In this document: positions 1 through 64,000 of the stretch, piece after piece
Layout of the letters: every line of letters begins with the position of its first letter
Position numbering within the stretch: position 1 is the first letter of the stretch
Origin: a virus
Reading direction: 5' to 3' (one strand)
DNA length: 64,000 nucleotides
IMG/VR virus record: IMGVR_UViG_3300036790_000270
Location: 53,212 to 117,211 of that record
Notes under the pieces: model-generated
The model's input: the letters and a program-made list of their open reading frames with translations, nothing else
Databases searched by the model: none
Told to the model about the DNA's origin: nothing
Program-made: the position numbers and the translations under genes

Positions 1-1
1 C

Positions 2-1123
2 GGCCTCAACCAGACGGCAGCCGAGCAGCTGTGGACGGCGATGCACACCCTCGCCTCCGGCAGCCCTTACAACGCGAACGTCAACGCCACCATCGGCGCG
101 TCCGGTGAGGTATCGGTGCTGGAGGACATCGCCGCGCCCGGCGTCGCCGTGACCAAGAACATCCTCGGCGAGCTGACGTTCTCCGCGGCGGGCGGCATCA
201 TCAACGGCAAGGGCCCGTCCGGCAAGGATTCCACCCTGGTAATGGCGGCGCCTGGTGAGGCCATCATCCCGACGGCGCACGTGCCGAAGATCGCCGACAT
301 GGCGCGCAAGGCCTCCATTCCCGGTTTCACGGCCGGCGGCCTCGTTGCCGGCGCACCCGGGCTGGAAACCCAGCTCGGCCAGATCGTGCCGACGACGGCG
401 AAGGACGTGGGCAGCTACGCGCAGTCGGTTATCCAGGCGTTCGTCACCGGGGCGTCTAAGACCGCGGACGCGTCCGCCACGGCGATGCTGCCCACTGTCG
501 GCGCGCAGACGTCCACCCAGATCGTGTCAATCCTTGAGCAGGCGCTGAAGATCACCAACACGCCGCTGTCCTGGCTGCCCGCCCTGGAAACCCTGGTGAG
601 CAAGGAATCGTCCGGTAACGCGTCCGCGGTCGACCCGATCTCGGTTGACGGCCAGCACGCTACCGGCCTGTTCCAGACGCTGCCCAGCACTTTCGCGCAG
701 TACGCGATGCCCGGGTACGCCGCCGGCCCCACCAACGCGCTGGACGACGCGATCGCGGGCATCCGCTACATCAAGGCCGAGTACGGCACGCCCGCTGCCA
801 TCACCGGTATCGGCAAGCCCGGCACCTACGAGGGCTACAGCGCCGGCGGCATGGTCAACGAGCCGGTGTTCGGCTACGGGAAGTTCTCCGGGATGCCGTA
901 CTCATTCGCGGAGAACGGGCCCGAGCAGGTCATCCCCGGCGGCGCGGCCACTCAGTCGCAAGCAGGGCTCCCGGGGCTCACCATGTACCAGGGAAACACG
1001 CTCATTCAGCTGCTGCAACAGCAAAACAAGCTCCTCGGGCAAATGCCGTACACGCAAGCACAGGCGATCAACCAGGCCAATGCGACCGGCGTGCGCAGGG
1101 GATACTTTGCGACGAGTGGCTGA
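2..1123 (+). CDS. Tail tape-measure protein, C-terminal part, with lytic transglycosylase domain (5' partial)
   Basis: The frame is open from base 2, so the gene starts upstream of the window; the first ATG inside is at 41. Residues about 188-275 of the visible part look like a soluble lytic transglycosylase (SLT) fold: a catalytic Glu in SKESSG (near residue 201), then GLFQTLPSTF and an ALDDAIAGIRYI helix. Siphovirus tape-measure proteins often carry such a domain to cut peptidoglycan during DNA entry. The flanks are Gly/Ala-rich with short GG repeats, as usual near tape-measure C-termini. The next genes are tail-tip proteins in canonical order. Stop TGA 1121-1123 overlaps the 5' arm of a conserved hairpin. 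Confidence 0.85.
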   Translation, partial: GLNQTAAEQLWTAMHTLASGSPYNANVNATIGASGEVSVLEDIAAPGVAVTKNILGELTFSAAGGIINGKGPSGKDSTLVMAAPGEAIIPTAHVPKIADMARKASIPGFTAGGLVAGAPGLETQLGQIVPTTAKDVGSYAQSVIQAFVTGASKTADASATAMLPTVGAQTSTQIVSILEQALKITNTPLSWLPALETLVSKESSGNASAVDPISVDGQHATGLFQTLPSTFAQYAMPGYAAGPTNALDDAIAGIRYIKAEYGTPAAITGIGKPGTYEGYSAGGMVNEPVFGYGKFSGMPYSFAENGPEQVIPGGAATQSQAGLPGLTMYQGNTLIQLLQQQNKLLGQMPYTQAQAINQANATGVRRGYFATSG

Positions 1124-1241
1124 CCGTCGCGGGCGCAGCTCCTGTGGGCCTCGTTACGAAGTTGGCCTGCGGCGGTCAGCTGCGAGCACTGCGGGCGTTG
1201 GCTGACTGGGTTTCGTTTCGAGAGTGGCCCGCGGTAGTCGC
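1122..1241 (+). repeat. Two conserved-loop hairpins (units 1-2)
   Basis: Unit 1 has arms 1122-1134 and 1165-1177 around a 30-nt loop (1135-1164). Unit 2 has arms 1182-1196 and 1227-1241 around loop 1197-1226. Both loops carry GGGYYYCGT (GGGCCTCGT, GGGTTTCGT) at loop positions 12-20 and end TG before the 3' arm GCC. Arm sequences differ between the two but pair with only a few mismatches. These are the only family members whose loop motif lies on the same strand as both flanking co-directional genes. Confidence 0.85.
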
Positions 1242-1323
1242 AACAGCTGAGTAGCGGCCGGTATTCCGCCCGTATAGGGTCAGCGTAGGGAGCGCTCGGC
1301 AGACCGCTGAGCTGGCCTGAGTC

Positions 1324-4300
1324 GTGTCGCGCGGAGGACGTGTGGCCGCCTACTCAGGCAGCTCGTACCCATACTGGCTGACGTTGCAGGGCAACGGCTC
1401 TGTCGCCAACGCCGGGGCGCAGTCGGAGAACATCCCGGTCACGCCAGGGACGGACTACGCGTTCACCGTCGTCGCGGCGTACTCGGGGTTCTTCTCGGGC
1501 GGCATCAAGCTGACGCTCGCCTGGTACGAGTCGGGCGGCACGCCGATCAGCTCGGTGACCGCCACCAGCGGCGCGATGGCCCCCAACGAGCTGGTTGAAG
1601 TTGCCACCGCCTCGACGGCCGCGCCCAGCCTCGCGTCTTACGCGATCGCGACTGTCGCCCAGGACGGGCTGCCCGGGGCGTCTAACGTCCTGTCGGTCTT
1701 CGCCGCCACGGTTACCCCGGCGGCCTCGATCCCGGTCAACATCAACTACGCCTTCACCTGGACGTTCTGGCCCTGGGAAGGAGTTAACGACGCGACGCTG
1801 GGCTGGCAGGCGGACCAGTTCCTGGTCGACAACAACGACTCGCTGGTGCTGTCCGGGGTCATTGAGCTGATGGGCGGCGCGGGCGGCGTTGAGTGCACGG
1901 CGATCCCCGAGCTGCTGGACGCCAACGGGGTCGGCCCGCGGTACCGCATCCTGGCGGCGCCGTCGCTGAACACCGCAGCGTACGGCTATGAGGCGTCTTA
2001 CGACATGAACGCCCCGCAGCCGACCCAGGACGTCGTCGCGTCGATGCTGCTGGACGGGGAGCGGCCGTTCGGCACCCGGGCGTCCAACCGGACGATCTCG
2101 CTGCCCATCATTATCTTCGGCACGCTCAACGGCGGCATGAAGCAGGTGCTGGCGGCCCGCGAGTACCTGATGAGCCTGATCGACCAGCAGGTCTGGCAGA
2201 TTACCTGGACCTCGTCCGGCAGCGGCCTGCCGATGCTGTACGACTGCTTCCGGGCGCTGCCGTCGATCCCGCTGTACGGCTTCAACTACTCCTCCGGCGG
2301 CTCGGCGGTCGGGTCGGCGGCGGCTGCCACCCACGGCGGCGCGCTCGGGCGGCCCAACTACCCGATCGCCATGATCACCGTCACCCTCCAGGCGCTGCCT
2401 TACGGCCGCAGTGACATTGACGGCATCCAGAACCTGGCGATCGCCAACAGCCTGATCAACTCCCCGGTGCCGCCGGGCAGCCAGGGCGTCGACAACTTCT
2501 CCTCGGTCACCGGCGGCCAGGGCTGGGTGCAGGACGACACCAAGTTCGTGCAGGGCGGTACCGCGTCCATCCGCTACGACGCGCCCGTGCCGGTCAGCTC
2601 GCCGTACCCGGCCGCCATTTACGCGCATAGCCTGTCCGCACCGGTCAGCGTCATCGGGCTGCCCGCCATAGCGGTCTGGCTGGGGCAGGCCTACGACACC
2701 CAGTGGGCGCCGTCCCCGTCGTTCGTCTCTAACGTCACCCTCGCCTGGACGCTGACCGACGGCCTGGGCCGCACCCTGTCGTTTTCGGCGACGCAGAATG
2801 CGGCACCCTGGGGGGCGCTGCCGTCCACCCCGCAGTGGACGCTGGTCAGCGCGCCGATCCCGCAGGCAAGCGCCAGCTTCTCCTACGGGGACGTCACCGG
2901 CTACTCCGTCGTCGTCACCAACTGGGCGGGCTCCGGCAACACGGGGCTCGTGCGGATGCACGCGTGGCTGAACGACCTGGTCGCCGTGCCGCAGACGGTG
3001 GCTAACCAGCCGTCCCCGCGCGGGGTGCTCTACAACCTGTTCTCGCTGCCCGGCAGCGCCCGCGCCCCCATCAACGTGCAGTGCCAGCTGCCCGCTACCG
3101 CGCCGGTCGTGCAGGAGATCACCACCCCGGCCTCCGGCAGCTGGATCGTGCCGCCGTCGGTCTACCAGCTTGAGGCGGAAGCCTGGGGGGGCGGCGGCGG
3201 CGGGGCGACCGTCAACCAGGCACGGCCGACCGCGGGCGCCGGCGGGGGCGGCGGCGAGTACGCGGCTGAGCCCCTGCTGAACGTGATCCCCGGTGCCGTC
3301 GTCCCTTACAGCCTCGGCTCGGGCGGTACGCCGTCCCAGGTGCAGGACACCGTCATCGACATCACGACGCCCGGCGCGCACAGCTGGCTCTGCCCGCCGA
3401 ACGTCACCTCCCTGCTGGTGGAGTGCTGGGGCGGCGGCGGGGCGGGCGCGGCCGGGTCGGGCGGCGGCGGGGCGGGCGGCTACTCGTCCTCCACGGTCAC
3501 CGTCGTGCCCGGCCAGTCGTACAACCTGTCGGTCGGCGCGGGCGGCACCGCTAACTCGGGGACCACGTCGGCGGATAACGCGGCCCGTAACGGCGCGGCA
3601 ACCTGGTTCGGCAACTCCAGTGCCACCGGGATCAGCAACGCCCTGGTCGCCGCGTCTGGCGGTACTTCCCCGACCACCGGCAGCACCTCGGGCGGCTCCG
3701 GCGGCAGCAACTCCGGCTGCCCCGGCACCACGCAGTACCCCGGCGGCAACGGCGGCTGGGCCCCGGGCGGCGGCGGGGGCGGCGGCGGCGGGTGCGCGGG
3801 GCACAGCGGTCGCGGCGGCCACGGCCGGGCGCCTGCCTCCAACGGGTTCGGCGCGGTGTGGTGCGGCTCCGGTTCCGGCGGCTCCGGCAGCGGCCAGGGC
3901 GGTAACGGCGGTAACGGCTCGTCCTGCCCGGGTACCCCGTCGGGCGGTTTCTTCCCCGGTGGCGGCGGCGGCGGCGGTTTCTGCGGCACCTACTTCCAGT
4001 ACGCGGCGCAGCCTGTGCAGGCGACTCCCGGTACCGCCCAGGTCAACTACATGGGTGCTAACGGCGCCAACGGCATGGTGCAGCTGACTTACGCCATCGG
4101 CAACGGCATCGCGGTCAACGGCGGGGCCACCATCTTCGGGTCGGCCGGCACGACGGGCACCGTGGTTACCGCCAACGGCGGCGCGAGCGCGGCCCTGAAC
4201 TCGGTGACCGGCGCGGCGGGCGGCTCGGGCAGTGCTAACACGGTGCACGAGAGCGGCGGCGCGGGCGGCCTTAACACCTCCGGCACCTACGGCAGCTGGA

Positions 4301-6603
4301 TGCTCGGCCCGTCGGTCAGCAACCTGTTCCAGACGCTGAGCTCGTTCACCTACAGCGCGGGCAGCCACACCTCCGCGGCGGCCAGCAGCTCCTGCGCGCA
4401 GGGCGGCGGCGTCGTGCTCATTGAGTCGGCTGCTCCCGTCTTCGACCTGGTGGTCACGGACTCCGCGGGCAACACCTACGTCAACCAGCAGCAGCAGGGC
4501 GGCGGCAGCGGCGGGGCGACCGGCTGCATCTACGTTTTCAGCACCCCGCTGGCCTTCCCGGTTACTACCAGCACCACCCTGACCGTCACCTCGGCGACCA
4601 GCCAGGAGTACGGCGCCATCTGGTACGCCTCGCCGTGGATCACCGACGCCACCGGCTCCAACAACGGGCAGGGCAACGGCACCGGGACCGCGGTCAGCGG
4701 CCAGTTCGGCACTGCCGACAACGTGTCCGCGCAGTATGAGCTGGTGCTCGCGTTCAACGCCACCAATCAGACCTTCGGGACCCCCACTTACGGCGGCAAG
4801 CTCTGGTACGCACCCGGCTCGACCAGCTCCCTGGTGGCGGGCGGCAGCCTGTCCATGCAGGCGTACGTGGGACTGAACTCCGGCGGCGGCACCGGCTCGG
4901 CTAACGGGGACGCCTTCGCGCAGGCCATCGGCGGCAGCTCCTCCTGGGCGGTGCTGTGCATCCCGCTCATGGCGGCCAGTCAGCAGGCGTACGCGCCGCA
5001 GCTCGACTGGCGGGCCGGCACCACCCCGGGAGCGTCGACCACCTGGGGCACTGACTGCTCCATCTCGGCGGAGGGCATGATCGCCGTCGTCGGGATGGCC
5101 GGGTCCGGCAGCGGCATCACGGCGGGGCCGTCCGCGTTCAGTGACCAGGGCGGCAACGTCTACACGGTGCAGAACACGACGGTGCTGCCGTCTAGCGGCG
5201 GGGTGATGTTCCTGGCGACCGCGCCGGTCACCGCGGCGATGACGCAGGGCGCGTCGGGCACGGTCAGCTGGGGGCACGCGTCGGCCGCGCCCAACTACTG
5301 GACGGCCGCCTACTGGATTCCGAACGCCACCGGCCTGGACGGGGTCTCTGCGGTGACCGGCAGCAGCGGTACGCCGTCGGGGGTCTACGCGCCGTCTGCC
5401 AGCAACGACATGACCCTGGCGGTGCTCGGGAACGCGGTGAGCGTTACGGCGTCAGGCACGATGGCCGCGCCGTGGAACTACCTGGACGCCAATAGCCAGG
5501 CGTACCTGTCGGGGCAGACGTGGGCCTGCCAGGTGACTGACCGGACGGCGGTTACCGCCGCCACGACGATGACCTCCGACCCGTGGGCGATGCTCCTGGC
5601 CGGGTTCACGATGAACGTGCGGGCAGGCGGCGGCGGCGCAGCCGGGGGTCCTGGTAACACGGGCTACCCGTCGACCTTCTACGGCGGCGGTCCGGGTTAC
5701 GCGGGCGGCGGCAAGGGCGGCCTGGGCGCGCAGTCCCTTAATACCAACGGCGGCGGCGCGTCACTGCCCGGCGGCGGGGGCGGCGGCTCCTACGGGGCGA
5801 CCACCACCTCGATCGAGGGCGGGCAGGGCGGGCAGGGCGCCGCGCGGATCACCTACTCGCCGCCGCTCACCCCGTTTAACACGCTGATCGTGCACCGGCC
5901 GGGGACGACCGCGAGCAAGAACCTGAACCCGCTGTGCCCGATCCCGATCACCGACGTGCCGAACAACACCGAGTACACGGTGACCAATGCGGTGCAGGCG
6001 TCGATCCCGGCGGCGTTCAACAGCACCTACACCGTCATCCTGGTCAACCACGCCTGGGACTCGGCCACCCTCGGTACCGCGCGGACGATCACCGTGACGA
6101 TCTCCCAGTACGAGTACCCGGGCGGCCCGGCCTCGTCAGTGCAGGTCAGTCGCGCCGTGACGCCCTCAACTGACGTGGTCAACGGAATTCTCAACATGGG
6201 CGAAGTCACCTTGCCGGTCAAGGATTACGCCAAGTTCAATAACCAGGCGTACTTCACGGTGAGTATCAACGACACTGACGCCAGCGACCGGTTCATGGAC
6301 GTCCTGTTCCTGGACACCACCGGGCAGACCGTCCTGCTGAACATCGACCCGAGCCAGCCTGGCTACAACACCTACGTCAACTTCTACATTGACGAGCCGA
6401 CCGCCGACCGCGACCTCGGCTTCATCGGCGGCACCTGCCAGGACCGGCAGCACAACGTCTCGCTGATGGAGTACACCTTCGTCTCCGGCGGCCCGCTGTA
6501 CATCGGCGCGGGTGACAACCTGCTGCTCACCTACAGCCCAAGTGGCGCGCCGAGTCTCGGGCTGAGTTATAGCCCGCGCTGGTACCTAGACAGGATTGTC
6601 TAG
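1324..6603 (+). CDS. Large tail-tip protein, distal-tail (Dit)-like N-terminus with glycine-rich domains
   Basis: 1,759 residues from GTG 1324. Residues about 138-350 resemble siphovirus distal-tail proteins: an opening beta segment, then RTISLPIIIFGTLNGG, an EYLMSLID helix and a closing ITVTLQALPYG strand. After it come several glycine-rich segments of the phage-fibre type (about 616-670, 698-922 and 1433-1510) that begin V/AE-A/C-WGGGG; such segments are known from tail fibres and receptor binders. Beta-rich domains separate them. It follows the tape measure, which is where Dit belongs. The start is uncertain: GTG 1324 has no Shine-Dalgarno, and GTG 1342 has GGAGGA only 3 bases upstream. 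Stop TAG overlaps the stop of the convergent HNH gene. Confidence 0.75.
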   Translation: MSRGGRVAAYSGSSYPYWLTLQGNGSVANAGAQSENIPVTPGTDYAFTVVAAYSGFFSGGIKLTLAWYESGGTPISSVTATSGAMAPNELVEVATASTAAPSLASYAIATVAQDGLPGASNVLSVFAATVTPAASIPVNINYAFTWTFWPWEGVNDATLGWQADQFLVDNNDSLVLSGVIELMGGAGGVECTAIPELLDANGVGPRYRILAAPSLNTAAYGYEASYDMNAPQPTQDVVASMLLDGERPFGTRASNRTISLPIIIFGTLNGGMKQVLAAREYLMSLIDQQVWQITWTSSGSGLPMLYDCFRALPSIPLYGFNYSSGGSAVGSAAAATHGGALGRPNYPIAMITVTLQALPYGRSDIDGIQNLAIANSLINSPVPPGSQGVDNFSSVTGGQGWVQDDTKFVQGGTASIRYDAPVPVSSPYPAAIYAHSLSAPVSVIGLPAIAVWLGQAYDTQWAPSPSFVSNVTLAWTLTDGLGRTLSFSATQNAAPWGALPSTPQWTLVSAPIPQASASFSYGDVTGYSVVVTNWAGSGNTGLVRMHAWLNDLVAVPQTVANQPSPRGVLYNLFSLPGSARAPINVQCQLPATAPVVQEITTPASGSWIVPPSVYQLEAEAWGGGGGGATVNQARPTAGAGGGGGEYAAEPLLNVIPGAVVPYSLGSGGTPSQVQDTVIDITTPGAHSWLCPPNVTSLLVECWGGGGAGAAGSGGGGAGGYSSSTVTVVPGQSYNLSVGAGGTANSGTTSADNAARNGAATWFGNSSATGISNALVAASGGTSPTTGSTSGGSGGSNSGCPGTTQYPGGNGGWAPGGGGGGGGGCAGHSGRGGHGRAPASNGFGAVWCGSGSGGSGSGQGGNGGNGSSCPGTPSGGFFPGGGGGGGFCGTYFQYAAQPVQATPGTAQVNYMGANGANGMVQLTYAIGNGIAVNGGATIFGSAGTTGTVVTANGGASAALNSVTGAAGGSGSANTVHESGGAGGLNTSGTYGSWMLGPSVSNLFQTLSSFTYSAGSHTSAAASSSCAQGGGVVLIESAAPVFDLVVTDSAGNTYVNQQQQGGGSGGATGCIYVFSTPLAFPVTTSTTLTVTSATSQEYGAIWYASPWITDATGSNNGQGNGTGTAVSGQFGTADNVSAQYELVLAFNATNQTFGTPTYGGKLWYAPGSTSSLVAGGSLSMQAYVGLNSGGGTGSANGDAFAQAIGGSSSWAVLCIPLMAASQQAYAPQLDWRAGTTPGASTTWGTDCSISAEGMIAVVGMAGSGSGITAGPSAFSDQGGNVYTVQNTTVLPSSGGVMFLATAPVTAAMTQGASGTVSWGHASAAPNYWTAAYWIPNATGLDGVSAVTGSSGTPSGVYAPSASNDMTLAVLGNAVSVTASGTMAAPWNYLDANSQAYLSGQTWACQVTDRTAVTAATTMTSDPWAMLLAGFTMNVRAGGGGAAGGPGNTGYPSTFYGGGPGYAGGGKGGLGAQSLNTNGGGASLPGGGGGGSYGATTTSIEGGQGGQGAARITYSPPLTPFNTLIVHRPGTTASKNLNPLCPIPITDVPNNTEYTVTNAVQASIPAAFNSTYTVILVNHAWDSATLGTARTITVTISQYEYPGGPASSVQVSRAVTPSTDVVNGILNMGEVTLPVKDYAKFNNQAYFTVSINDTDASDRFMDVLFLDTTGQTVLLNIDPSQPGYNTYVNFYIDEPTADRDLGFIGGTCQDRQHNVSLMEYTFVSGGPLYIGAGDNLLLTYSPSGAPSLGLSYSPRWYLDRIV

Positions 6604-6947
6604 TGCGCGGCCTTTCCCCAGCGCCCCGGTGGCTTCTGCTTCCGCCACACCAGGTTGCCCGGCGAGGCGTCCAGCTTGCCCCCGGGCCCGTGCCCTGCCT
6701 CGTACCCGGGGGGCCGGGGACGGTCAAAAGCCTCCAGCACCAGGTGGTGAACGTAGCGCCGGAGCATCGTGCCGTTCCGGTACAGCCGGACCTCGGGGTA
6801 CCCGTCGTTCTCCCGGATGTACCAGTTCATCAGCTTGCCGCCGCGAACTCCCCGGAGGGTTTTCCGCGGCAGGGAGCGCACGCTGCCCAGGCTGCTGACC
6901 TCGTACAGGCCCTCCCAGCCGTACACCGGCCGCCACTCTTCGTCCAT
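6600..6947 (-). CDS. NUMOD4/HNH-type homing endonuclease
   Basis: 115 residues. The N-terminus has a NUMOD4-like WRPVYGWEGLYEVSSLGSVRS segment in two parts: W-V-GWEG, then YEVSSLGSVRSL. Next come YPEVRLY and an HNH core with HHLVLEAF and GHGPGG...PGNLVW. The usual H-x-N-G-x-x-x-N core is altered (GHGPGGKLDASPGNL), so activity is uncertain. It lies opposite to the tail operon between two tail genes, and its TAG overlaps the TAG of the upstream tail gene. This fits a free-standing homing endonuclease inserted between tail genes, common in phages. Confidence 0.8.
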   Translation of the reverse strand: MDEEWRPVYGWEGLYEVSSLGSVRSLPRKTLRGVRGGKLMNWYIRENDGYPEVRLYRNGTMLRRYVHHLVLEAFDRPRPPGYEAGHGPGGKLDASPGNLVWRKQKPPGRWGKAAH

Positions 6948-6994
6948 GCAGGACGTAACTGCCCGCGTGCCGGGTGTATTCCGGGTGGTGAGAC

Positions 6995-9900
6995 GTGACC
7001 GCGACCCCCCCGAAGCCGAGCCTGGTCAAGACCACCGCGCTGTCGATGGCGCAGGCGGTGACCGACCGGCTGACCGCGCTGCTGCCGACGGTACCGAGCG
7101 CCGAGTCGCCGGTAACCGTCTACCAGGCGGGCACCCTGGGCGTCGGCGGCCAGCTGAACGCGCCCACCTCGGTCTTCCCCGCGGGCGCCGGCTACTACGG
7201 GGTGTGGACCGCACCGGACCTGAACGACGGCAACGCCTACACGGTGCAGGTGGAGTGCTTCGGCGGCGGCGGGGGCGGCGGCGGCGGCTCGACCACGACC
7301 GGCGGGGGCGGCGGCGGCGGGGCGGAGTACGCCAGGGAAACCTACTACCCGGTCAAGCCCGGCGCGGACTACGTGTGGACGGTCGGGGTGCCGGGCAGCG
7401 CGGGCACCGCCAACAGCGACAACAACCAGGGCGGGACCGCGGGCGGCAGCGGCGGCGACACGGTCTTCGACATCGCCGGGAGCGGGGTGGCGGGCGGCAT
7501 CACGGCGCACGGCGGCCAGGGCGGTGACGTCGGTAACACCGGGATCGGCGGGACGGCCGGGTCGGGCAGTATCAACACCACCGAGTTCAGCGGCGGCGCC
7601 GGAGGTACCAATCTTCCCGGTTCTGGCGGCGGCGGGTCCGGCGGCCAGGGCGGTACCGACAATCCCGTTAGCCTGAACCAGGGAGGCATGCTGAGCGCGC
7701 CGCCGCTCGCCTGGCTGGTGCTGAACGACGCCTCCTCCAACGGCCAGCTGAACGACAACAGCGGGAACAACAACACCGGCGCGGTCGGCAACCCGGGCGG
7801 CGGCAGCGGCGGCTTCACCTATGCCCAGCCGGGCGCGCCTGCCCAGGTGCCCGCCTACTCCAACGGCGCGAGCCCGCCGAGCTCACCCAACCCGAGCGCC
7901 GCCGGGGACCAGCTGCGCTTCACGCTCAGCTCGCTGACCTCACCGTCGGCGTACTTCTACACGCCCGGCTACAGCGCCAACGGGTCGCAGTTCACCGTCT
8001 CCGGCTGGTTCACCCCCGACCCGACCGGCACCTGGGGCAACACCGCGACCGGCTCACGGGCCGTGCTGGTCGGCAACAACGCGGGCTACGCGACCGCCAG
8101 CCGGGCCGGGGTCACCTTGTACCTGGTGAACAACGGGACGCCTGCCAACCAGAGCTGGCAGCTGGTCTACTACTGCTCCGACTTCTACAACTACCAGACG
8201 GTCAGCACACCGCTGAAGCCGGTGGCGGGCACCGCGGTCTACATCGTCGCGACCTTTAGCTCCGGCACCATGAAGCTGTACGTCAACGGGACGCTCGCCG
8301 GCAGCGCCAGCGCTGGCTTCAGCAGCATTCCCGGCTGGCCGACCACGCCGTACTCGATGCTGGCGGGCGCCAACCCGACCCTGACCGGCGACTGGTTCTT
8401 CGGCTTCATGAGCAACCTCTGGTTCGCTGACGGGGTGCTGAACGCGGCGGGAGTCAGCCAGGCGTACGCTGGCTCGGGCGGCAGCTCCACCGAGGGCGGT
8501 GCGGGCGGCGGCGCATCGGGCGGGCCCGCTGCCAACGGGGGCGCGGGGGCTGCTGGCAGCGGGTCCTCCGGCGGGGCAGGCGGTACCCCGGCAACGCAGC
8601 CCGCAACCTCGATCGGGCTGAACACCCCGGCGTCGGCTGGCATCGCGGGCGCGGCCGGCAGCTCCGGCAACTCCGGCATCACCGGCGCGGCCGGCGCGGG
8701 CGGCGGCGGGGCAGGCTCCAGCTCAGCGCCCCCGGTGATCACCACCGTGCAGGTCCCGTTCGTCACCGCGGCTTCCTACTGCGGGACGGACGCGGGCGGC
8801 GGCGCGGCGGGCGCGGTCTACAACCCGGTCATCCAGGGCACCACGGGGCGGCTGTTCACCGGCGGCCTGGCCAGCGACACCGCCAGCGGCTCAAAGAACT
8901 CGCTGCTGGTCCTGCCGCCCAACCTGGCGGCCAGCCTCGCCAGCGGCAGCTACACGGTACTGCGGGTCACCCTCACCGTCACCAATGCCAACACCCAGGG
9001 CAGTCAGGCGGCGCTGATGCAAGTCGGCTGGAGCGCTGACACGTTCCTGCCGATCACCTATGAGGCCGGCGACATTGCCGGGTCTGCCGGGGTGATGGAG
9101 ATCCCGGCCGGGGCGTACACGGTGACCGCGGACCTCACTGAGTCCCAGCTGGGGCTCTACCTGCAGAACGGCGGCGCGACCGCCCTGGTGCTCGGGCCGG
9201 GCAGTACCCCCACCTTCGCTGCCTACAGCGCGGACACAGCGGCTGACTTTTACACCGCGGTCTACGGGCCGGGTGCCACTGATAACGCGGGAAACTCCCT
9301 GCAGCCCTACCTGACCGTCACCTACGCGCAGGCGACCACCGTCCAGCAGGGCTCCCCGGGCGGGGCCGGCGCCATCCTGCTGACCTACCTGAACCAGGCG
9401 CAGACCCTTGTCGGCACCTGGAACTCCACTGACGGGATCAATGCCAGCGGCGGCCAGCTGACTGAGACGACCGTTGTCCTCGGCTCGACGATCACCGACG
9501 CGGCCCTCGACGGCGCCCGCACGCTGAACCGCGGTGACGCCCGGCGCAGCATGCGGGCAGCTCGGGCACGGGGCCGGGCACTGGGGGCTCGCCCCGGCCG
9601 CCGCCTCGGCGCTGTTCCCGGGGCGCCGGGCACCATCCTCGGTTACACCGCTGGCACCACTACGGTTACCCAGGCGACCGCCGGAAGTTACACGTTCACC
9701 GTGCCCGCGGACGTCACCTCCCTGAACGTGCAGTGCTGGGGCGGCGGCGGCGGTGGCACGGGCGGCAGCAACACGCAGGGGCAGGCAGGCGGCGGCGGCG
9801 GGGGGTACGCCGGGGAACCGAACTACGTGGTCAGCCCGGGGGACGTCATCAGTTACGTCGTCGGGGCGGCCGGCGCGGGCGACCACGTCGGGACTTCCAC

Positions 9901-10972
9901 CAGCGCTAACGGGGGCAATACCCAGTTCGACACGACCGGCGTGGCGGGCGGCGGCGTGCTGGCTAACGGCGGCAAGTCGTACAGCAGCAGCCTCAACTAC
10001 GGGCCCGGCGGCAGCTCGTCCGGCAATACGGTCAGCTTTGCCGGCGGCAACGGCGGTCCGCTTTACTCCGGTCAGTCCAACGGCTCGGGCGGCGGCGGCT
10101 CCGGCGGCACCACGGGGAACGGCGGCGGCGGCAGCAACGGCGGCGGGGCGGGCCGGGCAGGCAACGGCGGCGGTGAGCCGGGTGGCGCGGGCGCGGGTAC
10201 CGGCAGTGGCTCCGGCGGCTCGGCGCCCGGGGGCGGCGGCGGCGGCGCGAGCAAGGGCACCAGTTCTTATACCGGCGGCTCCGGCGGCGCGGGCCAGGTG
10301 CTGATCACCTACGCATCGTCCACCGCGCTGGCCACCTCGATCGCGACCGCCTCCGGCAGCGACGCAGCGGGCAACACCTACCCGGCGGGCGTGATGACCG
10401 CGGCGCTGCAGGTGAACGGCACCACCACCACCGAAAACCAGACGGTGTCCAACACCACGACCACCGACATTCTGGCGGTCACCGCTAACGCGACCGTCGG
10501 CGGCAACCACACGGTCACCGGCAACGTCGCCGCGGCTACCTATACCGGTGCGTCCGGCGGCGCGATGGAGAACAGCACCGGCATTCACTCCTCCGGCACC
10601 GTGGAGGCTGACGGCGGCCTGACAACCGGGGGCGGCGCCAGCATCAGCGGTGGCGCGAGCATCTCTGGCGGCATCGAGAACGACAGCATGCACGCCTCGG
10701 CGAACGTGCAGATCGACGGTACCGGAAGCGTCAACGGCACGCTCACCGCGAGTTCCGGCATCGAAACCTCCAGCATGCACTCCACCGGGAACGTGCAGAT
10801 CGACGGCACGCTCAACGGGCAGCCGGTCGGGGGCGGCGTAACAGGCGGCCAGGCGGGCGTATCGACGGTGTCCTCCGGTGAATCAAGTTACGACCAAACA
10901 CAGATGACCTCTTACGCGTCAGCAATTAACGGCATCATTTCCCGGCTAGAGTCATCCGGGCTTATCGGGTAA
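6995..10972 (+). CDS. Minor tail protein with glycine-rich segments and a LamG-like domain
   Basis: 1,325 residues from GTG 6995, preceded by GGTGAG. Glycine-rich segments cover about residues 88-215, 494-588 and 912-1103. A LamG/concanavalin-like sugar-binding fold covers about 290-492 (FTVSGWFTPD, VYIVATF, MKLYVNGTLAG, NLWFADGVL). The C-terminus has repeated SISGG and MHxxxNVQIDGT motifs typical of phage fibre tips. This architecture suits host-surface binding at the tail tip. One oddity: residues about 840-880 are Arg/Ala-rich and unlike the rest, and Gly-rich text appears in other frames there, suggesting paired frameshifts near 9530-9620. Confidence 0.75.
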   Translation: MTATPPKPSLVKTTALSMAQAVTDRLTALLPTVPSAESPVTVYQAGTLGVGGQLNAPTSVFPAGAGYYGVWTAPDLNDGNAYTVQVECFGGGGGGGGGSTTTGGGGGGGAEYARETYYPVKPGADYVWTVGVPGSAGTANSDNNQGGTAGGSGGDTVFDIAGSGVAGGITAHGGQGGDVGNTGIGGTAGSGSINTTEFSGGAGGTNLPGSGGGGSGGQGGTDNPVSLNQGGMLSAPPLAWLVLNDASSNGQLNDNSGNNNTGAVGNPGGGSGGFTYAQPGAPAQVPAYSNGASPPSSPNPSAAGDQLRFTLSSLTSPSAYFYTPGYSANGSQFTVSGWFTPDPTGTWGNTATGSRAVLVGNNAGYATASRAGVTLYLVNNGTPANQSWQLVYYCSDFYNYQTVSTPLKPVAGTAVYIVATFSSGTMKLYVNGTLAGSASAGFSSIPGWPTTPYSMLAGANPTLTGDWFFGFMSNLWFADGVLNAAGVSQAYAGSGGSSTEGGAGGGASGGPAANGGAGAAGSGSSGGAGGTPATQPATSIGLNTPASAGIAGAAGSSGNSGITGAAGAGGGGAGSSSAPPVITTVQVPFVTAASYCGTDAGGGAAGAVYNPVIQGTTGRLFTGGLASDTASGSKNSLLVLPPNLAASLASGSYTVLRVTLTVTNANTQGSQAALMQVGWSADTFLPITYEAGDIAGSAGVMEIPAGAYTVTADLTESQLGLYLQNGGATALVLGPGSTPTFAAYSADTAADFYTAVYGPGATDNAGNSLQPYLTVTYAQATTVQQGSPGGAGAILLTYLNQAQTLVGTWNSTDGINASGGQLTETTVVLGSTITDAALDGARTLNRGDARRSMRAARARGRALGARPGRRLGAVPGAPGTILGYTAGTTTVTQATAGSYTFTVPADVTSLNVQCWGGGGGGTGGSNTQGQAGGGGGGYAGEPNYVVSPGDVISYVVGAAGAGDHVGTSTSANGGNTQFDTTGVAGGGVLANGGKSYSSSLNYGPGGSSSGNTVSFAGGNGGPLYSGQSNGSGGGGSGGTTGNGGGGSNGGGAGRAGNGGGEPGGAGAGTGSGSGGSAPGGGGGGASKGTSSYTGGSGGAGQVLITYASSTALATSIATASGSDAAGNTYPAGVMTAALQVNGTTTTENQTVSNTTTTDILAVTANATVGGNHTVTGNVAAATYTGASGGAMENSTGIHSSGTVEADGGLTTGGGASISGGASISGGIENDSMHASANVQIDGTGSVNGTLTASSGIETSSMHSTGNVQIDGTLNGQPVGGGVTGGQAGVSTVSSGESSYDQTQMTSYASAINGIISRLESSGLIG

Positions 10973-10983
10973 AGGCTGGATAG

Positions 10984-12723
10984 ATGGCACTGGAGAAGCT
11001 GGACGCCACCCAGATCTGCACCTGGGCGCCGCCGTTGCCGCGACGGGCGTTCCCCGTTCAGGCGGCCGGGGTGACCAGCGACAGCGTCGGGGTGAGCCTG
11101 GGCGGGGCGACGGTCAACGGCGTGCAGTACGGGTACTTCCTGCTGAACACCAGCCAGTGGGGGGTCAGCCCGAGTCTTAACCTGCCGCCGGTCAGCGTCG
11201 GGGAGCGGTTCCAGCTGTGCACGGCGGTTTCCGGGCGCTCGTTCCTGCCGATGCCCGGGTTCGAGGGCGGTGAGGCGCTGCCGCCGTCGCTGGTTGCCGA
11301 TGCCGGGGCGGGGGGCACTACCTACGCGCCGGACCTGTTCAACGTGTCGATGATGTTCCCGACCGCGTACGCGGTGAAAGACCCGACGCTGTGCTCGGTG
11401 GTCTCCACCCGGCAGGACGGGGCTAACTCCTGGTACGTTTACTACTCGCCGTACAACCCGGCTATCTCGGTTACCCCGGGCGGCGACGGCCTGGTGACGG
11501 TGCCGGAGCTGTCGTCCCCCAAGTGGCTCGGCCAGATCGGGCACGTGGCCGGCGTGGACTACTCCTACTCGATCCCCGGCGGTCCTGACCAGCTGACCTG
11601 CGTGCTGCAGACCGAGCCGGACTACCGGACCGACGCGATCAACCCGGGGCGGGTCGTCACCGCGCACCGCGGCGGCTCCTGCATCTGGGAGGGCGTCCTG
11701 ACCGAGCCGGTCCCGGCCTCTACCACCGGGTGGACGCTGACCGCTAACGGCTGCGGTACCTACGGCACCAACTTCGGCGCCTGGTGGCAGCTTGACTACC
11801 CGGACTCCTGGTCGGTGGACGGCCCGATTGACCTGGCGATCGGGCGCGGCCTGCGCTGGGCGAACCCGGGCCAGTACTCGGCGGGCGGCAGCGCCTACCT
11901 GGGTCCCGTCCAGGAGCCGGGCAGCCTGACCCTCACCGACTTCATGAACCTGCTGTGCACCGGCGGCGCCCTGTCCTGGCAGCTGGTGCAGCCACCGTCG
12001 GCGAGCTCGTTCCCGCCCGGCCCGTGGGTACTGAACCTGTTCCCGCTGCCCACCGACTCCTCGGGCAACCCGATCGCGTCGCAGCCGTCGGACGTGCTGG
12101 CCTCCGAGCTGTTCACCTTCGACCGGTGGTCCCGTTCCGACTTGTCCGCTACGTCCTCGCGCCGGCCGCCGGACCTGTACATCATCAACACCAACCCGGT
12201 CGGCCGGACGATCGCCGCGGACATTAACACGGTCATCGTCTACTACGAGGTAACCGACGACACGACGGCCACCTCGACGACGACGGCAGCGGCGGCCACC
12301 TACGGCACCACGTTCGCGGACATTCCCGGCTCGGTAGCCCGGCACGGGCGCCTGGAGTACTTCCTCGACGTGAGCTCCGCCGGGGTGATGACGCAGCCGC
12401 AGGCCGCCCAGATCGCGCAGAACGTGCTGAGCAAGTACGTGCGGGCGAACTTCTCCGGCAGCTTCAGCGTGCAGCCCGGCCAGCTGCTGAACGTCGGCGG
12501 CTACCCGGTTGACCTGGGTTGCAACTGGGGCGGCTACATGGCCTCGCTGCAGGTGGAGAACTTCGCGGCCGGCGGTGAGGTGGGCTTCGGCCCGATCACC
12601 TTCCAGATCGGCGAGTACGAGTTCAACGACGATTCCCAGACAGCCATGATCACGCCGTACCAGAATGCGCGCACGGACATGTCGTCGGTGATAGCCCAGC
12701 TTTACCCGGGTAAGTTCACGTAG
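10984..12723 (+). CDS. Minor tail protein (tail-associated / baseplate-hub type)
   Basis: 579 residues from ATG 10984, 11 bases after the previous tail gene. The middle has a segment common in actinophage hub proteins: an arginine strand (RVVTAHRGG), SCIWEGVLTEP, and later FTFDRWSRSDLSAT and PDLYIINTNPVGRTI. The final third has alternating strands and a LNVGGYPVDLG turn. Its place after the Dit-like and fibre-like genes fits a hub or tail-associated protein. No catalytic motif is visible. Its last 8 bases overlap the convergent glycosyltransferase gene. Confidence 0.65.
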   Translation: MALEKLDATQICTWAPPLPRRAFPVQAAGVTSDSVGVSLGGATVNGVQYGYFLLNTSQWGVSPSLNLPPVSVGERFQLCTAVSGRSFLPMPGFEGGEALPPSLVADAGAGGTTYAPDLFNVSMMFPTAYAVKDPTLCSVVSTRQDGANSWYVYYSPYNPAISVTPGGDGLVTVPELSSPKWLGQIGHVAGVDYSYSIPGGPDQLTCVLQTEPDYRTDAINPGRVVTAHRGGSCIWEGVLTEPVPASTTGWTLTANGCGTYGTNFGAWWQLDYPDSWSVDGPIDLAIGRGLRWANPGQYSAGGSAYLGPVQEPGSLTLTDFMNLLCTGGALSWQLVQPPSASSFPPGPWVLNLFPLPTDSSGNPIASQPSDVLASELFTFDRWSRSDLSATSSRRPPDLYIINTNPVGRTIAADINTVIVYYEVTDDTTATSTTTAAAATYGTTFADIPGSVARHGRLEYFLDVSSAGVMTQPQAAQIAQNVLSKYVRANFSGSFSVQPGQLLNVGGYPVDLGCNWGGYMASLQVENFAAGGEVGFGPITFQIGEYEFNDDSQTAMITPYQNARTDMSSVIAQLYPGKFT

Positions 12724-13366
12724 TTTTTACTTCCGGGGGCGGACCTGTTGCTAGTACGCATTCAGCGGGGTCGAGAGGGACTGACGGGTAATGGTGCACT
12801 GTAACTTCACCGGCTGATGTATAAGGGATGCCAGCTTCCAGCCAGGACTGCACGAGCAGCCAGTCTTCCGCAGGATGCGCCTGCTCCCAGGTAGCTGTCT
12901 TCAGTACCCAGCGCCGGTGCATGAGCATTGAGCTTTGCACGCGTCCGTGGGCAGGTCGCCCGTCTCCGATCCGGACTACCCCGGATGTCATGTGGACCAA
13001 GGCCCGGGAAAAACCGAAGCCTGCGTCAGGCTCGTTAATTAGAGCTTTAGCTAGGACTTCCAGGTGCCTAGGCTCCCAACAGTCATCGTCGTCCAAGTAG
13101 GCAATGAACTCACCCCGGGCTAGTTCAAGGCCGCGTAGTCGTGCGAGGTGCCCCCAGTGCCGCTTCGGGTCATGCCCAGGTAGTTCGCTGTACTTAATGT
13201 GCGCTGGCCAGTCGATGGCAGCCAGGACCTGGTCAGGGCCGTCCGATACGATGACATGCTCGCACGGCCATTGCTGTGCCTTAACCGACGGGACGCACCT
13301 ACCTAGAAGTGTGCTGTGCCGCTGCCACGACGGGGTAATAACGGAAACTAGCGGCTCGTCCGTCAC
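12716..13366 (-). CDS. Family 2 glycosyltransferase (GT-A fold)
   Basis: 216 residues. The start LVSVITPSWQR and the DGP that follows VIVS form the nucleotide-binding half. The metal-binding DxD motif appears as AYLDDDDCWEP around residue 95; a later AEDWLL fits the acidic catalytic-base region. No membrane segment or signal peptide is visible, so it should be cytoplasmic. The sugar and acceptor cannot be told. Phage GT2 enzymes modify DNA bases, virion proteins or host polymers. It overlaps the gene upstream on its strand by 4 bases (13363-13366), so the two are probably co-translated. Codons are less G/C-biased than in the tail genes. Confidence 0.85.
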   Translation of the reverse strand: MTDEPLVSVITPSWQRHSTLLGRCVPSVKAQQWPCEHVIVSDGPDQVLAAIDWPAHIKYSELPGHDPKRHWGHLARLRGLELARGEFIAYLDDDDCWEPRHLEVLAKALINEPDAGFGFSRALVHMTSGVVRIGDGRPAHGRVQSSMLMHRRWVLKTATWEQAHPAEDWLLVQSWLEAGIPYTSAGEVTVHHYPSVPLDPAECVLATGPPPEVKTT

Positions 13367-13761
13367 GAGGTGTTAGCGACGACCATCCAGTAGGTGACGT
13401 CCATACTGTAGCCGTCACCTCCGCTTTGCAACTTTACTGACCCCTGAAATCGCCACTTTGTGTTATCTGTAGGGTGAGGGCCGTCTGCGGACAGCCACGC
13501 ATTACCAAATCCGGATACCTGGATGCCCGAGCCTAGAACCGTGGTTCCCGCTGGGATAGCCATGTCGTACGTCGTATTCGACGTAACAGTGTCGTCGTAG
13601 GTAAGCAGCTGCAAGCCGAGTGCGCCAATCCAGCTGACTTCGGCCTGTCCGTCAACTACAGACACCGTGTCCGGGTCAACGATGTTAAGCGCCGTACCGC
13701 AGGAAAGTGCCGAAGTCTGATAGACAGCGTGAAGCAGCCCGTTAGCGTCAGGAATAGCCAT
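13363..13761 (-). CDS. Unknown protein, probably virion-associated
   Basis: 132 residues, ATG 13761 with AGGAAGG upstream. The sequence is rich in Ser/Thr/Val and predicted beta structure (VSWIGALGLQLL, TTYDMAIPAGTTVLG, MDVTYWMVVAN), with no enzyme motif. The 4-base overlap with the glycosyltransferase suggests linked function, for example a surface protein that is glycosylated; that is inference. Less G/C-biased codons, like the glycosyltransferase, point to shared and perhaps recent acquisition. Confidence 0.7.
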   Translation of the reverse strand: MAIPDANGLLHAVYQTSALSCGTALNIVDPDTVSVVDGQAEVSWIGALGLQLLTYDDTVTSNTTYDMAIPAGTTVLGSGIQVSGFGNAWLSADGPHPTDNTKWRFQGSVKLQSGGDGYSMDVTYWMVVANTS

Positions 13762-13794
13762 AACGTGCCTTCCTAATTTTAATCGTTGTTTGCC

Positions 13795-14001
13795 TTAAAG
13801 TTTAATCCAGTTACCGTCGTTAGGGCCGTGGTCGTTCACGTCAACCAGCGGCCACTCGGGAACGTCAACGCGGGCGGGCGCCACCTGGCCGGCCCGGGGC
13901 CAGTGCTCCTCGCCGTTACCGAGCTTGCCGTCCAGGCCTGATACGTCTTTCACAAGGCCAGGGTACGCGCAGGCCTCGCTGTGGATCAGCACGCCCGGCA
14001 T
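13795..14001 (-). CDS. Small unknown protein
   Basis: 68 residues, ATG 14001 with AGGACC about 10 bases upstream. Ends in GPNDGNWIKL. No recognisable domain or membrane segment. It lies 33 bases upstream of the 132-residue protein gene on the same strand and probably opens that three-gene group. The start faces the divergent + strand membrane gene. Confidence 0.5.
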   Translation of the reverse strand: MPGVLIHSEACAYPGLVKDVSGLDGKLGNGEEHWPRAGQVAPARVDVPEWPLVDVNDHGPNDGNWIKL

Positions 14002-14072
14002 ACTGGTGAGTAGGTCCTGCGGCCGTGCCCGGAGCCAGGTCCCCGCTAGAGCATGACAGTGAGGGAGAAGCC

Positions 14073-14444
14073 GTGCCAGGGACCGAAGAAAGCCGCGCGA
14101 TCCCGGCGGTGCCCCCGGAAAGAACGGGCGTGTCCCGGAACGGGAAGCTGCTCGCCGCGGCGCTGCTACTGCTAGCCGTGATCCTTGGCGCGACCAACCT
14201 GTGGTCCAGCTATGTTGAGAACCACCAGTTCGAACAGCAGTTCACTACGGCTCAGGCCAAGGCCGCGGCGGCACAGCAGAAGACGGCGGTAACCGAGATC
14301 CAGGCGCTGTGCAAGGACCTCGGCACCATGGCGGCGATACCGGCTCCTGCCGGGCCCGCCCAGTCGAACCCGTCCCGTGGCTACGAGCAGGCTGAGCACC
14401 TGGCGTGGCAAGGGCTGTACACGAGCATCCGCTGCCGCCCGTGA
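14073..14444 (+). CDS. Single-span membrane protein with coiled coil (spanin- or lysis-like)
   Basis: 123 residues from GTG 14073, chosen because GAGGGAGAAG lies just upstream; an in-frame start at 14025 has no ribosome site. After about 30 residues comes a membrane span (LLAAALLLLAVILGATNLW), then a Gln/Ala coiled coil (QQFTTAQAKAAAAQQKTAV). The topology recalls spanin-type or holin-accessory proteins, but homology is not shown. Its stop overlaps the next start as GTGA. Confidence 0.65.
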   Translation: MPGTEESRAIPAVPPERTGVSRNGKLLAAALLLLAVILGATNLWSSYVENHQFEQQFTTAQAKAAAAQQKTAVTEIQALCKDLGTMAAIPAPAGPAQSNPSRGYEQAEHLAWQGLYTSIRCRP

Positions 14445-14785
14445 ACCCGGAATGGCTCACTGCGCTAGCCGCGCTGATCACGATCGTCGCCGGGATACTC
14501 GCCTGGGGTGCACAGAAAGTCTGGTACGTCTTCCGGCGCACGGATCAGTTCCTGGAAGACTGGAACGGTGTTTCAGCTGACAAGGGTCACGAAGGGTATC
14601 CCGGTGTGATGACCCGGCTGCTAGCGCTAGAGCACAGCATGACCGACATCCAGGGGCAGGTGCACCTGAACAGCGGGCACTCAATGCGAGATGAAGTACA
14701 GCGTACCGAGGCCGCCGTGGAAGAGCTGACGATCAAGCTAGGAAAAGTAGAGCTGACGGTTAACGAGCTGAATGGCCGCCAGTAA
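14441..14785 (+). CDS. Membrane protein, possible holin (DUF2746-like)
   Basis: 114 residues from GTG 14441, overlapping the previous stop. An N-terminal span (WLTALAALITIVAGILAWGA) is followed by a basic stretch and a long heptad-rich tail (VQRTEAAVEELTIKLGKVEL). The layout resembles DUF2746 proteins of actinophages, often named holins. Pairing with the preceding membrane protein suggests a lysis or envelope pair; no endolysin is adjacent, so the role is inferred. Confidence 0.6.
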   Translation: MNPEWLTALAALITIVAGILAWGAQKVWYVFRRTDQFLEDWNGVSADKGHEGYPGVMTRLLALEHSMTDIQGQVHLNSGHSMRDEVQRTEAAVEELTIKLGKVELTVNELNGRQ

Positions 14786-14786
14786 C

Positions 14787-14915
14787 GCGCCGGCGTCTGG
14801 GAGTTGGGTTTCGTAAACGACTTGGCCGGGCGTAGATTGATTGGGTCTCGCATGCGATATGGCCCCGGCGTAAGTAAGCTGGGTTTCGTGACCTGATTGG
14901 CCGGGAGCCCGGGTC
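14787..14915 (+). repeat. Three conserved-loop hairpins (units 3-5)
   Basis: Loops 14795-14824, 14832-14861 and 14870-14899 are each 30 nt with GGGTTTCGT, GGGTCTCGC and GGGTTTCGT at loop positions 12-20. Neighbouring loops share an arm (GCCGGGC at 14825, GCCCCGGC at 14862). They fill the gap between a + gene and the stop of a converging - gene. Confidence 0.85.
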
Positions 14916-15072
14916 AGAGCAGCTTCTGCAGTTCCGCCAGGATCGCGGTGAACTGAGCCGTTACGAACTTCACGGCAAGCGCTACTTCGGTCTTGCCCTC
15001 GGTCACCATCTGCTGCTCCAGTGCCTGCAGGTCGGCAATCAGGCCTTGCAGGTCGGTGATGATCTCGTTCAT
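14914..15072 (-). CDS. Small coiled-coil protein
   Basis: 52 residues, ATG 15072 preceded by GGAAGGG at 5-base spacing. The whole chain is amphipathic helix (IITDLQGLIADLQALEQQ, then AILAELQKLL). No other motif. It is last in a - strand run that starts at the VWA gene. Function unknown. Confidence 0.6.
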   Translation of the reverse strand: MNEIITDLQGLIADLQALEQQMVTEGKTEVALAVKFVTAQFTAILAELQKLL

Positions 15073-15090
15073 GAGCGCCCTTCCGGGAAG

Positions 15091-15234
15091 TTAGCTGCTG
15101 TGACAGGTACCGCAGACGTGCGTGTGGCTTTCACCGGGGTAGATCCACACCCCGCACACGTGAGAGTAGACATTACCTTTCACCGGCTGCCCGCACTGCC
15201 CCCAGGTGACGCCGCACATGACCTTATGCGGCAT
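15091..15234 (-). CDS. Cys/His-rich micro-protein (Zn-ribbon-like)
   Basis: 47 residues. Metal ligands form the pattern C-x6-C, HVC, HVCGTCH, enough for one or two zinc sites. The start ATG 15234 lies one base after the stop of the upstream gene, with GGAGAC further upstream, so it is probably translationally coupled. Function unknown. Confidence 0.6.
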   Translation of the reverse strand: MPHKVMCGVTWGQCGQPVKGNVYSHVCGVWIYPGESHTHVCGTCHSS

Positions 15235-15235
15235 G

Positions 15236-15733
15236 TCAGCTGTCGTCTCCCGGCTGCGGTGGCAACCCGAGTTCCGTGTGCGTTACCGGGCCGTGCCGCG
15301 GCCGGTAGTCAGCCGCGTTAGAACCGTGGCCGGGAGCTGTTTTCCGGGCAGCACGGTCACGCTGCGCCTTTTCCTTCTGCGCGCGGACGTTAGCCGCGTG
15401 CTTCACCTGGCCGTTCGCCTGCCGGGACAGCTGGTGCCCCATCTTCAGGAACAGCCGGGCCAGGGCGAGGGCGGTGCCGGTCTCCGGATCGTAGATGTCC
15501 GTGTTGTCCCGCTTGGACGAGCCGGTTGCCGTCAGGAACGGGTCGTACATGTTGTCCGCGGTAGACAATGTTCCCCGCGCGACGGTTGCGCCCGGGTCGG
15601 CCAGCACGGTCACGTGGACGGTGAAAGAATCCGGGGTGCCGGGTGCGCGAACCGGCTGCGGCGGCAGCGGGTAATAAGGGGACGGGTCCGGGGGGGCGAA
15701 GATGCCCGGGTGCTGCTTTTTCTGCTGCGACAC
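15236..15733 (-). CDS. Unknown protein with DUF1876-like segment
   Basis: 165 residues from GTG 15733, chosen because AAGGAG lies 4-5 bases upstream; ATG 15748 is an alternative. After a Pro-rich N-terminus, residues about 45-115 (TVHVTVL, ARGTLST, TGSSKRDNTD, ALALARLFLKMG) resemble the DUF1876/dsRBD-like domain of actinobacterial proteins. The tail is basic and Ala/Arg-rich. Role unknown. Confidence 0.6.
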   Translation of the reverse strand: MSQQKKQHPGIFAPPDPSPYYPLPPQPVRAPGTPDSFTVHVTVLADPGATVARGTLSTADNMYDPFLTATGSSKRDNTDIYDPETGTALALARLFLKMGHQLSRQANGQVKHAANVRAQKEKAQRDRAARKTAPGHGSNAADYRPRHGPVTHTELGLPPQPGDDS

Positions 15734-15755
15734 AGTGCTCCTTGTCATGCGGATC

Positions 15756-15811
15756 GCCCGCGCCCGGCGTTACATGTTTGGGCCCCGCAAGTGGAATGGC
15801 CGGGCGCGGGC
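15756..15811 (+). repeat. Conserved-loop hairpin with 13-bp perfect stem (unit 6)
   Basis: Arms 15756-15768 (GCCCGCGCCCGGC) and 15799-15811 are exact reverse complements. The 30-nt loop 15769-15798 carries GGGCCCCGC. It sits between two - strand genes, with the motif on the + strand. Confidence 0.85.
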
Positions 15812-15823
15812 GGGCGGGTAAAG

Positions 15824-16594
15824 TCAGGCGGCCATCAGCTGGACGTCGAGCGCGATCTCCGCCGGGTCGGACACGCCGGTCAGCGCGACCACGGAGATGT
15901 ACTTGTTCTTGGCGGCCAGCCGCTTGTAGCTGCTGACGGCCGCGTCGTGCCCGGGGCCGTAACCGACCACGGCGACGCCGACGACGCAGAACTCGTCGGC
16001 CTGCGCCAGCCACTCCTCGAAGTCAGCCTCGTCGTTCAGCTTGCCGTCGGTCCAGATGACCACTTCCATCGTGGGCCGCTTGCGCATCGCGATGCTGCTG
16101 AACTCACCCTGGAAGGCCTTCTCCGCCGCGTGGATCGCCGGCATGATGTACGTCCGGCCGCCCCATGGCGCATTGCCCAGGGATTCCTGGACATTGGCCT
16201 CGGAGACGTCCTTCAGGTCACGCGTGTCACCGAACTCGGCTTCCTCCTCGTCGTAGTCCTCGAACTCACAGGGCTCGTTGAACGCGTAGCTGCGGACGCC
16301 GCCCTTGCCGGTACCCTCCTCGCTCTTCGCCTGCGAGTCGTCACCTGCCAGCTTGCCAGTGGCGAGGGGAATGGCCGTCAGCAGCAGCTGCTGCTTGGTC
16401 ATCGGGGAATCCGGGGACGCTGCCTCCCCGTTTGAGGCGGAGATGTCGATCAGGAAGACCGGCTCCTTGTCCCGGCCGCCGTTGTCCGGCTTCTCCTCGA
16501 TGATCTGCTCGCGCGGGGTGCGGCCCGGCAGCCCGGTGACCGGGGCCTCGACGATCTCCCGGACTGCCTGCTCGCTCAGTTCAGAACTTGGCAC
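15824..16594 (-). CDS. von Willebrand factor A-like protein
   Basis: 256 residues from GTG 16594 with AGGAGAAC upstream. A complete metal-ion-dependent adhesion site is visible: DISAS near residue 50, the Thr of GGRTYIMP near 146, and the Asp of WTDGKL near 183. An acidic insert (EFEDYDEEEAEF) lies between. VWA proteins bind partners through this metal site; in phages and TerY-type clusters the partner is usually unknown. A second VWA gene lies at 18600. No signal peptide, so cytoplasmic. Confidence 0.75.
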   Translation of the reverse strand: MPSSELSEQAVREIVEAPVTGLPGRTPREQIIEEKPDNGGRDKEPVFLIDISASNGEAASPDSPMTKQQLLLTAIPLATGKLAGDDSQAKSEEGTGKGGVRSYAFNEPCEFEDYDEEEAEFGDTRDLKDVSEANVQESLGNAPWGGRTYIMPAIHAAEKAFQGEFSSIAMRKRPTMEVVIWTDGKLNDEADFEEWLAQADEFCVVGVAVVGYGPGHDAAVSSYKRLAAKNKYISVVALTGVSDPAEIALDVQLMAA

Positions 16595-16710
16595 CTTGTT
16601 CTCCTGTCCGCTGGGCGGTGTTGCCCGTGACTGACCTCAACCAGGCGCCTGCGGCAGGTATTCCGCTCCCGTCCGGCCGTAATGTCAGGGGCCGGCGATA
16701 GCCTGCCGTC

Positions 16711-17127
16711 ATGACTTCCATTGACAAGGCGATCGCCAACGCGCTGACCGCGGACGCCCAGGCGCACGCCGCGCCGGAACGCCCCGAGGTGGTGATCGTG
16801 GTGGTGCCGCCGGACAGCAAGCTGGAAGGGTGGCTGTGCCTTGGTGACCCGCGTAAGAGCGCCCTGGAGGCAGCGGAGGCGGCGCACGGCGAGTGGAAGG
16901 ACGCGGTCATCGCCGAGCTGCAGCGGATGTACCCCGGTGAAACCGCTCCTACTAAGGGGTACGAGATACCCGGCGGCCCGATGTGGTCATCGCTGAGTGT
17001 CAGCTGGCAGAACGGCAAGGAGTACCTGCCGACCGACCTGATCAAGCAGCACATCCCGCAGGTGTGGTCGGCGTTCAAGAAGCAGTCGAGGGGTTTCTGG
17101 ATTATCCGGCGGAAGGCAAAACGGTGA
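16711..17127 (+). CDS. Unknown protein, first gene of the + strand block
   Basis: 138 residues from ATG 16711. No clear Shine-Dalgarno; upstream GATAGC could be part of a -10 box, so a near-leaderless transcript is possible. A strand EVVIVVVPPDS is followed by a mixed fold ending in basic WIIRRKAKR. The 116-base gap to the divergent VWA gene probably holds promoters for both directions. The stop overlaps the next start as GTGA. Confidence 0.6.
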   Translation: MTSIDKAIANALTADAQAHAAPERPEVVIVVVPPDSKLEGWLCLGDPRKSALEAAEAAHGEWKDAVIAELQRMYPGETAPTKGYEIPGGPMWSSLSVSWQNGKEYLPTDLIKQHIPQVWSAFKKQSRGFWIIRRKAKR

Positions 17128-17348
17128 GCGGCGGCCGGTGGAACTACCAGGAATGGCGCATCCGGGATTTCGGTGAGGACGTCACCAGGTTCATCGGTCA
17201 GTTCGCCGGGGCGATCGCGCAGTCCGAGCACATCGTCGACTGGGCGGAGTCCGGGGACACGACGCGGCGGCGCGAGGACGGGTCGGGAGCTGAACGTGAC
17301 TTGTACGACCTGTGGCTGAAGACCTTCGATGACGTGTACGGCGACTGA
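17124..17348 (+). CDS. Small unknown protein
   Basis: 74 residues from GTG 17124, overlapping the previous stop. Mostly helical and acidic at the C-terminus (DLYDLWLKTFDDVYGD). Lies just upstream of the Cas4-like nuclease. Function unknown. Confidence 0.6.
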   Translation: MSGGRWNYQEWRIRDFGEDVTRFIGQFAGAIAQSEHIVDWAESGDTTRRREDGSGAERDLYDLWLKTFDDVYGD

Positions 17349-17377
17349 TCCGGGTGCCTGGCGCAGCGGGTGAGTTC

Positions 17378-18175
17378 ATGTCGGCGGCGCCGCGGTCGAC
17401 GTCGGGGTCGGACGCGTGGGCAGAAGGCTACGGGAACGAGCTGAAGGGCATCGTCACCCGGTACGCGAGCCAGCAGCCGCGCTCGGTGCAGCGGCACCTG
17501 GGGCCCTCCGAGCTCGGGCACGCCTGCGACCGCCAGGTGGTGGCGAAGATGGCGGGCAGCAAGCCGACCAACCACGTAGCCGACCCGTGGGCGTCGATCG
17601 TCGGGACCGCCATTCACGCGTACCTGGCGGACGCGTTCGAGTGGGACAACGCGCACAACAGCTACCTGCGCTGGCTGACCGAGGCGCGGGTGACTCCCGA
17701 CCCGGGGCCGGACGAGCACCCGGGGACGGCCGACCTGTACGACTGCCACCTGCGGGCGCTGGTCGACCACAAGGGGCAGGGTGAGTCAACGCGGGCGAAG
17801 CTGAAGGCTAACGGGCCGCCGCGGCATTACTTCGTGCAGCTGCTGCTGTACCGGCGGGGTTACCAGAACCTGGGGCTGCCGGTAGAGCGGATCGCGATCG
17901 CCAGCTGGCCGCGGACCAAGTCCACCCTCGACGACCTTTACGTCTGGTCACACGTGCCCACCCCGCAAGACGACCAGTTCATCGAGGACGTGCTCACCCA
18001 GACGCAGTTCCGGCAGCAGGTCGCGGGGCTGGTGCACGCCGGGCAGCTGGGCATTATGGACGTGCCCGCGCAGCCGGAGGACACCGAGTGCTTCTTCTGC
18101 CTGCTGTACCGGCCGCAGGCTGCCCACGACGGCCTCTACGGCTGCCCCGGCACGCTGCTGAGAAAGGAACAGTAG
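17378..18175 (+). CDS. Cas4/RecB-like PD-(D/E)XK exonuclease
   Basis: 265 residues from ATG 17378 (GGTGAG upstream; GTG 17354 is a longer alternative). The RecB-type core is clear: GTAIH helix, an Asp in GTADLYDC, the DHKG strand (D-x-K), then HYFVQLLLYRRG. One Cys near the N-terminus (LGHACDRQ) and a C-terminal set (ECFFC ... GCPG) match the four-Cys iron-sulphur cluster of Cas4 nucleases. Such proteins degrade DNA ends; in phages without CRISPR they act in recombination or replication. No CRISPR array is in the window. Confidence 0.85.
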   Translation: MSAAPRSTSGSDAWAEGYGNELKGIVTRYASQQPRSVQRHLGPSELGHACDRQVVAKMAGSKPTNHVADPWASIVGTAIHAYLADAFEWDNAHNSYLRWLTEARVTPDPGPDEHPGTADLYDCHLRALVDHKGQGESTRAKLKANGPPRHYFVQLLLYRRGYQNLGLPVERIAIASWPRTKSTLDDLYVWSHVPTPQDDQFIEDVLTQTQFRQQVAGLVHAGQLGIMDVPAQPEDTECFFCLLYRPQAAHDGLYGCPGTLLRKEQ

Positions 18176-18200
18176 ACGACCGCTCGTAGTTACCAGGCTC

Positions 18201-18407
18201 ATGGGAAGCAAGGGAACTAAGCACTACATTACGGTAACGTGCCCGACGTGCAACGGCAGCGGGACGCGCGGTAACAACGTGTGCCCGCTGTGCAAGGGCG
18301 ACAAGGTGATCAAGGTCCCGCAGGAGTTAGGTGCACGAAGAGCTGAACGTGAACGCGGCGCGGGCACTGGTCGCGCTGTCCACCCTAGGCGAAGTGCAGC
18401 CCGGTGA
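18201..18407 (+). CDS. DnaJ-type zinc-finger micro-protein
   Basis: 68 residues from ATG 18201. The core CPTCNGSG...CPLCKGD is one DnaJ central-domain repeat pair able to bind zinc. The last 25 residues are Arg-rich and overlap the next gene, which has a good ribosome site, so only the first two thirds look conserved. A similar protein is at 33970. Confidence 0.55.
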   Translation: MGSKGTKHYITVTCPTCNGSGTRGNNVCPLCKGDKVIKVPQELGARRAERERGAGTGRAVHPRRSAAR

Positions 18408-18597
18408 CGTCTTCTACCTGGTTAGCGACCCGTCTGCCGTATGGTTCCGGGACATCCCGGACGGCGGGTACGACGGGTACGCCTTCACGTCGTTTGCCGC
18501 TGACAGCTGGCGCACTGCAGGAGAAGTCGGCACCGGCGACCTGAGGCAGCGGGTGGTTATCCTGCACAACACCGGAACACAGAAGAAGGAGCAGTAA
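18331..18597 (+). CDS. Unknown protein
   Basis: 88 residues from GTG 18331, with AGGAG about 6 bases upstream. Mixed alpha/beta with VQPGDVFYLVSD and FRDIPDGGYDGYAF. No known family recognised. Three bases separate it from the VWA gene downstream, so both are likely on one message. Confidence 0.6.
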   Translation: MHEELNVNAARALVALSTLGEVQPGDVFYLVSDPSAVWFRDIPDGGYDGYAFTSFAADSWRTAGEVGTGDLRQRVVILHNTGTQKKEQ

Positions 18598-18599
18598 AG

Positions 18600-19283
18600 A
18601 TGGCGCAACCTGGTTACCGGCACCGCATCCTGGTGATCGACCGCTCCGGCAGCATTGCCGACATCCTCAGCGGCCAGCAGTCAGGCATGCGGGAGTTCTT
18701 CGGCAGCGAGGCGGGAGTGCCCGGGAAGGCGACGTACTCCCTGTGGGACTTCGACCACGAGATCCGCTGCCTGCATTCCTTCGCGGCGATGGAGGAGGTG
18801 CGCGGTTACCAGATCGAGCCGCGCGGCACTACCGCGATGTACGACGCGATCGGCCTGGCCGTAGCGGCGGAGCGCGCCCGGATCGCCGGCATGGAAAAGG
18901 GCGCGCAGCCGGAGGACGTCACCGTCATCGTGTCTAGTGACGGCCTTAACAACGTCTCGGACCAGCTGCACAACGCCACGCGGCTCAACGCGCTGCTCGC
19001 GGCCGTGCAGGCGGGCGGCGGCGCCCGGTGGAACCCGTGGCGCGTCCTCTACATGGGCTGCAACCAGGACGCCATTAAGGAGGGCGGCTACATCGGCACC
19101 CGTTACGGGATGACGGTGAACACGGTGTCCACTGACGACGGCCAGCGTAACGCCTGGAAGATGTCCGCGGACTACCTCCGGCGCGCTCCTGTCGCGGCAG
19201 CCGCGGCCGGGGGCTACGAGGTCACCCCGGAGGAGCGGTCGCTCGGGGAATCCGCCGAAACTAATGACGCGCCAGCCGGGTAG
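18600..19283 (+). CDS. von Willebrand factor A domain protein
   Basis: 227 residues from ATG 18600 with AAGGAG upstream. MIDAS residues are complete: DRSGS (Asp14), the Thr of RGTTAMYDAI near 78, and the Asp of VIVSSDGLNN near 104. A YMGCNQDAIKEGGYIG segment after it resembles VWA proteins of bacterial and phage accessory loci. The C-terminus is Ala-rich and acidic. Partner unknown. Just upstream of the SSB-like gene. Confidence 0.8.
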   Translation: MAQPGYRHRILVIDRSGSIADILSGQQSGMREFFGSEAGVPGKATYSLWDFDHEIRCLHSFAAMEEVRGYQIEPRGTTAMYDAIGLAVAAERARIAGMEKGAQPEDVTVIVSSDGLNNVSDQLHNATRLNALLAAVQAGGGARWNPWRVLYMGCNQDAIKEGGYIGTRYGMTVNTVSTDDGQRNAWKMSADYLRRAPVAAAAAGGYEVTPEERSLGESAETNDAPAG

Positions 19284-19318
19284 CTGCTAGGTTCACCCCA
19301 CGGAGCACCTGAACCAAC

Positions 19319-19347
19319 GCCGCCGGGAACCTGCAGAACCCGGCGGC
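19319..19347 (+). terminator. GC-rich hairpin after the VWA gene
   Basis: GCCGCCGGG and CCCGGCGGC pair perfectly (9 bp) around an 11-nt loop, 36 bases after the VWA stop. No T-run follows. Actinobacterial terminators often lack one, so this is a possible terminator. Confidence 0.4.
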
Positions 19348-19440
19348 TGGCAGGTCAGGCAAAAGCTCCGGGCAGGAGGCAGATCCCCAGCGTCTTCGCA
19401 GGACGCCAGGGCCGTTAGTCCTCCAGGGCCAGGAACAGTA

Positions 19441-19474
19441 GGGGGTACCGCCCGACCTCAAGGACGGTACCCCC
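19441..19474 (+). other. 10-bp inverted repeat upstream of the SSB-like gene
   Basis: GGGGGTACCG (19441-19450) and CGGTACCCCC (19465-19474) are exact reverse complements with a 14-nt spacer. It ends 9 bases before the CAGTGAC repeat cluster and may be a terminator or regulatory stem in the leader. Confidence 0.4.
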
Positions 19475-19483
19475 GCCAAGGAA

Positions 19484-19550
19484 CAGTGACAGTACCCAGT
19501 TTCAGTGACCTTTTAGTGATCATGGCAAGGGACAGTGACAGTTCAGTGAC
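19484..19550 (+). promoter_or_regulatory. Five-copy CAGTGAC repeat cluster over the SSB-like gene start
   Basis: CAGTGAC occurs at 19484, 19503, 19533 and 19544, with a variant TAGTGAT at 19514. Spacings are 19, 11, 19 and 11 bases, a 30-base super-period with pairs about one helical turn apart. This looks like an operator array for a regulator, possibly autoregulation. It spans both candidate start codons (GTG 19486, ATG 19522). Confidence 0.5.
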
Positions 19551-20757
19551 TTATCCTCAGGCGCCTTACCCGCAGCAGCCGGGGTACCCAGCACCGCAGC
19601 CGAATTACGCTCCCGCGACGCAGGGGTACCCCGCTGCCGCACCGCAGTACGCACCTCCTGCGCCTCCGCCCGGCTACCCCGCGCAGCAGGGATACGCGCC
19701 GCCACCCCAGCCTGGCTACGCCATGCAGCCGTACGCCCCGCCGCAGCAGGGATACGCGCCGCCACCCGAGCAGCCGACTGCCCCGCCGCCCCCGCGCGGG
19801 ACGGTCAAGGACTTCTGGGAGCAGCCTGCTACCGGCGGCGGCCCCTCACTCAGCTTCCCGGTGGCCGGCACCGAGTACACCGGCGTCGTCATCCGGGACG
19901 TTACCGACGCGGACACTGAGATCCAGACGGACATGCGCACCGGTGAGTTGCGCAAGCACCCGGACGGCCGCTACAAGCGGCACATGAAGATCCCGCTGGC
20001 GATCCCGCCGTCCCCGCAGTACCCGGAGGGCATCGGCGTCTGGTACGTCAAGGGCAACGACCAGACCGAGCTGGTGCGCGCCATGACCATGGCCGGCTGT
20101 GACGTCGACCCGGATACCAGCAGCCTGTACCCGCCGCGGGCCGGCGACGTCATCCACGTCAAGTTCACCCATGAGCGGGCAGGCCGCGCCGGGTCAGGCA
20201 TGAACCCGACCAAGATCAAGCAGGTTAGCTACAGCAAGGGCAACGGGCAGCCGCCACAGATGGCATCGCCCATGGTGCAGGGCCAGGTTGTCGGCTCGCA
20301 GTACCAGCCGCAGCCTCAGTACCAGCAGCCTATTCAGCCGCAGCCTCAGTTCCAGCAGCCTATTCAGCCGCAGCCTCAGTTCCAGCAGCCGCAGAACGGG
20401 TACGCCCAGCAACCTGATCCCGCGCAGGCTTACCAGCAGGCGACCGGGCAGCCGATGCAGCCTTACGCGGGCAACGGCCAGTACGCAGCCAGCCCGCAAG
20501 TGCAGATGGCCCAGCCTGCCCCTGCTCAGCAGCCGCAGTACCCGCAGCAGTTCCCTACGCCTGCACCGCCTGCCCCGGGCGCGCCGCCTTCGGGTCCTGT
20601 GCCGCCCTCGGCTGCGCCGTCCCCTTCTAACGGGCAGCCGACTGCGCCGGACGGATCAGCATGGCCTGCTGACGTGCCGTTCATCGCTGGCCTGACGCCG
20701 GCCCAGGCACAGATGGCCGCGGCCATGCACCTGAACCAGCAGGCACCCCAGCAGTAA
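19486..20757 (+). CDS. Single-stranded DNA-binding-like protein with Pro/Gln-rich tails
   Basis: 423 residues from GTG 19486 (AAGGA 3 bases upstream); ATG 19522 is a possible start. Residues about 105-255 look like the OB-fold core of actinophage SSB-like proteins: VAGTEYTGVVIRDV, an IQTDMRTGEL strand pair, KIPLAI, VWYVKGND and a GDVIHVKFTHE strand. Low-complexity Pro/Gln/Tyr repeats flank it, including a QPQFQQPIQPQ repeat encoded near 20330-20390. Tails like this mediate protein contacts in SSBs. Assignment rests on pattern, not alignment. Confidence 0.6.
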   Translation: MTVPSFSDLLVIMARDSDSSVTYPQAPYPQQPGYPAPQPNYAPATQGYPAAAPQYAPPAPPPGYPAQQGYAPPPQPGYAMQPYAPPQQGYAPPPEQPTAPPPPRGTVKDFWEQPATGGGPSLSFPVAGTEYTGVVIRDVTDADTEIQTDMRTGELRKHPDGRYKRHMKIPLAIPPSPQYPEGIGVWYVKGNDQTELVRAMTMAGCDVDPDTSSLYPPRAGDVIHVKFTHERAGRAGSGMNPTKIKQVSYSKGNGQPPQMASPMVQGQVVGSQYQPQPQYQQPIQPQPQFQQPIQPQPQFQQPQNGYAQQPDPAQAYQQATGQPMQPYAGNGQYAASPQVQMAQPAPAQQPQYPQQFPTPAPPAPGAPPSGPVPPSAAPSPSNGQPTAPDGSAWPADVPFIAGLTPAQAQMAAAMHLNQQAPQQ

Positions 20758-20762
20758 AGCCA

Positions 20763-20806
20763 GCGGGGCCACAGAAGCAACGAGACCCACAGTGCTAGCG
20801 CCCCGG
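20763..20806 (-). repeat. Conserved-loop hairpin, - orientation (unit 7)
   Basis: Read on the - strand, the 30-nt loop (20770-20799) carries GGGTCTCGT and is closed by GGGGC/GCCCC. It begins 5 bases after the stop of the SSB-like gene. Confidence 0.8.
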
Positions 20807-20820
20807 TTAGGTATCGAACT

Positions 20821-20882
20821 GGTAACAGGAGCAGCAGGCAGCATCAGGAGCAATAGACTCGCTGCTTGTTGTCCCTGTTACC
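20821..20882 (+). promoter_or_regulatory. Inverted repeat in the leader of the secreted protein gene
   Basis: GGTAACAGG (20821-20829) and CCTGTTACC (20874-20882) are exact reverse complements; inside, AGCAGC faces GCTGC. It lies 34 bases before the ATG of the secreted protein. It could be a leader structure or operator; no T-run follows. Confidence 0.35.
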
Positions 20883-20915
20883 GGCCATGTCCCCTATCAC
20901 AGGAGATCCTTATTC

Positions 20916-22232
20916 ATGTTCCGTAAGCTCATGATCGTAGCCGCGCCAGTCGCGGTGACCGCCCTGATCCTCGGGGGCGCAGCTGCCTCCGCGGACGCGA
21001 GCGTCGGCCCGATCCAGTACACGCCCACCGGGGCGGACTCGATCAGCGGCTACTACGCGCACGCACTGAACGACAGCGTTGACTTCACGCACATCACCAG
21101 CTACGCCGGCAGTGACGGCAGCCACACGATTGAGCAGCTTCCCGTCACCAGCATTTCCGGCGGCAAGCTAACGGGCGTCATCGGCGGCGCGGCGGGCATC
21201 GGGCTGTGCAACCAGGGCACTGGCGCCGCGGCCCAGGTCGGCCTTGTCTACGCGGGCTCCGGCACCGTTGACGTCGTTTACGGGACTGGCAACTTCTCGG
21301 CTGGCAACAACGGTGACCTCTGCCAGGGCGGCATCGTCAACCCGAGCGGCCTGAACGGCACCCCGACTACGGTGAAGCCGAACCCCACCGCTGAGACGAC
21401 CAGCTTCTCGTACACGCCGAGCTCGGACGTACTGGTGGTCACGCCCGGCGATGTTGTCCCGCCGACCGGGACGCCCGTTAACTTCACGCTCCCCGGCACG
21501 CTGACCGGCGCTGCCCTCACTGCCGCGCAGAATGCCCTGACGGCCCTTGGGCTCACCCCGGCGGCCGGCGGCGTCTACACCCTGTACGTCGTGCACACCA
21601 CCGCGACGACGTTTGAGGTGTCCAGCAACAAGGGCGCAGTGCCGCTGACCGTGCCGGCCGCCTCTGCCGGGGTGATGGCCGGAACCGCGTCGGTTACCTG
21701 GTCGAAGCCCGGCTTCACGATCGTGCCCGGCGGTAACCTGGACGACTCGTTCGGCGTGCTGGCCACCGGCATCCCGGACAACAACACGGTGTCCCTCGAT
21801 GTCCTTTACGACGCGGCGCACAGCTACACGTTCAAGGGCAAGGTCCACGCGGCTGGCACCATCACGTTCTCGGCGACCAACCTGGGCGCCCCCGGCGTGA
21901 CCTACCAGGCGGGCGTGTCCGCTCCCGGCCGGTCGTTCAACGAGGCTGACACCGGGGTCATCGCCGACACCAACTCGATTACCGCGCTGACCGGGACGGC
22001 CCCGCTGCCGGACGGCAACGCCAACCTCCTGGAGCGGTTCGCGCACGTCACCCTGGCGGGCAACCCGGTGGGCGGCGGCGCGGCGGTTGAGGGGTCGCTG
22101 CAGGACAACGCCAACTGGACGGCGTTCCCGGTGGCCTCCGCTAACGGCGGCGTGCTCTACCTCGCGCCGTCGGTGTTCCTCAACGACCACTTCTCCGAGC
22201 TGGTCGGGGCGCCGGTCGCCAACGCAGGGTAG
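20916..22232 (+). CDS. Secreted beta-rich protein with signal peptide
   Basis: 438 residues from ATG 20916 with AGGAG upstream. The first 29 residues are a classic signal peptide: MFRKL, hydrophobic core, cleavage after ASA-DA. The rest is Gly/Thr/Val-rich and beta-rich with two Cys (LCNQG, LCQGG) that could form a disulphide. No catalytic motif is recognised. It heads a run with a processive glycosyltransferase, deacetylase and GH16 enzyme, and a strong terminator follows. Secreted proteins are unusual in phages; it may be a moron gene acting on the host surface. Confidence 0.75.
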   Translation: MFRKLMIVAAPVAVTALILGGAAASADASVGPIQYTPTGADSISGYYAHALNDSVDFTHITSYAGSDGSHTIEQLPVTSISGGKLTGVIGGAAGIGLCNQGTGAAAQVGLVYAGSGTVDVVYGTGNFSAGNNGDLCQGGIVNPSGLNGTPTTVKPNPTAETTSFSYTPSSDVLVVTPGDVVPPTGTPVNFTLPGTLTGAALTAAQNALTALGLTPAAGGVYTLYVVHTTATTFEVSSNKGAVPLTVPAASAGVMAGTASVTWSKPGFTIVPGGNLDDSFGVLATGIPDNNTVSLDVLYDAAHSYTFKGKVHAAGTITFSATNLGAPGVTYQAGVSAPGRSFNEADTGVIADTNSITALTGTAPLPDGNANLLERFAHVTLAGNPVGGGAAVEGSLQDNANWTAFPVASANGGVLYLAPSVFLNDHFSELVGAPVANAG

Positions 22233-22261
22233 CAGTCGCCCCGGAAACACAGCGGAATAGA

Positions 22262-22302
22262 GCGACCGTGTCAGGAGTTGCACCTGGCACGGTCGCTTTT
22301 TT
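22262..22302 (+). terminator. Rho-independent terminator
   Basis: GCGACCGTG (22262-22270) pairs perfectly with CACGGTCGC (22288-22296), followed by TTTTTT (22297-22302). It ends the secreted-protein transcript, so the glycosyltransferase downstream probably has its own promoter. Confidence 0.85.
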
Positions 22303-22328
22303 GTGGCCACATAACAACGGAGACCTGC

Positions 22329-23495
22329 GTGAATGATGCAGAAGCGCTAACCTACCGGCGCTGGGCGCGAGATACCTGCGTCCGCAATATCAGTACCCAG
22401 CCAATGGAAGCACTAGACACCACACGCGATATCCCGCGCATCGTCGCACTGGTGCCCGCGCACAACGAGCAAAAGTCACTAGCCGGAACTCTCGCGTGCC
22501 TGCAACGGCAGAGCATCCGGCCTGACCGCGTGATCGTCATATGCGACAACTGCACGGATAATACCGAGGCGGTCGCTGCCAGCCAGGGTGCGGACGTCTA
22601 CCTGACCCGTGAGAACACGTTCATGAAGGCGGGGGCACTCAATCAGGCGCTTGAATGGCTGGCGCCTTTCGCTGACGACCGGGATGTTGTCGTCATAATC
22701 GATGCCGACACTTACGTTACGGAGAACTTCACCACCGAAGCGGTCGCCAGGTTCACAGCTGACCGGCGCTTCGGCGGCCTCTCCGGTGTCTACGACGGGA
22801 AGCGGGGCAGCGGGTTCGTCGGCTGGTGTCAGCGGAACGAGTTCGCGCGCTGGGGGTTTGACGCGCGGCAGCAGAACGGTAAGGCAATCTGCCTGTCAGG
22901 AGCTGCTTCTGCGTTCACGGTGGGCGCGCTCCGGGCGGTTAAGGCCGCGCGTGTTTCCGGGGAGCTAGGCGGCGGGAGCAGTTTCTACGCCACTGACAAC
23001 TTCACCGAGGACTTCGAGCTCACCCAGGCACTGCTGCACTGCGGTTACCACATCCAGAACATGATGAACGTGACTATCACCACGGCTATCAAGCCGACCT
23101 GGGGCACGCTGCACATTCAGCGCCTGCGGTGGAACCGTGGCATCACCGAGACGCTCCTGGCGTACGGGCTAACTAGGCATACCCGCCTGATGTGGACGAA
23201 ATGGTGCATTTACGTCGCCTCGGTCGTCTCCATTCCGCTGTCGTTCTTCCTGATCAGCTACCGGCTTTCCTCCGGCGAGGGCTGGCACATGAACGACTGG
23301 ATGGTGCTGTGGCTAGGTGTCACCGGCGTTATCTCGCTTTACAAGTCGGTAACCGTCATCCGTACCAGGGGTGCTGCCTCAGCTCTCGTAGCAGCCGTAC
23401 TGCTACCCGAGATCCTCTATGACAGCTTCCTGCACCTTACGTTCCTGCGCTCACTTGCTCAGGTAATCCAGGGCGCTAATAAGTCCTGGCGATAG
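22329..23495 (+). CDS. Processive family 2 glycosyltransferase, membrane-bound (NodC/PgaC/HasA type)
   Basis: 388 residues from GTG 22329, chosen because GGAG lies 6 bases upstream; a longer TTG start at 22278 would sit inside the terminator. All motifs of polymerising GT2 enzymes are present: VPAHNE, DNCTDNT (73-79), DADT (125-128), TEDFELT (226-232) and QRLRW (264-268). Three or so membrane spans follow (IYVASVVSIPLSFFLISY, WMVLWLGVTGVISLY, ALVAAVLLPEILY). This family makes chitin oligomers, poly-GlcNAc, hyaluronan or cellulose-like chains. A deacetylase and a hydrolase follow directly, a trio typical of exopolysaccharide loci. Confidence 0.9.
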   Translation: MNDAEALTYRRWARDTCVRNISTQPMEALDTTRDIPRIVALVPAHNEQKSLAGTLACLQRQSIRPDRVIVICDNCTDNTEAVAASQGADVYLTRENTFMKAGALNQALEWLAPFADDRDVVVIIDADTYVTENFTTEAVARFTADRRFGGLSGVYDGKRGSGFVGWCQRNEFARWGFDARQQNGKAICLSGAASAFTVGALRAVKAARVSGELGGGSSFYATDNFTEDFELTQALLHCGYHIQNMMNVTITTAIKPTWGTLHIQRLRWNRGITETLLAYGLTRHTRLMWTKWCIYVASVVSIPLSFFLISYRLSSGEGWHMNDWMVLWLGVTGVISLYKSVTVIRTRGAASALVAAVLLPEILYDSFLHLTFLRSLAQVIQGANKSWR

Positions 23496-23527
23496 CAGCC
23501 AAAAACACCGAGAGAGAAGAGCAGTAA

Positions 23528-23647
23528 ATGCATGTCATGATCGACATCATCGGGGTCATCGTCGTGACAACGGCGGTGAGCACCTCGCTCATGGCCTTGT
23601 GGAGCCTAGCTCCCCGGCTGAGCCGTATCCTGCGGGCGGCGCAATGA
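23528..23647 (+). CDS. Single-span membrane micro-protein
   Basis: 39 residues from ATG 23528 with GAGAGAAGAG upstream. One membrane helix (IDIIGVIVVTTAVSTSLMAL), then a basic tail. The stop overlaps the deacetylase start as ATGA, so translation is coupled. May be an accessory subunit of the polysaccharide enzymes (inference). Confidence 0.65.
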   Translation: MHVMIDIIGVIVVTTAVSTSLMALWSLAPRLSRILRAAQ

Positions 23648-24534
23648 CACTGCGCAGCGTCATCGCGATCGCGGTTGGGGCCGTCTTCGTCATAGCCGGG
23701 GGCGGCGCTTACGCCGGGGAAGCTACCCGGACTGCCGCCAGCACAGCAGCGCCTTCCCTGCACAACTTGACGGTCGCAGTACCCGCCGCCGCCCCGCTCA
23801 GCGAGGCCCGCGTAACCGGAAATGTTGTCTTCACCTTCGACGACGGCCCGGACGCCTACACCCAGGCCCTGCTCACCGAGCTGCAGCGGCTGCACGTGCC
23901 GGCCGTGTTCTTCGTCTTCGGGTGGAAGGCCGAAGCGTACCCGGCCCTGATCCGCGAGGAGCTGGCCGACGGCGACCTGATCGAGAACCACACGTGGGAT
24001 CACCTCAGCTTCACCGGTGCCTCAACGGATACGCCGCCGCTTGCGCCAGCGAAAATACGCGCGGAGCTTTCCGTGACACAGCAGGCCCTGACCAGCCTGG
24101 GCGTGCCCGCGCCCCAGTACTACCGGCCGCCGTTCGGGGACGTGACACCGCAGGATAACGCCATCGCGGTCTCACTCGGTCTGAAGATAATCCAGCCGTT
24201 CGCCGTCACCAGCAACGGCAACGTTACCGACAGCCGGGACTGGACCGGGATCAGCGCCGCGCAGATCGTCAAGGACGTGACGCACGGCTACACCATCACC
24301 CAGAACGGGAAAACAGCCTACCGGGCCGGGATCAGCGCGGGCTCGGTCATCGGGTTCCACGACTCCTCCGTCGGTGACTGCGTAACTACCGACCCAACGT
24401 GCGCTGACGTTAAGCAGACAATCCTGTCCCTGCCCGGGATCGTCGCCTGGATGAACGCGCACCACCTCGGGGCAACTGTCCGACTGGCCGGTGCTATGAC
24501 TGGGGGGATGAACCTCGCTGTCCCCGCTTCGTAG
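23644..24534 (+). CDS. Secreted polysaccharide deacetylase (NodB fold, CE4)
   Basis: 296 residues from ATG 23644. An N-terminal signal peptide (LRSVIAIAVGAVFVIAGGGAYA) precedes the NodB domain. CE4 motifs are intact: TFDDGPD with catalytic base and metal Asp (66-67), the zinc pair H116/H120 in HTWDH, RPPFG, a DWTG turn and VIGFHDS. The reaction is N-deacetylation of GlcNAc polymers or peptidoglycan. Two Cys near the end (GDC, PTC) may form a disulphide. Coupling to the preceding membrane protein and proximity of a GlcNAc-type synthase suggest partly deacetylated polymer as the product. Confidence 0.9.
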   Translation: MTLRSVIAIAVGAVFVIAGGGAYAGEATRTAASTAAPSLHNLTVAVPAAAPLSEARVTGNVVFTFDDGPDAYTQALLTELQRLHVPAVFFVFGWKAEAYPALIREELADGDLIENHTWDHLSFTGASTDTPPLAPAKIRAELSVTQQALTSLGVPAPQYYRPPFGDVTPQDNAIAVSLGLKIIQPFAVTSNGNVTDSRDWTGISAAQIVKDVTHGYTITQNGKTAYRAGISAGSVIGFHDSSVGDCVTTDPTCADVKQTILSLPGIVAWMNAHHLGATVRLAGAMTGGMNLAVPAS

Positions 24535-24538
24535 TTCC

Positions 24539-25357
24539 TTGTCGCGCCGTCAGGTGATCACGGTCGCACTGGCGGCGCTACTCAGTTACAAAGCAGAGGA
24601 GTACCTTATGCCGCACCATCCTGTTCACCCGCAACCGGTCGTTACCCCGGTGCCGCTGCCGTCGTCGGGTAAGTTCGCGTTTAACGATGACTTCGACGGG
24701 GCAGCCGGGACACCCCCGAACCAGGCTAACTGGGCCTATGACGTAGGGCCCGGGTCAGTGGTCGGCGGCAACAACGAAACGGAAACGTACACGGACTCAA
24801 CGCAGAACGCGTACCAGGACGGGGAGTCGCACCTTGTCATCGCCGTTACCGCCGCGGCAGCCGGCGGCACCAACAGCGCCCGGATCAAGACGATGGGCAA
24901 ATTCACCCAGCAGTACGGGTCCTGGCAGGCATCGATCGCCGTTGACAACACGCCGGGCTGCTGGCCGGCATTCTGGTTTCTTGGCGCCCGCGGAGACTGG
25001 CCCGCATGCGGTGAGGCCGACGTCATGGAGAACTACGGGTCGGGCTTCACGGAAGGAACCGTCTGGAACACGCGTGCCTCCAAGAGCACGGTCGGACGCG
25101 CACTGACAGCCGTGGACCAGGACTTCCACACCTACCAGATGGACTCCTCGCCCAGTGGGATCAATTACTTCGTGGACGGGGTAGCCTACGTTCAGGCCAC
25201 GCCAGACGCAGTCAGCCCGTGGCCGTTCAGCGACAACGGCGGCGTGTACGCTATCCTCAACATCGCGGTCAACGGAACGGGGACTGGTGGCATAAAGCCC
25301 GCGGCCTCCGCCCTTCCGGTTCTCATGAAGGTTGACTTCGTGCGCGCCTGGAGCTGA
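24539..25357 (+). CDS. Secreted glycoside hydrolase family 16 (laminarinase/glucanase-like)
   Basis: 272 residues from TTG 24539, 4 bases after the deacetylase stop. The N-terminus SRRQVITVALAALL resembles a Tat-type export signal. The GH16 core is clear: FNDDFDG start, GGNNETETYTD, and the catalytic ExDxxE as EADVMENYG (Glu159, Asp161, Glu164), then FHTYQMDSSPSGINYFVDG. GH16 enzymes cut or transglycosylate beta-1,3/1,4-glucans and galactans. No Shine-Dalgarno is evident, so translation is probably coupled. Confidence 0.88.
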   Translation: MSRRQVITVALAALLSYKAEEYLMPHHPVHPQPVVTPVPLPSSGKFAFNDDFDGAAGTPPNQANWAYDVGPGSVVGGNNETETYTDSTQNAYQDGESHLVIAVTAAAAGGTNSARIKTMGKFTQQYGSWQASIAVDNTPGCWPAFWFLGARGDWPACGEADVMENYGSGFTEGTVWNTRASKSTVGRALTAVDQDFHTYQMDSSPSGINYFVDGVAYVQATPDAVSPWPFSDNGGVYAILNIAVNGTGTGGIKPAASALPVLMKVDFVRAWS

Positions 25358-25368
25358 CCGTATTTTCA

Positions 25369-25422
25369 GGTTAGCGAGGCCAAATTGGTGACGAGACCCA
25401 TCGACCACACGCTCTGCTAACC
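25369..25422 (-). repeat. Conserved-loop hairpin, - orientation (unit 8)
   Basis: Loop 25381-25410 reads GGGTCTCGT on the - strand. Arms 25369-25380 and 25411-25422 pair at 10 of 12 positions. It starts 12 bases after the GH16 stop. Confidence 0.85.
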
Positions 25423-25433
25423 GGAGCCCCGGG

Positions 25434-25559
25434 CTGCATACGGGATGTTGCCGCCTGCCAAGTAGGTTCCAGCGGTACCCCGGCTGTGTGCAGCGGTGAA
25501 AGTCCGTGCCAGCCCGGAATACGACGGCCGCTCCTGTAGCTGATACAGGGGCGGCCGTC
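25434..25559 (+). ncRNA. Candidate structured leader RNA (riboswitch-like)
   Basis: CTGCATAC (25434-25441) pairs with GTGTGCAG (25486-25493), enclosing CCGC/GCGG. GCGGTGAAAGTCCGTG (from 25493) resembles the GGTGnAAnTCCG core of cobalamin riboswitches, and AGCCCGGAATAC follows. GACGGCCGC (25523-25531) and GCGGCCGTC (25551-25559) form a perfect stem with inner CCTGT/ACAGG. The last stem ends 21 bases before ATG 25581. A standard B12 box is not found, so the class is unproven. Confidence 0.35.
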
Positions 25560-25580
25560 GGCGTCTGCCCGGGAGGCAGC

Positions 25581-25841
25581 ATGGACATCGAGAACTTCGC
25601 GTGGATGGCGCTGTACCAGCCGGACCAGATCGGCTACGCGGAAACAACAGGCATACCGGAGGCCAGCATGCGCAGGCGCGCAACGGTCAGCCCGGCCGAG
25701 CAGGATGCGTTCGGCTCGTGGGGGCGCCGCTTCATGTGCTATATCCAGCGGGCGGGGACAAGAAGCTCAATCAAGAATGGCGCGATAAGGCGGGAACGCC
25801 GTGAGGCTAAGGCCCGCATCCGCCGCGGTGAGGACAATTAG
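25581..25841 (+). CDS. Small basic protein
   Basis: 86 residues from ATG 25581 with GGGAGG upstream. The C-terminal third is strongly basic (RRERREAKARIRRGEDN), suggesting nucleic-acid contact. It follows a structured leader. No family recognised. Confidence 0.6.
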   Translation: MDIENFAWMALYQPDQIGYAETTGIPEASMRRRATVSPAEQDAFGSWGRRFMCYIQRAGTRSSIKNGAIRRERREAKARIRRGEDN

Positions 25842-25850
25842 GAGGAAAGC

Positions 25851-26738
25851 ATGAGTGACAACCTGCCCCCGCACGTCAGGTCAGGTAACAAGGGGCAGTC
25901 CTATGAGGAGCGGTTCCCGCGCTACGCCGCTAACGCCGACCGGGAGACCGCGCTGCTAGACCTGGCGGCCGGTAGCTGGAAGCGGTCAGCGGACTTTTAC
26001 AAGAAGGCGGCGCGCAATTCCCTGCTGCACCATGACGAGGCCGCCGCGGGTTTTTACGAGGAGATGGCCGAGGCAGCCCTGGATGCCACCGCGGCCCTCC
26101 GCGACGCGATGCGGGCTGCACAGCGGGTAGCCGAGCACTACCGGTCAGCTATGCGTCCAGGGGCGCCAGGCGAACACGACCTCGGCGGTGAGGCAGGCGA
26201 GGCCCGCGTAGGCGAGCGGCGCCGCGTGCGGGTTGCCGTTCCACCCGATGACCGCCGCGACGATGAACAGGATGAAGGCGAAGATGCCGAACATGCCCGC
26301 TTACCTACCCGGAAAGGAGCGCCGGATGCCGGAAATCATCGACCAGCAGTGGTTGCGCACCCTGGACGAGGCCGTTGCCCTGGAGAACTCGCTGTCCGGG
26401 GCCGCCAAGTACCAGAACCTGGTGATCGGGCACAAGCCGTTCGGCGGCGGTTACCTGGTGACCGTGGAGACGCAGGAGTGAGCAAGGCTGCCAGGCTGCG
26501 TAAGTGCCGCTGCGGGGACGGCTGCCCGCTGTCGGCGGCGTGCGAGGACGAAGCCACGCAGGAGGACCTGCTGTGCGACTACTGCCGGGCCGCCCGGGAC
26601 GGGACCGGGGCCGAGGAAGGGCCGCTGCACTGCCATGAGTGCCGCAATGACGGAGAGGAAGCAGAAGAGATGTCCCCTGATGAACTGTCCGCGTTCACCC
26701 GGATACTGCGCCGGGCACTGAGAGGGCCGTCCCGGTGA
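25851..26738 (+). CDS. Unknown protein; clear coding only to about 26150, frame continues without stop
   Basis: ATG 25851 with AGGAGGAAAGC upstream. About 100 helical residues look genuine (SWKRSADFYKKAARNSLL, AAAGFYEEMAEAAL). Past 26150 the frame stays open but loses G/C bias at third positions, runs antisense to the gene at 26145-26294 and out of frame with the one at 26326, then enters the frame of the gene at 26478. Either the stop was lost by a small indel or a 295-residue read-through product is made. The true 3' end cannot be settled from sequence. Confidence 0.55.
   Translation: MSDNLPPHVRSGNKGQSYEERFPRYAANADRETALLDLAAGSWKRSADFYKKAARNSLLHHDEAAAGFYEEMAEAALDATAALRDAMRAAQRVAEHYRSAMRPGAPGEHDLGGEAGEARVGERRRVRVAVPPDDRRDDEQDEGEDAEHARLPTRKGAPDAGNHRPAVVAHPGRGRCPGELAVRGRQVPEPGDRAQAVRRRLPGDRGDAGVSKAARLRKCRCGDGCPLSAACEDEATQEDLLCDYCRAARDGTGAEEGPLHCHECRNDGEEAEEMSPDELSAFTRILRRALRGPSR
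26145..26294 (-). CDS. Small two-span membrane protein, opposite strand
   Basis: 49 residues from ATG 26294. Two hydrophobic stretches (MFGIFAFILFIVAAVIGW and LAYAGLACLTAEVVFAW) form a helical hairpin. Almost every third codon position is G or C on this strand, which strongly favours it over the overlapping + frame. Weak ribosome site (GTAGGTAAG). Alone in opposite orientation within a + strand operon. Function unknown. Confidence 0.6.
   Translation of the reverse strand: MFGIFAFILFIVAAVIGWNGNPHAAPLAYAGLACLTAEVVFAWRPWTHS
26326..26481 (+). CDS. Small unknown protein
   Basis: 51 residues from ATG 26326 with GGAAAGGAG upstream. Helix (IIDQQWLRTLDEAVALEN) then two strands (NLVIGHKPFGGGYLVTVE). 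The stop overlaps the next start as GTGA. No family recognised. Confidence 0.65.
   Translation: MPEIIDQQWLRTLDEAVALENSLSGAAKYQNLVIGHKPFGGGYLVTVETQE
26478..26738 (+). CDS. Cys-rich Zn-ribbon protein
   Basis: 86 residues from GTG 26478. CRCGDGC...C, then TQEDLLCDYCR and LHCHEC supply metal ligands; the C-terminus is helical. The TQEDLLCD-x-CR segment recurs in the protein at 36320-36529, so the two are paralogues. The frame is shared with the long open frame from 25851. Confidence 0.6.
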   Translation: MSKAARLRKCRCGDGCPLSAACEDEATQEDLLCDYCRAARDGTGAEEGPLHCHECRNDGEEAEEMSPDELSAFTRILRRALRGPSR

Positions 26739-27184
26739 AGTACCGCAAGCTGAGCATCAAGGCGGTCATCGCCGTCGAGGACGACGCCGATGACGGCGAG
26801 GCGCAGGGACGCGCCTACCTTGAGGTGATGCTGCTGCTGAAGACGATGGCGACCCGCTCGTTCCTGCGCCGCGACCCGGCAGACCAGCTGATCGGGATGG
26901 ACTTCCCGGTGGTCTGGTTCGACAGCCGCAGCGAGGACACCCAGTGGCCGCCTGCGCCTGTTAAAGCACGCCAGGCAGCGACCGCCCCGTCGTTCGGCCG
27001 GTTCCTCAGCTGGCTGGAGGGGCGCGGCTACAGTGACCGCGACTGGAAGTACATCGGGCGCGAGCATGACCTGAGCGGCTTCCCGCCGGGAACGGAGCTG
27101 CACGTCATCGACGGGTTCCCGCACAGCCTCGAATTCAGCCGGGAAAGCCTCACGGAACTCACCGTTACCTGGGAGCTGCCGTGA
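26735..27184 (+). CDS. Unknown protein
   Basis: 149 residues from GTG 26735, GTGA overlap with the gene before. Alpha/beta with an acidic early segment (VEDDADDGEAQG) and a basic middle. A 14-codon frame (27181-27225) follows and couples to the next gene by TAATG. Function unknown. Confidence 0.6.
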   Translation: MKYRKLSIKAVIAVEDDADDGEAQGRAYLEVMLLLKTMATRSFLRRDPADQLIGMDFPVVWFDSRSEDTQWPPAPVKARQAATAPSFGRFLSWLEGRGYSDRDWKYIGREHDLSGFPPGTELHVIDGFPHSLEFSRESLTELTVTWELP

Positions 27185-27224
27185 GCCGGCCGTCACGCGC
27201 TACTTACGCGGAAGGACTGCTGTA

Positions 27225-27332
27225 ATGGCTTTCGGTGTTCCCCCCTGCACCTGCACGCCCGGTGAGATTATCAACGGGCACCAGACGTGGCTGATCGCCC
27301 GGGACTGCCCCGAGCACGCGGACGCGGCGTGA
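27225..27332 (+). CDS. Cys-containing micro-protein
   Basis: 35 residues from ATG 27225 with GGAAGGA upstream. PPCTCTPGE and ARDCPEH hold three Cys and a His, possibly a zinc knuckle. GTGA overlap with the next gene. High G/C at third positions supports coding. Confidence 0.5.
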   Translation: MAFGVPPCTCTPGEIINGHQTWLIARDCPEHADAA

Positions 27333-27454
27333 GCGCGCCGTCCCACCCGTGCTGTGATCACTGCGACCACCCGGACGCGGACTCGGAGGGAGCGTGGCTG
27401 CAAGTGCACGACGAGCCCTGCCCGCACGGGTGCAATGACCCGGAGGAACCGTGA
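27329..27454 (+). CDS. Cys/His-rich micro-protein
   Basis: 41 residues from GTG 27329. PCCDHCDHP and EPCPHGCND give about five Cys and four His, enough for one or two zinc sites. Overlaps both neighbours by GTGA. Function unknown. Confidence 0.55.
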   Translation: MSAPSHPCCDHCDHPDADSEGAWLQVHDEPCPHGCNDPEEP

Positions 27455-27699
27455 CGAGCGTATTCAACGACGTCTACCTGGTGGTCGCCTCGTTCGCGCT
27501 TCTGCTGCTCGTTACCGGGCTGCTGTGGCCGGACCGCTTCCCGAAGTACAGCCGGGTGAGCAGCGGAGACCTCGGGCCGCTGCTGATCATGACCGTCCTG
27601 TCGCTGCTACCCGGCTTTACCTGGCCCTGCCGCGAGCTGCTCCTGGGCACTACCCTCGCCCACGGCGTGGTCTTCATCCGGCAGCGGCGGCACCGGTGA
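27451..27699 (+). CDS. Small membrane protein
   Basis: 82 residues from GTG 27451. Two or three spans (VYLVVASFALLLLVTGLLW; PLLIMTVLSLLPGF; LLLGTTLAHGVVFI) and a basic C-terminus RQRRHR. Overlaps both neighbours. Phage membrane protein of unknown role. Confidence 0.65.
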   Translation: MTSVFNDVYLVVASFALLLLVTGLLWPDRFPKYSRVSSGDLGPLLIMTVLSLLPGFTWPCRELLLGTTLAHGVVFIRQRRHR

Positions 27700-27806
27700 C
27701 CCCCGTGCAGGCGCTCGCCGGCTGCCTCTTGCTGTTCGCGGCGTACTGCACGGTGATGATCTGCCTTGCGGTCGCCGGGGTGCACGCCCCGTGGTGGGCG
27801 CAGTGA
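27696..27806 (+). CDS. Single-span membrane micro-protein
   Basis: 36 residues from GTG 27696; nearly the whole chain is one membrane helix (ALAGCLLLFAAYCTVMICL). Overlaps the previous and next genes as GTGA. Confidence 0.55.
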   Translation: MTPVQALAGCLLLFAAYCTVMICLAVAGVHAPWWAQ

Positions 27807-27901
27807 CCGGGAACGAGACGACCCAGGCGGTCATCCCGCCGGAGGCACTCGGCCCGGGTGCGGAGGGCAACCTGCCCGCGTACATCATCGGGTTCAGGTA
27901 A
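27803..27901 (+). CDS. Micro-protein of unknown function
   Basis: 32 residues from GTG 27803, overlapping the previous stop. No motif. Supported by the overlap chain and by GC-rich third positions only. Confidence 0.4.
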   Translation: MTGNETTQAVIPPEALGPGAEGNLPAYIIGFR

Positions 27902-27917
27902 GCGCTGAGGAGCTTAA

Positions 27918-29744
27918 GTGAGTGCAGTATTTGGCGAGCTGGACGAGGCCGGGCAGCACATCCTGGTCACCTGTACCGGGGACGCGCACGACGTAAACGC
28001 GTTCGTCGCGGTGCTGCGCGCCATCACCCCGAACGTGACGCCCACGGACAACCCGAACGTGATGGCGGTGCCGCTGTCCTGGGCGGCCGTCGTCCAGCTG
28101 GCGCACGGCTTCCCCGGTGAGCCGCAGTGGGACGGCCGCCCGGGGCTCACCTGGGTACCGGGGGAGCAACTCGGCAAGTGGCTGATCGCCGAGATCATCC
28201 GGCGCTCCTGCGAGGGCGACTGGGCCGGGGAGTGGCCGGCCCTGGAGCCGATGAAGCACCAGCGCAGCGGGGCGATCGCCGTCGGGATGAACGGCCGGTT
28301 CCTGTTCGCCGACGATATGGGCACCGGCAAGACGATAACGTACTTCATGAGCCTGGCCGCACTGGAGGGCCGCAACCGGAACCCGTGGCCGGCGCTGCTC
28401 GTCACCCCGGCGAGCGTCGTCGACACCATCCTGGAGGAACTCCCGCGGTTCTACCCGGGCTGGGAGGCGGTCGCCTACCGGGGTACCCACCGCCAGCGGT
28501 TCCTGCGCTCCAACGCGCGCCTGCTGGTCATGGGGTACGAGACGATGCGCACCGACACCGGGGACAGCAAGAAGCCGGGGCCGCTGATGAAGTTCCGCGC
28601 GGGCACCGTCATCTACGATGAAGCGCACTTCCTGTGCAACTTCGACTCACTGCAGTCCCGTGAGGCGCGGAAGCTGGCGGCGAAGGTCCCTAACGTGATC
28701 GCCGGGTCCGGCACCCCGATCACTAGCAGCGTGGTCGGCTTCTGGCCGCTGCTCAGCGCGATGTACCCGGGCAGCTACCCGTCCCGGCAGCGGTGGAAGG
28801 ACCTGTACACCATCGGCCGCCGGGCACAGTACGGCAACGGCGACGCGGAGGTAAGCGGGCTGGACCCGCTGCGGGAAAAGCAGTTCCGCGCCGAGATGCA
28901 GGGCGTGTTCCGCCGGGTGGCGGCCGACGACGTGCTCGACCTGCCGCCCAAGTCCTACCAGGCGCGGTACGTGGAGATCCCGGCCGCCTGGCGGGCCGCC
29001 TACAACCAGATGGAAGCGGACATGCTGGCGGAGCTGCCCGACCAGATGACCCCGCTGGAGGCGAACGTCGCCGTCGTCAAGATGATGCGGCTGCGGCAGC
29101 TGGCCTGCTCGGCGTGCGACGTGGAGGTCACCCGGGGCATCGAGGGCAACCCGCGGTCCCCCAAGTTCGGCCAGGAGGTGGCGCACACCAGGGTCACCCT
29201 GAAGGAGCCCTGCTGGAAAGGCGCGGCGCTGGTATCGCTGCTCGACGAGATCCACCAGGCCGACGGGGAGCTGGACGACCGGGGCGTTCGTCACGGGCAC
29301 CGGGTCGGGTCACGGCCGGTCCTCGCGTTCGCCGAGCACGCGCAGCTGACCAGGCTGGCCGGGGCGATGGCGGAGAAGAAGGGGTACGTCACCGGGTACA
29401 TCGACGGGGACGTCAGCCAGAAGGACCGCACCAGCACCCGGCTGGCGCTGCAGGCCGGCGAGCTCGACCTGGTTTGCGTGACCACCGGGGCGGGCGGCGT
29501 CGGGCTGAACCTGACGGCGGCGGCCGACGTCGCGTTCCTCGCCAACCCGTGGGGGTTCGTCCCCCGGACCCAGTCGGAGCGGCGGTCGTGGCGGCGCGGG
29601 CAGGACAAGCCGGTGCGGGTTTACGATTTCGTCGCCAAGGACAGCGTGGAGTCGCGGATCGCCGCGCGGCTGAAGCAGAAGGCAGGCAACCTCGCTGACC
29701 TTGTCATGGACCGCCGGATAGTAGAAGAGTTCCTCGGCGGGTAA
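27918..29744 (+). CDS. SNF2/SF2-type DNA helicase
   Basis: 608 residues from GTG 27918 with GAGGAG upstream. Helicase motifs in order: Q-like KHQRSGAIA, motif I DDMGTGKT (about 132-139), motif II DEAH (about 234-237), motif III SGTPI, and in lobe 2 DGDVSQKDR, TTGAGGVGLNLTAA and SERRSWRRGQDKPVRVYDF, the SNF2 version of motifs V-VI. It should translocate on double-stranded DNA using ATP and may remodel replication or recombination complexes. About 110 N-terminal residues precede the motor and are unassigned. Confidence 0.88.
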   Translation: MSAVFGELDEAGQHILVTCTGDAHDVNAFVAVLRAITPNVTPTDNPNVMAVPLSWAAVVQLAHGFPGEPQWDGRPGLTWVPGEQLGKWLIAEIIRRSCEGDWAGEWPALEPMKHQRSGAIAVGMNGRFLFADDMGTGKTITYFMSLAALEGRNRNPWPALLVTPASVVDTILEELPRFYPGWEAVAYRGTHRQRFLRSNARLLVMGYETMRTDTGDSKKPGPLMKFRAGTVIYDEAHFLCNFDSLQSREARKLAAKVPNVIAGSGTPITSSVVGFWPLLSAMYPGSYPSRQRWKDLYTIGRRAQYGNGDAEVSGLDPLREKQFRAEMQGVFRRVAADDVLDLPPKSYQARYVEIPAAWRAAYNQMEADMLAELPDQMTPLEANVAVVKMMRLRQLACSACDVEVTRGIEGNPRSPKFGQEVAHTRVTLKEPCWKGAALVSLLDEIHQADGELDDRGVRHGHRVGSRPVLAFAEHAQLTRLAGAMAEKKGYVTGYIDGDVSQKDRTSTRLALQAGELDLVCVTTGAGGVGLNLTAAADVAFLANPWGFVPRTQSERRSWRRGQDKPVRVYDFVAKDSVESRIAARLKQKAGNLADLVMDRRIVEEFLGG

Positions 29745-29760
29745 GACCCAGGGGGATGGG

Positions 29761-29800
29761 GGGCCAATCAGGTAACGGGGCCCGTATGCCGCACGCCCGG
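29761..29800 (-). repeat. Conserved-loop hairpin, - orientation (unit 9)
   Basis: Loop 29765-29794 carries GGGCCCCGT on the - strand; closing arms GGGC/GCCC are short. It begins 17 bases after the helicase stop. Confidence 0.7.
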
Positions 29801-29864
29801 TCCCCGGGGCGCCGTCAGCGTGCCCGTAAAATCAGAGCCAGCAGCCCGCGACTAAGGAGGACGG

Positions 29865-30050
29865 ATGAGCAGCCGGGAACCCGATGACGATGCGCGCGTG
29901 CCCTGGGATGACCTGCGCGTCCTTACCCTGGACGCACTGCACCGGTACGTGGCGGTCCTCGGCCTCAAGCCCGGTGACGTCCTTTACCCGGCGATCCTTG
30001 ACCGGCTGGAGCGCGAGGACGAGCTGGCGCGAGATGCTGATGACGAGTAA
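29865..30050 (+). CDS. Small acidic protein
   Basis: 61 residues from ATG 29865 with AAGGAGG upstream. Acidic at both ends, with a helical middle (VLTLDALHRYVAVLGL). Overlaps the next gene by 17 bases. Function unknown. Confidence 0.6.
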   Translation: MSSREPDDDARVPWDDLRVLTLDALHRYVAVLGLKPGDVLYPAILDRLEREDELARDADDE

Positions 30051-30345
30051 GCGGCGCCGCAACAAGCACCGCACGCACACCTACCACAAGCCGCCCGCGC
30101 AGAACAACCGCAAGGTCCGCGGGCACCACCACTGCGCGCGGTGCGGCAAGTGGTGCTACGTCAGCCGGGCCGAGGCGGAGGCCGCCGTGCGCACCCTGCA
30201 CCCGGGCGCCACCGTGCACTTCTACAAGTGCGGGGACTGGTGGCACTTCACCAGCATGACCGCCGAGCAGGTGGAGGGCATCCGGCAGCGCCAGGCGCAG
30301 GCCGCGGAAGACGAGGATGACTGGCCGGAACAAATGCCCGCGTGA
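30034..30345 (+). CDS. Zn-finger-like basic protein
   Basis: 103 residues from ATG 30034 (ATG 30040 also possible). A basic N-terminus (KRRRNKHRTH) precedes CARCGKWCYVS, a helix, then FYKCGDWWHFTS. The C-x2-C...C...H set is frequent in small actinophage proteins that may bind nucleic acid. The C-terminus is helical and acidic. Confidence 0.65.
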   Translation: MLMTSKRRRNKHRTHTYHKPPAQNNRKVRGHHHCARCGKWCYVSRAEAEAAVRTLHPGATVHFYKCGDWWHFTSMTAEQVEGIRQRQAQAAEDEDDWPEQMPA

Positions 30346-30365
30346 GACGGTTGCACCAGGCACGT

Positions 30366-30408
30366 CCCGGCCAACAAAAAAACGAGGCCCACAGCGGGAA
30401 CGCCGGGG
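30366..30408 (-). repeat. Conserved-loop hairpin, - orientation (unit 10)
   Basis: Loop 30372-30401 reads GGGCCTCGT on the - strand, arms CCCGGC/GCCGGG. It lies between two + genes, before the AAAGGAG site of the next one. On the + strand the loop holds an A-run. Confidence 0.8.
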
Positions 30409-30434
30409 CACCCGCCTACCCAAAGGAGAGCACC

Positions 30435-30581
30435 GTGAGTAACGACGAGAGAAGCTTCGCTAACGGCGGCGGCGCGATGACCGGCAACACCGGCGCTATC
30501 GTATCCCTGCACCTGCGCCGCCTCTGGGAGTACGAGCAGGTACACGCGGCACAGCACAGCTTCTGGACCGTGCAGGCGTGA
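30435..30581 (+). CDS. Small unknown protein
   Basis: 48 residues from GTG 30435, chosen for AAAGGAGAG upstream. Helical C-terminus (IVSLHLRRLWEYEQVHAAQH). GTGA overlap with the next gene. Confidence 0.55.
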   Translation: MSNDERSFANGGGAMTGNTGAIVSLHLRRLWEYEQVHAAQHSFWTVQA

Positions 30582-30706
30582 GCGGCCACAGCTGCTCTTA
30601 CACCGTGGAGATCGAGAGCTGGGAAGACAACGTGACCGGGGTCAAGTGGGTCCGGCTGCAGTGCTCGCATCCCGGTTGCGTTAATCAGACGGTCGACCGG
30701 GCGTGA
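30578..30706 (+). CDS. Small beta-rich Cys protein
   Basis: 42 residues from GTG 30578. Alternating strands (YTVEIESWE, GVKWVRLQCSHPGC) with three Cys. Overlaps both neighbours as GTGA. Confidence 0.5.
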   Translation: MSGHSCSYTVEIESWEDNVTGVKWVRLQCSHPGCVNQTVDRA

Positions 30707-31371
30707 GTAACCGCGGGCCTTTCCACCGGGCTTTTAACTGCGGGGTCGCCGCCGCGATGGCGGGCGTTATCGGCTTCTTGCTCGCCGACCCGCAGTCCTA
30801 CGCGGCCACGCAGTACATGGGGACAGCCATTCCCGTCGGTGGGCTCGCCCTGATAGCCGCGGACATCGTCAGCAAGCAGCTTGCGGCCCGGCGCGGACGG
30901 ATCGAGGGGGAAAAGCAGCAGCAGGAGACTGAGCGCAGGCGCCAGGAACTGGGCCTCGGATGGCGTATCCCGCCGCAGAAGCAACTGATGGCGCTGTCTG
31001 AGAAGTACGGGCTGCCCGTCGTCACGCTCCTGCAGAAAAGCGAGCCGCTGCCTGACTTCGTGATGGCGCTGCCGCCGGAGGAGAAGGCAGAGCAGGAGTA
31101 CGTGCCTGACGGCCAGTCGGAGCTAAGCGAGAACCTGTTCGACTCCCTGTTCACGCAGCACTGGGACCGGGACCGCGGGACCGCCGGGTACCACTGGGAG
31201 ATGAATGCCGAGTGGGCGGCCGAGGTGAAGAAGCTGAAGGACAAGGACGGCAGGCCGCTGTGGACGCAACGGCAGCGGATCATGCCGCCCGGCTACCCGA
31301 GTGATTACCTGTTCGGCTGCCCGGTCCGTACCGGGAATGAGTTCGGGGCGCCTAACCTGGTGGCAACGTGA
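30703..31371 (+). CDS. Membrane protein with charged cytoplasmic region
   Basis: 222 residues from GTG 30703. Two N-terminal spans (CGVAAAMAGVIGFLLA and GTAIPVGGLALIAADIV) are followed by an Arg/Glu/Gln-rich helix (GRIEGEKQQQETERRR) and a soluble domain of unknown fold. Encoded in a GTGA-linked chain of small genes. May be an envelope-associated accessory protein. Confidence 0.65.
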   Translation: MSNRGPFHRAFNCGVAAAMAGVIGFLLADPQSYAATQYMGTAIPVGGLALIAADIVSKQLAARRGRIEGEKQQQETERRRQELGLGWRIPPQKQLMALSEKYGLPVVTLLQKSEPLPDFVMALPPEEKAEQEYVPDGQSELSENLFDSLFTQHWDRDRGTAGYHWEMNAEWAAEVKKLKDKDGRPLWTQRQRIMPPGYPSDYLFGCPVRTGNEFGAPNLVAT

Positions 31372-31577
31372 CCAGGCACCAGCGGGGGATCACTGACGAT
31401 GACGAGTACGACGCCTTTATCACGCAGCTGCCGTCTGCGGAGGAACGCGTCATGCTAGCCCTGCGGGAAAGCCGGTACGTGACAGGCTTCTTCCCGCCGT
31501 ACTCCTCAGGTGCTACAGGCATGATCACGGACCTGCTAGCGGAACTGAAAGAAGAGTGGACCTCGAAAACATCATGA
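31368..31577 (+). CDS. Small unknown protein
   Basis: 69 residues from GTG 31368, overlapping the membrane-protein stop. Acidic and helical, with SAEERVMLALRES. No motif recognised. Confidence 0.55.
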   Translation: MTRHQRGITDDDEYDAFITQLPSAEERVMLALRESRYVTGFFPPYSSGATGMITDLLAELKEEWTSKTS

Positions 31578-31681
31578 TGATCGTGGGCATCGCCGCGGTC
31601 TCGGTGGCACTGGTCATGCTCAGCCTGATGCTCGCCGGGATCTGGGACGCCGGCCCGATGGCCGGGTGGTGGCTCAGTTAA
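31574..31681 (+). CDS. Single-span membrane micro-protein
   Basis: 35 residues from ATG 31574, ATGA overlap with the previous gene. One span (IVGIAAVSVALVMLSLMLAG), then a Trp-rich end. Confidence 0.5.
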   Translation: MMIVGIAAVSVALVMLSLMLAGIWDAGPMAGWWLS

Positions 31682-31699
31682 CGGGTTCTACCATTAGTT

Positions 31700-32017
31700 A
31701 TGCCTTTGACGCATCATCCGGTGCGGTTGTTCCGGTTGTCGTGCGGCTGCCTGCGCGAGTACCCGATGATGTCAGCGACCGTGCAGCACCTAGTGCTCTG
31801 CATCACCTGCCGCCAGGCAGTCATGACGGTACTCGCCTACCCCGAGCGCCGGTGCGGGGCCCGCGGGCACGCTGACGCCCGGTTCCCGCTGTCCTGCACG
31901 CTACCGCGCGCCGAGTGTAACGGGCGCTGGCACTTCGACGACTGCGCCAGCACCTGGTTCGCTACCGTAACCCCGAAACTAGCAGCCGTACGCGAGGGAA
32001 GGACAGGACGGGCATGA
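31700..32017 (+). CDS. Cys-rich protein of unknown function
   Basis: 105 residues from ATG 31700. No clear ribosome site. Cys pattern: LSCGCLRE, LCITCRQ, RRCGARGH, LSCTL, RAECNGRWHFDDC, which could hold two zinc ions. The stop overlaps the next start as ATGA. Confidence 0.55.
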   Translation: MPLTHHPVRLFRLSCGCLREYPMMSATVQHLVLCITCRQAVMTVLAYPERRCGARGHADARFPLSCTLPRAECNGRWHFDDCASTWFATVTPKLAAVREGRTGRA

Positions 32018-32217
32018 GCACGACCAGGCTTTGCGGTGCCCCCAGCACCACCCGGCCGGGCTGGTCCCTTAACTTCGCGCAGTGCCTGTGGGAGCTGCAC
32101 GACGAGCGCGGCACAACGGTAACCCGGGTGACCGCCGAGCTGCTGGCACTGGGCCCGGCCGTGGAAGAGCTCCTGGAAGCCCGGTTCGGCGTGCCGTTCC
32201 CGAAGGAGGGCCGGTGA
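32014..32217 (+). CDS. Small unknown protein
   Basis: 67 residues from ATG 32014. Predicted mostly helical (RVTAELLALGPAVEELLEA). Its 3' end holds the GGAGGG ribosome site of the methyltransferase gene, so the two are linked. Confidence 0.6.
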   Translation: MSTTRLCGAPSTTRPGWSLNFAQCLWELHDERGTTVTRVTAELLALGPAVEELLEARFGVPFPKEGR

Positions 32218-33020
32218 CCCGCAAGCTCCGCATGCTGGCGGCCTGCGAGTGCTCCGGCCTGGTCCGCGACGCGTTCGCCGCAAGAGACTGGGAGGCGTGG
32301 TCGGCGGACATCCTGCCGAGTGAGACCCCGGCCCGGTACACGCGGCTGGACGACGACTGCTACGTCCGCGACCAGAGCATCGACGTGCTGTCCTGCCACT
32401 ACCAGGGCGACGTCCGCGACCTGTTCAGCCCGTGGCACCCGATGAACGAGGAGCGGCGCAAGCGCACGCAGGAGCTGTGGCCGCTGTGGGACCTGGTGAT
32501 CGCGTTCCCGCCGTGCACGCACCTGTCGCTGGCCGGGGCGGTGTGGTGGAAGGTGAAGCGGGAGCCGCAGCTCGACCAGGACAGCGGCCAGTACACGCTG
32601 CCGTCGGTGCAGGACGAGGCCGCCGCGTTCTTCATGGAGATGGTTCGCGCCCCGGCGGCGCACGTCGCGGTGGAGAACCCGCGCGGCGACATGACCCGCC
32701 GTTACCGCCCGCCTGACCAGTACGTGCAGCCGTGGATGTTCGGCGACCCGCTGATCAAGGCAACCGCCCTGTGGCTGGAGAACCTGCCGCCGCTGTACCA
32801 GACGTCCGCGCGGGAGGACTTCCCCGGACTGGGCCGGGTGGCGACCGGCGGGGGCAGCTGGCGGACCGACAAGGCAGCCGGGAAGAAGGCGATGAACACG
32901 CACGAGGACGGCAAGGGCCGTGAGCACCGGCAGCGGGAACGCAACCGCACCCTGCCCGGCCTCGCCCGCGCGATGGCACAGCAGTGGGGCGCCTTCATCG
33001 AGGAGCAGCATGGCAACTAA
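32214..33020 (+). CDS. DNA cytosine-C5 methyltransferase-like protein
   Basis: 268 residues from GTG 32214 with GGAGGG upstream. LRMLAACECSGLVRDAF replaces the usual SAM-binding FxGxG; AFPPCTHLSLAG is the catalytic PPCT motif IV with nucleophilic Cys; VAVENPRG matches motif VI (ENP). Phages carry such compact C5-MTase relatives to mark their own DNA. The divergent motif I and small recognition region leave sequence specificity and even activity open. A 5-hydroxymethyl- or other Cys-based reaction cannot be excluded. Confidence 0.75.
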   Translation: MTRKLRMLAACECSGLVRDAFAARDWEAWSADILPSETPARYTRLDDDCYVRDQSIDVLSCHYQGDVRDLFSPWHPMNEERRKRTQELWPLWDLVIAFPPCTHLSLAGAVWWKVKREPQLDQDSGQYTLPSVQDEAAAFFMEMVRAPAAHVAVENPRGDMTRRYRPPDQYVQPWMFGDPLIKATALWLENLPPLYQTSAREDFPGLGRVATGGGSWRTDKAAGKKAMNTHEDGKGREHRQRERNRTLPGLARAMAQQWGAFIEEQHGN

Positions 33021-33156
33021 GGAGATCGAGCTGCGGGTGACCGTCGTCGTCAGTGAGGAAACGGACCTGCAGATCGTGCCGACGAGGGTGTGGCTCGCGC
33101 TGGACGACGCCTTTACCTTCGGCGTTAAGACCGTGGAGCTGGCCGATGCCGAGTGA
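33010..33156 (+). CDS. Small beta-rich protein
   Basis: 48 residues from ATG 33010 with GAGGAGCAGC upstream, inside the methyltransferase 3' end. Strands IELRVTVVVSEE and FGVKTVELAD. No motif recognised. Confidence 0.5.
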   Translation: MATKEIELRVTVVVSEETDLQIVPTRVWLALDDAFTFGVKTVELADAE

Positions 33157-33307
33157 GATCACGGTGAAAACAGCATTCGGCGAGTACACGTTCCGTGAGT
33201 GCATCGCGTGCCGCCTCTGGAATCACTGGCACGATACCCTAGACGGTTCCTGCGAGGACCCGCGGTGCGAGTGCCCGTACCGGCCCGGAGAGGTGAGGTT
33301 CACGTGA
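33146..33307 (+). CDS. Cys-rich micro-protein
   Basis: 53 residues from ATG 33146. FRECIACRLW, then SCEDPRCECPYR gives a C-x2-C and CxxxxCxC set suitable for zinc. Overlaps both neighbours; the stop joins the resolvase start as GTGA. Confidence 0.55.
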   Translation: MPSEITVKTAFGEYTFRECIACRLWNHWHDTLDGSCEDPRCECPYRPGEVRFT

Positions 33308-33804
33308 TCGACAGCTGCGTCGGGTGCGACCCGGGCCCGGCCACCGGCCTGTGCTTCCTCGACTACCAGGACGGCAGGCTTGTCGGGCGCACCCTCCTCC
33401 AGGCGGAGGGCAGTACCGCGGTCATCGTGCTGCGCGGGCTGCTGCAGGCGTACTACAGCGATGGCGCCAGGCACTACAGGCGCGTCGGGTCGGTGGAGAA
33501 GTTCCTTACCGGAGCAGGCGCCGGGTCACGCGGGAAGAACGCTGACGTCACCCGGCAGCTGGTCTACGAGCTGGCCGAGGTACTGCAGCTGTTCGGCTAC
33601 CAGGTAGCCATCCGGCCGGCCGCCGACGTCAAGCCGTGGGCGAGCAGCAAGCGCCTGGTGGCCGCGGGCATCGTCAGCTCGGAGAAAGGCATGCACGGCG
33701 ACATGAACCACAGCTACGACGCGGCCCGGCACTGCCTGTACGGGGCGCACGAGGCCGGCGTCATCCGGGACCCGCTGATCCGGGGCGCCCGTGCCGAAGC
33801 ATGA
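33304..33804 (+). CDS. RuvC-like Holliday-junction resolvase
   Basis: 166 residues from GTG 33304. RNase-H-fold acidic residues are in place: Asp in GCDPGPATG near residue 9, Glu in SVEKF near 62, and the final Asp in HSYDAARH near 146. A Lys/Arg-rich loop (GSRGKNADVTRQ) follows the second motif. It should cut branched DNA during replication or before packaging. Embedded among Zn-ribbon micro-genes with overlapping ends. Confidence 0.75.
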   Translation: MIDSCVGCDPGPATGLCFLDYQDGRLVGRTLLQAEGSTAVIVLRGLLQAYYSDGARHYRRVGSVEKFLTGAGAGSRGKNADVTRQLVYELAEVLQLFGYQVAIRPAADVKPWASSKRLVAAGIVSSEKGMHGDMNHSYDAARHCLYGAHEAGVIRDPLIRGARAEA

Positions 33805-33952
33805 GGAACAGCGGCAGTGCAACGTGACCTGGGGGAGCTGCGACAAGCGCAGCCTGAGCGTGCCCGGGAAGAAGTCACTGCCGCACATCTGCAGCCTGTG
33901 GGGCGGGCACCGGGTACATATCTGCGACTACTGCCTGGTGCTGCAGCGGTAA
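33791..33952 (+). CDS. Zn-ribbon micro-protein
   Basis: 53 residues from GTG 33791, overlapping the resolvase end by 14 bases. QCNVTWGSC, then HICSLWGGHRVHICDYC gives five Cys and three His. Probably a zinc-binding fold; role unknown. Confidence 0.55.
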   Translation: MPKHEEQRQCNVTWGSCDKRSLSVPGKKSLPHICSLWGGHRVHICDYCLVLQR

Positions 33953-33969
33953 CAAGGGAAGAGGAACAC

Positions 33970-34122
33970 GTGAGCGAGGAACAGTGCGCGCTGTGCGGCG
34001 GCTCCGGTCAGCGGGACTGCCCGTTCTGCAATAACTGCCCGTCCTGCAGTACAGCCTGCCGGGCGTGCAACTACACCGGCAAGGTATCGTGCCCGGACTG
34101 CAAGGGCCGGGGCTCCCGGTAA
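33970..34122 (+). CDS. DnaJ-type zinc-finger micro-protein
   Basis: 50 residues from GTG 33970 with GGGAAGAGG upstream. CALCGGSG, CPFC, CPSC, CRAC and CPDCKGRG form a dense run of CxxC motifs like the DnaJ Cys-rich domain, but with no J domain. Related in pattern to the protein at 18201. Confidence 0.65.
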   Translation: MSEEQCALCGGSGQRDCPFCNNCPSCSTACRACNYTGKVSCPDCKGRGSR

Positions 34123-34141
34123 CAAGGAGGACTAGAAGCTC

Positions 34142-34369
34142 ATGACGGAAACCCCGTTCGGGCACCAGTGGGGGGCGTGGTCGGAGTGGGCGTACGCCTG
34201 CGGTGACCAGGACACCCGCCATCGCGCCTGCACCCGCTGCCCCGCGGTCGACCCCGGCTACCGGCGGCACGCGCACCAGTGGAAGGAGCACCCCGACGTC
34301 TTCGCCCCGGTCGGTACCGGCGCCACCATCAGCGTGTGCAGCGCCTGCCGTACGGTGAAAGGCAGCTGA
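34142..34369 (+). CDS. Cys/His/Trp-rich small protein
   Basis: 75 residues from ATG 34142 with AAGGAGG upstream. HQWGAWSEWAYACG, RHRACTRCP, HAHQWKEH and VCSACRT suggest a two-zinc ribbon. The stop overlaps the next start as TGATG. Confidence 0.6.
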   Translation: MTETPFGHQWGAWSEWAYACGDQDTRHRACTRCPAVDPGYRRHAHQWKEHPDVFAPVGTGATISVCSACRTVKGS

Positions 34370-34713
34370 TGGCCTTTCAGGTCCTCGTGAAAACTACCCC
34401 GGGGATGCTCGGCTCCTACTCCTACGACGTGGTCAGCCGGGAGGTCGCCGAGGTTTTCGTGCGCCGCTCCGACGTCTGGTGGTACGCGTTCCCCGTGGAA
34501 GACGAGACACTAGACGGCAGCAGCTGGAAGAAAGGCGGCGCGTGGGCTCAGCCGCCCGAGGCCGGCAACGACGTCGCCGCGGCGGTCCCGCTGGAAGCGT
34601 ACGGGAACCGGGTTAGTGACGGGCTCGACCGTGAACGTCCCGCTGTACCGCGGGGGAGCCAGGTCGTAACAGAGGAAAACGAGGACGACGAGGATGACGG
34701 CCGATGGGGCTAG
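34369..34713 (+). CDS. Unknown protein with acidic tail
   Basis: 114 residues from ATG 34369. The first 55 residues look like a small alpha/beta fold (FQVLVKTTPGML, VVSREVAEVFVRRSDVWWYAF); the last 15 are Glu/Asp-rich. Overlaps the next gene by 20 bases. Function unknown. Confidence 0.6.
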   Translation: MAFQVLVKTTPGMLGSYSYDVVSREVAEVFVRRSDVWWYAFPVEDETLDGSSWKKGGAWAQPPEAGNDVAAAVPLEAYGNRVSDGLDRERPAVPRGSQVVTEENEDDEDDGRWG

Positions 34714-34873
34714 CTGGTGCGCCCGCTGCCAGCACATGATCCGGGTGGCCGACGGCATCTGGGTGCACGTCAGCAGCGACGACTGGGCGGCCGGGGACTG
34801 CTACTGCACCTCGCAGCTGGCCCGCTGCGTGCCCGCGGTCAAGTTCCGCCGGGCTCGTATACTCCGGGAATGA
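34694..34873 (+). CDS. Zn-ribbon micro-protein
   Basis: 59 residues from ATG 34694, ATGA overlap with the lysin-like gene. WCARCQHM and CYCTSQLARC provide five or six Cys. The basic C-terminus (KFRRARILRE) may touch nucleic acid. Confidence 0.55.
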   Translation: MTADGASWCARCQHMIRVADGIWVHVSSDDWAAGDCYCTSQLARCVPAVKFRRARILRE

Positions 34874-35724
34874 GCTTCACGTTCGCGTTCGACGTCACCG
34901 CCCCGTTCTTCAGCCAGGTCCCGCAGGGCTACCAGCTGGCCGGGTACGACACCGGCGACGGCGTCGCCTGGACCCCGGCGATGTGGGCCGCGCACCCTGG
35001 CGCCGTGCACATCGACCAGGACCCGGGCGCGGTCGTTACCACCGCGGACGTGCTCGACTGCGAGAACGGGGCGGTACCGGTCGGGTCACCGAGGATCGCC
35101 GCCTGGGCGCGGGACGCGCAGGTGTCGTACGCGGAAGCCCGGCGCCCCGGCCAGCGCAGCCCGCTGCTGTACTGCTCGGCCTCCAACGTCACCGCCAACG
35201 TGAACGCGCTGGTCGCCGGCGGGGTGAGCTCCGGGACGGGCCTGTGGGTGGCGGACTGGAGCCTGTCGTCGGCGCAGGCGGTAGCCGAGCTCGCCGCCGC
35301 GGCCGGGCCGTTCCCCGTGCAGGGCATCCAGTTCAGTGACGACGGTGACTTTGACGCCGACATCTTCTCCACCGCCTGGCTGGATGACGTCTCCGGGGAC
35401 GGCTGGGTATTCGGGCCGGTCCGCAACGCCGCCTTCTGGCCGGGGATCACCACGTTCGGGGTGAGCGGCAACTCACCGGGCACCCCGCAGGCCCTCGGCG
35501 TCGGGGACTACGAGGTCGCGGTGTTCCCCGGGTCGTCATTCGGGTCGGGGCCGCAGGTGCCCGGCTACCCGGTTTACCTGCCGAAAGGCCCGGAGTCCGC
35601 GTTCAGCTACACGGGGCACGACATCGGCCAGCACGCGCGGGTCACTATCGGGGTCCGGGCGATCGCCACCGACGGCGGCCATGCCTCCCCGTGGGTGACC
35701 GGCACCATCACGACGGGCACCTGA
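34870..35724 (+). CDS. GH25/DUF1906-type glycosidase-like protein, possible endolysin
   Basis: 284 residues from ATG 34870. Residues 1-180 have the TIM-barrel pattern of GH25 or DUF1906 proteins: YQLAGYDTGDG, a strand with VHIDQDPG, DVLDCENG, LLYCSASN, LWVADWS and IQFSDDGDFDADIF. Acidic residues line the strands as expected of a muramidase-like site. Residues about 200-284 form a fibronectin-III-like domain. A 30-residue membrane protein follows directly, consistent with a lysin-holin pair. No signal peptide. Confidence 0.6.
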   Translation: MSFTFAFDVTAPFFSQVPQGYQLAGYDTGDGVAWTPAMWAAHPGAVHIDQDPGAVVTTADVLDCENGAVPVGSPRIAAWARDAQVSYAEARRPGQRSPLLYCSASNVTANVNALVAGGVSSGTGLWVADWSLSSAQAVAELAAAAGPFPVQGIQFSDDGDFDADIFSTAWLDDVSGDGWVFGPVRNAAFWPGITTFGVSGNSPGTPQALGVGDYEVAVFPGSSFGSGPQVPGYPVYLPKGPESAFSYTGHDIGQHARVTIGVRAIATDGGHASPWVTGTITTGT

Positions 35725-35816
35725 TGCGCGCGGCGCTGCGCAGGCTTGACCCCGGCCTGGTGCTGATCGGGGTGTTCCTCGGCTTCGCGGCCCTCACCCT
35801 GGTCATCCTGCTGTAG
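35724..35816 (+). CDS. Single-span membrane micro-protein (possible holin)
   Basis: 30 residues from ATG 35724, TGATG overlap with the lysin-like gene. Basic N-terminus, then one helix (LVLIGVFLGFAALTLVILL). Position after a lysin-like gene suggests a lysis role; length is very short for a holin. Ends 2 bases before a converging gene. Confidence 0.5.
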   Translation: MRAALRRLDPGLVLIGVFLGFAALTLVILL

Positions 35817-35818
35817 TA

Positions 35819-36307
35819 CTAAGCGGGCAGGTCGGGGCGCTTGCGGCGGTACCCCTGCCTGCCGGTGACCGGCGGCTTGCGCGGCCAGCGGGAACGCTGC
35901 GCAGTGACCTGGGCCTCGGCCTCAGCTCGCTTCTCCTCGATGACGGCGCGCTCGGCCGCGGTGACCTCATGGAAGTCCGGGCACTCCGTAGCGCCGATCC
36001 AGGAGCGCAGCACCTTCCCGCAGCCGGCGCAGACCTCCTGGTGGTCGCAGTACCAGGCCAGCTTGCCGTTGCTGCGCCAGCCAGCCGACCACTGGCACCG
36101 GCCGGGACGCGGCCCGGGGTAGACGCGCATCCGGAGCTGAGGCTGGTGCGGTCCTTTCCAGTGGGCGGCCTTGCACAGGTCCCGGTCTTTCTTACCGGGC
36201 GCCTTCGCCGCGGGCTCGGTCACCGCGCGGGCCACCTCGTCACGCCGGGAGCCGGGGGTCCCCCGTTCCCAGGCGGAGCGGGCGTGCCGCTCGAAGCGCT
36301 TCGGCAT
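35819..36307 (-). CDS. Zn-ribbon protein with basic ends
   Basis: 162 residues from ATG 36307. AWYCDHQEVCAGCG and ATECPDFH form a treble-clef-like zinc set. The flanks are Arg/Lys-rich (PKRFERHARSAWERG; GRQGYRRKRP). Probably binds nucleic acid; family unknown. Confidence 0.6.
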   Translation of the reverse strand: MPKRFERHARSAWERGTPGSRRDEVARAVTEPAAKAPGKKDRDLCKAAHWKGPHQPQLRMRVYPGPRPGRCQWSAGWRSNGKLAWYCDHQEVCAGCGKVLRSWIGATECPDFHEVTAAERAVIEEKRAEAEAQVTAQRSRWPRKPPVTGRQGYRRKRPDLPA

Positions 36308-36319
36308 GTTAACCCCGCT

Positions 36320-36529
36320 TCAGGTTCCGGGTGTGAACCCGGTGATCTTAAACATGACTTCCGGTATCCCGCAGTGCACGCTAGCCGGCTGCGTGAGCGC
36401 AAGATCGGCGTAAACGGCGGAGCAGCCGCTGCGGCAGCCGTCACACAGCAGGTCCTCCTGCGTTATCGCCAGCGTGCACCGCACCGCCCCCCACCTCGGG
36501 CACCGGCACGTGCGATCGGGAATGCTCAC
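36320..36529 (-). CDS. Cys-rich Zn-ribbon protein, paralogue of the one at 26478
   Basis: 69 residues from GTG 36529 with AGGAGGAG upstream. TCRCPRW, C, then TQEDLLCDGCRSGC shares its core with the protein at 26478-26738. Its start lies inside the upstream HTH gene (89-base overlap). Confidence 0.6.
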   Translation of the reverse strand: MSIPDRTCRCPRWGAVRCTLAITQEDLLCDGCRSGCSAVYADLALTQPASVHCGIPEVMFKITGFTPGT

Positions 36530-36749
36530 CTGGCTCCTCCTGCCGGACGATGTGCGCGATCAGTTCCTTGCTGCAGCCGATCTCCCTCGCCAGCGCGCCC
36601 AGCGTCCAGGTGACCGGGTCAGCCGCGCGCAGCCTCCGGACAATATGGTCGCGGGTCGCCCGGCGCCGTCGGGCCTCACTGTCACTGGAGGCAGCCGACG
36701 CGTGGCAGGTACGCGCCTGGGCGAGGAGAATACGATCGGTTTCAGTCAC
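36441..36749 (-). CDS. Small HTH-like protein
   Basis: 102 residues from GTG 36749 with AAGGACAG upstream. TLGALAREIGCSKELIAHIVR matches a helix-turn-helix. The Arg-rich stretch before it (ARRRRATRDHIVRRL) may help DNA contact. The last 30 residues overlap the next gene and look less constrained. Possible regulator of the adjacent small genes or tRNA region. Confidence 0.55.
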   Translation of the reverse strand: MTETDRILLAQARTCHASAASSDSEARRRRATRDHIVRRLRAADPVTWTLGALAREIGCSKELIAHIVRQEEPGEHSRSHVPVPEVGGGAVHAGDNAGGPAV

Positions 36750-36791
36750 CTGTCCTTGTTACCCTGCTTTACCGCTGGTTACCAGCACTGC

Positions 36792-36905
36792 TTAGTCGTG
36801 CCACCCGTTGCCGCAGTTACCGCAGACGTGGCCGCTGTGCGCGCCGGACCCCTGGCAGGTACCACCGCACTTGCTGCACGTCGCCGTGCAACCTGAATTC
36901 GCCAT
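36792..36905 (-). CDS. Zn-ribbon micro-protein
   Basis: 37 residues from ATG 36905 with GGGAGGGAG upstream. SGCTATCSKCGGTC and HVCGNCGNGWH give two CxxC pairs, a compact zinc ribbon. Downstream of the tRNA cluster on the same strand. Confidence 0.6.
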   Translation of the reverse strand: MANSGCTATCSKCGGTCQGSGAHSGHVCGNCGNGWHD

Positions 36906-36930
36906 GACCTGCTCCCTCCCGGAAATTGGT

Positions 36931-36961
36931 GGGCCCCCGCCCATGCCCAGGACGGGGGCCC
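36931..36961 (-). terminator. GC-rich hairpin after the tRNA cluster
   Basis: GGGCCCCCG (36931-36939) and CGGGGGCCC (36953-36961) pair perfectly around a 13-nt loop, starting one base after the tRNA 3' end on the - strand. No T-run. Possible terminator or tRNA-processing structure. Confidence 0.45.
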
Positions 36962-36962
36962 G

Positions 36963-37035
36963 ATGACATCGGGGGACTTGAACCCCCAACTTCAGTCTCC
37001 TAATGACTGCGCGCTACCAATTGCGCCAGGTGTCT
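36963..37035 (-). tRNA. tRNA, anticodon by position UAG
   Basis: 73 nt fold as a type-I tRNA: D-arm GCGC/GCGC, anticodon arm CAGTC-ATTAGGA-GACTG, 5-nt variable loop, T-arm GGGGG-TTCAAGT-CCCCC. The anticodon at loop positions 34-36 is UAG (Leu CUA), yet leucine tRNAs normally have a long variable arm, absent here. The acceptor stem has mismatches at 1-72 and 6-67. CCA is not encoded. It may be functional, recoded or decaying. Confidence 0.6.
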
Positions 37036-37038
37036 GTT

Positions 37039-37110
37039 TGGTGCCCTCAGTGTCGTTAAGGAACGGCAGGTCTTGCGACGGGTAACGCTCTGCCGGCTGA
37101 GCTAGGGGAC
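37039..37110 (-). tRNA. tRNA-like sequence, degenerate, CCA encoded
   Basis: Starts GTCCCCTAGCTCAGCCGG, a standard acceptor and D-arm, with GGCAGAGC next, and ends in GGGCACCA with an encoded CCA. The middle does not form a regular anticodon stem and the T-arm is poor. 3 bases separate it from the next tRNA. Probably a decayed or unusual tRNA. Confidence 0.4.
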
Positions 37111-37117
37111 CATGCGG

Positions 37118-37181
37118 AGGTCCCCCGGGGGGTCGAACCCCGGACCTTTACCCTGGTACTACCGTCCTCGCGGGGAGGACC
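37118..37181 (-). tRNA. tRNA-like sequence, short
   Basis: 64 nt: acceptor GGTCCTC/GGGGACC pairs (one wobble), T-arm CGGGG-TTCGACC-CCCCG is perfect, D-arm CCG/CGG is possible. The anticodon arm is reduced to about 3 bp (ACC/GGT), so the anticodon cannot be assigned. First of three tRNA-like units in tandem. Confidence 0.4.
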
Positions 37182-37183
37182 TA

Positions 37184-37248
37184 ACGGCTAACGGCGCGAA
37201 GGACAAGGAGCGAACGGCTAAGCAGTCCGGCTCACGGCTAACGGCTAA
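37184..37248 (+). repeat. Four ACGGCTAA repeats
   Basis: ACGGCTAA occurs at 37184, 37214, 37234 and 37241, upstream of the tRNA-like cluster in its reading direction. Could be a regulator-binding cluster or relics of duplication. GGACCTAA at one end and CTAGGTCC at the other give a loose inverted flank. Confidence 0.5.
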
Positions 37249-37305
37249 GTGCTAGGTCCTTACGTGTAACAGCTTACACGGTCACCTGGTAAATGCAACC
37301 TGTAC

Positions 37306-37436
37306 GGCGGGCAAGGCGTCGCCAGTTTGGGTTTCGCCGTCGTCATGGCCTCACGCGCCGCACAAGCCGTTCCGCAGGCAGGGAGTAAGGCGTGTGGTTA
37401 TTGGGTCTCGTCAGGTAGGTAGCCTCACGCCCCGCC
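37306..37436 (+). repeat. Two conserved-loop hairpins (units 11-12)
   Basis: Unit 11: arms 37306-37317 and 37348-37359, loop 37318-37347 (GGGTTTCGC). Unit 12: arms 37377-37391 and 37422-37436, 12 of 15 pairs, loop 37392-37421 (GGGTCTCGT). Unit 12 ends 3 bases from the stop of a - strand gene. Confidence 0.8.
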
Positions 37437-37439
37437 TTG

Positions 37440-38204
37440 CTACGGCCGCAGCAGCCAGGAGAAGATCTCCGCGCCCTCGTTCCGCTCGGTCACCGTCGCC
37501 GAGTTGGCTTCCTCCCGGGCCATCTTCACCGCGGTGCGCAGTGCCGACAGCCGGTCGAGCAGCTCCGCCTTCCGCTTCGCCTCCAGGGCGCCGGAGAAGC
37601 TCACCGTCGTGTTGTACTCGACGATCTCGTCGCGGGTCATCACGTCGACCTGCTCCTGGATCGTCGGGGTGCCGTTGCCGCGGTGCCAGTTGAACATGAC
37701 CTTGTCCTTCAGGTCACCTTCCTGCGGGCGCACCGAGCGCCACTGGCCGGGCTCGGTGTTCTCATTCGTCCAGTCCTGCACCCCGTTCAGCACCGGGAGC
37801 GCCTGCACGATGGCGTGCAGCTTGGTGAGCTCGCCTTCCAGGTACACCAGGTGCCGGACCGGGACGTCGTGCATGACGGTGTGCGGCCCGACCACGACGT
37901 CCGCCTTCGCCGCGCCCTGGGCGGTGTCCAGGGTCAGCGCGGTGTCCCACTTGGCAGTCAGCAGCGTCTTCACGTCATCGAGGACCTGAACCGCGGTGTA
38001 GGCGACCTTCTTCTTCACGTCGGGGGTCACCCGGCGGCGCTGGTGGTTCGGGTCGACGGAGTCACTCGCCGCGACCGACTCCTTCTCCATCCCGCTGAAC
38101 AGCTCCGGCTTGGCGACCACCTGGGACACCCGGGCGAGCGCCGTGTCGGTCTCGGTGTTAACCCCGCTGATGATCGCAAGCAGCTGGTGAATCCGGACGG
38201 GCAT
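37440..38204 (-). CDS. Unknown phage protein
   Basis: 254 residues from ATG 38204 with AAAGGAGAG upstream. Helical N-terminus (IHQLLAIISGVN), a central beta-rich part (VVVGPHTVMHDVPVRHLVYLE) and a long C-terminal helix (LLDRLSALRTAVKMAREEA). No catalytic motif. Similar-length unknowns are common in actinophages. Hairpin groups lie on both sides. Confidence 0.65.
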   Translation of the reverse strand: MPVRIHQLLAIISGVNTETDTALARVSQVVAKPELFSGMEKESVAASDSVDPNHQRRRVTPDVKKKVAYTAVQVLDDVKTLLTAKWDTALTLDTAQGAAKADVVVGPHTVMHDVPVRHLVYLEGELTKLHAIVQALPVLNGVQDWTNENTEPGQWRSVRPQEGDLKDKVMFNWHRGNGTPTIQEQVDVMTRDEIVEYNTTVSFSGALEAKRKAELLDRLSALRTAVKMAREEANSATVTERNEGAEIFSWLLRP

Positions 38205-38240
38205 CCTTGCTCTCCTTTATACGTTTACGTTTACACGAGA

Positions 38241-38397
38241 CCGGGCGTTACTACCTTGGGCCTCGTGTCTCGGGTGGCCCGGCGTCGTACGTTTGGGTTA
38301 CGTCTTGCTGGCCGGGGCGTTACTACCTTGGGCCTCGTGTCTGCGTTGGCCCCGGCGTTTGTGCTGTGGGCCTCGTCATGATGCTGGCCGGGACGCC
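38241..38397 (+). repeat. Array of four conserved-loop hairpins (units 13-16)
   Basis: Loops 38247-38276, 38284-38310 (27 nt, GGGTTACGT), 38319-38348 and 38357-38386. The first and third loops are nearly identical (GTTACTACCTT-GGGCCTCGT). Where one arm grows to GCCGGGGC its partner becomes GCCCCGGC, a compensating change. A strong + strand terminator follows 2 bases later. Confidence 0.85.
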
Positions 38398-38399
38398 AC

Positions 38400-38441
38400 G
38401 GCCCCGGGAGGCACTACACCATGCCTCCCGGGGCCTTTCCC
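38400..38441 (+). terminator. Strong hairpin with T-run, + strand
   Basis: GGCCCCGGGAGGC (38400-38412) and GCCTCCCGGGGCC (38423-38435) pair perfectly over 13 bp with a 10-nt loop, then TTTCCC. It suits termination of a + strand transcript coming through the hairpin array; no + strand gene is near. It may also slow - strand transcription. Confidence 0.7.
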
Positions 38442-38511
38442 TCCTCCGGCGCGCGTACCGGCCGTCCCGGCAGGGTGCCTTCAGCGTGCCGGAGCTTTAT
38501 GCCGCGCCGGG

Positions 38512-38637
38512 TCAGGCAGCCTGCGCGGGGAACGGGGCGGTGCTGGTGAGCCGCTGGTAAAGGCCGTGGAGGGCCTCCGTCGCGGTGACCTCGGGGGCCT
38601 GCGCCAGGCACGCGCCCTGGCTGTTCGACCAGTTCAT
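38512..38637 (-). CDS. Micro-protein of unknown function
   Basis: 41 residues from ATG 38637 with AGGAGGAAAG upstream. Ala-rich helix (QAPEVTATEALHGLYQRL). No motif. The ribosome site is strong for such a short gene. Nothing recognisable lies in 38638-38782 upstream. Confidence 0.55.
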   Translation of the reverse strand: MNWSNSQGACLAQAPEVTATEALHGLYQRLTSTAPFPAQAA

Positions 38638-38782
38638 GCTTTCCTCCTGATAAGTCGGCCCGCGGTACCCGTCCCGGGATTAGCCCCCGTTATGAGCAGG
38701 GCCGCTGACTGGCCCGGGAACGGGTTCGCTGCGGGGGCTGCACCGCGGTACTGGCGGCGTCCCTCCGCCGTCGTACAGCATC

Positions 38783-39064
38783 TTACACGCTCTCGCCGGG
38801 CCGTGTCAGCGACTTAACCGAAGGCGCAGGCGATTTTGGTCTCGTGTCATCGTTGGCCTCCGTCTCGTCGCCGAGCACGCTGATTACCGCGTCCAGCACG
38901 TCGTCGGGCCGCTTCTCCGCGACCTTCAGCAGCACTGCCAGCAGCACCTCGCCGTCCGCGTCCAGCGCCAGGCGCCCGGATAGCAGCAGCCGGATCTTCT
39001 GCCGCACGTGCCGGTACGGTATTCCCTTGTCCGGGTCCGGCGCCCCGGCGTAACCACGTGGCAT
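38783..39064 (-). CDS. Small unknown protein
   Basis: 93 residues from ATG 39064 with GGTAAGGACA upstream. Residues 15-65 are helical (HVRQKIRLLLSGRLAL, EVLLAVLLKVAEK). The last 25 residues come from a degenerate copy of the conserved hairpin (38824-38864, loop shortened to 24 nt), suggesting the element was inserted at the gene's 3' end. Confidence 0.6.
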   Translation of the reverse strand: MPRGYAGAPDPDKGIPYRHVRQKIRLLLSGRLALDADGEVLLAVLLKVAEKRPDDVLDAVISVLGDETEANDDTRPKSPAPSVKSLTRPGESV

Positions 39065-39074
39065 CGCACTGTCC

Positions 39075-40031
39075 TTACCGGCGGGCCTGCTCCAGCGCCT
39101 GGTGCGCCTTAGACAGGGCCAGCAGGTTGCCGTCCTTGCCGGGCAGCGGCAGGAAGTCCGGCACCGAGCTGGCCGCGAAGTACTTCAGGCCGGTCCGCGG
39201 GCGCACGTCGAAGTTCGGGTTCACCCGGGCGTAGTTCTCATTGCGGGCGTGCTTGTTCCACGCGGTGGTGAACGCGTACAGCTCCATCAGCCGCTTGTCG
39301 GCTGGCAGCCGGTCCCGGACCGTGCCGAGCAGCAGCCAGTTGTGCAGGGTAAGCGCCGGGTTGCCCCGGTCCAGGTTGGCGCCGGTGCGCACCGACTCCC
39401 AGAAGCCGTCCGGGTCAATCTTGGTGACCGTGCCGTCCTCGTCGCGCTCCGCCGTCCGCATGATCGCGTACCCGGCGACCGACGGGTTGGCCCGCACCGC
39501 CCGGTACAGCGCCTCGCCCCGGTGGATCGCGTCGGTGATTCCCGGTGCGTCCACCCACGCGTCCTGTGACGCCCGGGTCAGCGCCTGCTTGCCGGGGTTA
39601 CGCACCCCGTCGATGCCGTAGTTCTCGTACAGCGCCATGTACTTGGCGAGCACCGAGGCCCGCTTGTAATCGGGTATCGCCAGCATCCGCAGGGTGTCCG
39701 CGTAGGTGCGCTTGCGGCCCGTGTCGATGTACTCGGCCTCCTCTGTGGTGATGCCCCGGATGAACGGCAGGTACGTGGCGATGCCGGTCCGGATGATCGC
39801 CGCGAAGCGGTGCTGGCCGTCCCAGGCCCGGTCCGCGTCGTCCAGGTAAACGGGGCTGATCCCCGGGAAGAACGTGCCCTCCCGCAGGTTCAGCTCCATC
39901 ACCGCGGTATCCAGCTTCGACTGGCTGCGGTTGGCGTGCATCGTCTTCAGGTACCGCTCGGCGTCCTTCGGCGTCACCAGCGTCATCTCAAAGGTGACGT
40001 GCGCCGGGAACGGGACTTCGGTACTGGTCAC
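39075..40031 (-). CDS. DGQHR/ParB-like protein
   Basis: 318 residues from GTG 40031, chosen because GGAGGACCGC precedes it. ADRAWDGQHRFAAII is the DGQHR signature, related to ParB and DndB nuclease-fold proteins; RGITTEEAEYIDTGRKR follows, then a helical C-terminal half. In phages these proteins are linked to DNA binding or modification. A second ParB-type domain is at 49130. Confidence 0.7.
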   Translation of the reverse strand: MTSTEVPFPAHVTFEMTLVTPKDAERYLKTMHANRSQSKLDTAVMELNLREGTFFPGISPVYLDDADRAWDGQHRFAAIIRTGIATYLPFIRGITTEEAEYIDTGRKRTYADTLRMLAIPDYKRASVLAKYMALYENYGIDGVRNPGKQALTRASQDAWVDAPGITDAIHRGEALYRAVRANPSVAGYAIMRTAERDEDGTVTKIDPDGFWESVRTGANLDRGNPALTLHNWLLLGTVRDRLPADKRLMELYAFTTAWNKHARNENYARVNPNFDVRPRTGLKYFAASSVPDFLPLPGKDGNLLALSKAHQALEQARR

Positions 40032-40135
40032 GCGGTCCTCCTGAAAAGGGGATAGCAGAAGTTGTGTCATGGCTGCTCGGAACAAGCTGGCTGCGGTATC
40101 TATTCCGCGTCAGGGCCACCGCCCTCGCGAGCCCC

Positions 40136-40385
40136 GCAGGCGTCACGGGAATGGGTTTCGTGTCGACTTTGGCCTGCCAGGGGCCGGCGTTCTACCTGTG
40201 GGTTCCGTCCTCGGTTTGGCCGGGCGTTACTTGTTTGGGTCTCGTGAAGGCGTTGGCCCGGCGTGGTTCAGGCGGGTTCCGTGCTCGGTTTGGCCTGGCG
40301 CTGTGCCGCTGGGTTCCGTGAAGTAGTTGGCCGGGCCCGGCGTAACATCATTGGGTTCCGCCTCACTTTTGGCCGGGCCCGCGCC
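40136..40385 (+). repeat. Array of six conserved-loop hairpins (units 17-22)
   Basis: Loops start at 40142, 40189, 40226, 40263, 40300 and 40342, each 30 nt. Motifs: GGGTTTCGT, GGGTTCCGT, GGGTCTCGT, GGGTTCCGT, GGGTTCCGT, GGGTTCCGC. From the second to the fifth loop, neighbours share one arm and the period is 37 bp. The outermost arms extend the stems (CCCCGCAGGC with GCCTGCCAGGGG). Confidence 0.9.
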
Positions 40386-40389
40386 AGGC

Positions 40390-40530
40390 TTACTGCATCG
40401 CCCCGCAGCCGTTAGCCAGGCAGATATGGCGCCCGTCGTGGTTAACGTCGTCCCCGCACCGGTGCAGGCTGCCCGGGTGGGCCGGCTCCTTCAGCGTCCC
40501 CCAGCTGTGCCCGCATGCTCTTACTGCCAT
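40390..40530 (-). CDS. Cys/His-rich micro-protein between hairpin arrays
   Basis: 46 residues from ATG 40530 with GGAGAAGGAGAAG upstream. VRACGHSWG, HRCGDDVNHDGRHICLANGCG gives four Cys and five His. Lies alone between two hairpin arrays, close downstream of the IS110-like gene on its strand. Function unknown. Confidence 0.6.
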   Translation of the reverse strand: MAVRACGHSWGTLKEPAHPGSLHRCGDDVNHDGRHICLANGCGAMQ

Positions 40531-40550
40531 CAGCTTCTCCTTCTCCGGGT

Positions 40551-40882
40551 GCCCGGCGTTTGCCTTTTGGGTCTCGTAGGCCGTATGGCCGGGCCCGGCG
40601 TGGCGACATTGGGTCCCGTCAAGCTTGATGGCCGGGCCCGGCGTTTGTGGACTGGGTCTCGTGAGGACTATGGCCGGGCGTGATGGATTTGGGTCTCGTG
40701 TCTCAGATGGCCCGGCGTTGTCCTGTTGGGTTCCGTGTCGACTTTGGCCGGGCGTTACTGTCGTGGGTTCCGTTGCTCGGTTGGCCCGGCGTGCATCCAA
40801 TGGGTTCCGTGAACTTGATGGCCGGGCAGCACGGCGGCGGCGTTCCAGGAATGGGTTCCGTTACTACACTGGCCGCCTGCCC
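40551..40882 (+). repeat. Array of eight conserved-loop hairpins (units 23-30)
   Basis: Loops start at 40558, 40600 (31 nt), 40643, 40680, 40717, 40754, 40791 and 40842. Arms from the third loop on alternate GCCGGGC and GCCCGGC; two fused arms read GCCGGGCCCGGC. The array ends 2 bases before the stop of the IS110-like gene. Confidence 0.9.
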
Positions 40883-40883
40883 G

Positions 40884-41771
40884 CTACCGGCCGCGGTGCC
40901 GTCCCCGGTTCTCCTCCCCCACCCGGACCGTCCCGTACACCGGCGCGTCCCCGGCTGCCGTCAGCCACAGGTCCCGCAGGATCTCCTTACCGGTGTGCCG
41001 CAGCCCGATCGCGTGCACGTGCGACTTCTGGTACGGGTCCCCGGCCAGGGCGTAACCGAGCTTCACCTTGCCGCCGGCCGCGTCATCCGGGGTTGCCAGC
41101 GGGTCAGTGTCATCAGGGACGTGCGTCTTGCACTTGACGTACAGCTTCCCGCTGTACCCGCCCACGCAGTCCCGGGTGTGCACCCGCCCGCTGTAGGCTG
41201 CCTTCACGTCGTCGTAGACCTTCCGGTACCCGGTACCCGCCTTCGCGGTGCTCTTCACCTGCGCGACCGACATCAGGTAGACCAGCTTCTTCGCGTCGGG
41301 GCGCCCGTTGGCCATCAGCGCGTCCGCGTCGCCCTTCACGTTCCGGTTCTTCGGCGCGCCCACTGAGCAGTATTGCCACAGCTCGCCCACCCCCCGCGGG
41401 TGCTCCTCGTCGTCGATCAGGTGCCGCCCCGGGCCCTCGCCCTCCCAGTGCCGCGGGGAGGCCGTCCGCGGGTCACCGGTGATGCCCAGCAGCCGGGCCA
41501 GGGTATGCTCGCCGATCCCCGCGCTCTCCTGCTGCCAGCGCTGCACGCTTTCCGGCACCGTCATCCGGTAGCAGGCCGTCAGCTCCGCCTCCAGCCGCTT
41601 CTCCGCCTCCTTGTACAGCTCCAGCACCGGGCCGAGCGCGTCCAGCGTCACCGTCCCCGACCGCTTGGTGTTCTCGAACGCGATCCGGGCGGCCTGCGCG
41701 TCCGCGAACTCCTCCGCCCACATCCGCAGCTCGGTGTACGAGCCCGGGTTGGTGCGCCTGACATTCGTCAT
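40884..41771 (-). CDS. IS110-transposase-like protein lacking the RuvC-type catalytic half
   Basis: 295 residues from ATG 41771 with AAGGAGAAAAGG upstream. Residues about 45-95 are a coiled coil (LGPVLELYKEAEKRLEAEL). AGIGEHTLARLLGITGDP then matches the helix-hairpin-helix that opens the IS110 Transposase_20 domain. LWQYCSVGA, PDAKKLVYLMSVAQV and GYRKVYDDVKAAY follow in the same order as in that domain. The N-terminal DEDD domain is absent and the usual Ser near the G-x-K segment is not evident, so transposition by this protein alone is unlikely. Large hairpin arrays abut it on both sides. Known IS110 enzymes act with structured guide RNAs; a link here is inference. Confidence 0.6.
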   Translation of the reverse strand: MTNVRRTNPGSYTELRMWAEEFADAQAARIAFENTKRSGTVTLDALGPVLELYKEAEKRLEAELTACYRMTVPESVQRWQQESAGIGEHTLARLLGITGDPRTASPRHWEGEGPGRHLIDDEEHPRGVGELWQYCSVGAPKNRNVKGDADALMANGRPDAKKLVYLMSVAQVKSTAKAGTGYRKVYDDVKAAYSGRVHTRDCVGGYSGKLYVKCKTHVPDDTDPLATPDDAAGGKVKLGYALAGDPYQKSHVHAIGLRHTGKEILRDLWLTAAGDAPVYGTVRVGEENRGRHRGR

Positions 41772-41790
41772 TTCCTTTTCTCCTTGCGAT

Positions 41791-42439
41791 GGCCGGCGTA
41801 TTGTGTACGGGTTCCGTCGTGTGCATGGCCGCCGGGGCGTTAACAGGGTGGGTTCCGTGAGGCAGTTGGCCCGGCGTTGTTCTCTTGGGTTCCGTTGCTC
41901 GATTTGGCCGGGCCTGGCGTTAGCTAGTTGGGTTCCGTGAGGCAGTTGGCCGGGCGTTAACGTGGTGGGTTCCGTGACTCGGTTGGCCGGGCGTTACTGC
42001 CCTGGGTTCCGTGTGCCTGTTGGCCCGGCGTCGTGATTTTTGGGTTCCGTACCTGAAGTGGCCGGGCGTCATGTTTTTGGGTTCCGTGGAAGCGGTGGCC
42101 CGGCGTCATGGCATTGGGCCTCGTTACGGTGGTGGCCGGGCGTGCAGTCATTGGGTTTCGTTACTCAGTTGGCCCGGCGTGCGTCCAATGGGCTCCGTTG
42201 GAGTGGTGGCCGGGCGTTCAGCCATTGGGTCTCGTTAACTCAGTTGGCCCGGCGTGACCAGTATGGGTTCCGTTACGTAGCTGGCCGGGCGATACCTGAT
42301 TGGGTTCCGCGGGAGTGGTGGCCCGGCGTGGGTCGCATGGGTTCCGTAACGGGTTTGGCCGGGCGTAACACCGATGGGTCTCGTTGCGTGGTTGGCCTGG
42401 CGCCCGGACACCGGGTTCCGTCATGCGGCCGGCCTAGGC
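41791..42439 (+). repeat. Array of seventeen conserved-loop hairpins (units 31-47)
   Basis: Seventeen loops of 30-31 nt, from 41798 to 42431, at a 37-bp period. From 42023 to 42401 the eleven arms alternate GCCCGGC and GCCGGGC without exception until the last, GCCTGGC. Loops share GGGYYYCGT and terminal TG but differ in the 9 nt before and 8 nt after. It starts 20 bases upstream of the IS110-like start codon and ends inside the stop codon region of the next - strand gene. Confidence 0.92.
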
Positions 42440-42967
42440 GCCCACCGGGGCGTCCTGCCCCAGCAGGCTGTCCGGCAGCGCGCCGAACCGGTCCGCGTAA
42501 TCATCCAGGTCGGGGCAGCCCGCCTGCGCCAGCAGCGCCGCCGCGCTCTCGTGCCGGGCGATCGTCGCGTCCGCCCCGCTGACGTACCGGCGCTTGCACT
42601 CGCGCAGGAACGCGGCCCGCAGCCGGTGGTGCTCCGGGGTCAGCCGCCCCCAGGGAACCTGCCCCTGGCCCGGCACGTAGCAGGTCTCGCCGAGCAGCCG
42701 CCGCATCGCGTCCTCCGCCGGGTTGGTGTAGGCGGCCAGCTCACCGCGGACCGCCGGCGGGGCGGAGCTGAACGCCCGCTTCTCGCTGCGCCGCACGCTG
42801 CCCCGCCCGTTAGCCGAGACCCACAAGGTGACCGCCGGCAGGAAGGCATGCGGGCCGTTGCCCGCCGCCGCGTAGTTCTCCAGCATCCACTGCGCCAGCT
42901 GCCGCGCGGTAGCGCCCGGCCCCAGCTCCGCGTGCGCGGCCAGCAGCAGTTCCGTCAGTGCGTCCAT
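42434..42967 (-). CDS. Unknown protein
   Basis: 177 residues from ATG 42967; a longer frame exists but overlaps the upstream gene. Helical N-terminus (LTELLLAAHAEL, ARQLAQWMLENYAAAG), then an Arg-rich middle and a C-terminal helical part (LRAAFLRECKRRYVSG). Stop TAG lies within the last arm of the 17-loop array. No family recognised. Confidence 0.6.
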   Translation of the reverse strand: MDALTELLLAAHAELGPGATARQLAQWMLENYAAAGNGPHAFLPAVTLWVSANGRGSVRRSEKRAFSSAPPAVRGELAAYTNPAEDAMRRLLGETCYVPGQGQVPWGRLTPEHHRLRAAFLRECKRRYVSGADATIARHESAAALLAQAGCPDLDDYADRFGALPDSLLGQDAPVGA

Positions 42968-43007
42968 GCCCGGGTGCAACACAGGCTCGCCCGATTTTGT
43001 TCCGCGC

Positions 43008-43325
43008 TTACGCTGAGCTGCCGTTACTCCCGTGCTCCACGCCGTGCATGAATGCCTTGCGCGCCGCGTCCTTCTCACCGTAGCTCCAGTTGGTACCCGA
43101 GTTGTCCTGCGCCCAGTACTCCTCGAACGCCACCGCCAGCCCGGCCTGCTGGCCGTCTGCCCGCTCTGCCTTCGTCACCTTCAGGCTGTACGGGGACAGC
43201 TGCAGCCGTACCGGCAGGCCCGTCGCGCTGCTCCGGGCAATCATCTTCGCCAGGACCGCGTCGGGGTCATCCGGCGCGCAGGTCACCGTGACATTCAGGT
43301 CCAGGCTCTTGCTCATGTCGCTCAT
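43008..43325 (-). CDS. Small alpha/beta protein from an internal start
   Basis: 105 residues from ATG 43325, directly after AAGGAGGAGAGC. Strand LDLNVTVTCAP, helix DAVLAKMIARS, strand LPVRLQLSPYSLKV, helix and a Trp-rich C-terminus. The strong ribosome site argues for independent translation in addition to the longer product. Function unknown. Confidence 0.6.
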   Translation of the reverse strand: MSDMSKSLDLNVTVTCAPDDPDAVLAKMIARSSATGLPVRLQLSPYSLKVTKAERADGQQAGLAVAFEEYWAQDNSGTNWSYGEKDAARKAFMHGVEHGSNGSSA

Positions 43326-43736
43326 GCTCTCCTCCTTGGTATTCCCGCCCTGGCTGCCGTCGCCCGGCGGGTCCCCCGGCGTTACGTACCAGGGGCGGTC
43401 GTGCTCGTGGTGGCTGCCCAGGTAGCCCGGCCACGCGTGCAGCCGCTCGTGCTCGCGCCCGACGTCAGCGGTCGACCGGAACGTGAAGTCGTGCCCGGCC
43501 GGGTAGCTCCCCGCGTGATCCGGGTGGTGGTGCAGGTGGCCCGTTACCCAGGCCCGCCAGCCGGCATCCCGGGCAGGCCGCTCTTCCGCGCCCGCGGCCT
43601 GCTGCCGGAGACGAGCCGCCTCCCGCCTGAACCTGGCCAGCACGCGCCTTGTCGTCGGGTCGCTGAAGTTCCACGGCCGCCCCTTCTCGTACGCGAGGAG
43701 CATCGCCTCGATGAAATCCTGCTCACCAGGGGTCAC
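43008..43736 (-). CDS. Unknown protein; reads in frame through an internal gene start
   Basis: 242 residues from GTG 43736 with AAGGAGGAAG upstream. N-terminal helices (EQDFIEAMLLAYEKG, TRRVLARFRREAARLRQQ), a His-rich segment (GHLHHHPDHAGSYPAGH), then a Gly-rich linker that runs without a stop into the protein starting at 43325. It may be a fusion, or its stop was lost. Confidence 0.55.
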   Translation of the reverse strand: MTPGEQDFIEAMLLAYEKGRPWNFSDPTTRRVLARFRREAARLRQQAAGAEERPARDAGWRAWVTGHLHHHPDHAGSYPAGHDFTFRSTADVGREHERLHAWPGYLGSHHEHDRPWYVTPGDPPGDGSQGGNTKEESMSDMSKSLDLNVTVTCAPDDPDAVLAKMIARSSATGLPVRLQLSPYSLKVTKAERADGQQAGLAVAFEEYWAQDNSGTNWSYGEKDAARKAFMHGVEHGSNGSSA

Positions 43737-43819
43737 GCTTCCTCCTTCATCTTCTCCGCGACCTCCTGCGGGACCGGCCAGCCGAGCTCGCGGGCCGAAC
43801 CCGGGCTCTGCGGGGTCAT
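43733..43819 (-). CDS. Micro-protein
   Basis: 28 residues from ATG 43819, ATGA overlap with the upstream gene and with GGAGGACC further upstream. Its 3' end contains the ribosome site of the next gene. No motif. Confidence 0.4.
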   Translation of the reverse strand: MTPQSPGSARELGWPVPQEVAEKMKEEA

Positions 43820-44205
43820 TCACAAGCGGGGTCCTCCGTTGCCTCCGGGTCGTCACGGAACGAGTGCCAGTCAACCTCAAGCCACGCCAGCCCGCGGACC
43901 TCATCGACCTCGGCCACAACCGCGTCAGCCGCGATGCCGTCGAACGGCTCAACGGCCAGGACCTTGCCCCCTGTGGCAACGGGGCCGTCAGCCTGCGAGA
44001 GGCGGCCGTAAGCTCGGCCCTTCCGGTCGTGCTCGTTGAAGTCGACGGGGATGCGGACGGTCACGGCTGCCCGCACCTGCTCTAGCGCCCCGGCCAGGTA
44101 CGCGGCCAGCATCTCCGCGCGGTTGAACTGCTCGGCGTTGTCACCGTGCATGTTCTCCAGCCAGGCGGCGGCTTTCTCCTCGGGCAGCAGTTCATGTGTT
44201 GTCAT
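43816..44205 (-). CDS. Unknown protein, first gene of the - strand block
   Basis: 129 residues from ATG 44205. Helical first half (PEEKAAAWLENMHG, RAEMLAAYLAGALEQV), beta-rich second half (VTVRIPVDFNEHD, AWLEVDWHSF). No clear ribosome site. It faces the divergent primase gene across a 263-base gap that probably holds promoters for both. Confidence 0.6.
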   Translation of the reverse strand: MTTHELLPEEKAAAWLENMHGDNAEQFNRAEMLAAYLAGALEQVRAAVTVRIPVDFNEHDRKGRAYGRLSQADGPVATGGKVLAVEPFDGIAADAVVAEVDEVRGLAWLEVDWHSFRDDPEATEDPACE

Positions 44206-44248
44206 GACGCGTGCAACAGGTGACTGGTAACTTCTGTTCCTGGTCACG

Positions 44249-44263
44249 GTGCGTAGTACGCAC
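44249..44263 (+). promoter_or_regulatory. 15-bp palindrome in the divergent promoter region
   Basis: GTGCGTAGTACGCAC is a perfect palindrome with a single central base, lying between divergently transcribed genes. This is typical of a dimeric repressor operator. The rest of 44206-44468 has no gene that I can support. Confidence 0.45.
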
Positions 44264-44468
44264 AGGATCACACACCGGTGTCTTGTAGCACGTCACGGAA
44301 AGTAACAGCAGGCTTTGCCCGGTCATGACCGGCCGCCGGCGCCCCCGGTCTTACGCTGGGCCTGCCCCTGCGGCCGGGACCCGGAGCCAGGGCCGCGCTT
44401 CCCGTCAGCACCGCCCGGAGGAGGCTGCTCATGCCCGTTGCTGTTACCAGTGATCCGGAAGCTGCCCA

Positions 44469-47400
44469 GTGAGCCGCGCGGCTGAGCCGTTCCGGCTGAC
44501 CACCGGGCGGTGGCACAACCGCTACGACCCGGAGACCGGCCGCACCGCCAAGGCCCCCTGCTACCTGGCCGGCTTCACCTACGACGACTTCGAGTACGGC
44601 GGCGACTACCCGGCCGCCTACCTGCCGGAGGCAGACCCCCCGGAGAGCGTGCAGACCTCCCTGATCTGCGCCCCGTCCACGTTCCTGCTGGTCATCGACG
44701 TCGACCACCCCGAGCAGCTGGGCCCCAGCGCCACCGGGCAGCTGGTCTCCTGGCACGACGCCATGTCCGTGCGCGGCAGCCACTTCCACGTCGGCGTCGA
44801 CATGCGCGGCGCCCGGCCGCAGGACTGGCCGCTGCAGGGCCGCACCCCGTGGGGGGACGTCAAGTCCAACGGGTTCGTCGCCGCCCCCGGCTCCGTGCAC
44901 TACGGCGGCGAGCCCTACGCCCGCACCTCCGCCACCGTCCAGGAACGGCTCGTCGGGTGGACCCCGGAGCTGCTGTCCGCCCTGGCCGCCGACAAGGCCG
45001 CCCTGGTAGCGGCGAAGCGCGCCGAATGGGGCATCGCGGCAGGGGCCAGGCTGGACGGCGGCGGCTACCTGTACGCCAGCGGGTACACGGGCGGCAGCTG
45101 GGAGGCTATCCCCGACGGCGGCCTCAGGCACGACGACGAGCTGAAAGACCTGCTCTGGGACATGCACGTCGAGTACGGCCGGGACGAGGCCGAGTGCCGC
45201 GCCCAGTGGGAGCGCCTCGCCGGGGCGCTGGGCAAGCCGTGGACGGAGCGGGACTTCACCCGGCACTGGCACCGCGTCCCCGCCCGCCGCCTGGACCGCC
45301 TCGAAGACGACGACGCCTACAAGCTGGACCGGGACTTCGGGCTGCGGGTACTGCCCCCGGCCGTCGAGCAGGAGTACAGCCGCCAGCAGGCCGACTGGGA
45401 GCAGCGGGCCAAGGCCGCCGCCGACGAGGGGCGCCAGCCGCCCACCCCGGTCCCCGCCGACGGCCCCTTCGAGGACCCGGGTGACCCCGGCGCCGACCTG
45501 TTCGACTGGAACCTCGGCGTCGGCGCCTACCAGCGGCCGTTCGACGCCGGGCCGCCCAGCGACTCCGACAACGCCCGCGCCGTGCTGTCGCGGATCGGCG
45601 GCGTGTGCGCCTACCTGACCGACCGCGGCATCTGGCTCAAGCGGGTCGGCGCCCGCTGGGACGACCAGGAACTGGGCGCCAACCTGCGCCCGGTGCTGGC
45701 CGCCGTCGAGGAAGTCATGCCCGCTGGCTGCGCCGACCCGGTCAAGGTGCTGGACCTGGACGCCGACGACGACGCCCCGCAGGTGGCGGCACTTAAAGCG
45801 CAGGCCAAGAACCTGGAGCGGTTCAAGTCAACCGCGTCGCGGCAGTCCGTCGCCACCGCCTGCGCGGACACCGCCATCCGGTACTCCGGCCGCGGCCTGG
45901 CGACCCGCGCCGACGCCCTTGACACCGAGCCTGAGGTGCTGTGGGCGGGCGGGGTGCCCTGGGACCTGCGCGCCTCCCGCAACGGGCCCGTACGGGCCGC
46001 CCTGAGCCGTTACCAGCCGCACCTGATGAGCGCCGCCGTGGTCCCCGACCTGTCCGGGCCGCACGACCGCTGGGACGCGCTGACCGCGGCCATCTGGCCG
46101 GACGAACGGGGCCGCGAATGGGCGCTGCAGGTGCTCGCCGTCGCCTTCACCGGCTACTCCGACGCGGTCATGCCGATCCTGATGGGCGACCCCGGCCGGG
46201 GCAAGACGCACCTGGTCAAGCGGCTGATCGACGTCCTGGGGGGCAACACCTCCTGGAGCTACGGCGGCGTGATGAACGCCGACCTGCTGCGGTCGGACGC
46301 CAAGCTGCACGGCACCTTCACCCTCGACCTGAAAGGCAAGCGGCTCGCGTTCATCGACGAGGCCCCCGGGCACGGGCTCGCCGCCCAGCGCAGGCTCAAG
46401 TCCCTCACCGGCGGCGGCGCGCTGCAGGGCAACCGGATGCGGGAGAACCCGGTCAGCTTCGCGCCCACCCACACGCTGGTGATGACCGCCAACCACGAGG
46501 ACCCGCCGCCGCTCGACGAGCCCGCACTGCAGCGCCGGGCCCGGCTGATCTTCTTCGAGGGGGACCTGGCCGCCGTCGACGCCGCCAGCCGCGACATCGA
46601 CGGCGGGGAGCCCCAGCGGGCCGCCTGGCGCAAGGAGATGCCCTGGGTGCTGGCCCGGATGATGCAGCTGGCAGCCGCCTGGCTGGATAACCGCGGCGTC
46701 GCCGACGCCGACCGCGCCCCGCTCGACTGGCAGAACAAGAAAGACACCGAGATCAGCACCCAGGACCCGGTCCTCGCCTGGCTGGACTCCGGTGAGGTCG
46801 CGCCCGACCCGGCGGGCACCAGGTCCTCGGTGCTCCGGGAGAACTTCGTGTCCTGGTGCAAGAACCAGGGACTGGCCGCGCCGACCGTGACCAAGTGGGG
46901 CCGGCGGCTTACTGAACTCGGCTTCCCGGTCACCGGGCGTGACGCCGGCGGCAGGTACCGGCCCCTCAAGCCAGTTCTGCCTGGTGCGGCGGACTTCATG
47001 CATGGTTCAGGCGGCCGGTCAACTATGCAGCAAACCGTACATCCGGAGAATCCCCAGGTCAGCGGTAGCTCTATGTATAGTTTGTATAGTTTGTATAGTA
47101 AAAACAACACTACACAGGAAGAGAGTATAAATAACCCCCTAGCACCCCCTACCAGCACACATATAAATAAGGGGGAAAGTGGGAAAACTGAGCAACCGTG
47201 CACAGCCCCCGAAAATGTATGGTCTGACCTGGGGATTCATAGTTCTGTGCACGGTTCTGAGACCATGCAAGACAGTGCACAACCCGGCACAACCCCCCTG
47301 GCGAGCAAACCCCATACGCCGTACAGGAAATCGGGCGCGGAACCGGCCGCCACTCATAAGAGCCGTCCGGCCGAAACGGGCAAAAACGACAAAATAGTCG

Positions 47401-48194
47401 AAAAACCCAAAACCCCCCCAAGTGGGAAAAACCCGAAAAACCGGCTGAGCGAGGAAGAGAAGCTGGCCCGAGCCCAGGCGCGCAAGGAGAGGCTGGCCGC
47501 CGAACGGCTCGCGGCCCGGCAGGCGAGAATCACCGAACTGGGCGGCCCGCTGGTGCCGCTGCCCGCGGTGGTGCTCCGCGACCAGCGCGTCCTGCCGGTG
47601 ACGCCGGAGGCAGCCGCCCGGTGGCTGGAAGGCTGCCTGGCCGAGCTGAGCGTCGACGTCGAGCACACCGGCTACCCGCGGACGCACAAGGACTACCGGC
47701 TGCGCCTGGTGCAGCTCGGCAACGAGGGCTCCGCCGTGGTGCTCGACCCGGCCGACCCGGCGCAGGCGGCAGTGATCCGGGATGCCCTGGCGAGCGCGAC
47801 GGTGCTGCACGCCCACTCGGCGCTGGCCGACCTGATCCCCCTGGAAGCCACCGGGCTCGGCGACGCCAGCATGTGGGACAAGATGATCGACACGGTGAAC
47901 ATCGCCAAGCTGAGCGACCCGGCCCTGTGCGACAGCGACGAGGCCGGCCTGAAGGCCCTGGCGAGGAACCTGCTGGGTCCTGACTACGCCCTGAGCTGGC
48001 GGCTGGACGAGCTGCGCAAGGAGATCTTCGCGGCCGGCGGCTGGATCGGGGACTGCGAGGTGACCACCCCGGCCGAGCGCAGCGGCTGGGCGAGCATTCC
48101 CTTGTGCGAGAGCTTCGTGCGTTACAGTGCGAGTGATGTACTCGACTGCGCCGCTGTGGCGCGCGTTCTAGGCGGAGGACCCGTTGGCGGGTAA
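44469..48194 (+). CDS. Primase-polymerase / SF3 helicase / 3'-5' exonuclease fusion
   Basis: 1,241 residues from GTG 44469. Residues 1-200: archaeo-eukaryotic primase-polymerase type, with the DVDH acidic pair (77, 79), SHFHVG and KSNGFVAAPGSVH. Residues about 520-800: D5-type SF3 helicase with GDPGRGKT (about 572-580), AFIDEAPG, and HTLVMTANHE. Residues about 840-1000: low-complexity, AT-rich linker. Residues about 1055-1235: DEDD exonuclease resembling the proofreading part of PolA, with LSVDVEHTG, HAHSALADL and a final YSASDVLD. The separate polymerase gene at 50808 lacks an exonuclease, so the activities seem redistributed. Likely the main replicative protein. Confidence 0.85.
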   Translation: MSRAAEPFRLTTGRWHNRYDPETGRTAKAPCYLAGFTYDDFEYGGDYPAAYLPEADPPESVQTSLICAPSTFLLVIDVDHPEQLGPSATGQLVSWHDAMSVRGSHFHVGVDMRGARPQDWPLQGRTPWGDVKSNGFVAAPGSVHYGGEPYARTSATVQERLVGWTPELLSALAADKAALVAAKRAEWGIAAGARLDGGGYLYASGYTGGSWEAIPDGGLRHDDELKDLLWDMHVEYGRDEAECRAQWERLAGALGKPWTERDFTRHWHRVPARRLDRLEDDDAYKLDRDFGLRVLPPAVEQEYSRQQADWEQRAKAAADEGRQPPTPVPADGPFEDPGDPGADLFDWNLGVGAYQRPFDAGPPSDSDNARAVLSRIGGVCAYLTDRGIWLKRVGARWDDQELGANLRPVLAAVEEVMPAGCADPVKVLDLDADDDAPQVAALKAQAKNLERFKSTASRQSVATACADTAIRYSGRGLATRADALDTEPEVLWAGGVPWDLRASRNGPVRAALSRYQPHLMSAAVVPDLSGPHDRWDALTAAIWPDERGREWALQVLAVAFTGYSDAVMPILMGDPGRGKTHLVKRLIDVLGGNTSWSYGGVMNADLLRSDAKLHGTFTLDLKGKRLAFIDEAPGHGLAAQRRLKSLTGGGALQGNRMRENPVSFAPTHTLVMTANHEDPPPLDEPALQRRARLIFFEGDLAAVDAASRDIDGGEPQRAAWRKEMPWVLARMMQLAAAWLDNRGVADADRAPLDWQNKKDTEISTQDPVLAWLDSGEVAPDPAGTRSSVLRENFVSWCKNQGLAAPTVTKWGRRLTELGFPVTGRDAGGRYRPLKPVLPGAADFMHGSGGRSTMQQTVHPENPQVSGSSMYSLYSLYSKNNTTQEESINNPLAPPTSTHINKGESGKTEQPCTAPENVWSDLGIHSSVHGSETMQDSAQPGTTPLASKPHTPYRKSGAEPAATHKSRPAETGKNDKIVEKPKTPPSGKNPKNRLSEEEKLARAQARKERLAAERLAARQARITELGGPLVPLPAVVLRDQRVLPVTPEAAARWLEGCLAELSVDVEHTGYPRTHKDYRLRLVQLGNEGSAVVLDPADPAQAAVIRDALASATVLHAHSALADLIPLEATGLGDASMWDKMIDTVNIAKLSDPALCDSDEAGLKALARNLLGPDYALSWRLDELRKEIFAAGGWIGDCEVTTPAERSGWASIPLCESFVRYSASDVLDCAAVARVLGGGPVGG
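47072..47256 (+). other. AT-rich repeat region inside the primase gene (origin candidate)
   Basis: TATAGTTTG is repeated in tandem at 47076, 47085 and (partly) 47094, followed by A/T-rich sequence. AACCGTGCACAG (47194-47205) and its exact reverse complement (47245-47256) follow; GTGCAC appears a third time at 47276. The composition contrasts sharply with the rest of the genome. Melting region, iterons and inverted repeats inside a replication gene are typical of phage origins. Confidence 0.45.
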
Positions 48195-49137
48195 GCGTAT
48201 TGCTAAAAAGGGTAGTTCAGGTCGTTCAAACCGGACGCCAGGGAAACACGGGGTAACGGACAAGGTAGCCGGGCGCCTGTTCGGGATACTTCAGAGAGAA
48301 AGCACGCGCAGGAACGTCGAGTACGATCTCCGCCAGCCTGTGTGGAAGATACAAGGTTACGACTTGTGCGCCGGGGACGGTGTCTTCGCTGACGACGAGG
48401 CGTTTCACCGGAACACGTCGCCCGGGATATTCGCCTATCACGCTCAGTTTGCCGCAGGAACAGCGTTTGCCCTCCCGGTTGAGGCGCACCTGTACGAGAT
48501 CAAGGAAGCGAATTACCTGAGCCTTCTAGCCGCCATGCGGCGCTGGCTGCCTGAAATGCACAAGATTCAGCCGAGCAGGCGGTTCCATCCGGTTCCGTAC
48601 CAGGAAGTTTCCGAGGGAGTATTCCGCGCCGGCCGCGTTACGGTAACGCTGCACCACGGTGACGGCGCCAGCGCTTCCCTTGACGGAGTCGATCCCTATA
48701 CGGCCGTGCTCGTCTTGCACGATCCGAACTCGATGCTCGCCTGGCCGCTGACACCCGAGTGGCTCTGGCAGCTGCACAATCGCACCAACCTGGTGACCCT
48801 GGTGAACACCATGGGGTGCAACGTAGCCGGGATCAAGCGCATAAGCCCGGAAGAGCGCGACGGGTGGTTTACCCGGGTTACCGCAGTCCTCAGCGTGTCC
48901 TCCCGGTGGCACGACACGCTGTTCGCCAGCCTGCACGGCGACCCGGCCCAGTGGGCGTACCTGATTACCGTGCCGCGTGCCTTCTGGGCAGCTACTGAGA
49001 AGGAAACCCTCCGGTCGTTTGAAAAGCACGGGTTCAAGCTTGATACCGCCTGGTACCGGACAGACCCGGTGCGGTTCGCGGAACTTCAGGAGCAGCATTT
49101 CCTGCGGAAAACAGAACGGGAGGCTCCCGGTGCCTGA
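48184..49137 (+). CDS. TcmP-like protein (three-Cys-motif partner), methyltransferase-like fold
   Basis: 317 residues from TTG 48184 with GGAGGACCCG upstream. The basic N-terminus precedes YDLCAGDGVF, like a SAM-binding glycine loop, then TSPGIFAYHAQ and a VEAHLYEIKEANYLSLL strand-helix where an acidic residue should hold the cofactor. This is the layout of TcmP family proteins, which pair with phage Gp37/Gp68 (DUF5131) radical-SAM-like proteins, and such a protein is encoded next. Family assignment is by motif and neighbour. Less G/C-biased codons than its flanks. Confidence 0.55.
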   Translation: MAGKRIAKKGSSGRSNRTPGKHGVTDKVAGRLFGILQRESTRRNVEYDLRQPVWKIQGYDLCAGDGVFADDEAFHRNTSPGIFAYHAQFAAGTAFALPVEAHLYEIKEANYLSLLAAMRRWLPEMHKIQPSRRFHPVPYQEVSEGVFRAGRVTVTLHHGDGASASLDGVDPYTAVLVLHDPNSMLAWPLTPEWLWQLHNRTNLVTLVNTMGCNVAGIKRISPEERDGWFTRVTAVLSVSSRWHDTLFASLHGDPAQWAYLITVPRAFWAATEKETLRSFEKHGFKLDTAWYRTDPVRFAELQEQHFLRKTEREAPGA

Positions 49138-50572
49138 TTACGGTCCCTACCGGGTTCATCCGTTCGCCGACGAGTTTCCTCTTCTTGTCAACGACGAGTT
49201 CGACGCACTGGTCGCCAGCATCAAGGCGAACGGCCTGTACCAGAACATCCTGCTCACCGCGGACCAGTCCACGATCGTAGACGGCCGCAACCGTTACCGG
49301 GCCTGTATAGCGGCCGGGCTTGACCCGGTGTTCGACGTTCTGGAAGCGAACGTCAGCGAACCGGACCTGCTCGACATGATCCTCGCACTTAACCTCGATC
49401 GCCGGCACCTGAACCAGGCCCAGCGGGCTCTTATCGCACGGGCGTACGAACGCTATTACGCAGATGCTGTTCCCGCGCCCGTACGTGATGAGACTGGAAA
49501 GTACGTTTCCGCAGGTGAAACCGAAGGACCAGATCTGGTCCCGCGGACGGACGATCCGTCTACGCGCTCTGCGGCAAAGGCGGCCAAGGTTACGGGCGCG
49601 TCGCGGACCGGGGTGACGATGGTGCGGGCGATCGAGCGGGACGCGCCGGACCTGATCCCGCGGATGGCGGCGGGCAAGTTGTCGTTGAACGCAGCGGAGG
49701 CTGAGCGCAAGGCCCGGGTCGCCAGGCAGCCGAAGCCCGAGGTGGTGAAGCCTGCGCCGGTCTTGCTGACGCTGCTGACGCACACGGGCGAGGAGTTTCC
49801 GTACCCGAAGCCGCTGCACCCGGCGTCGTTCAACGAGACGCGCGGCGACGGCATTTCCTGGGCCGCGTGGTCATGGAACCCGGTGACCGGCTGCCTGCAC
49901 GGGTGTGACTACTGCTATGCCCGGGAGATCGCCACGTCTACCCGGTTCGCCGCGGCGTACCCGGCCGGGTTCACCCCGCTGTTCCACCCCGAGCGGCTAG
50001 AGGCCCCGAACCACACCCGCGTGCCGGTTCCGCGCCGGGAAGATCCTGCTTACAAGCGCGTGTTCGTCTGCTCGATGGCGGACCTTTACGGGCGCTGGGT
50101 GCCCGACGGCTGGATCGAGCAGGTGCACGCTTCGATGGCGGCCAGCCCGCAGTGGCAGTACATCACCCTGACCAAGTTCCCGGAGCGGTACGAGACGCTG
50201 CCCCCGCCGCCGGGAGCCTGGGTCGGTACGTCCGTGGACGAGCAGAAGCGGGTCAAGCGGGCTGAGAGCGTGTTCTCCAAGCTGGAGGGTGCGGCGGTGA
50301 AGTGGCTTTCGCTGGAACCGTTGCGTGAGTCGCTAGCGTTTACGGACCTGTCCGTGTTTGACTGGGTGGTCATCGGCGGACAGACGGCTACGGTGCAGCC
50401 CGATGGCCCGGTAGGACGGTTCGCACCGCCGTTTGAGTGGGTAGCCCGGATCTGGGCGCAGGCGAAGGAAGCAGGCTGCCGGGTGCACTTGAAGCCGAAT
50501 TTGCTGATTAGTGACGGGCATCCGGGGATGCAGCTGCCCGACGAGTATCCGGAGGTGTCGTCTTATGATTGA
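49130..50572 (+). CDS. ParB domain fused to Gp37/Gp68 (DUF5131) radical-SAM-like domain
   Basis: 480 residues from GTG 49130 with GGGAGG upstream. Residues 1-100 are a ParB/KorB N-domain: HPFADEFP, LVASIKANGLYQNI, VDGRNRYRAC, then a helix-turn-helix region to about 200. Residues about 235-480 are DUF5131: WSWNPVTGCLHGCDYCYA (CxxxCxxC cluster-binding loop), FVCSMADLYG, YITLTKFPERY, GTSVDEQ, WLSLEPL and WVVIGGQ. Codon use changes near 49580: the first third is less G/C-biased. A DNA-targeting ParB part joined to a radical-SAM-like part suggests nucleic-acid modification (inference). Confidence 0.8.
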   Translation: MPDYGPYRVHPFADEFPLLVNDEFDALVASIKANGLYQNILLTADQSTIVDGRNRYRACIAAGLDPVFDVLEANVSEPDLLDMILALNLDRRHLNQAQRALIARAYERYYADAVPAPVRDETGKYVSAGETEGPDLVPRTDDPSTRSAAKAAKVTGASRTGVTMVRAIERDAPDLIPRMAAGKLSLNAAEAERKARVARQPKPEVVKPAPVLLTLLTHTGEEFPYPKPLHPASFNETRGDGISWAAWSWNPVTGCLHGCDYCYAREIATSTRFAAAYPAGFTPLFHPERLEAPNHTRVPVPRREDPAYKRVFVCSMADLYGRWVPDGWIEQVHASMAASPQWQYITLTKFPERYETLPPPPGAWVGTSVDEQKRVKRAESVFSKLEGAAVKWLSLEPLRESLAFTDLSVFDWVVIGGQTATVQPDGPVGRFAPPFEWVARIWAQAKEAGCRVHLKPNLLISDGHPGMQLPDEYPEVSSYD

Positions 50573-50789
50573 CTTCAGCGAGGCGCTGACCGCGATGAAG
50601 GCGGGAAAGCGGGTGACCCGCGCGGTGTGGGCGAGCGGGCGCGACGACTGGCACGGCGCGTTCGCCGAGATCCGGGAGGTTCCCGGTTACGAGCCGCAGA
50701 TCATGGTCGGCTATGCCGGCGGGACCCCCCGCCCGTTCGCCGGCGCCCAGTGGGACCTGCTTTCTGACGACTGGCAGGTTCTTGACTAA
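50565..50789 (+). CDS. Tad2-like anti-Thoeris protein (DUF2829)
   Basis: 74 residues from ATG 50565 with GGAGGTG upstream. FSEALTAMKAGKRVTRAVW matches the N-terminal DUF2829 signature (F-x-EAL-x-x-x-K-x-G-x-x-V-x-R-x-x-W), and WDLLSDDWQVLD matches its C-terminal D-L-L-x-x-D-W end. DUF2829 includes Tad2, which sequesters the cyclic ADP-ribose signal of the Thoeris defence. The middle is shorter and different from typical members, so ligand binding is unverified. Overlaps the ParB-radical-SAM gene. Confidence 0.75.
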   Translation: MIDFSEALTAMKAGKRVTRAVWASGRDDWHGAFAEIREVPGYEPQIMVGYAGGTPRPFAGAQWDLLSDDWQVLD

Positions 50790-50807
50790 ATGGCTACAGG
50801 AGGTGCC

Positions 50808-50964
50808 ATGAAGAGGTTTACCGTACCGCGCTGCGCGCATTGCGAGTCTGGCGCATTATGCCGGTGCCAAGGTTCACGCTGCCGCGCTGCGCGCACTGCG
50901 ACGCGGGTTCATTATGCCGGCGCCAAGGTTCACGCTGCCGCGCTGCGCGCACTGCGCCGGGGGC
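50808..50964 (+). repeat. Triple tandem duplication at the polymerase gene start
   Basis: Three copies begin at ATG 50808, 50858 and 50914 (offsets 50 and 56 bases, neither a multiple of 3). Each could encode a start of the form M-x-RFT-x-PRCAHC in its own frame. Copies 2 and 3 are almost identical. Only the first frame continues into the polymerase. Confidence 0.8.
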
Positions 50965-52178
50965 GTCTTATTGCCGTCCCCGGCTGGCTGCTGGACCGCG
51001 AGCGCGACTTCCAGAAGGCGTTCCGCCCCGCCGCCCTCGACGGCGTGCTCCTCGACCCCGTTCAGGTAGAGCGGCTGGCCGTGGAGCACGCCGGGGCCCG
51101 GGAGGCGTCCAGGAGGCGCGTGGAGGATGCTACCGGCGGCCAGGTGACCAACCCGAAGTCCAGTGCCCAGGTAGGGCCCTACCTGGCCGCCACCGGCCGT
51201 TACGACCTGCCGCTGAGCGAGCGGACCGGGAAGCCGGGCGCCGCCAAGGGGGTGCTGGAGCCCTACGCCTACCTGGGGGACCAGCTGGCCCGGGACATCC
51301 TCGGCTACCGGGAGCACGACACCGCGCTCGGCCTGCTGCTGGAGCCGCGCCGTGAGCTGATCGAGCACGGTGACGGCCGGGTTCGCACGTCCATCCTGAC
51401 GCTGGCTGCCAACACCGGAAGAACCAGCTCGCGGAATGAGAACCTGCAACAGGTGAGCCGCCAGGGCGGGATGCGCGCCTGCCACCTGGCCGAGCCCGGC
51501 TGCCTGATCATCTCCGCGGACTTCGCCTCGGTGGAGGTGCGGGTGGGCGCCGCCCTATCAGGTGATAGCGGCATGCAGGAAATGATTAGGATGGGCGACC
51601 GGTACCCGGCCCGCAAAAAGGAGTTCGATTTTCACTGGCGTACTGCTATCTCTGTGTGGGGGCAGGAGGCGACCAAGGAGAACAGGTACACCGCTAAGCG
51701 AATAAACTTTCAGAAGATGTACGGGGGGGCGCCCAAGGGCTGCGCGGCGGCGGTCGGCATCCCGCTCCCCGAGGCGCGGACCGTGTTCTCCGCGTTCGAG
51801 GCGCTCGCTCCCGGCTACGTCGCGTGGGACCAGTGGGTCCGCGACTCGGTGCGCGCCGGGATGAAGTCGTTCACCACCTACAGCGGCCGGGAGATCTGGC
51901 TGACCGGCAAGGGCGAGCACGCCGCCGGCAACGCCGCCATCCAGGGCACCGCCCGCGAGTTCCTGGTGGACGCCGTGGCCAAGTGGGTGGCCGGGCCGTG
52001 GGGCGGCGCGGTCATCATGCCGGTCCACGACGAGCTGATCGCCTTTGACATTCCCGGGGCGGAGGCCGCCGACGCGACCGCGTTCCTGGTCAGCTGCATG
52101 GAAGCGGAGCTGAACGGGGTGAAGATCATCGCCGAGGCGAACGAGCCGAGTCCGTATTGGCTGGACGCTTCGTTATAG
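50808..52178 (+). CDS. Family A DNA polymerase, polymerase domain only
   Basis: 456 residues from ATG 50808, chosen for AGGAGGTGCC upstream. Motif A is ISADFASVEVRV (Asp238, Glu243), motif B RYTAKRINFQKMYGG, motif C MPVHDELI (His407, Asp408, Glu409). Upstream thumb-like helices include TNPKSSAQVGPYLAATG. There is no 3'-5' exonuclease domain; one lies at the end of the primase fusion. The first about 50 residues are encoded by three tandem DNA copies read in shifted frames, so they are unlikely to be ancestral. Confidence 0.9.
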   Translation: MKRFTVPRCAHCESGALCRCQGSRCRAARTATRVHYAGAKVHAAALRALRRGRLIAVPGWLLDRERDFQKAFRPAALDGVLLDPVQVERLAVEHAGAREASRRRVEDATGGQVTNPKSSAQVGPYLAATGRYDLPLSERTGKPGAAKGVLEPYAYLGDQLARDILGYREHDTALGLLLEPRRELIEHGDGRVRTSILTLAANTGRTSSRNENLQQVSRQGGMRACHLAEPGCLIISADFASVEVRVGAALSGDSGMQEMIRMGDRYPARKKEFDFHWRTAISVWGQEATKENRYTAKRINFQKMYGGAPKGCAAAVGIPLPEARTVFSAFEALAPGYVAWDQWVRDSVRAGMKSFTTYSGREIWLTGKGEHAAGNAAIQGTAREFLVDAVAKWVAGPWGGAVIMPVHDELIAFDIPGAEAADATAFLVSCMEAELNGVKIIAEANEPSPYWLDASL

Positions 52179-52203
52179 GTGTGACGCGGGGTAAGCTGCG
52201 CTC

Positions 52204-52407
52204 ATGAGCGATACCGAAAGCTCCACCACGTGGCCCAGGCTGCTAACGGTGGTCGAAGTGGCGAAAGTCCTGCGCGTCTCCAAGATGACCGTGTACCGGA
52301 TGGTGCACGACGGCGAGCTGCGCGCGGTGAAGGTGGGCCGCGGCTTCCGGGTGGAGGCTGCCTCCCTGCGCGAGCTGCTGCGCGCCAACGCGGTGCCCGT
52401 CAAGTGA
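52204..52407 (+). CDS. Excisionase/MerR-type helix-turn-helix protein
   Basis: 67 residues from ATG 52204. LLTVVEVAKVLRVSKMTVYRMVHDG is the classic HTH_17 (excisionase-family) fold, followed by the wing ELRAVKVGRGFRV. Could be a small DNA-binding regulator or recombination directionality factor; no integrase is in the window. GTGA overlap with the next gene. Confidence 0.8.
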   Translation: MSDTESSTTWPRLLTVVEVAKVLRVSKMTVYRMVHDGELRAVKVGRGFRVEAASLRELLRANAVPVK

Positions 52408-52532
52408 TCACCGCCGCCGGGGTCTCCGGCAGCCTCAGCATCCTCGGGCTGCACGTCAGCGCCTGGACCGCGCTGGTCGCCACCGGGTTTTTCGCCCTCG
52501 GCCTGTTCGTGCACGGAAAATGGGGGAAATAG
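52404..52532 (+). CDS. Single-span membrane micro-protein
   Basis: 42 residues from GTG 52404. One span (WTALVATGFFALGLFV) and a basic end HGKWGK. Coupled to the HTH gene. Confidence 0.5.
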   Translation: MITAAGVSGSLSILGLHVSAWTALVATGFFALGLFVHGKWGK

Positions 52533-52533
52533 C

Positions 52534-52659
52534 ATGAGCCTGGTCAAGAACAGCAAGGCGCCTTACGTCCAGTGCGCGCTACGCTGCAGTACCTGCCAGC
52601 AGGTATGCACCGCCCAGCGTGGCCACGCCGCCATGGCCGGGCACAGCTGCGGTCACTAG
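52534..52659 (+). CDS. Cys/His-rich micro-protein
   Basis: 41 residues from ATG 52534, after GGGGGAAATAG. QCALRCSTCQQVC and HSCGH give five Cys and three His. Likely a zinc knuckle. Role unknown. Confidence 0.55.
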   Translation: MSLVKNSKAPYVQCALRCSTCQQVCTAQRGHAAMAGHSCGH

Positions 52660-52673
52660 CCAAGGAGGAAAAC

Positions 52674-53069
52674 ATGACGCTGCAGGAAAACATGACGCTG
52701 CAGGACTACCGCTGCCTCTTCCGCGACCCGGCCGTCCCGCTCGGCCCCGAGAAACTGGAACTGCGCCGCCTGGTACTCAAGCAGGCGGAAGCCCACCCGG
52801 ACACCTTCAACATGACCGAATGGGAACTGTCGGCCGGCTGCCGCACCACCCGCTGCATCGCCGGCTGGGCGCAGTTCTTCGCCCGCGGGCAGGTCAACCA
52901 GCAGGAGGGCAGTTCCTTCGTGGAAACTGACGCGATCCGGCTGCTCGGCCTGACCGAGGAGGAGTTCTTCGACGTGGACGAGGCCGATGACCTGTTTCAC
53001 CTTGCTGACACGCCGGCCGTTGACCGGCTGCGTTACCTTGCCCGCGACCCGGAGGGAACTGAGCAGTGA
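52674..53069 (+). CDS. Unknown protein, paralogue of the one at 54289
   Basis: 131 residues from ATG 52674 with AAGGAGGAAAAC upstream. The first six codons are duplicated in tandem (MTLQEN, MTLQDY). KLELRRLVLKQAEAHPDTF, WELSAGCRTTRCIAGWAQF and DAIRLLGLTEEEFF recur nearly residue for residue in the - strand gene at 54289-54744. Function unknown; the CxTTRC segment could be a metal site. Confidence 0.65.
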   Translation: MTLQENMTLQDYRCLFRDPAVPLGPEKLELRRLVLKQAEAHPDTFNMTEWELSAGCRTTRCIAGWAQFFARGQVNQQEGSSFVETDAIRLLGLTEEEFFDVDEADDLFHLADTPAVDRLRYLARDPEGTEQ

Positions 53070-53419
53070 ACAGCAGCGACGACATCATCTACCAGCAGGC
53101 AACCGGGCAGCTCCCGGGCCAGGGTGAAACCCTGTTCAATCCCGATGACGAGCTCACCGACCAGGACGTGCTGTCTTTCATCGGCCAGCACGCCGGCACC
53201 GTCGCGATGACCACGTTCCCGCTGCGGATGGAACCCGGCGGCGGGCACCCCGGGGACAAGGTGTTCTACGCCCCGGTGCCTACCCGCGACCCGGAGCTGT
53301 TCATCGCCATCGGGTTCCGGTTCGGTTACCCGTCCGCCGACCAGATGGAAAACTACAAGGCCCGCTGGGCGTCCCTCAACGGCCCGATGACCCGCCAGGA
53401 ACTCGGCGCGCTGCGGTGA
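53066..53419 (+). CDS. Unknown protein
   Basis: 117 residues from GTG 53066, overlapping the previous stop. Mixed alpha/beta (DVLSFIGQHAGTVAMTTF, LFIAIGFRFGYP). No motif. GTGA overlap with the next gene. Confidence 0.6.
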   Translation: MNSSDDIIYQQATGQLPGQGETLFNPDDELTDQDVLSFIGQHAGTVAMTTFPLRMEPGGGHPGDKVFYAPVPTRDPELFIAIGFRFGYPSADQMENYKARWASLNGPMTRQELGALR

Positions 53420-53517
53420 AAACCTTCCTCGACTGGCTCTTCGACCAGCTGTACGGGCTGTGGATATCCCTGTTCCCGCCCCGGGAGGACCCCGGCGGCC
53501 AGCCGCCGTCAGACTGA
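53416..53517 (+). CDS. Micro-protein with amphipathic helix
   Basis: 33 residues from GTG 53416. FLDWLFDQLYGLWISLF is aromatic-rich and could lie on the membrane. The C-terminus is Pro-rich. Function unknown. Confidence 0.45.
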   Translation: MKTFLDWLFDQLYGLWISLFPPREDPGGQPPSD

Positions 53518-53560
53518 CGACCGGAACCCGTTAACGCCGAAGTCCTCCGTAAGGGGGAAC

Positions 53561-54001
53561 ATGCCAGTACGCCGCCGCCCGGCCGCCAGGGAGGCAAGCC
53601 AGGCAAACCGGAACCGCAACCGCAACCGGGCGGAAGGCGCGGTATGGCGCCGCATCGTGCAGGGCGTGCTGTCCCGCGACCTGCGCGTCTGCTGGATTTG
53701 CCGCCACCCGGGCGCCAACGCGGCCGACCACGTCATCCCGGTTACCGAGCGTCCCGACCTCGCCCTGTCCGCCGCCAACCTGCGGGCCGTGCACTCGGCC
53801 AGCCGCGCCGGGGGCGGGGAATGCCGCGTCTGCTCCGTCGCCGCCACCGTGAAAGCCGGGGCGCCCGTGCGCGTCTTCTGCAATGAGATTAAAGGCTCCG
53901 GCAGCATCGAGCGCGCCCGGCGCATCATCGAGACGCGAACCGGGCTTGCCCTCGGATCACAGTCCAGCGGCAAGCCCGGCGGTGAGCGTGACTGGGAATG
54001 A
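53561..54001 (+). CDS. HNH endonuclease
   Basis: 146 residues from ATG 53561 (GGGGGAAC upstream). Basic N-terminus (RRRPAAREASQANRNRN), then VCWICRHPGANAADHVIPVTERPDL and SAANLRAVHSASR: the CxxC, DHV and final N...H residues of an HNH site. A second CRVC follows. Phage HNH proteins of this size often help terminase cut cos ends, but no terminase is near. Last gene of the + strand replication block. Confidence 0.8.
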   Translation: MPVRRRPAAREASQANRNRNRNRAEGAVWRRIVQGVLSRDLRVCWICRHPGANAADHVIPVTERPDLALSAANLRAVHSASRAGGGECRVCSVAATVKAGAPVRVFCNEIKGSGSIERARRIIETRTGLALGSQSSGKPGGERDWE

Positions 54002-54047
54002 GCGCGGCGCGTGCCAATTGGGTTCCGTGCGCTGTTTGGCCGCCCGC
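54002..54047 (+). repeat. Conserved-loop hairpin (unit 48)
   Basis: Loop 54009-54038 carries GGGTTCCGT; closing arms GCGGC/GCCGC. It begins at the stop codon of the HNH gene, between convergent gene blocks. Confidence 0.75.
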
Positions 54048-54056
54048 ATTTCCCCG

Positions 54057-54146
54057 TTACTTAATGTGCAGGAACATGTGCAGCCGCAATTCCTCCGCGC
54101 TCTTGAACGACTCCGGGCACACCTTGCACCGGTACGGGCCGCTCAT
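54057..54146 (-). CDS. C2H2 zinc-finger micro-protein
   Basis: 29 residues from ATG 54146. YRCKVCPESFKSAEELRLHMFLH is a full classical C2H2 finger: C-x2-C-x12-H-x4-H with the Phe and Leu core residues. Such eukaryote-like fingers are rare but known in phages and in Ros/MucR proteins. ATGA overlap with the gene upstream. Confidence 0.6.
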   Translation of the reverse strand: MSGPYRCKVCPESFKSAEELRLHMFLHIK

Positions 54147-54292
54147 GTATTCCCGCACGCGCTAAGGTGCCGGACCCGCAGCAGCAGCTGATGCCGCCGC
54201 ACCGGCCGGAACGGGGCGCACGACGGGCACAGGCCGCCCAGCTTCGGGTCCCCGCCCGGCCGCAGGCACGACACGCACAGGTGCGCGCTCAC
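54143..54292 (-). CDS. Zn-ribbon micro-protein
   Basis: 49 residues from GTG 54292. LCVSCLRPGG and LCPSCAPF form two CxxC pairs, then a basic helix (RPVRRHQLLLRVRHL). Overlaps both neighbours by 4 bases. Confidence 0.6.
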   Translation of the reverse strand: MSAHLCVSCLRPGGDPKLGGLCPSCAPFRPVRRHQLLLRVRHLSACGNT

Positions 54293-54744
54293 GCTGCCGC
54301 CTCCGCTACGGCCGCCAGCTTCCGCAGTTGCTCCAGGGCCCCGCTTTCCCGGGCGTAGAACAGCCCCGAAGTCAGGCCGGAACCGCGGTAGAAATCGTCG
54401 TAGCTAAGGCCCAGCAGCGTGATCGCGTCCATCCCGGTAACCGGGATACCCTGCTCCGTGTCGCCGTTCGGGAATACCTCACCACGGACGAGGAACTGCG
54501 CCCAGCCGGCAACGCACCGCGTGGTACCGCACTCCTGGTCCAGTTCCCAGTAGCCCATGTCGAAGGTGCCCGGGTTCGCCTCTGCCTGCTTCAGCACCAT
54601 CCTCCGCAGTTCCAGCTGCTCCGCGGTGACCGCAGTTCCCGGGTCGCGCCAGGGGATGCGCTCGTCGTCAGCTGATTCCGTTTCCGGGTCGCTCCAGGGG
54701 ATGGGGATGCGCTCGTCGTCAGCAGGCCGTTCGCTTTCTTCCAC
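54289..54744 (-). CDS. Unknown protein, paralogue of the one at 52674
   Basis: 151 residues from ATG 54744. The first 40 residues contain a duplicated, acidic DDERI-PW-DPET unit. The rest parallels the protein at 52674: QLELRRMVLKQAEANPGTF, CGTTRCVAGWAQF, DAITLLGLSYDDFY. Lies on the opposite strand about 1.2 kb away, so an inverted duplication. Function unknown. Confidence 0.65.
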   Translation of the reverse strand: MEESERPADDERIPIPWSDPETESADDERIPWRDPGTAVTAEQLELRRMVLKQAEANPGTFDMGYWELDQECGTTRCVAGWAQFLVRGEVFPNGDTEQGIPVTGMDAITLLGLSYDDFYRGSGLTSGLFYARESGALEQLRKLAAVAEAAA

Positions 54745-54762
54745 GCTCTGTCCTTTCCCTCG

Positions 54763-54906
54763 TCAGTACCGGGCGTCGCAGACCTGGCAGTGATGCTGCC
54801 CGTCGTGCCCGCGGTCCAGGTCGCACGCGTGCTGCATCTCGGGATGCTGAGGGGGACGGGTTCCCCCCCGGACCGTGCAGGCCGGCTTACTTTCCTTTTT
54901 CGCCAT
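54763..54906 (-). CDS. Cys/His-rich micro-protein
   Basis: 47 residues from ATG 54906 with AAGGA upstream. ACTVRGG, HACDLDRGHDGQHHCQVCDA offer four Cys and five His. Zinc-binding likely. Role unknown. Confidence 0.55.
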   Translation of the reverse strand: MAKKESKPACTVRGGTRPPQHPEMQHACDLDRGHDGQHHCQVCDARY

Positions 54907-54913
54907 CATGTCC

Positions 54914-54997
54914 TTACCGGTGGTAGTCGCGGGCACCGCAGTTGTTGCAGCGGTACAGGATGTTCGGCTCGCCGTAGCAGGGGGGCAGGGTTGGCAT
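54914..54997 (-). CDS. Zn-ribbon micro-protein
   Basis: 27 residues from ATG 54997, chosen for AGGAAAGGAAAA upstream. CYGEPNILYRCNNCGARDY; the YRCNNCG turn recurs as YRCENCG near the end of the protein at 55134-55529. Extremely short, but with a strong ribosome site. Confidence 0.5.
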   Translation of the reverse strand: MPTLPPCYGEPNILYRCNNCGARDYHR

Positions 54998-55026
54998 TCG
55001 GGTATTTTCCTTTCCTAGGCGGCTTA

Positions 55027-55040
55027 GTGCCACGTGGCAC
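55027..55040 (+). promoter_or_regulatory. 14-bp palindrome GTGCCACGTGGCAC
   Basis: Perfect palindrome, identical to the one at 61108-61121. It lies 30 bases upstream of the start of the 27-residue - strand gene. A probable operator for a dimeric regulator. Confidence 0.45.
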
Positions 55041-55047
55041 CAGGGGG

Positions 55048-55123
55048 GTGCCGGGCGCGGGCCGCGGGGCGTGATGGATTTGGGTCTCGTGCTGCAATTG
55101 GCCCCGGCTCCCGCGCCCGGCAC
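55048..55123 (+). repeat. Conserved-loop hairpin with long stem (unit 49)
   Basis: Arms 55048-55070 and 55101-55123: outer 14 bp (GTGCCGGGCGCGGG) pair perfectly and the inner GGGGC/GCCCC closes loop 55071-55100. The first 21 loop bases equal those of the array unit at 40680, so the two share an origin. Confidence 0.9.
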
Positions 55124-55133
55124 GATCACGGGG

Positions 55134-55529
55134 TTACGACAGTGCGCGCAACGCCGGCGGCTGCGACGGCTTGAACCCCTCGCGCTCCTTTACCGTGTCG
55201 TAGCTGCCGCAGTTCTCGCACCGGTACACGTACCGGACAGGGACCGCCGGGGTGTTACCGCACAGCCGGCTGATGTCGTACGTGCCGAGCTCTGCCGCCG
55301 CGTGCTGCAGCGCGTGCTCACTCGGGTAAGCCCGGTACAGCCGCCGGTAGGTGCTCACCATCGCCGCGCTGTGCCCGATAGCCGCGCCAAGCGCCTTCAG
55401 CGTGTAAAGCCCCGCCAGCGCGTCCACGATTTGCCCGAAAGTGTAAGCTGCCGACAGGCTGTCCGTCCCCGCTTTTACGAGTTTCTCATATGCGGCGGCC
55501 AGCATGTCCAGGTTCTCGCCTGATCTCAT
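55134..55529 (-). CDS. HTH and Zn-ribbon protein
   Basis: 131 residues from ATG 55529 with GCAGGAAG upstream. Residues 30-75 (TFGQIVDALAGL, LKALGAAIGHSAAMVSTYRRLY) read as helix-turn-helix; near residue 100, YVYRCENCGSYD is a half zinc ribbon. Possibly a phage regulator. Hairpin elements flank it on both sides. Confidence 0.6.
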   Translation of the reverse strand: MRSGENLDMLAAAYEKLVKAGTDSLSAAYTFGQIVDALAGLYTLKALGAAIGHSAAMVSTYRRLYRAYPSEHALQHAAAELGTYDISRLCGNTPAVPVRYVYRCENCGSYDTVKEREGFKPSQPPALRALS

Positions 55530-55565
55530 CTTCCTGCTTTCCCTTCTTGCCTTTCTTTCCGGTGT

Positions 55566-55646
55566 GCCCGGCGTTTGGTCAATGGGTTTCGTTTCTCGTA
55601 TGGCCGGGCGTTCCGGAGTTGGGTTTCGTCTTGCCTCTGGCCCGGC
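55566..55646 (+). repeat. Two conserved-loop hairpins sharing an arm (units 50-51)
   Basis: Loops 55573-55602 and 55610-55639, both GGGTTTCGT, with arms GCCCGGC, GCCGGGC, GCCCGGC. Same period and arm alternation as the large arrays. Confidence 0.88.
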
Positions 55647-55652
55647 CCCCGG

Positions 55653-55880
55653 TTACAGGCCGCGTGACGCCAGCGGCGCCATTAGGGTAACCGTGCCGTC
55701 CTGGTAGACGGTCTCGACGCTGCCGAACGCCGCTACCGGAGGCTGAGCCGGGTCAGCGAACACGGTTACCGCCAGCTCGCCGGTCATCGTCTCCTTCCCG
55801 TCGAAACTCAGCCCCGACGGCACCGAGTAGGTGTTCCCGGTGCTAGTCACCACGGTAATTCCCGGCGCCGGCGTCGTCAC
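55653..55880 (-). CDS. Small beta-rich protein
   Basis: 75 residues from ATG 55880. Strands GITVVTSTGNTYSVP, TMTGELAVTVF, SVETVYQDGTVTLM. No motif. Overlaps the upstream gene by 4 bases. Confidence 0.55.
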   Translation of the reverse strand: MTTPAPGITVVTSTGNTYSVPSGLSFDGKETMTGELAVTVFADPAQPPVAAFGSVETVYQDGTVTLMAPLASRGL

Positions 55881-56233
55881 CTGCCTTCCCCCTTCAGCTC
55901 AGTCAGGGCCTCGTCCGCCAGGGCCTGCGCCCAGTCCGGCGCCTGGTCCAGCTCGAAGCTGTAGAACTTCTCACTCGCCGTCACGTTGCCCGGGGTGCCG
56001 TCCTTCTTGATCCGGCCGCCGCTGACGGTAAGCGAGCTGACCTTCAGGTTCGCGTAGCGGGGCAGCTCACTGTCCCGGAGCGTCCCGCAGGTCAGCTCTA
56101 CCCGCAGGCTGTCCGGCTGGTAACGCGCCAGGACGCTGCTGTACTTCACCGGCCGGTCCTCGACCTTCCCGCCGATCGTGTAGTAAGCGGTGAAAGACAG
56201 TTCGCCGGACAGGTGCGTTCTTGTCGCGTTCAC
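55877..56233 (-). CDS. Unknown beta-rich protein
   Basis: 118 residues from GTG 56233, overlapping the Ku stop. Several strands (ELSFTAYYTIGGKVE, SLRVELTCGTL, NLKVSSLTVSGG) and a C-terminal helix. No family recognised. Co-transcribed with Ku. Confidence 0.55.
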   Translation of the reverse strand: MNATRTHLSGELSFTAYYTIGGKVEDRPVKYSSVLARYQPDSLRVELTCGTLRDSELPRYANLKVSSLTVSGGRIKKDGTPGNVTASEKFYSFELDQAPDWAQALADEALTELKGEGR

Positions 56234-57084
56234 GCTACTTTTTCCTCCTTCGCCGCGGACGGCTTACGGGCCCGGGGCTTGCGCGCGGGCTTCGGCGCGG
56301 TCGCCCGGCTCGCCTTGATGGACGCCTCGATCGCCGCCATGATGTCCTGCGGCGCGGTTACCGCTGCCTCCGTGCGCGGCGCCGGGGTGCCGACCGCCTG
56401 CCCGGTTTCCAGTTTCGCCTGGATCACCGCCGCCAGCTTCTCCTCGCTCGCGTCCGTGAAAGAGGACCAGTCGAACGGCTCGTCGAGTGCCGCCACCAGC
56501 TGCTGCGCCTGCGCCAGTTCCGGGGCGCTGACCAGGGTTGCGGGCGGCGCCGCGAAATCCGGCTGCTGCACCGACGTCCCCCAGGCCAGCCGCTCCAGCA
56601 CCAGGTAGCCGTCCGGGGTGGCGTACAGCAGGGCCAGGGCCTCCCGCTGCCGCACCGCGATGCTCACTACCGCCGCCTTCCCGGTCGCGGTCATCGCGGC
56701 GGCCAGCAGCGCGTACGGCTTCTCGCCGCCGTCGCCCGGCTGCACGTAGTAACTGGTCTCGTGCGCGGTGCGCGGCACGGTAACCGGGTCGGTGAACTGC
56801 AGGACCTTTGCGTGCCGGCTCTTGTCGCCGAACGCCCGCGCCAGGTCATCCTTCTCCACCAGCACCGTGCGGCCGTCCGGCGCCGCGTACCCCATGGTGA
56901 CGTCCTCCCAGCCGACCGGCGCGCCGTCCGCCTCCGCGACGTTCTGCTGCCTGATCCGGCTGCCGTCACTGCGCCGTACCCGGTGCAAGGGCAGCTTGCC
57001 CTCACTGACCGCCGGGCCCAGCTTTACCGGGAAGCTCAGCATTGACACGCCGATCGTTCCCGTCCAGATGCTCCGCATGCTCAT
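56230..57084 (-). CDS. Ku-like DNA end-binding protein
   Basis: 284 residues from ATG 57084 with AAGGGAG upstream. The bacterial Ku pattern is clear: SIWTGTIGVSMLSFPVKL, LPLHRVRRSDGSRI, MGYAAPDGRTVLVEKDDL, YYVQPGDGGEKPYALLAAAM, VVSIAVRQREALALL. The Ku core ends near residue 200; a Lys/Ala-rich C-terminal tail (KPARKPRARK) follows, as in many bacterial Ku proteins. Ku bridges DNA ends for nonhomologous joining; phage Ku in mycobacteriophages Omega and Corndog recruits host LigD. No ligase is in the window. Confidence 0.88.
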   Translation of the reverse strand: MSMRSIWTGTIGVSMLSFPVKLGPAVSEGKLPLHRVRRSDGSRIRQQNVAEADGAPVGWEDVTMGYAAPDGRTVLVEKDDLARAFGDKSRHAKVLQFTDPVTVPRTAHETSYYVQPGDGGEKPYALLAAAMTATGKAAVVSIAVRQREALALLYATPDGYLVLERLAWGTSVQQPDFAAPPATLVSAPELAQAQQLVAALDEPFDWSSFTDASEEKLAAVIQAKLETGQAVGTPAPRTEAAVTAPQDIMAAIEASIKASRATAPKPARKPRARKPSAAKEEKVA

Positions 57085-57100
57085 GCATCTCCCTTGTCGT

Positions 57101-57152
57101 GGCCAGCGGGCGGCATTCATATGGGTCTCGTGGCGTCTGTGGCCCGCTGGCC
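57101..57152 (+). repeat. Conserved-loop hairpin (unit 52)
   Basis: Arms 57101-57111 (GGCCAGCGGGC) and 57142-57152 pair perfectly over 11 bp. Loop 57112-57141 carries GGGTCTCGT. It lies just upstream of the Ku start. Confidence 0.9.
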
Positions 57153-57182
57153 TGCTCGTGTACAGCCATGTGAATTTCACGG

Positions 57183-57410
57183 TTATTCCCGTGGGTACTG
57201 CTGCCCGGTCATCCAGGTGCAAATTCCGAACTCATAAACCTGCAGCGGCATGCGCTCCTGCCCGCGGATCATGAATAGCACGTGCTGGCCGGGCTCGCGT
57301 GCGCTTACTGCCGCCGCGTCGCCGTAGGCCTGCAGCAGGTTCTTCAAGAGGGGCGGGTAGATCCGGGGGACGCTGCCGCCGGCCAGCAGGTACCGGTCGG
57401 TGCTGGTCAT
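57183..57410 (-). CDS. Small unknown protein
   Basis: 75 residues from ATG 57410 with GAAGGGAGG upstream. Helix PPLLKNLLQAYGDAAAV, strand HVLFMIRG and a Trp/Tyr-rich end. No motif recognised. Confidence 0.6.
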   Translation of the reverse strand: MTSTDRYLLAGGSVPRIYPPLLKNLLQAYGDAAAVSAREPGQHVLFMIRGQERMPLQVYEFGICTWMTGQQYPRE

Positions 57411-57426
57411 GGTCCTCCCTTCAGGT

Positions 57427-57472
57427 GGTGCGGCGTGTAGAGGGTGGGTCTCGCGAGGAGGTTGGCCGCGCC
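57427..57472 (+). repeat. Conserved-loop hairpin (unit 53)
   Basis: Arms GGTGCGGC (57427-57434) and GCCGCGCC (57465-57472) pair with one wobble. Loop 57435-57464 carries GGGTCTCGC. Confidence 0.8.
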
Positions 57473-57478
57473 GTCCCC

Positions 57479-57805
57479 TCATTCTCCCGCGTCCTCCTCG
57501 ATCGAGCCGTAGCAGGCGTACACGTTGACGACCGGGCGCGGTACCCCGCCGGCACCGTCCTCGATCTCGGTCCGGCTGACCGCGTCGAACGTCCCCGGCG
57601 GCCGGAACGCCTGGTAGCGCCCCCGGCGGATGTTCATCGCCATGCTGCGGGCCGACTGCGCCCTTACCGGCGGGAACGTCATGATGACGGCCGGCTGGCC
57701 GGGGTGGGCGCGCAGCTGCCCGGCGATATCCGCCAGGGTCGGCTCCCCCTTCTGCGGCTTGCCGCCCATGGACGGCGGTGGCTTCTGCCACCTCAGCTCA
57801 GCCAT
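57479..57805 (-). CDS. Unknown protein
   Basis: 108 residues from ATG 57805. DIAGQLRAHPGQPAVIMTF, a basic helix (SARSMAMNIRRGRYQAF) and an acidic C-terminus. Overlaps the upstream gene by 13 bases. Function unknown. Confidence 0.6.
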   Translation of the reverse strand: MAELRWQKPPPSMGGKPQKGEPTLADIAGQLRAHPGQPAVIMTFPPVRAQSARSMAMNIRRGRYQAFRPPGTFDAVSRTEIEDGAGGVPRPVVNVYACYGSIEEDAGE

Positions 57806-57966
57806 GCCCGCTCCAGTTCCCTTTCCAGTTCTTTCTCTAGCGTCCTGATCAGCGTGCGCAGGAACAGTACCCGCGTCATCGCCCTGCGTTCCGTTTCCTC
57901 AGTTAGCCCTGCCTTCTCGATCCTGTCCTGCACCCACTGCCGGTTTTCCCGCGCTGACTGGTTCAG
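57793..57966 (-). CDS. Small coiled-coil protein with probable CTG start
   Basis: 57 residues if read from CTG 57966, which overlaps the upstream stop as CTGA and has GGAGGGAGTACGG before it. The only in-frame standard starts are a GTG further in or a long upstream extension inside the previous gene. Highly charged helix (LRTLIRTLEKELERELERAW). Confidence 0.45.
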   Translation of the reverse strand: MNQSARENRQWVQDRIEKAGLTEETERRAMTRVLFLRTLIRTLEKELERELERAWLS

Positions 57967-58595
57967 AGCCGTACTCCCTCCGGGACCTTCCCCTCGAACT
58001 GCGCCTGCACGTCCTGTGCCCGCGCGGTGCCCCGTGCGACCGCCTTCGTCATCCGGGCCAGGTGGCAGAAGGTAACCGGGTTCTTCCCGACGAGCGCAAC
58101 AGGTATTCCTATTCCCATGTTGCATGAAATTAGCACCGGTGACGGGCAGGCCGGGCAGGAAACTGAGAAAAGGTCCGCTAGCCGCTGCTCCCGGCTGCGC
58201 TCGGACGGGTCCGGCAGGCTGCGCAGGAACGCCGCGCGACGGCGCATGTCCCCCGCCGTGGCCGACGGCGCCGGGTAAGCGTACCTGGCGAAAGTCGCCC
58301 GCCGCCGCTGCCGCCTCAGGCGGGCGCCCGCGACCCGGCTCACCACCATCGCCACGGCCATCAGCACCGCGAACGCGACTACGTAATCCGTGACCAGGCG
58401 CAGCGTGACCCGCCCCTCGTACCCGGCCCGGAACCCGGCGATCAGCAGCGGCAGCAGCATGACGAAGATCACCGCGCCCGCCCCGTTATCCCGCTGCCCC
58501 GGCTCGTTCTTAGTGCCAGCTGGCACTGAGCTGCGCTGGTTAAGGGACCGGCTCGCGCCGCGCAGGGCGCCCCGGGTAACCCAGAAGCCGATCAT
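57963..58595 (-). CDS. Membrane protein
   Basis: 210 residues from ATG 58595 with GAAGGTGAG upstream. Two spans (VIFVMLLPLLIAGFRAG and YVVAFAVLMAVAMVV), an Arg-rich loop (RLRRQRRRATFARY), then a soluble part with two Cys (SCPACPSP). Function unknown. A near-palindrome GTGCCAGCTGGCAC (58513-58526) lies in its 5' coding part. Confidence 0.55.
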   Translation of the reverse strand: MIGFWVTRGALRGASRSLNQRSSVPAGTKNEPGQRDNGAGAVIFVMLLPLLIAGFRAGYEGRVTLRLVTDYVVAFAVLMAVAMVVSRVAGARLRRQRRRATFARYAYPAPSATAGDMRRRAAFLRSLPDPSERSREQRLADLFSVSCPACPSPVLISCNMGIGIPVALVGKNPVTFCHLARMTKAVARGTARAQDVQAQFEGKVPEGVRL

Positions 58596-58619
58596 GGTCT
58601 CACCTTCTTCTCTTTCCCG

Positions 58620-58686
58620 GTGTCGCGGGGCGCGGGCGTAGTTTCTGTGGGCCTCGTTGCTACTTTGGCCCGCGACACTCGCGACA
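58620..58686 (+). repeat. Conserved-loop hairpin (unit 54)
   Basis: Loop 58638-58667 carries GGGCCTCGT. Inner arms GCGCGGGC/GCCCGCG close it; TGTCGCG and CGCGACA pair outside. Lies between two - strand genes. Confidence 0.85.
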
Positions 58687-58708
58687 AGATCCGGTGACCT
58701 GCTATTTC

Positions 58709-59893
58709 CTAGCGGGCCGCGACAAGCGCCAGTTCCAGTTGGGTGGCGTCCGGCGGCTGCTCCTCGTCCGGCCCGTACAGTTCCTCGCGCAGGCTGGCCG
58801 CCGCCTCCAGGATCTGCGCCGCGTAGCGGGCCTTGCCGTGCACGTCCTGCCCGGCCAGGGTGATGCCGCGCATGTCTGCCGACGGGCCCAGTGCCTTCGG
58901 CAGCAGCGTCTGCACCAGGTAGTTGCTGTCCATCTTCCGGTAGTTCTCGCCGTCCGGCAGGTCGCGCAGCGCGGTGATGACGTCACTGGTGAACAGCCGC
59001 TCGGCCCCGGTCGCCATGATGATGCCCGCCACGTCCAGCAGGCAGCGCTGGAAGGTGAGCAGCTGCGGCTTCTCGCTGGCGTCCAGCGCTAGCAGCCGGA
59101 ACGCGTCCATGCACTTGCCCGGCCACGCGCCGCCGGCCGCGCTGGCGACCGCGAACAGCGGCCCCCACAACTGCAGCCGCCGGTCGGTGAGCAGCGGGTG
59201 AACGCGCAGCACGCCGTCCAGCATGAACTTGCCCATTGACTCCGCGTTCGCCCGGGACCAGCCGTGCAGTGCCTCGCGCAGGTCATCGGCCTCCAGCCGG
59301 ACCGCTGGCGACAGCGCGTTCTGCAGCCGCAGCTTCGGCGGCTTCGGCTTCACCGGCATGATGATTGACCGGGTAGCCAGGTCATCGGGGACCGCGTTGT
59401 GCAGCCCGTTCATGAACGCCACGGTGAACGCGGGCAGGTCTTTCGCTACCCGGTCAACCGAGACCGAGATGGTGCCCGTGTTCAGGTAGCACTCGATCAG
59501 CAGCGAGTACAGCTTGCTGCCGCGCCCGTTCAGGCCCGCGTCCCCGAACGTCTTGCTGATGTCATCGCAGACCAGCGTCGGCTCGTCCCCCCGGGTGAGG
59601 AACCGGGAGTTGATGGCCGGCTCGGTGGTCAGCCTGCCGACCTTCCACGGGTTGAACGCCAGCATCCCCGGGATCTGCGCTGCCGCCGTCGTCTTCCCGG
59701 TGCCCGGCGAGTCACTGGTCACCAGGCAGTGCGGTACCGAGGTAAACGGCGCCTCATTCGCGTGCACTGCGTGCGTCACCGACAAGATCAGGGTGAGCAC
59801 GTCGATGTACTCCGGCGGCGCCCACCACAGCGTGGCGGTGAAGTTGCGGACCTCGTTCAGCACGAAGTCCGGCTTCTGACTAGAACGGCTCAT
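58709..59893 (-). CDS. P-loop ATPase, DUF3631-like
   Basis: 394 residues from ATG 59893 with AAGGAGGAACC upstream. Walker A is TSDSPGTGKTTAA near residue 60; TLVCDDISKTF near 108 is a Walker B-like acidic pair; VAFMNGLHNAVP and RSIIMPVKPK follow as sensor and arginine-finger-like segments. The C-terminal DVITALRDLPDG...YRKMDSNYLVQTLL and HGKARYA recall DUF3631 of actinobacterial plasmid and phage primase-helicase proteins. Likely acts in replication or DNA transfer. Confidence 0.7.
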   Translation of the reverse strand: MSRSSQKPDFVLNEVRNFTATLWWAPPEYIDVLTLILSVTHAVHANEAPFTSVPHCLVTSDSPGTGKTTAAAQIPGMLAFNPWKVGRLTTEPAINSRFLTRGDEPTLVCDDISKTFGDAGLNGRGSKLYSLLIECYLNTGTISVSVDRVAKDLPAFTVAFMNGLHNAVPDDLATRSIIMPVKPKPPKLRLQNALSPAVRLEADDLREALHGWSRANAESMGKFMLDGVLRVHPLLTDRRLQLWGPLFAVASAAGGAWPGKCMDAFRLLALDASEKPQLLTFQRCLLDVAGIIMATGAERLFTSDVITALRDLPDGENYRKMDSNYLVQTLLPKALGPSADMRGITLAGQDVHGKARYAAQILEAAASLREELYGPDEEQPPDATQLELALVAAR

Positions 59894-59942
59894 TCAGGTT
59901 CCTCCTTCAGCCTGACTCGTACAACCTCTCCTGTTCACTTGT

Positions 59943-60122
59943 TTATTCCTCGGGAACCAGGATGACCAGGCCGTATTCCTCGGTCGCGTAATCCAGCGGG
60001 GCCGCGCCGAACTTCTCCAGCAGCCTCGTCCGCACGATCTCGTGCAGTGAGACCACCGCGCCCGGCGCCACCTCGACCCACGGCTCGCCGCTGCTGTCCC
60101 GGTACACCGCTGCCTCAGCCAT
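59943..60122 (-). CDS. Small unknown protein
   Basis: 59 residues from ATG 60122. Strand WVEVAPGAVVSL, helix HEIVRTRLLEKFG and closing strand YGLVILVPEE. Overlaps the upstream gene by 8 bases. No motif. Confidence 0.55.
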   Translation of the reverse strand: MAEAAVYRDSSGEPWVEVAPGAVVSLHEIVRTRLLEKFGAAPLDYATEEYGLVILVPEE

Positions 60123-60555
60123 GCCGCTCCATTTCGCTCGTGACCCGGGCGTGCCCGTAGTCCGGGTGCGTGAACGTCTGCCCGGCTACCGGTACTCGCG
60201 CCCGGCCGACGTCAATATCGTGCCTGCGCGGGTACAGGTACCGCACCCAGTTGTCCCGGAACAAGTACCCGAGGTTGTTGTCGTGCGCGACCTTGTTCAG
60301 CCACTGCCCGGTCGTCAGGTGCTGGTCCTGCGCGCCCTCCCGGGTGAAGTGCACCCGCCCGTCCGCGTACAGGACCGCGATCGTGGTGGCGTACAGCCGG
60401 ATCATGATCAGCGCGCCCTCGTCCGGGTCGTCGTAACGGAGCAGCCGGACGGTGGCGCCGACGCCTTTCGTCCGGGTCGCGCCCAGGTACGCGTCGAGCC
60501 CCTTGTAGGTGAGGTCCGGCGTGCCCTCCGGCATCCGGAAAACGTAGTCGTTCAC
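60115..60555 (-). CDS. Unknown protein
   Basis: 146 residues from GTG 60555 with AGGAGAAGGC upstream. Alternating strands (GATVRLLRYDD, ALIMIRLYATTIAVLYADGRVHF) and a helical-aromatic part (LNKVAHDNNLGYLFRDNWVRYLY). Family unknown. Related in style to other small - strand proteins here. Confidence 0.6.
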   Translation of the reverse strand: MNDYVFRMPEGTPDLTYKGLDAYLGATRTKGVGATVRLLRYDDPDEGALIMIRLYATTIAVLYADGRVHFTREGAQDQHLTTGQWLNKVAHDNNLGYLFRDNWVRYLYPRRHDIDVGRARVPVAGQTFTHPDYGHARVTSEMERHG

Positions 60556-60785
60556 GCCTTCTCCTGATCCTTAACTGCCCCCTGGATGGCCAGGGTGATC
60601 TTGGTGAGTAGCCCCCGGTTAAGGGCATCGCACACCAGCTGCGCCCGCGTTGCCGTCTCCGGCCCGTACACCGCCCGCTGCCGGTCGCGGGGGATCTCCC
60701 GCCCGTTCACCCGGAGCAGGTACACCAGGTACTTCCCGTCCTCGGTGCGCAACTGGAATGCCGCTGTTGACTGCTGCTGCCTCAT
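60552..60785 (-). CDS. Small unknown protein
   Basis: 77 residues from ATG 60785, ATGA overlap with the upstream gene. Strand KYLVYLLRVNGREI, helix TRAQLVCDALNRGLL. Basic overall. No motif. Confidence 0.55.
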   Translation of the reverse strand: MRQQQSTAAFQLRTEDGKYLVYLLRVNGREIPRDRQRAVYGPETATRAQLVCDALNRGLLTKITLAIQGAVKDQEKA

Positions 60786-61057
60786 TCGCTGTTATTCCTG
60801 TCTGCGATGCCGCTAGGCTTAATTTCCCGCATGACCGCGCGCCGGATGTCATGGTGGGACTTGCCCGATGACAGCAGCGGCTGCAGGACGCGGTACGTTA
60901 CTTCCGCGGGTATCCCGCAGGCAGCCGCGATCAGTTCCGCCTGCCCGCACGTGTACTCGGCGGCCGGGTCTTCCCCGGTTTCGTACAGGCTGGCCTCGTG
61001 CAGGTTGCACGCTGCCTTGATAAGGGTAGTGAGTACGGCGACTTCGATTGAGCTCAT
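60782..61057 (-). CDS. Small helical protein
   Basis: 91 residues from ATG 61057 with AAGGGATAAC upstream. Helices (VLTTLIKAACNLHEASLY; QAELIAAACGIPAEVTYRVLQPLL) include an HTH-like turn. The identical palindrome GTGCCACGTGGCAC lies about 50 bases upstream. Confidence 0.55.
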   Translation of the reverse strand: MSSIEVAVLTTLIKAACNLHEASLYETGEDPAAEYTCGQAELIAAACGIPAEVTYRVLQPLLSSGKSHHDIRRAVMREIKPSGIADRNNSE

Positions 61058-61107
61058 TCGCTGTTATCCCTTGTTGTCTCGTGCCTGGTAAGCACGCGGA
61101 AAGCTAA

Positions 61108-61121
61108 GTGCCACGTGGCAC
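61108..61121 (+). promoter_or_regulatory. 14-bp palindrome GTGCCACGTGGCAC, second copy
   Basis: Identical to 55027-55040. It sits in the gap between two - strand genes, upstream of the gene starting at 61057. Probable operator. Confidence 0.45.
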
Positions 61122-61142
61122 CTAGCCAACCGTGCGCCGGCC

Positions 61143-61337
61143 TTAGCCAGTCTCGATGGTGACGTACAGGAACTCCGGGTTACCCGAGCCCACCCCTTCG
61201 ACGATCTGCTTCAGTGCGCTTTTCTGCACGTACAGGGTCTTGATGACATCCGGGCTGCCGTCCGTCGCCGGCTCCTCGTTATATCTGAGCGTGTTTCTTG
61301 TTTCCCGCTCGAATATGAACTTCACCTTCACGCTCAT
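61143..61337 (-). CDS. Small unknown protein
   Basis: 64 residues from ATG 61337 with GAGGAGCG upstream. Strand VKVKFIFERETRNTLRY and a second part KTLYVQKSALKQIVEGV ending in a strand. No family recognised. Confidence 0.6.
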   Translation of the reverse strand: MSVKVKFIFERETRNTLRYNEEPATDGSPDVIKTLYVQKSALKQIVEGVGSGNPEFLYVTIETG

Positions 61338-61357
61338 GCGTCGCTCCTCGCTAGCGC

Positions 61358-61409
61358 GGCACCCCGGCGTGTACTCTTTGGGCCTCGTCTGCGCTATGGC
61401 CGGGGTGCC
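61358..61409 (+). repeat. Conserved-loop hairpin (unit 55)
   Basis: Arms GGCACCCCGGC (61358-61368) and 61399-61409 pair perfectly over 11 bp. Loop 61369-61398 carries GGGCCTCGT. Confidence 0.9.
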
Positions 61410-61419
61410 TGCTTACTTT

Positions 61420-61797
61420 TTACCTTCCGTCTGCCCAGTACTTCACGTCACCGAGTTCTACGGCTGTGTAGTTGTTGCGGAGCACATCGGCCCACATGTC
61501 CGCGCCCCAGAAATCAGTGTCCACGGCCGCGCCGTAAATGTCATGCGACTGGTCGTACGCGTAATTGGCCCAGTAGCTGTCTGCCACGAAGGTCATGCTC
61601 TCCCAGCGGTCCTCGCCCCAGGTGCCGATGACTGCCAGCAGGAACGTGCTCAGCTTCTCCAGCTCCCGGGCCTCGTCGTCGCTGAGCCCGGCGCCGTTCG
61701 CGTCCTCGCTCGCCAGGAACTGAATCCGGTCCTGGATGTCATTCGCGTAGATGATGTCGCCGTCCGCGAACGGCTTCGACTGCCCGTTGTCACTCAT
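61420..61797 (-). CDS. Acidic protein from an internal start
   Basis: 125 residues from ATG 61797 with AAAGAGAAGAGC upstream. DDEARELEKLSTFLLAVIG, then a Trp/Asp/Tyr-rich half (SMTFVADSYWANYAYDQ). The gene order and ribosome site argue for separate translation. Function unknown. Confidence 0.6.
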   Translation of the reverse strand: MSDNGQSKPFADGDIIYANDIQDRIQFLASEDANGAGLSDDEARELEKLSTFLLAVIGTWGEDRWESMTFVADSYWANYAYDQSHDIYGAAVDTDFWGADMWADVLRNNYTAVELGDVKYWADGR

Positions 61798-62127
61798 GCT
61801 CTTCTCTTTCCGGTTCCGGTACGGCCACTTGCCGTACAGCTTGCGCCGGTCCCTGAGGTACCACCACAGCCACGCAGGGTCCGCCCAGCGGGTGACATGC
61901 GGCAGGCACAGCACCCCGCACGACGGGCACCGGGTGAACCGCCATTGCCACGCCCGCCGCTTGTACATGAACGACGCGAACGACGCGCCGCACTTCTCGT
62001 AGTCCCCGTAGGACCAGCCCGGCCCGGCCCACGTGGGGCAGCGGTGCGGCTTGTCGTAGTGCAGCCTCGACAGCCTCATGCGGGCAGCGGCGAAGTAGCC
62101 GCCCAGCTCGTCTGCGAAGTAGCTCAT
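61420..62127 (-). CDS. Zn-ribbon protein reading in frame into an internal gene
   Basis: 235 residues from ATG 62127 with GAGGAGGACAAGG upstream. The first about 110 residues are Trp/Tyr/Arg-rich: HRCPTWAGPG, YEKCGASF and FTRCPSCGVLCLPH suggest a zinc fold. No stop separates it from the acidic protein that starts at 61797. It is either a fusion or has lost its stop. Confidence 0.55.
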   Translation of the reverse strand: MSYFADELGGYFAAARMRLSRLHYDKPHRCPTWAGPGWSYGDYEKCGASFASFMYKRRAWQWRFTRCPSCGVLCLPHVTRWADPAWLWWYLRDRRKLYGKWPYRNRKEKSMSDNGQSKPFADGDIIYANDIQDRIQFLASEDANGAGLSDDEARELEKLSTFLLAVIGTWGEDRWESMTFVADSYWANYAYDQSHDIYGAAVDTDFWGADMWADVLRNNYTAVELGDVKYWADGR

Positions 62128-62633
62128 GCCTTGTCCTCCTCGATCGCCGTGATGACCGGCCCGGTGCCGCGAATAGGGGGGAACCCGCGGAAGTGCAGGA
62201 CGGGGCGTTCCTCCCACTCGTCGTTGATGTCGTCCCCGGTGGCGCCGTCCTCCCGGTACTGCCAGCGGTTCATGTCCACACAGTAGACCGCGTTGTCATA
62301 GTCCGGCACTGACATGTACACATTGGCGGCTGCTAGCAGTCGCTCCACCTCCTCGACCAGGGTGTCCCAGATAGCCGCGCCGTGCAGGGCCGGCCAGGAA
62401 CTGCGCGCCCCGTTGTCCGCCTGCCAGACGCGCTCGGCCTCCGGGAAGGACCGCAGCGGCGGCATGTAACTATTGCCGGTCACCCACGCGACCGGTTCGG
62501 CGCTGGCGCGTGCGTCGGCGGTCATCGAGCTGGCGATCACCTTGGCCAGTGCCCGCGCCGCGCCGTGCCCGACGATCCGCGTCCCGCCGATGTGCTCCCC
62601 GTAGTAGTCAGTTGAGTAGTTCCGGTTGCTCAT
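62124..62633 (-). CDS. Unknown protein
   Basis: 169 residues from ATG 62633, ATGA overlap with the upstream gene. Helical middle (HGAAIWDTLVEEVERLLAAANVY) and a Trp/Tyr/Asp-rich C-terminal third. No motif. Overlaps the next gene as ATGA. Confidence 0.6.
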   Translation of the reverse strand: MSNRNYSTDYYGEHIGGTRIVGHGAARALAKVIASSMTADARASAEPVAWVTGNSYMPPLRSFPEAERVWQADNGARSSWPALHGAAIWDTLVEEVERLLAAANVYMSVPDYDNAVYCVDMNRWQYREDGATGDDINDEWEERPVLHFRGFPPIRGTGPVITAIEEDKA

Positions 62634-63061
62634 GCGCCTGGTCCCGTCTGCTCGCGGATCGTGTCGTGGTTGATCATGTCCTCGGTGCCCCCCTGGGGCG
62701 GGAAATTCCCGGGGTCTGCGAACTTGCCGCCGGTCTTGGCATTGAAGTCATCCGTCCCTTTGTAGAAGCCGAATACCGCGTCCGGGTCCGCCGCGAAAAT
62801 GCCCGCGATGAACCAGCCCCATTCGTCCCAGGTCGCGCTGTACACGCTGGACGCGCCGTCTGCGCCGTCGTTCTTGTACCGGCGGACGTTCATCTTCCGG
62901 CCGTTCTGGTCGGTGTAGCCAGCTGGCAGTGAGTCACGGAAGTAGGTGCCTAGCTGAATCTCGAATGCGCGGTCGCGCTTGGTTGACGCGTGCGCTGACG
63001 AGTTCACGAAATGCACGTCACGGGTAATGCGCCCGGCTTCCTTCGCGGTCGTGAGTGCCAT
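62630..63061 (-). CDS. Unknown protein
   Basis: 143 residues from ATG 63061, chosen for CCGGAG upstream; ATG 63100 is an alternative. Contains a basic helix region (STKRDRAFEIQLGTYFRD) and a Trp-rich core (SATWDEWGWFIAGIFAADP). Family unknown. Confidence 0.55.
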   Translation of the reverse strand: MALTTAKEAGRITRDVHFVNSSAHASTKRDRAFEIQLGTYFRDSLPAGYTDQNGRKMNVRRYKNDGADGASSVYSATWDEWGWFIAGIFAADPDAVFGFYKGTDDFNAKTGGKFADPGNFPPQGGTEDMINHDTIREQTGPGA

Positions 63062-63172
63062 CGTAACTCCGGTGTTACTCAGGCTCGTGTGCAGCCTCAT
63101 TAGCTGTCTGCCTCTCTTTCTCGTGCACCCTGCGCACGGAACCGCCCTAGTGCCACTAAGACGATCCCCTGC

Positions 63173-63388
63173 TCAGCTGCTGAGAGCGTCCAGCTCGTCG
63201 TCGCGGCCGGCCTCGTACGCGTGGTTCAGCGCGGCGGCCACCTCCCGCGCCAGTTTCTGCGAACTGAACGGGCCGAGCACGTCCTCACCCAGCCCGACGC
63301 CGGTGCTGTCACTACCCGAACACGGGCCCCGGCTGCTGTGGTGCACCCAGTGGCCCTGCGACCCGGACGCCTTCCAGTAATGATCCAT
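63173..63388 (-). CDS. Small unknown protein
   Basis: 71 residues from ATG 63388. Gly/Ser-rich first half, then a helix (SQKLAREVAAALNHAYEAG). The pattern (aromatic start, GPF-S, helix) recalls small phage proteins of unknown role. Confidence 0.55.
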   Translation of the reverse strand: MDHYWKASGSQGHWVHHSSRGPCSGSDSTGVGLGEDVLGPFSSQKLAREVAAALNHAYEAGRDDELDALSS

Positions 63389-63389
63389 C

Positions 63390-63839
63390 TCACGCCCCTT
63401 CCCCGCCTGCCAGCGCGGCCAGTAGCGCCCCGGCGGTCTCGTACAGCCACCAGTTCAGCGCGTCGGTGAGCTTGCCCGCGCGGATAGCCCAGGTGTGCGC
63501 GGTCTTGTAGGCCCGGTCGGTGTAGGCGAAGTACTCCGCGAACAGGCCTTCGTCGAACCGGCCGTCCTCGGCTTCGGCGTACAACTTCAGGTCGGTCACC
63601 ACTTGCCAGGTTTCCGCGCTGCTCAGCTGCCCGGACATCTGGTCTACGATCGCGTTCCTGGCTTCCTCGTCCCCGGCCATCAGGTCTTCCCGGTCATTGG
63701 CGTACGCGGTCGCGACTGCGCGCAGCCATACCGCCCCCGGGCTGTTGTCATCACGCGGCACGCTGCCGTACGTCATGCCCGCCAGGTCCTGCGCGTCGTA
63801 CGTGCTGTCCCCGATGCGGACTAGCTTCGCGTTGCTCAT
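63390..63839 (-). CDS. Unknown protein
   Basis: 149 residues from ATG 63839 with AAGGAACAGG upstream. Helical throughout (AVWLRAVATAYAND, TWQVVTDLKLYAEAE, KLTDALNWWLYETAGALLAALAG). ATGA overlap with the upstream gene. Function unknown. Confidence 0.6.
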   Translation of the reverse strand: MSNAKLVRIGDSTYDAQDLAGMTYGSVPRDDNSPGAVWLRAVATAYANDREDLMAGDEEARNAIVDQMSGQLSSAETWQVVTDLKLYAEAEDGRFDEGLFAEYFAYTDRAYKTAHTWAIRAGKLTDALNWWLYETAGALLAALAGGEGA

Positions 63840-63967
63840 TCCTGTTCCTTCCTGGTGCTGTCCTCTTCATGGTTGTACTCGTTGGGGCACCTTGCGCCAG
63901 GCGCAGGCGTGACGGACGTGATGATGGTGTCGTCCCACGCGAAACCGCACGCCTTGCATGTGACCAC
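63836..63967 (-). CDS. Zn-ribbon protein, start uncertain (possibly 5' partial)
   Basis: At least 43 residues from GTG 63967. VVTCKACGFAWDD and ARCPNEYNHEED form a C-x2-C...C...H zinc set. The frame stays open upstream through a C20 tract to the window edge, so the true start may lie outside. Confidence 0.5.
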   Translation of the reverse strand: MVTCKACGFAWDDTIITSVTPAPGARCPNEYNHEEDSTRKEQE

Positions 63968-63974
63968 GTGGTCC

Positions 63975-63994
63975 GGGGGGGGGGGGGGGGGGGG
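63975..63994 (+). repeat. Homopolymer of 20 G
   Basis: Twenty consecutive G, read as C20 in front of the gene at 63836. Such tracts slip easily and could vary in length, or the run may be a sequencing or assembly artefact near a contig end. The palindrome GACCACGTGGTC (63962-63973) is directly adjacent. Confidence 0.7.
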
Positions 63995-64000
63995 TGCCGG

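Follow-up and report, generated by a model that had tools for sequence, protein, structure and literature searches.

The repeat array at positions 41,789–42,440 on the minus strand of the window (the whole analysed stretch of 64,000 nt, which forms the right part of a 117 kb virus record, G000) is very probably a phage-borne TIGR-TasA guide array, and the homologues of this phage genome suggest actinobacterial hosts. TIGR stands for Tandem Interspaced Guide RNA (Faure et al. 2025, PMC12045711). The locus belongs to the known TIGR-Tas systems; what is new is the shared, alternating arms and the dispersed guides. This reading is carried by the anatomy of the array, the comparative pairing of its arms, the identity of the neighbouring TasA protein and the conservation of the locus in relatives, all established by sequence analysis. 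According to the published description, TIGR arrays consist of two alternating 8–12-nt repeats (edge and loop) and spacers of ~9 nt (8–12) in a unit of ~36 nt; they adjoin a tas gene and are processed to 36-nt tigRNAs, and box C (CCA) and box D motifs are common to both repeats (PMC12045711).

First of all, the main array is built of 17 dual-spacer units whose edge repeats are shared and alternate. It takes up all of the 662 bp that separate tasA from the gene upstream of it on the same strand. On the plus strand the loop element TGGGYYYCGT occurs 17 times, interleaved with TGGCCSGGCGT arms, and its first and last copies are CGGGTTCCGT. The ten arms from 42,023 to 42,364 switch between GCCCGGC and GCCGGGC with zero exceptions; since the two versions differ at the central base only, the alternation is a C/G swap in GCC-S-GGC. 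An earlier note on this DNA had described seventeen loops at 41,791–42,439 with ten strictly alternating arms, and the sequence and repeat analysis confirmed this. The period of 37 bp given there holds as the start-to-start spacing of the regular part; three steps are of 38, and the 5′ third is less regular, with GCCGCCGGGGC at 41,828, a doubled arm GCCGGGCCTGGC at 41,907 and GCCGGGC followed by GCCGGGC again at 41,949 and 41,986. On the minus strand, each unit runs in the order edge repeat, 8-nt spacer A, loop repeat ACG-N4-CCA and 8-nt spacer B, and both repeats start with (A)CG and end with CCA on the tasA strand. The segments that the note had measured as 9 and 8 nt are variable as claimed, but they are 8 nt long, or 9 if the mostly-A base preceding the invariant CG is included. 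Over all units, none of the 16 spacer columns (two 8-nt stretches) exceeds 0.24 bit of information content, against 2.0 bit at the CG and at the initial C of the central CCA, that is to say, box and spacer columns are sharply separated. A coding repeat was considered and rejected, as the 37-bp period with its 38-bp steps disrupts every reading frame.

Further arrays lie on the same strand. The second (40,551–40,860, downstream of tasA) contains seven full units, partial ones and two doubled-arm junctions; the third (40,152–40,379, between tasA and the PHROG 5931 gene) contains five full units and one partial; and degenerate TIGR-like units with edge and loop elements are found at 38,257–38,375. 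After the latter comes a strong 14-bp hairpin on the plus strand (38,400–38,440, z = −4.7) followed by CCTTTCCC, which is terminator-like. Elsewhere, the search of the window for known RNA families returned one tRNA and nothing else, its comparison with named phages gave no DNA match, and consensus promoters and terminators were no more frequent than in shuffles.

The pairing of the arms was examined by comparison. A pattern scan of IMG/VR led to two relatives of the window phage that have these arrays too, G001 (IMGVR_UViG_3300036790_000261, 122 kb) and G002 (IMGVR_UViG_3300050821_007696, 84 kb). Both carry the same locus and show synteny with the window phage, many of the core proteins being 70–85% identical; the loci L010–L017 from a three-arm scan were rejected as chance repeats. 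In both relatives, the loop element has diverged to TGG-N4-CG and the spacing, the arms and the alternation are retained. Among neighbouring GCCSGGC arms of the three phages, 46 pairs are opposite and 2 equal (p = 8e-12), complementarity not having been among the selection criteria; of the equal pairs, one (G001:26620) is not part of an array. It is therefore concluded that neighbouring edges pair as 7-bp hairpins. Where two hairpins share no arm, doubled arms occur instead, GCCGGGCCCGGC three times in G000 and GCCCGCCCGGC twice in G001, and solitary units carry compensated, non-palindromic arms (for example GACGGGC/GCCCGTC, GCGGGGC/GCCCCGC and GGCGGGC/GCCCGCC). Covariation was assessed on 52 units whose loops measure 30 nt, excluding one more unit of this loop length, G002:68315. 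In this set 96.2% of cells are paired, a percentage biased upwards because the units were collected by a threshold of at least 6 of 7 pairs; double-sided changes number 29 against 10.8 in shuffles, and slid controls give far lower values. The pairing of neighbouring arms, as the note had proposed, and its expectation that related phages would keep the alternation thus both stand, with covarying arms and with doubled ones where hairpins are unshared.

The product of tasA (40,884–41,771, minus strand, 295 aa) is identified by profile and fold matches as a nuclease-free Nop-domain protein that binds guide RNA. It belongs to PHROG 4285, which is annotated as "transposase", and has distant homologues in mycobacteriophages. 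A profile built from the three close TasA sequences alone matched no solved structure, and PF02371 (Transposase_20) gave no match; therefore the link was made through intermediate homologues and the fold. The profile of nine sequences (the window protein, its two relatives and six mycobacteriophage-type homologues) matches TasR (PDB 9mty) with E = 3.1e-17, in the Nop part only (residues 127–297 of 331), and TasH with E = 1e-8. An AlphaFold2 model from a 15-sequence alignment reached pLDDT 72 and pTM 0.73, superseding a poor model from three sequences (pLDDT 36), and the top ten Foldseek matches of the former are all TasH or TasR (E 2e-6 to 2e-5), with IS110-family recombinases ranking after them. 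It is concluded that the window protein is a member of the Tas/Nop family without a nuclease domain, namely a TasA. TasA-like genes with 30–38% identity in the alignment were also seen in bacterial contigs, L077 (Acidimicrobiaceae MAG), L078, L080 (Parafrankia soli) and L082 (Mycobacterium sp. PSTR-4-N), where they are perhaps proviral.

Compared with the TIGR-Tas systems, the locus has an adjacent Nop-domain Tas protein according to profile and fold matches, together with two alternating 8–12-nt repeats, variable spacers and a unit of ~36 nt. The guess of a guide array, which the note had placed among several, is borne out by the adjacent TIGR guide-RNA-binding protein and by loops with box C/D and dual-spacer layout; for the same reasons, the protein sponge, the recombination track and the switch listed beside it found no support. 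With the published TIGR-TasA(-ParB) systems the locus shares the nuclease-free Nop-domain protein, the CCA of box C, and arrays on either side of tasA as well as in the space that separates it from a conserved neighbour. It differs from them, as far as the published account describes them, in that edges form 7-bp hairpins with both neighbours through a one-base C/G alternation, that units of the three phages also lie outside the tas locus and that the conserved neighbour has no confirmed ParB likeness; box D is CG here, not UG as in TasR. CRISPR arrays likewise have regular repeats, unique spacers and an effector gene nearby, but here there are two alternating short repeats and split 8-nt spacers, and no cas effector or adaptation genes were recognised beside the array. 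The IS110 family, with its bridge RNA and transposase, has a similar fold (Foldseek places it just below the Tas proteins) and split guides; however, the protein matched here has only the Nop part and no DEDD domain, PF02371 is absent, no transposon ends were seen, and there are many guides instead of one two-loop bridge RNA.

The neighbour in question is the gene of a PHROG 5931 protein (39,075–40,085, minus strand), conserved beside tasA in the three phages and in the position of tasParB in published tasA operons. In these operons a ParB-like gene is described, and the arrays lie upstream, downstream and between the genes (PMC12045711). The PHROG 5931 protein itself gave no Pfam or PDB match and no detectable ParB domain, and the PF02195 search matched elsewhere only. 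A ParB-like gene does occur ~8 kb from tasA, at 49,130–50,572, encoding a DUF5131 protein with a weak N-terminal ParB_N match, and the phage also encodes a Ku protein at 56,230–57,084 (PF02735, E = 2.5e-27).

The guide strand was read from Fromanvirus, in which five stem-loop guides lie upstream of the tasA homologue on the sense strand of the gene, with CCA-N9-CG twice per loop. Because of this layout, the guide strand is taken to be that on which CG opens and CCA closes the repeats; for the window this points to the minus strand, on which tasA also lies. In a few edge arms, A stands opposite C on the minus strand (G opposite T on the plus strand); taken alone these would favour the plus strand, a minor point against the minus. 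Arrays flank tasA on both sides in the window, lie beside it in G001 and G002 and upstream of it in Fromanvirus. In 25 aligned Fromanvirus leaders, arms and boxes are nearly invariant, the spacers are hypervariable between phages, and alleles of the five hairpins are reassorted, as expected of a guide array whose targets change. These leaders, with five guides before TasA homologues annotated as "transposase" or hypothetical, include L041:3680-4000 (MN119377.1 Buttons), L040:3650-3990 (NC_028804.1 Barriga) and 23 further ones. Four metagenomic phage contigs with tasA homologues (L053, L054, L055 and L056) likewise have stem-loops within the 350 bases before the tasA match, where the boxes are again CCA and CG and each unit has arms of its own. 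The TIGR paper mentions phage loci with a citation of a mycobacteriophage review, so that the Fromanvirus loci may be among its tables (PMC12045711); no other paper in the literature searched joins TIGR and mycobacteriophage terms.

Outside the tas locus, the three phages contain 19 further units, all of them intergenic with respect to genes predicted by an in-house script. In the window these are on the minus strand and comprise TIGR-like units at 14,805–14,907 (full unit 14,825–14,869), ~25 kb from tasA; solitary units at 15,762–15,805 and 55,064–55,107; solitary units with altered arms at 54,002–54,045 and 57,428–57,471; and two units with a common arm at 55,566–55,646. The unit at 55,064–55,107 (G000:108275) has the identical 8-nt spacer B as that at 40,673–40,716 (G000:93884) in the second array, and this suggests recombination between units.

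In terms of mechanism, the published TIGR systems allow a tentative scheme. The minus strand would be transcribed together with tasA, and the RNA would be cut inside the edge repeats into ~37-nt guide RNAs, or excised as 44-nt hairpins. A TasA dimer would grip each RNA by its edge and loop repeats, with spacers A and B pairing with opposite strands of a 16–18 bp DNA target. TasA would bind and bend this target, interfering with its transcription or replication; since the nuclease is absent, the effect would come from binding, not cutting. The targets are likely to be other phages, mobile elements or the host rather than the phage's own genome. Because the inner arms are shared, a single transcript could form full 7-bp hairpins only in alternate units, so that two registers are open to it; another possibility is a cut at the central base, which would leave GGC/GCC half-edges on every unit. 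That this base alternates so strictly is the ground for arguing that the intact hairpin matters at some step.

For the target search, a predicted target strand 5′-B-(0–2 nt)-rc(A)-3′ was derived here from the published 8-nt 3′ overhangs. Within the three genomes, exact, tolerant and wobble-only matches showed no excess over re-paired spacers, and matches close to each unit in its own genome showed no excess; the targets of 70 Fromanvirus units in 12 Fromanvirus genomes likewise did not exceed re-paired controls, and three joined 18-mer targets were unmatched in the named-phage collection, where queries so short have little power. Two matches are regarded as leads only. One Fromanvirus unit has its best match, 16/18, within a long gene of SarFire, likely its tape measure. 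The other concerns unit 36253 of G002, which lies 103 bp before the longest gene of that phage (probably the tape measure; the part searched had no PHROGs or Pfam match). At this site G000 has a unit as well (48679), with spacers other than those of G002 (36253). The predicted target of the G002 unit is ATTGGCGA-N-GCTTACAT, and the orthologous gene of G000, likewise the longest of its phage, starts (G000:48836) with ATTGGCGA-C-GCTTATAT, a 15/16 match; G002's own gene reads ATCGGGGA-C-GCGTACAT and differs at three wobble positions only. The chance of such a match at an orthologous neighbour is roughly estimated at ~0.004, post hoc. An IMG/VR scan for the same target gave 44 matches, mostly unrelated, L120 among them having a similar reading frame (RLIGEAYI).

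From this match the idea arises that TIGR guides might serve as a nuclease-free homing or exclusion device, in which units beside conserved genes attack the same site in relatives and the carrier's own copy is recoded. Besides the wobble-only differences in G002, it is favoured by the fact that in G001 the start of the long gene, that is, the site apparently matched by the G002 guide, is interrupted by an HNH endonuclease gene (G001:36946-37610, L029:16946-17610; PHROG 374, E = 6e-41). The G001 reading frame directly after the matching site appears shifted. However, 15/16 matches are not clearly more numerous than among re-paired controls (3 seen, 0.8–1.6 expected), and the example is single and post hoc, with none among the other dispersed units, so that homing or exclusion is considered unlikely.

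The note had gone further and read the alternating arms as a switch between two mutually exclusive registers. Two such registers are a real consequence of the shared arms, and the array does occupy the whole gap upstream of tasA on the same strand, as a tasA leader flipping between two global hairpin registers to control downstream expression would be expected to. Against such regulation, units are also found singly and distant from any regulated gene that they might have in common, as well as downstream of tasA, and they face either way with respect to genes; the conserved boxes and variable spacers of the loops would be superfluous for switching, and the RNA fold of the entire main array is no more stable than those of shuffles (z = −1.25). 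A regulatory switch is thus very improbable, and the two registers more likely affect which units get processed than the control of genes. Just as improbable are tandem double-stranded sites for a DNA-binding protein (an operator, centromere or iteron array), which would suit dispersed, orientation-variable intergenic sites with fixed spacing and the ParB-like gene published in the tasA context, but not arms that covary as hairpins, including the non-palindromic compensated pair GACGGGC/GCCCGTC, nor the box and spacer pattern beside TasA, which fits TIGR.

The preferred reading, a TIGR-TasA guide array, bears on how such arrays are built and what they do. The TIGR-Tas systems are an RNA-guided family that has been described only recently. 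In the published example of a stem-loop array (Fig. 7 of PMC12045711), 13 stem-loops each have their own stem; here the 7-bp palindromic arms likewise form the stem of a unit, but most of them are shared. Private, doubled and shared arms occur together in one genome, as would be expected of an intermediate; with its shared-arm, doubled-arm and solitary stem-loop units, such a genome plausibly stands between the two published types of array. This phage group also shows that guides need not remain beside tas. If the exclusion idea were true, single guides beside conserved genes would hit competing relatives and spare the wobble-recoded carrier. Moreover, the five-guide loci of Fromanvirus, phages of Mycobacterium smegmatis whose spacers differ between siblings, offer a culturable laboratory system for the function and the targets of TIGR-Tas.
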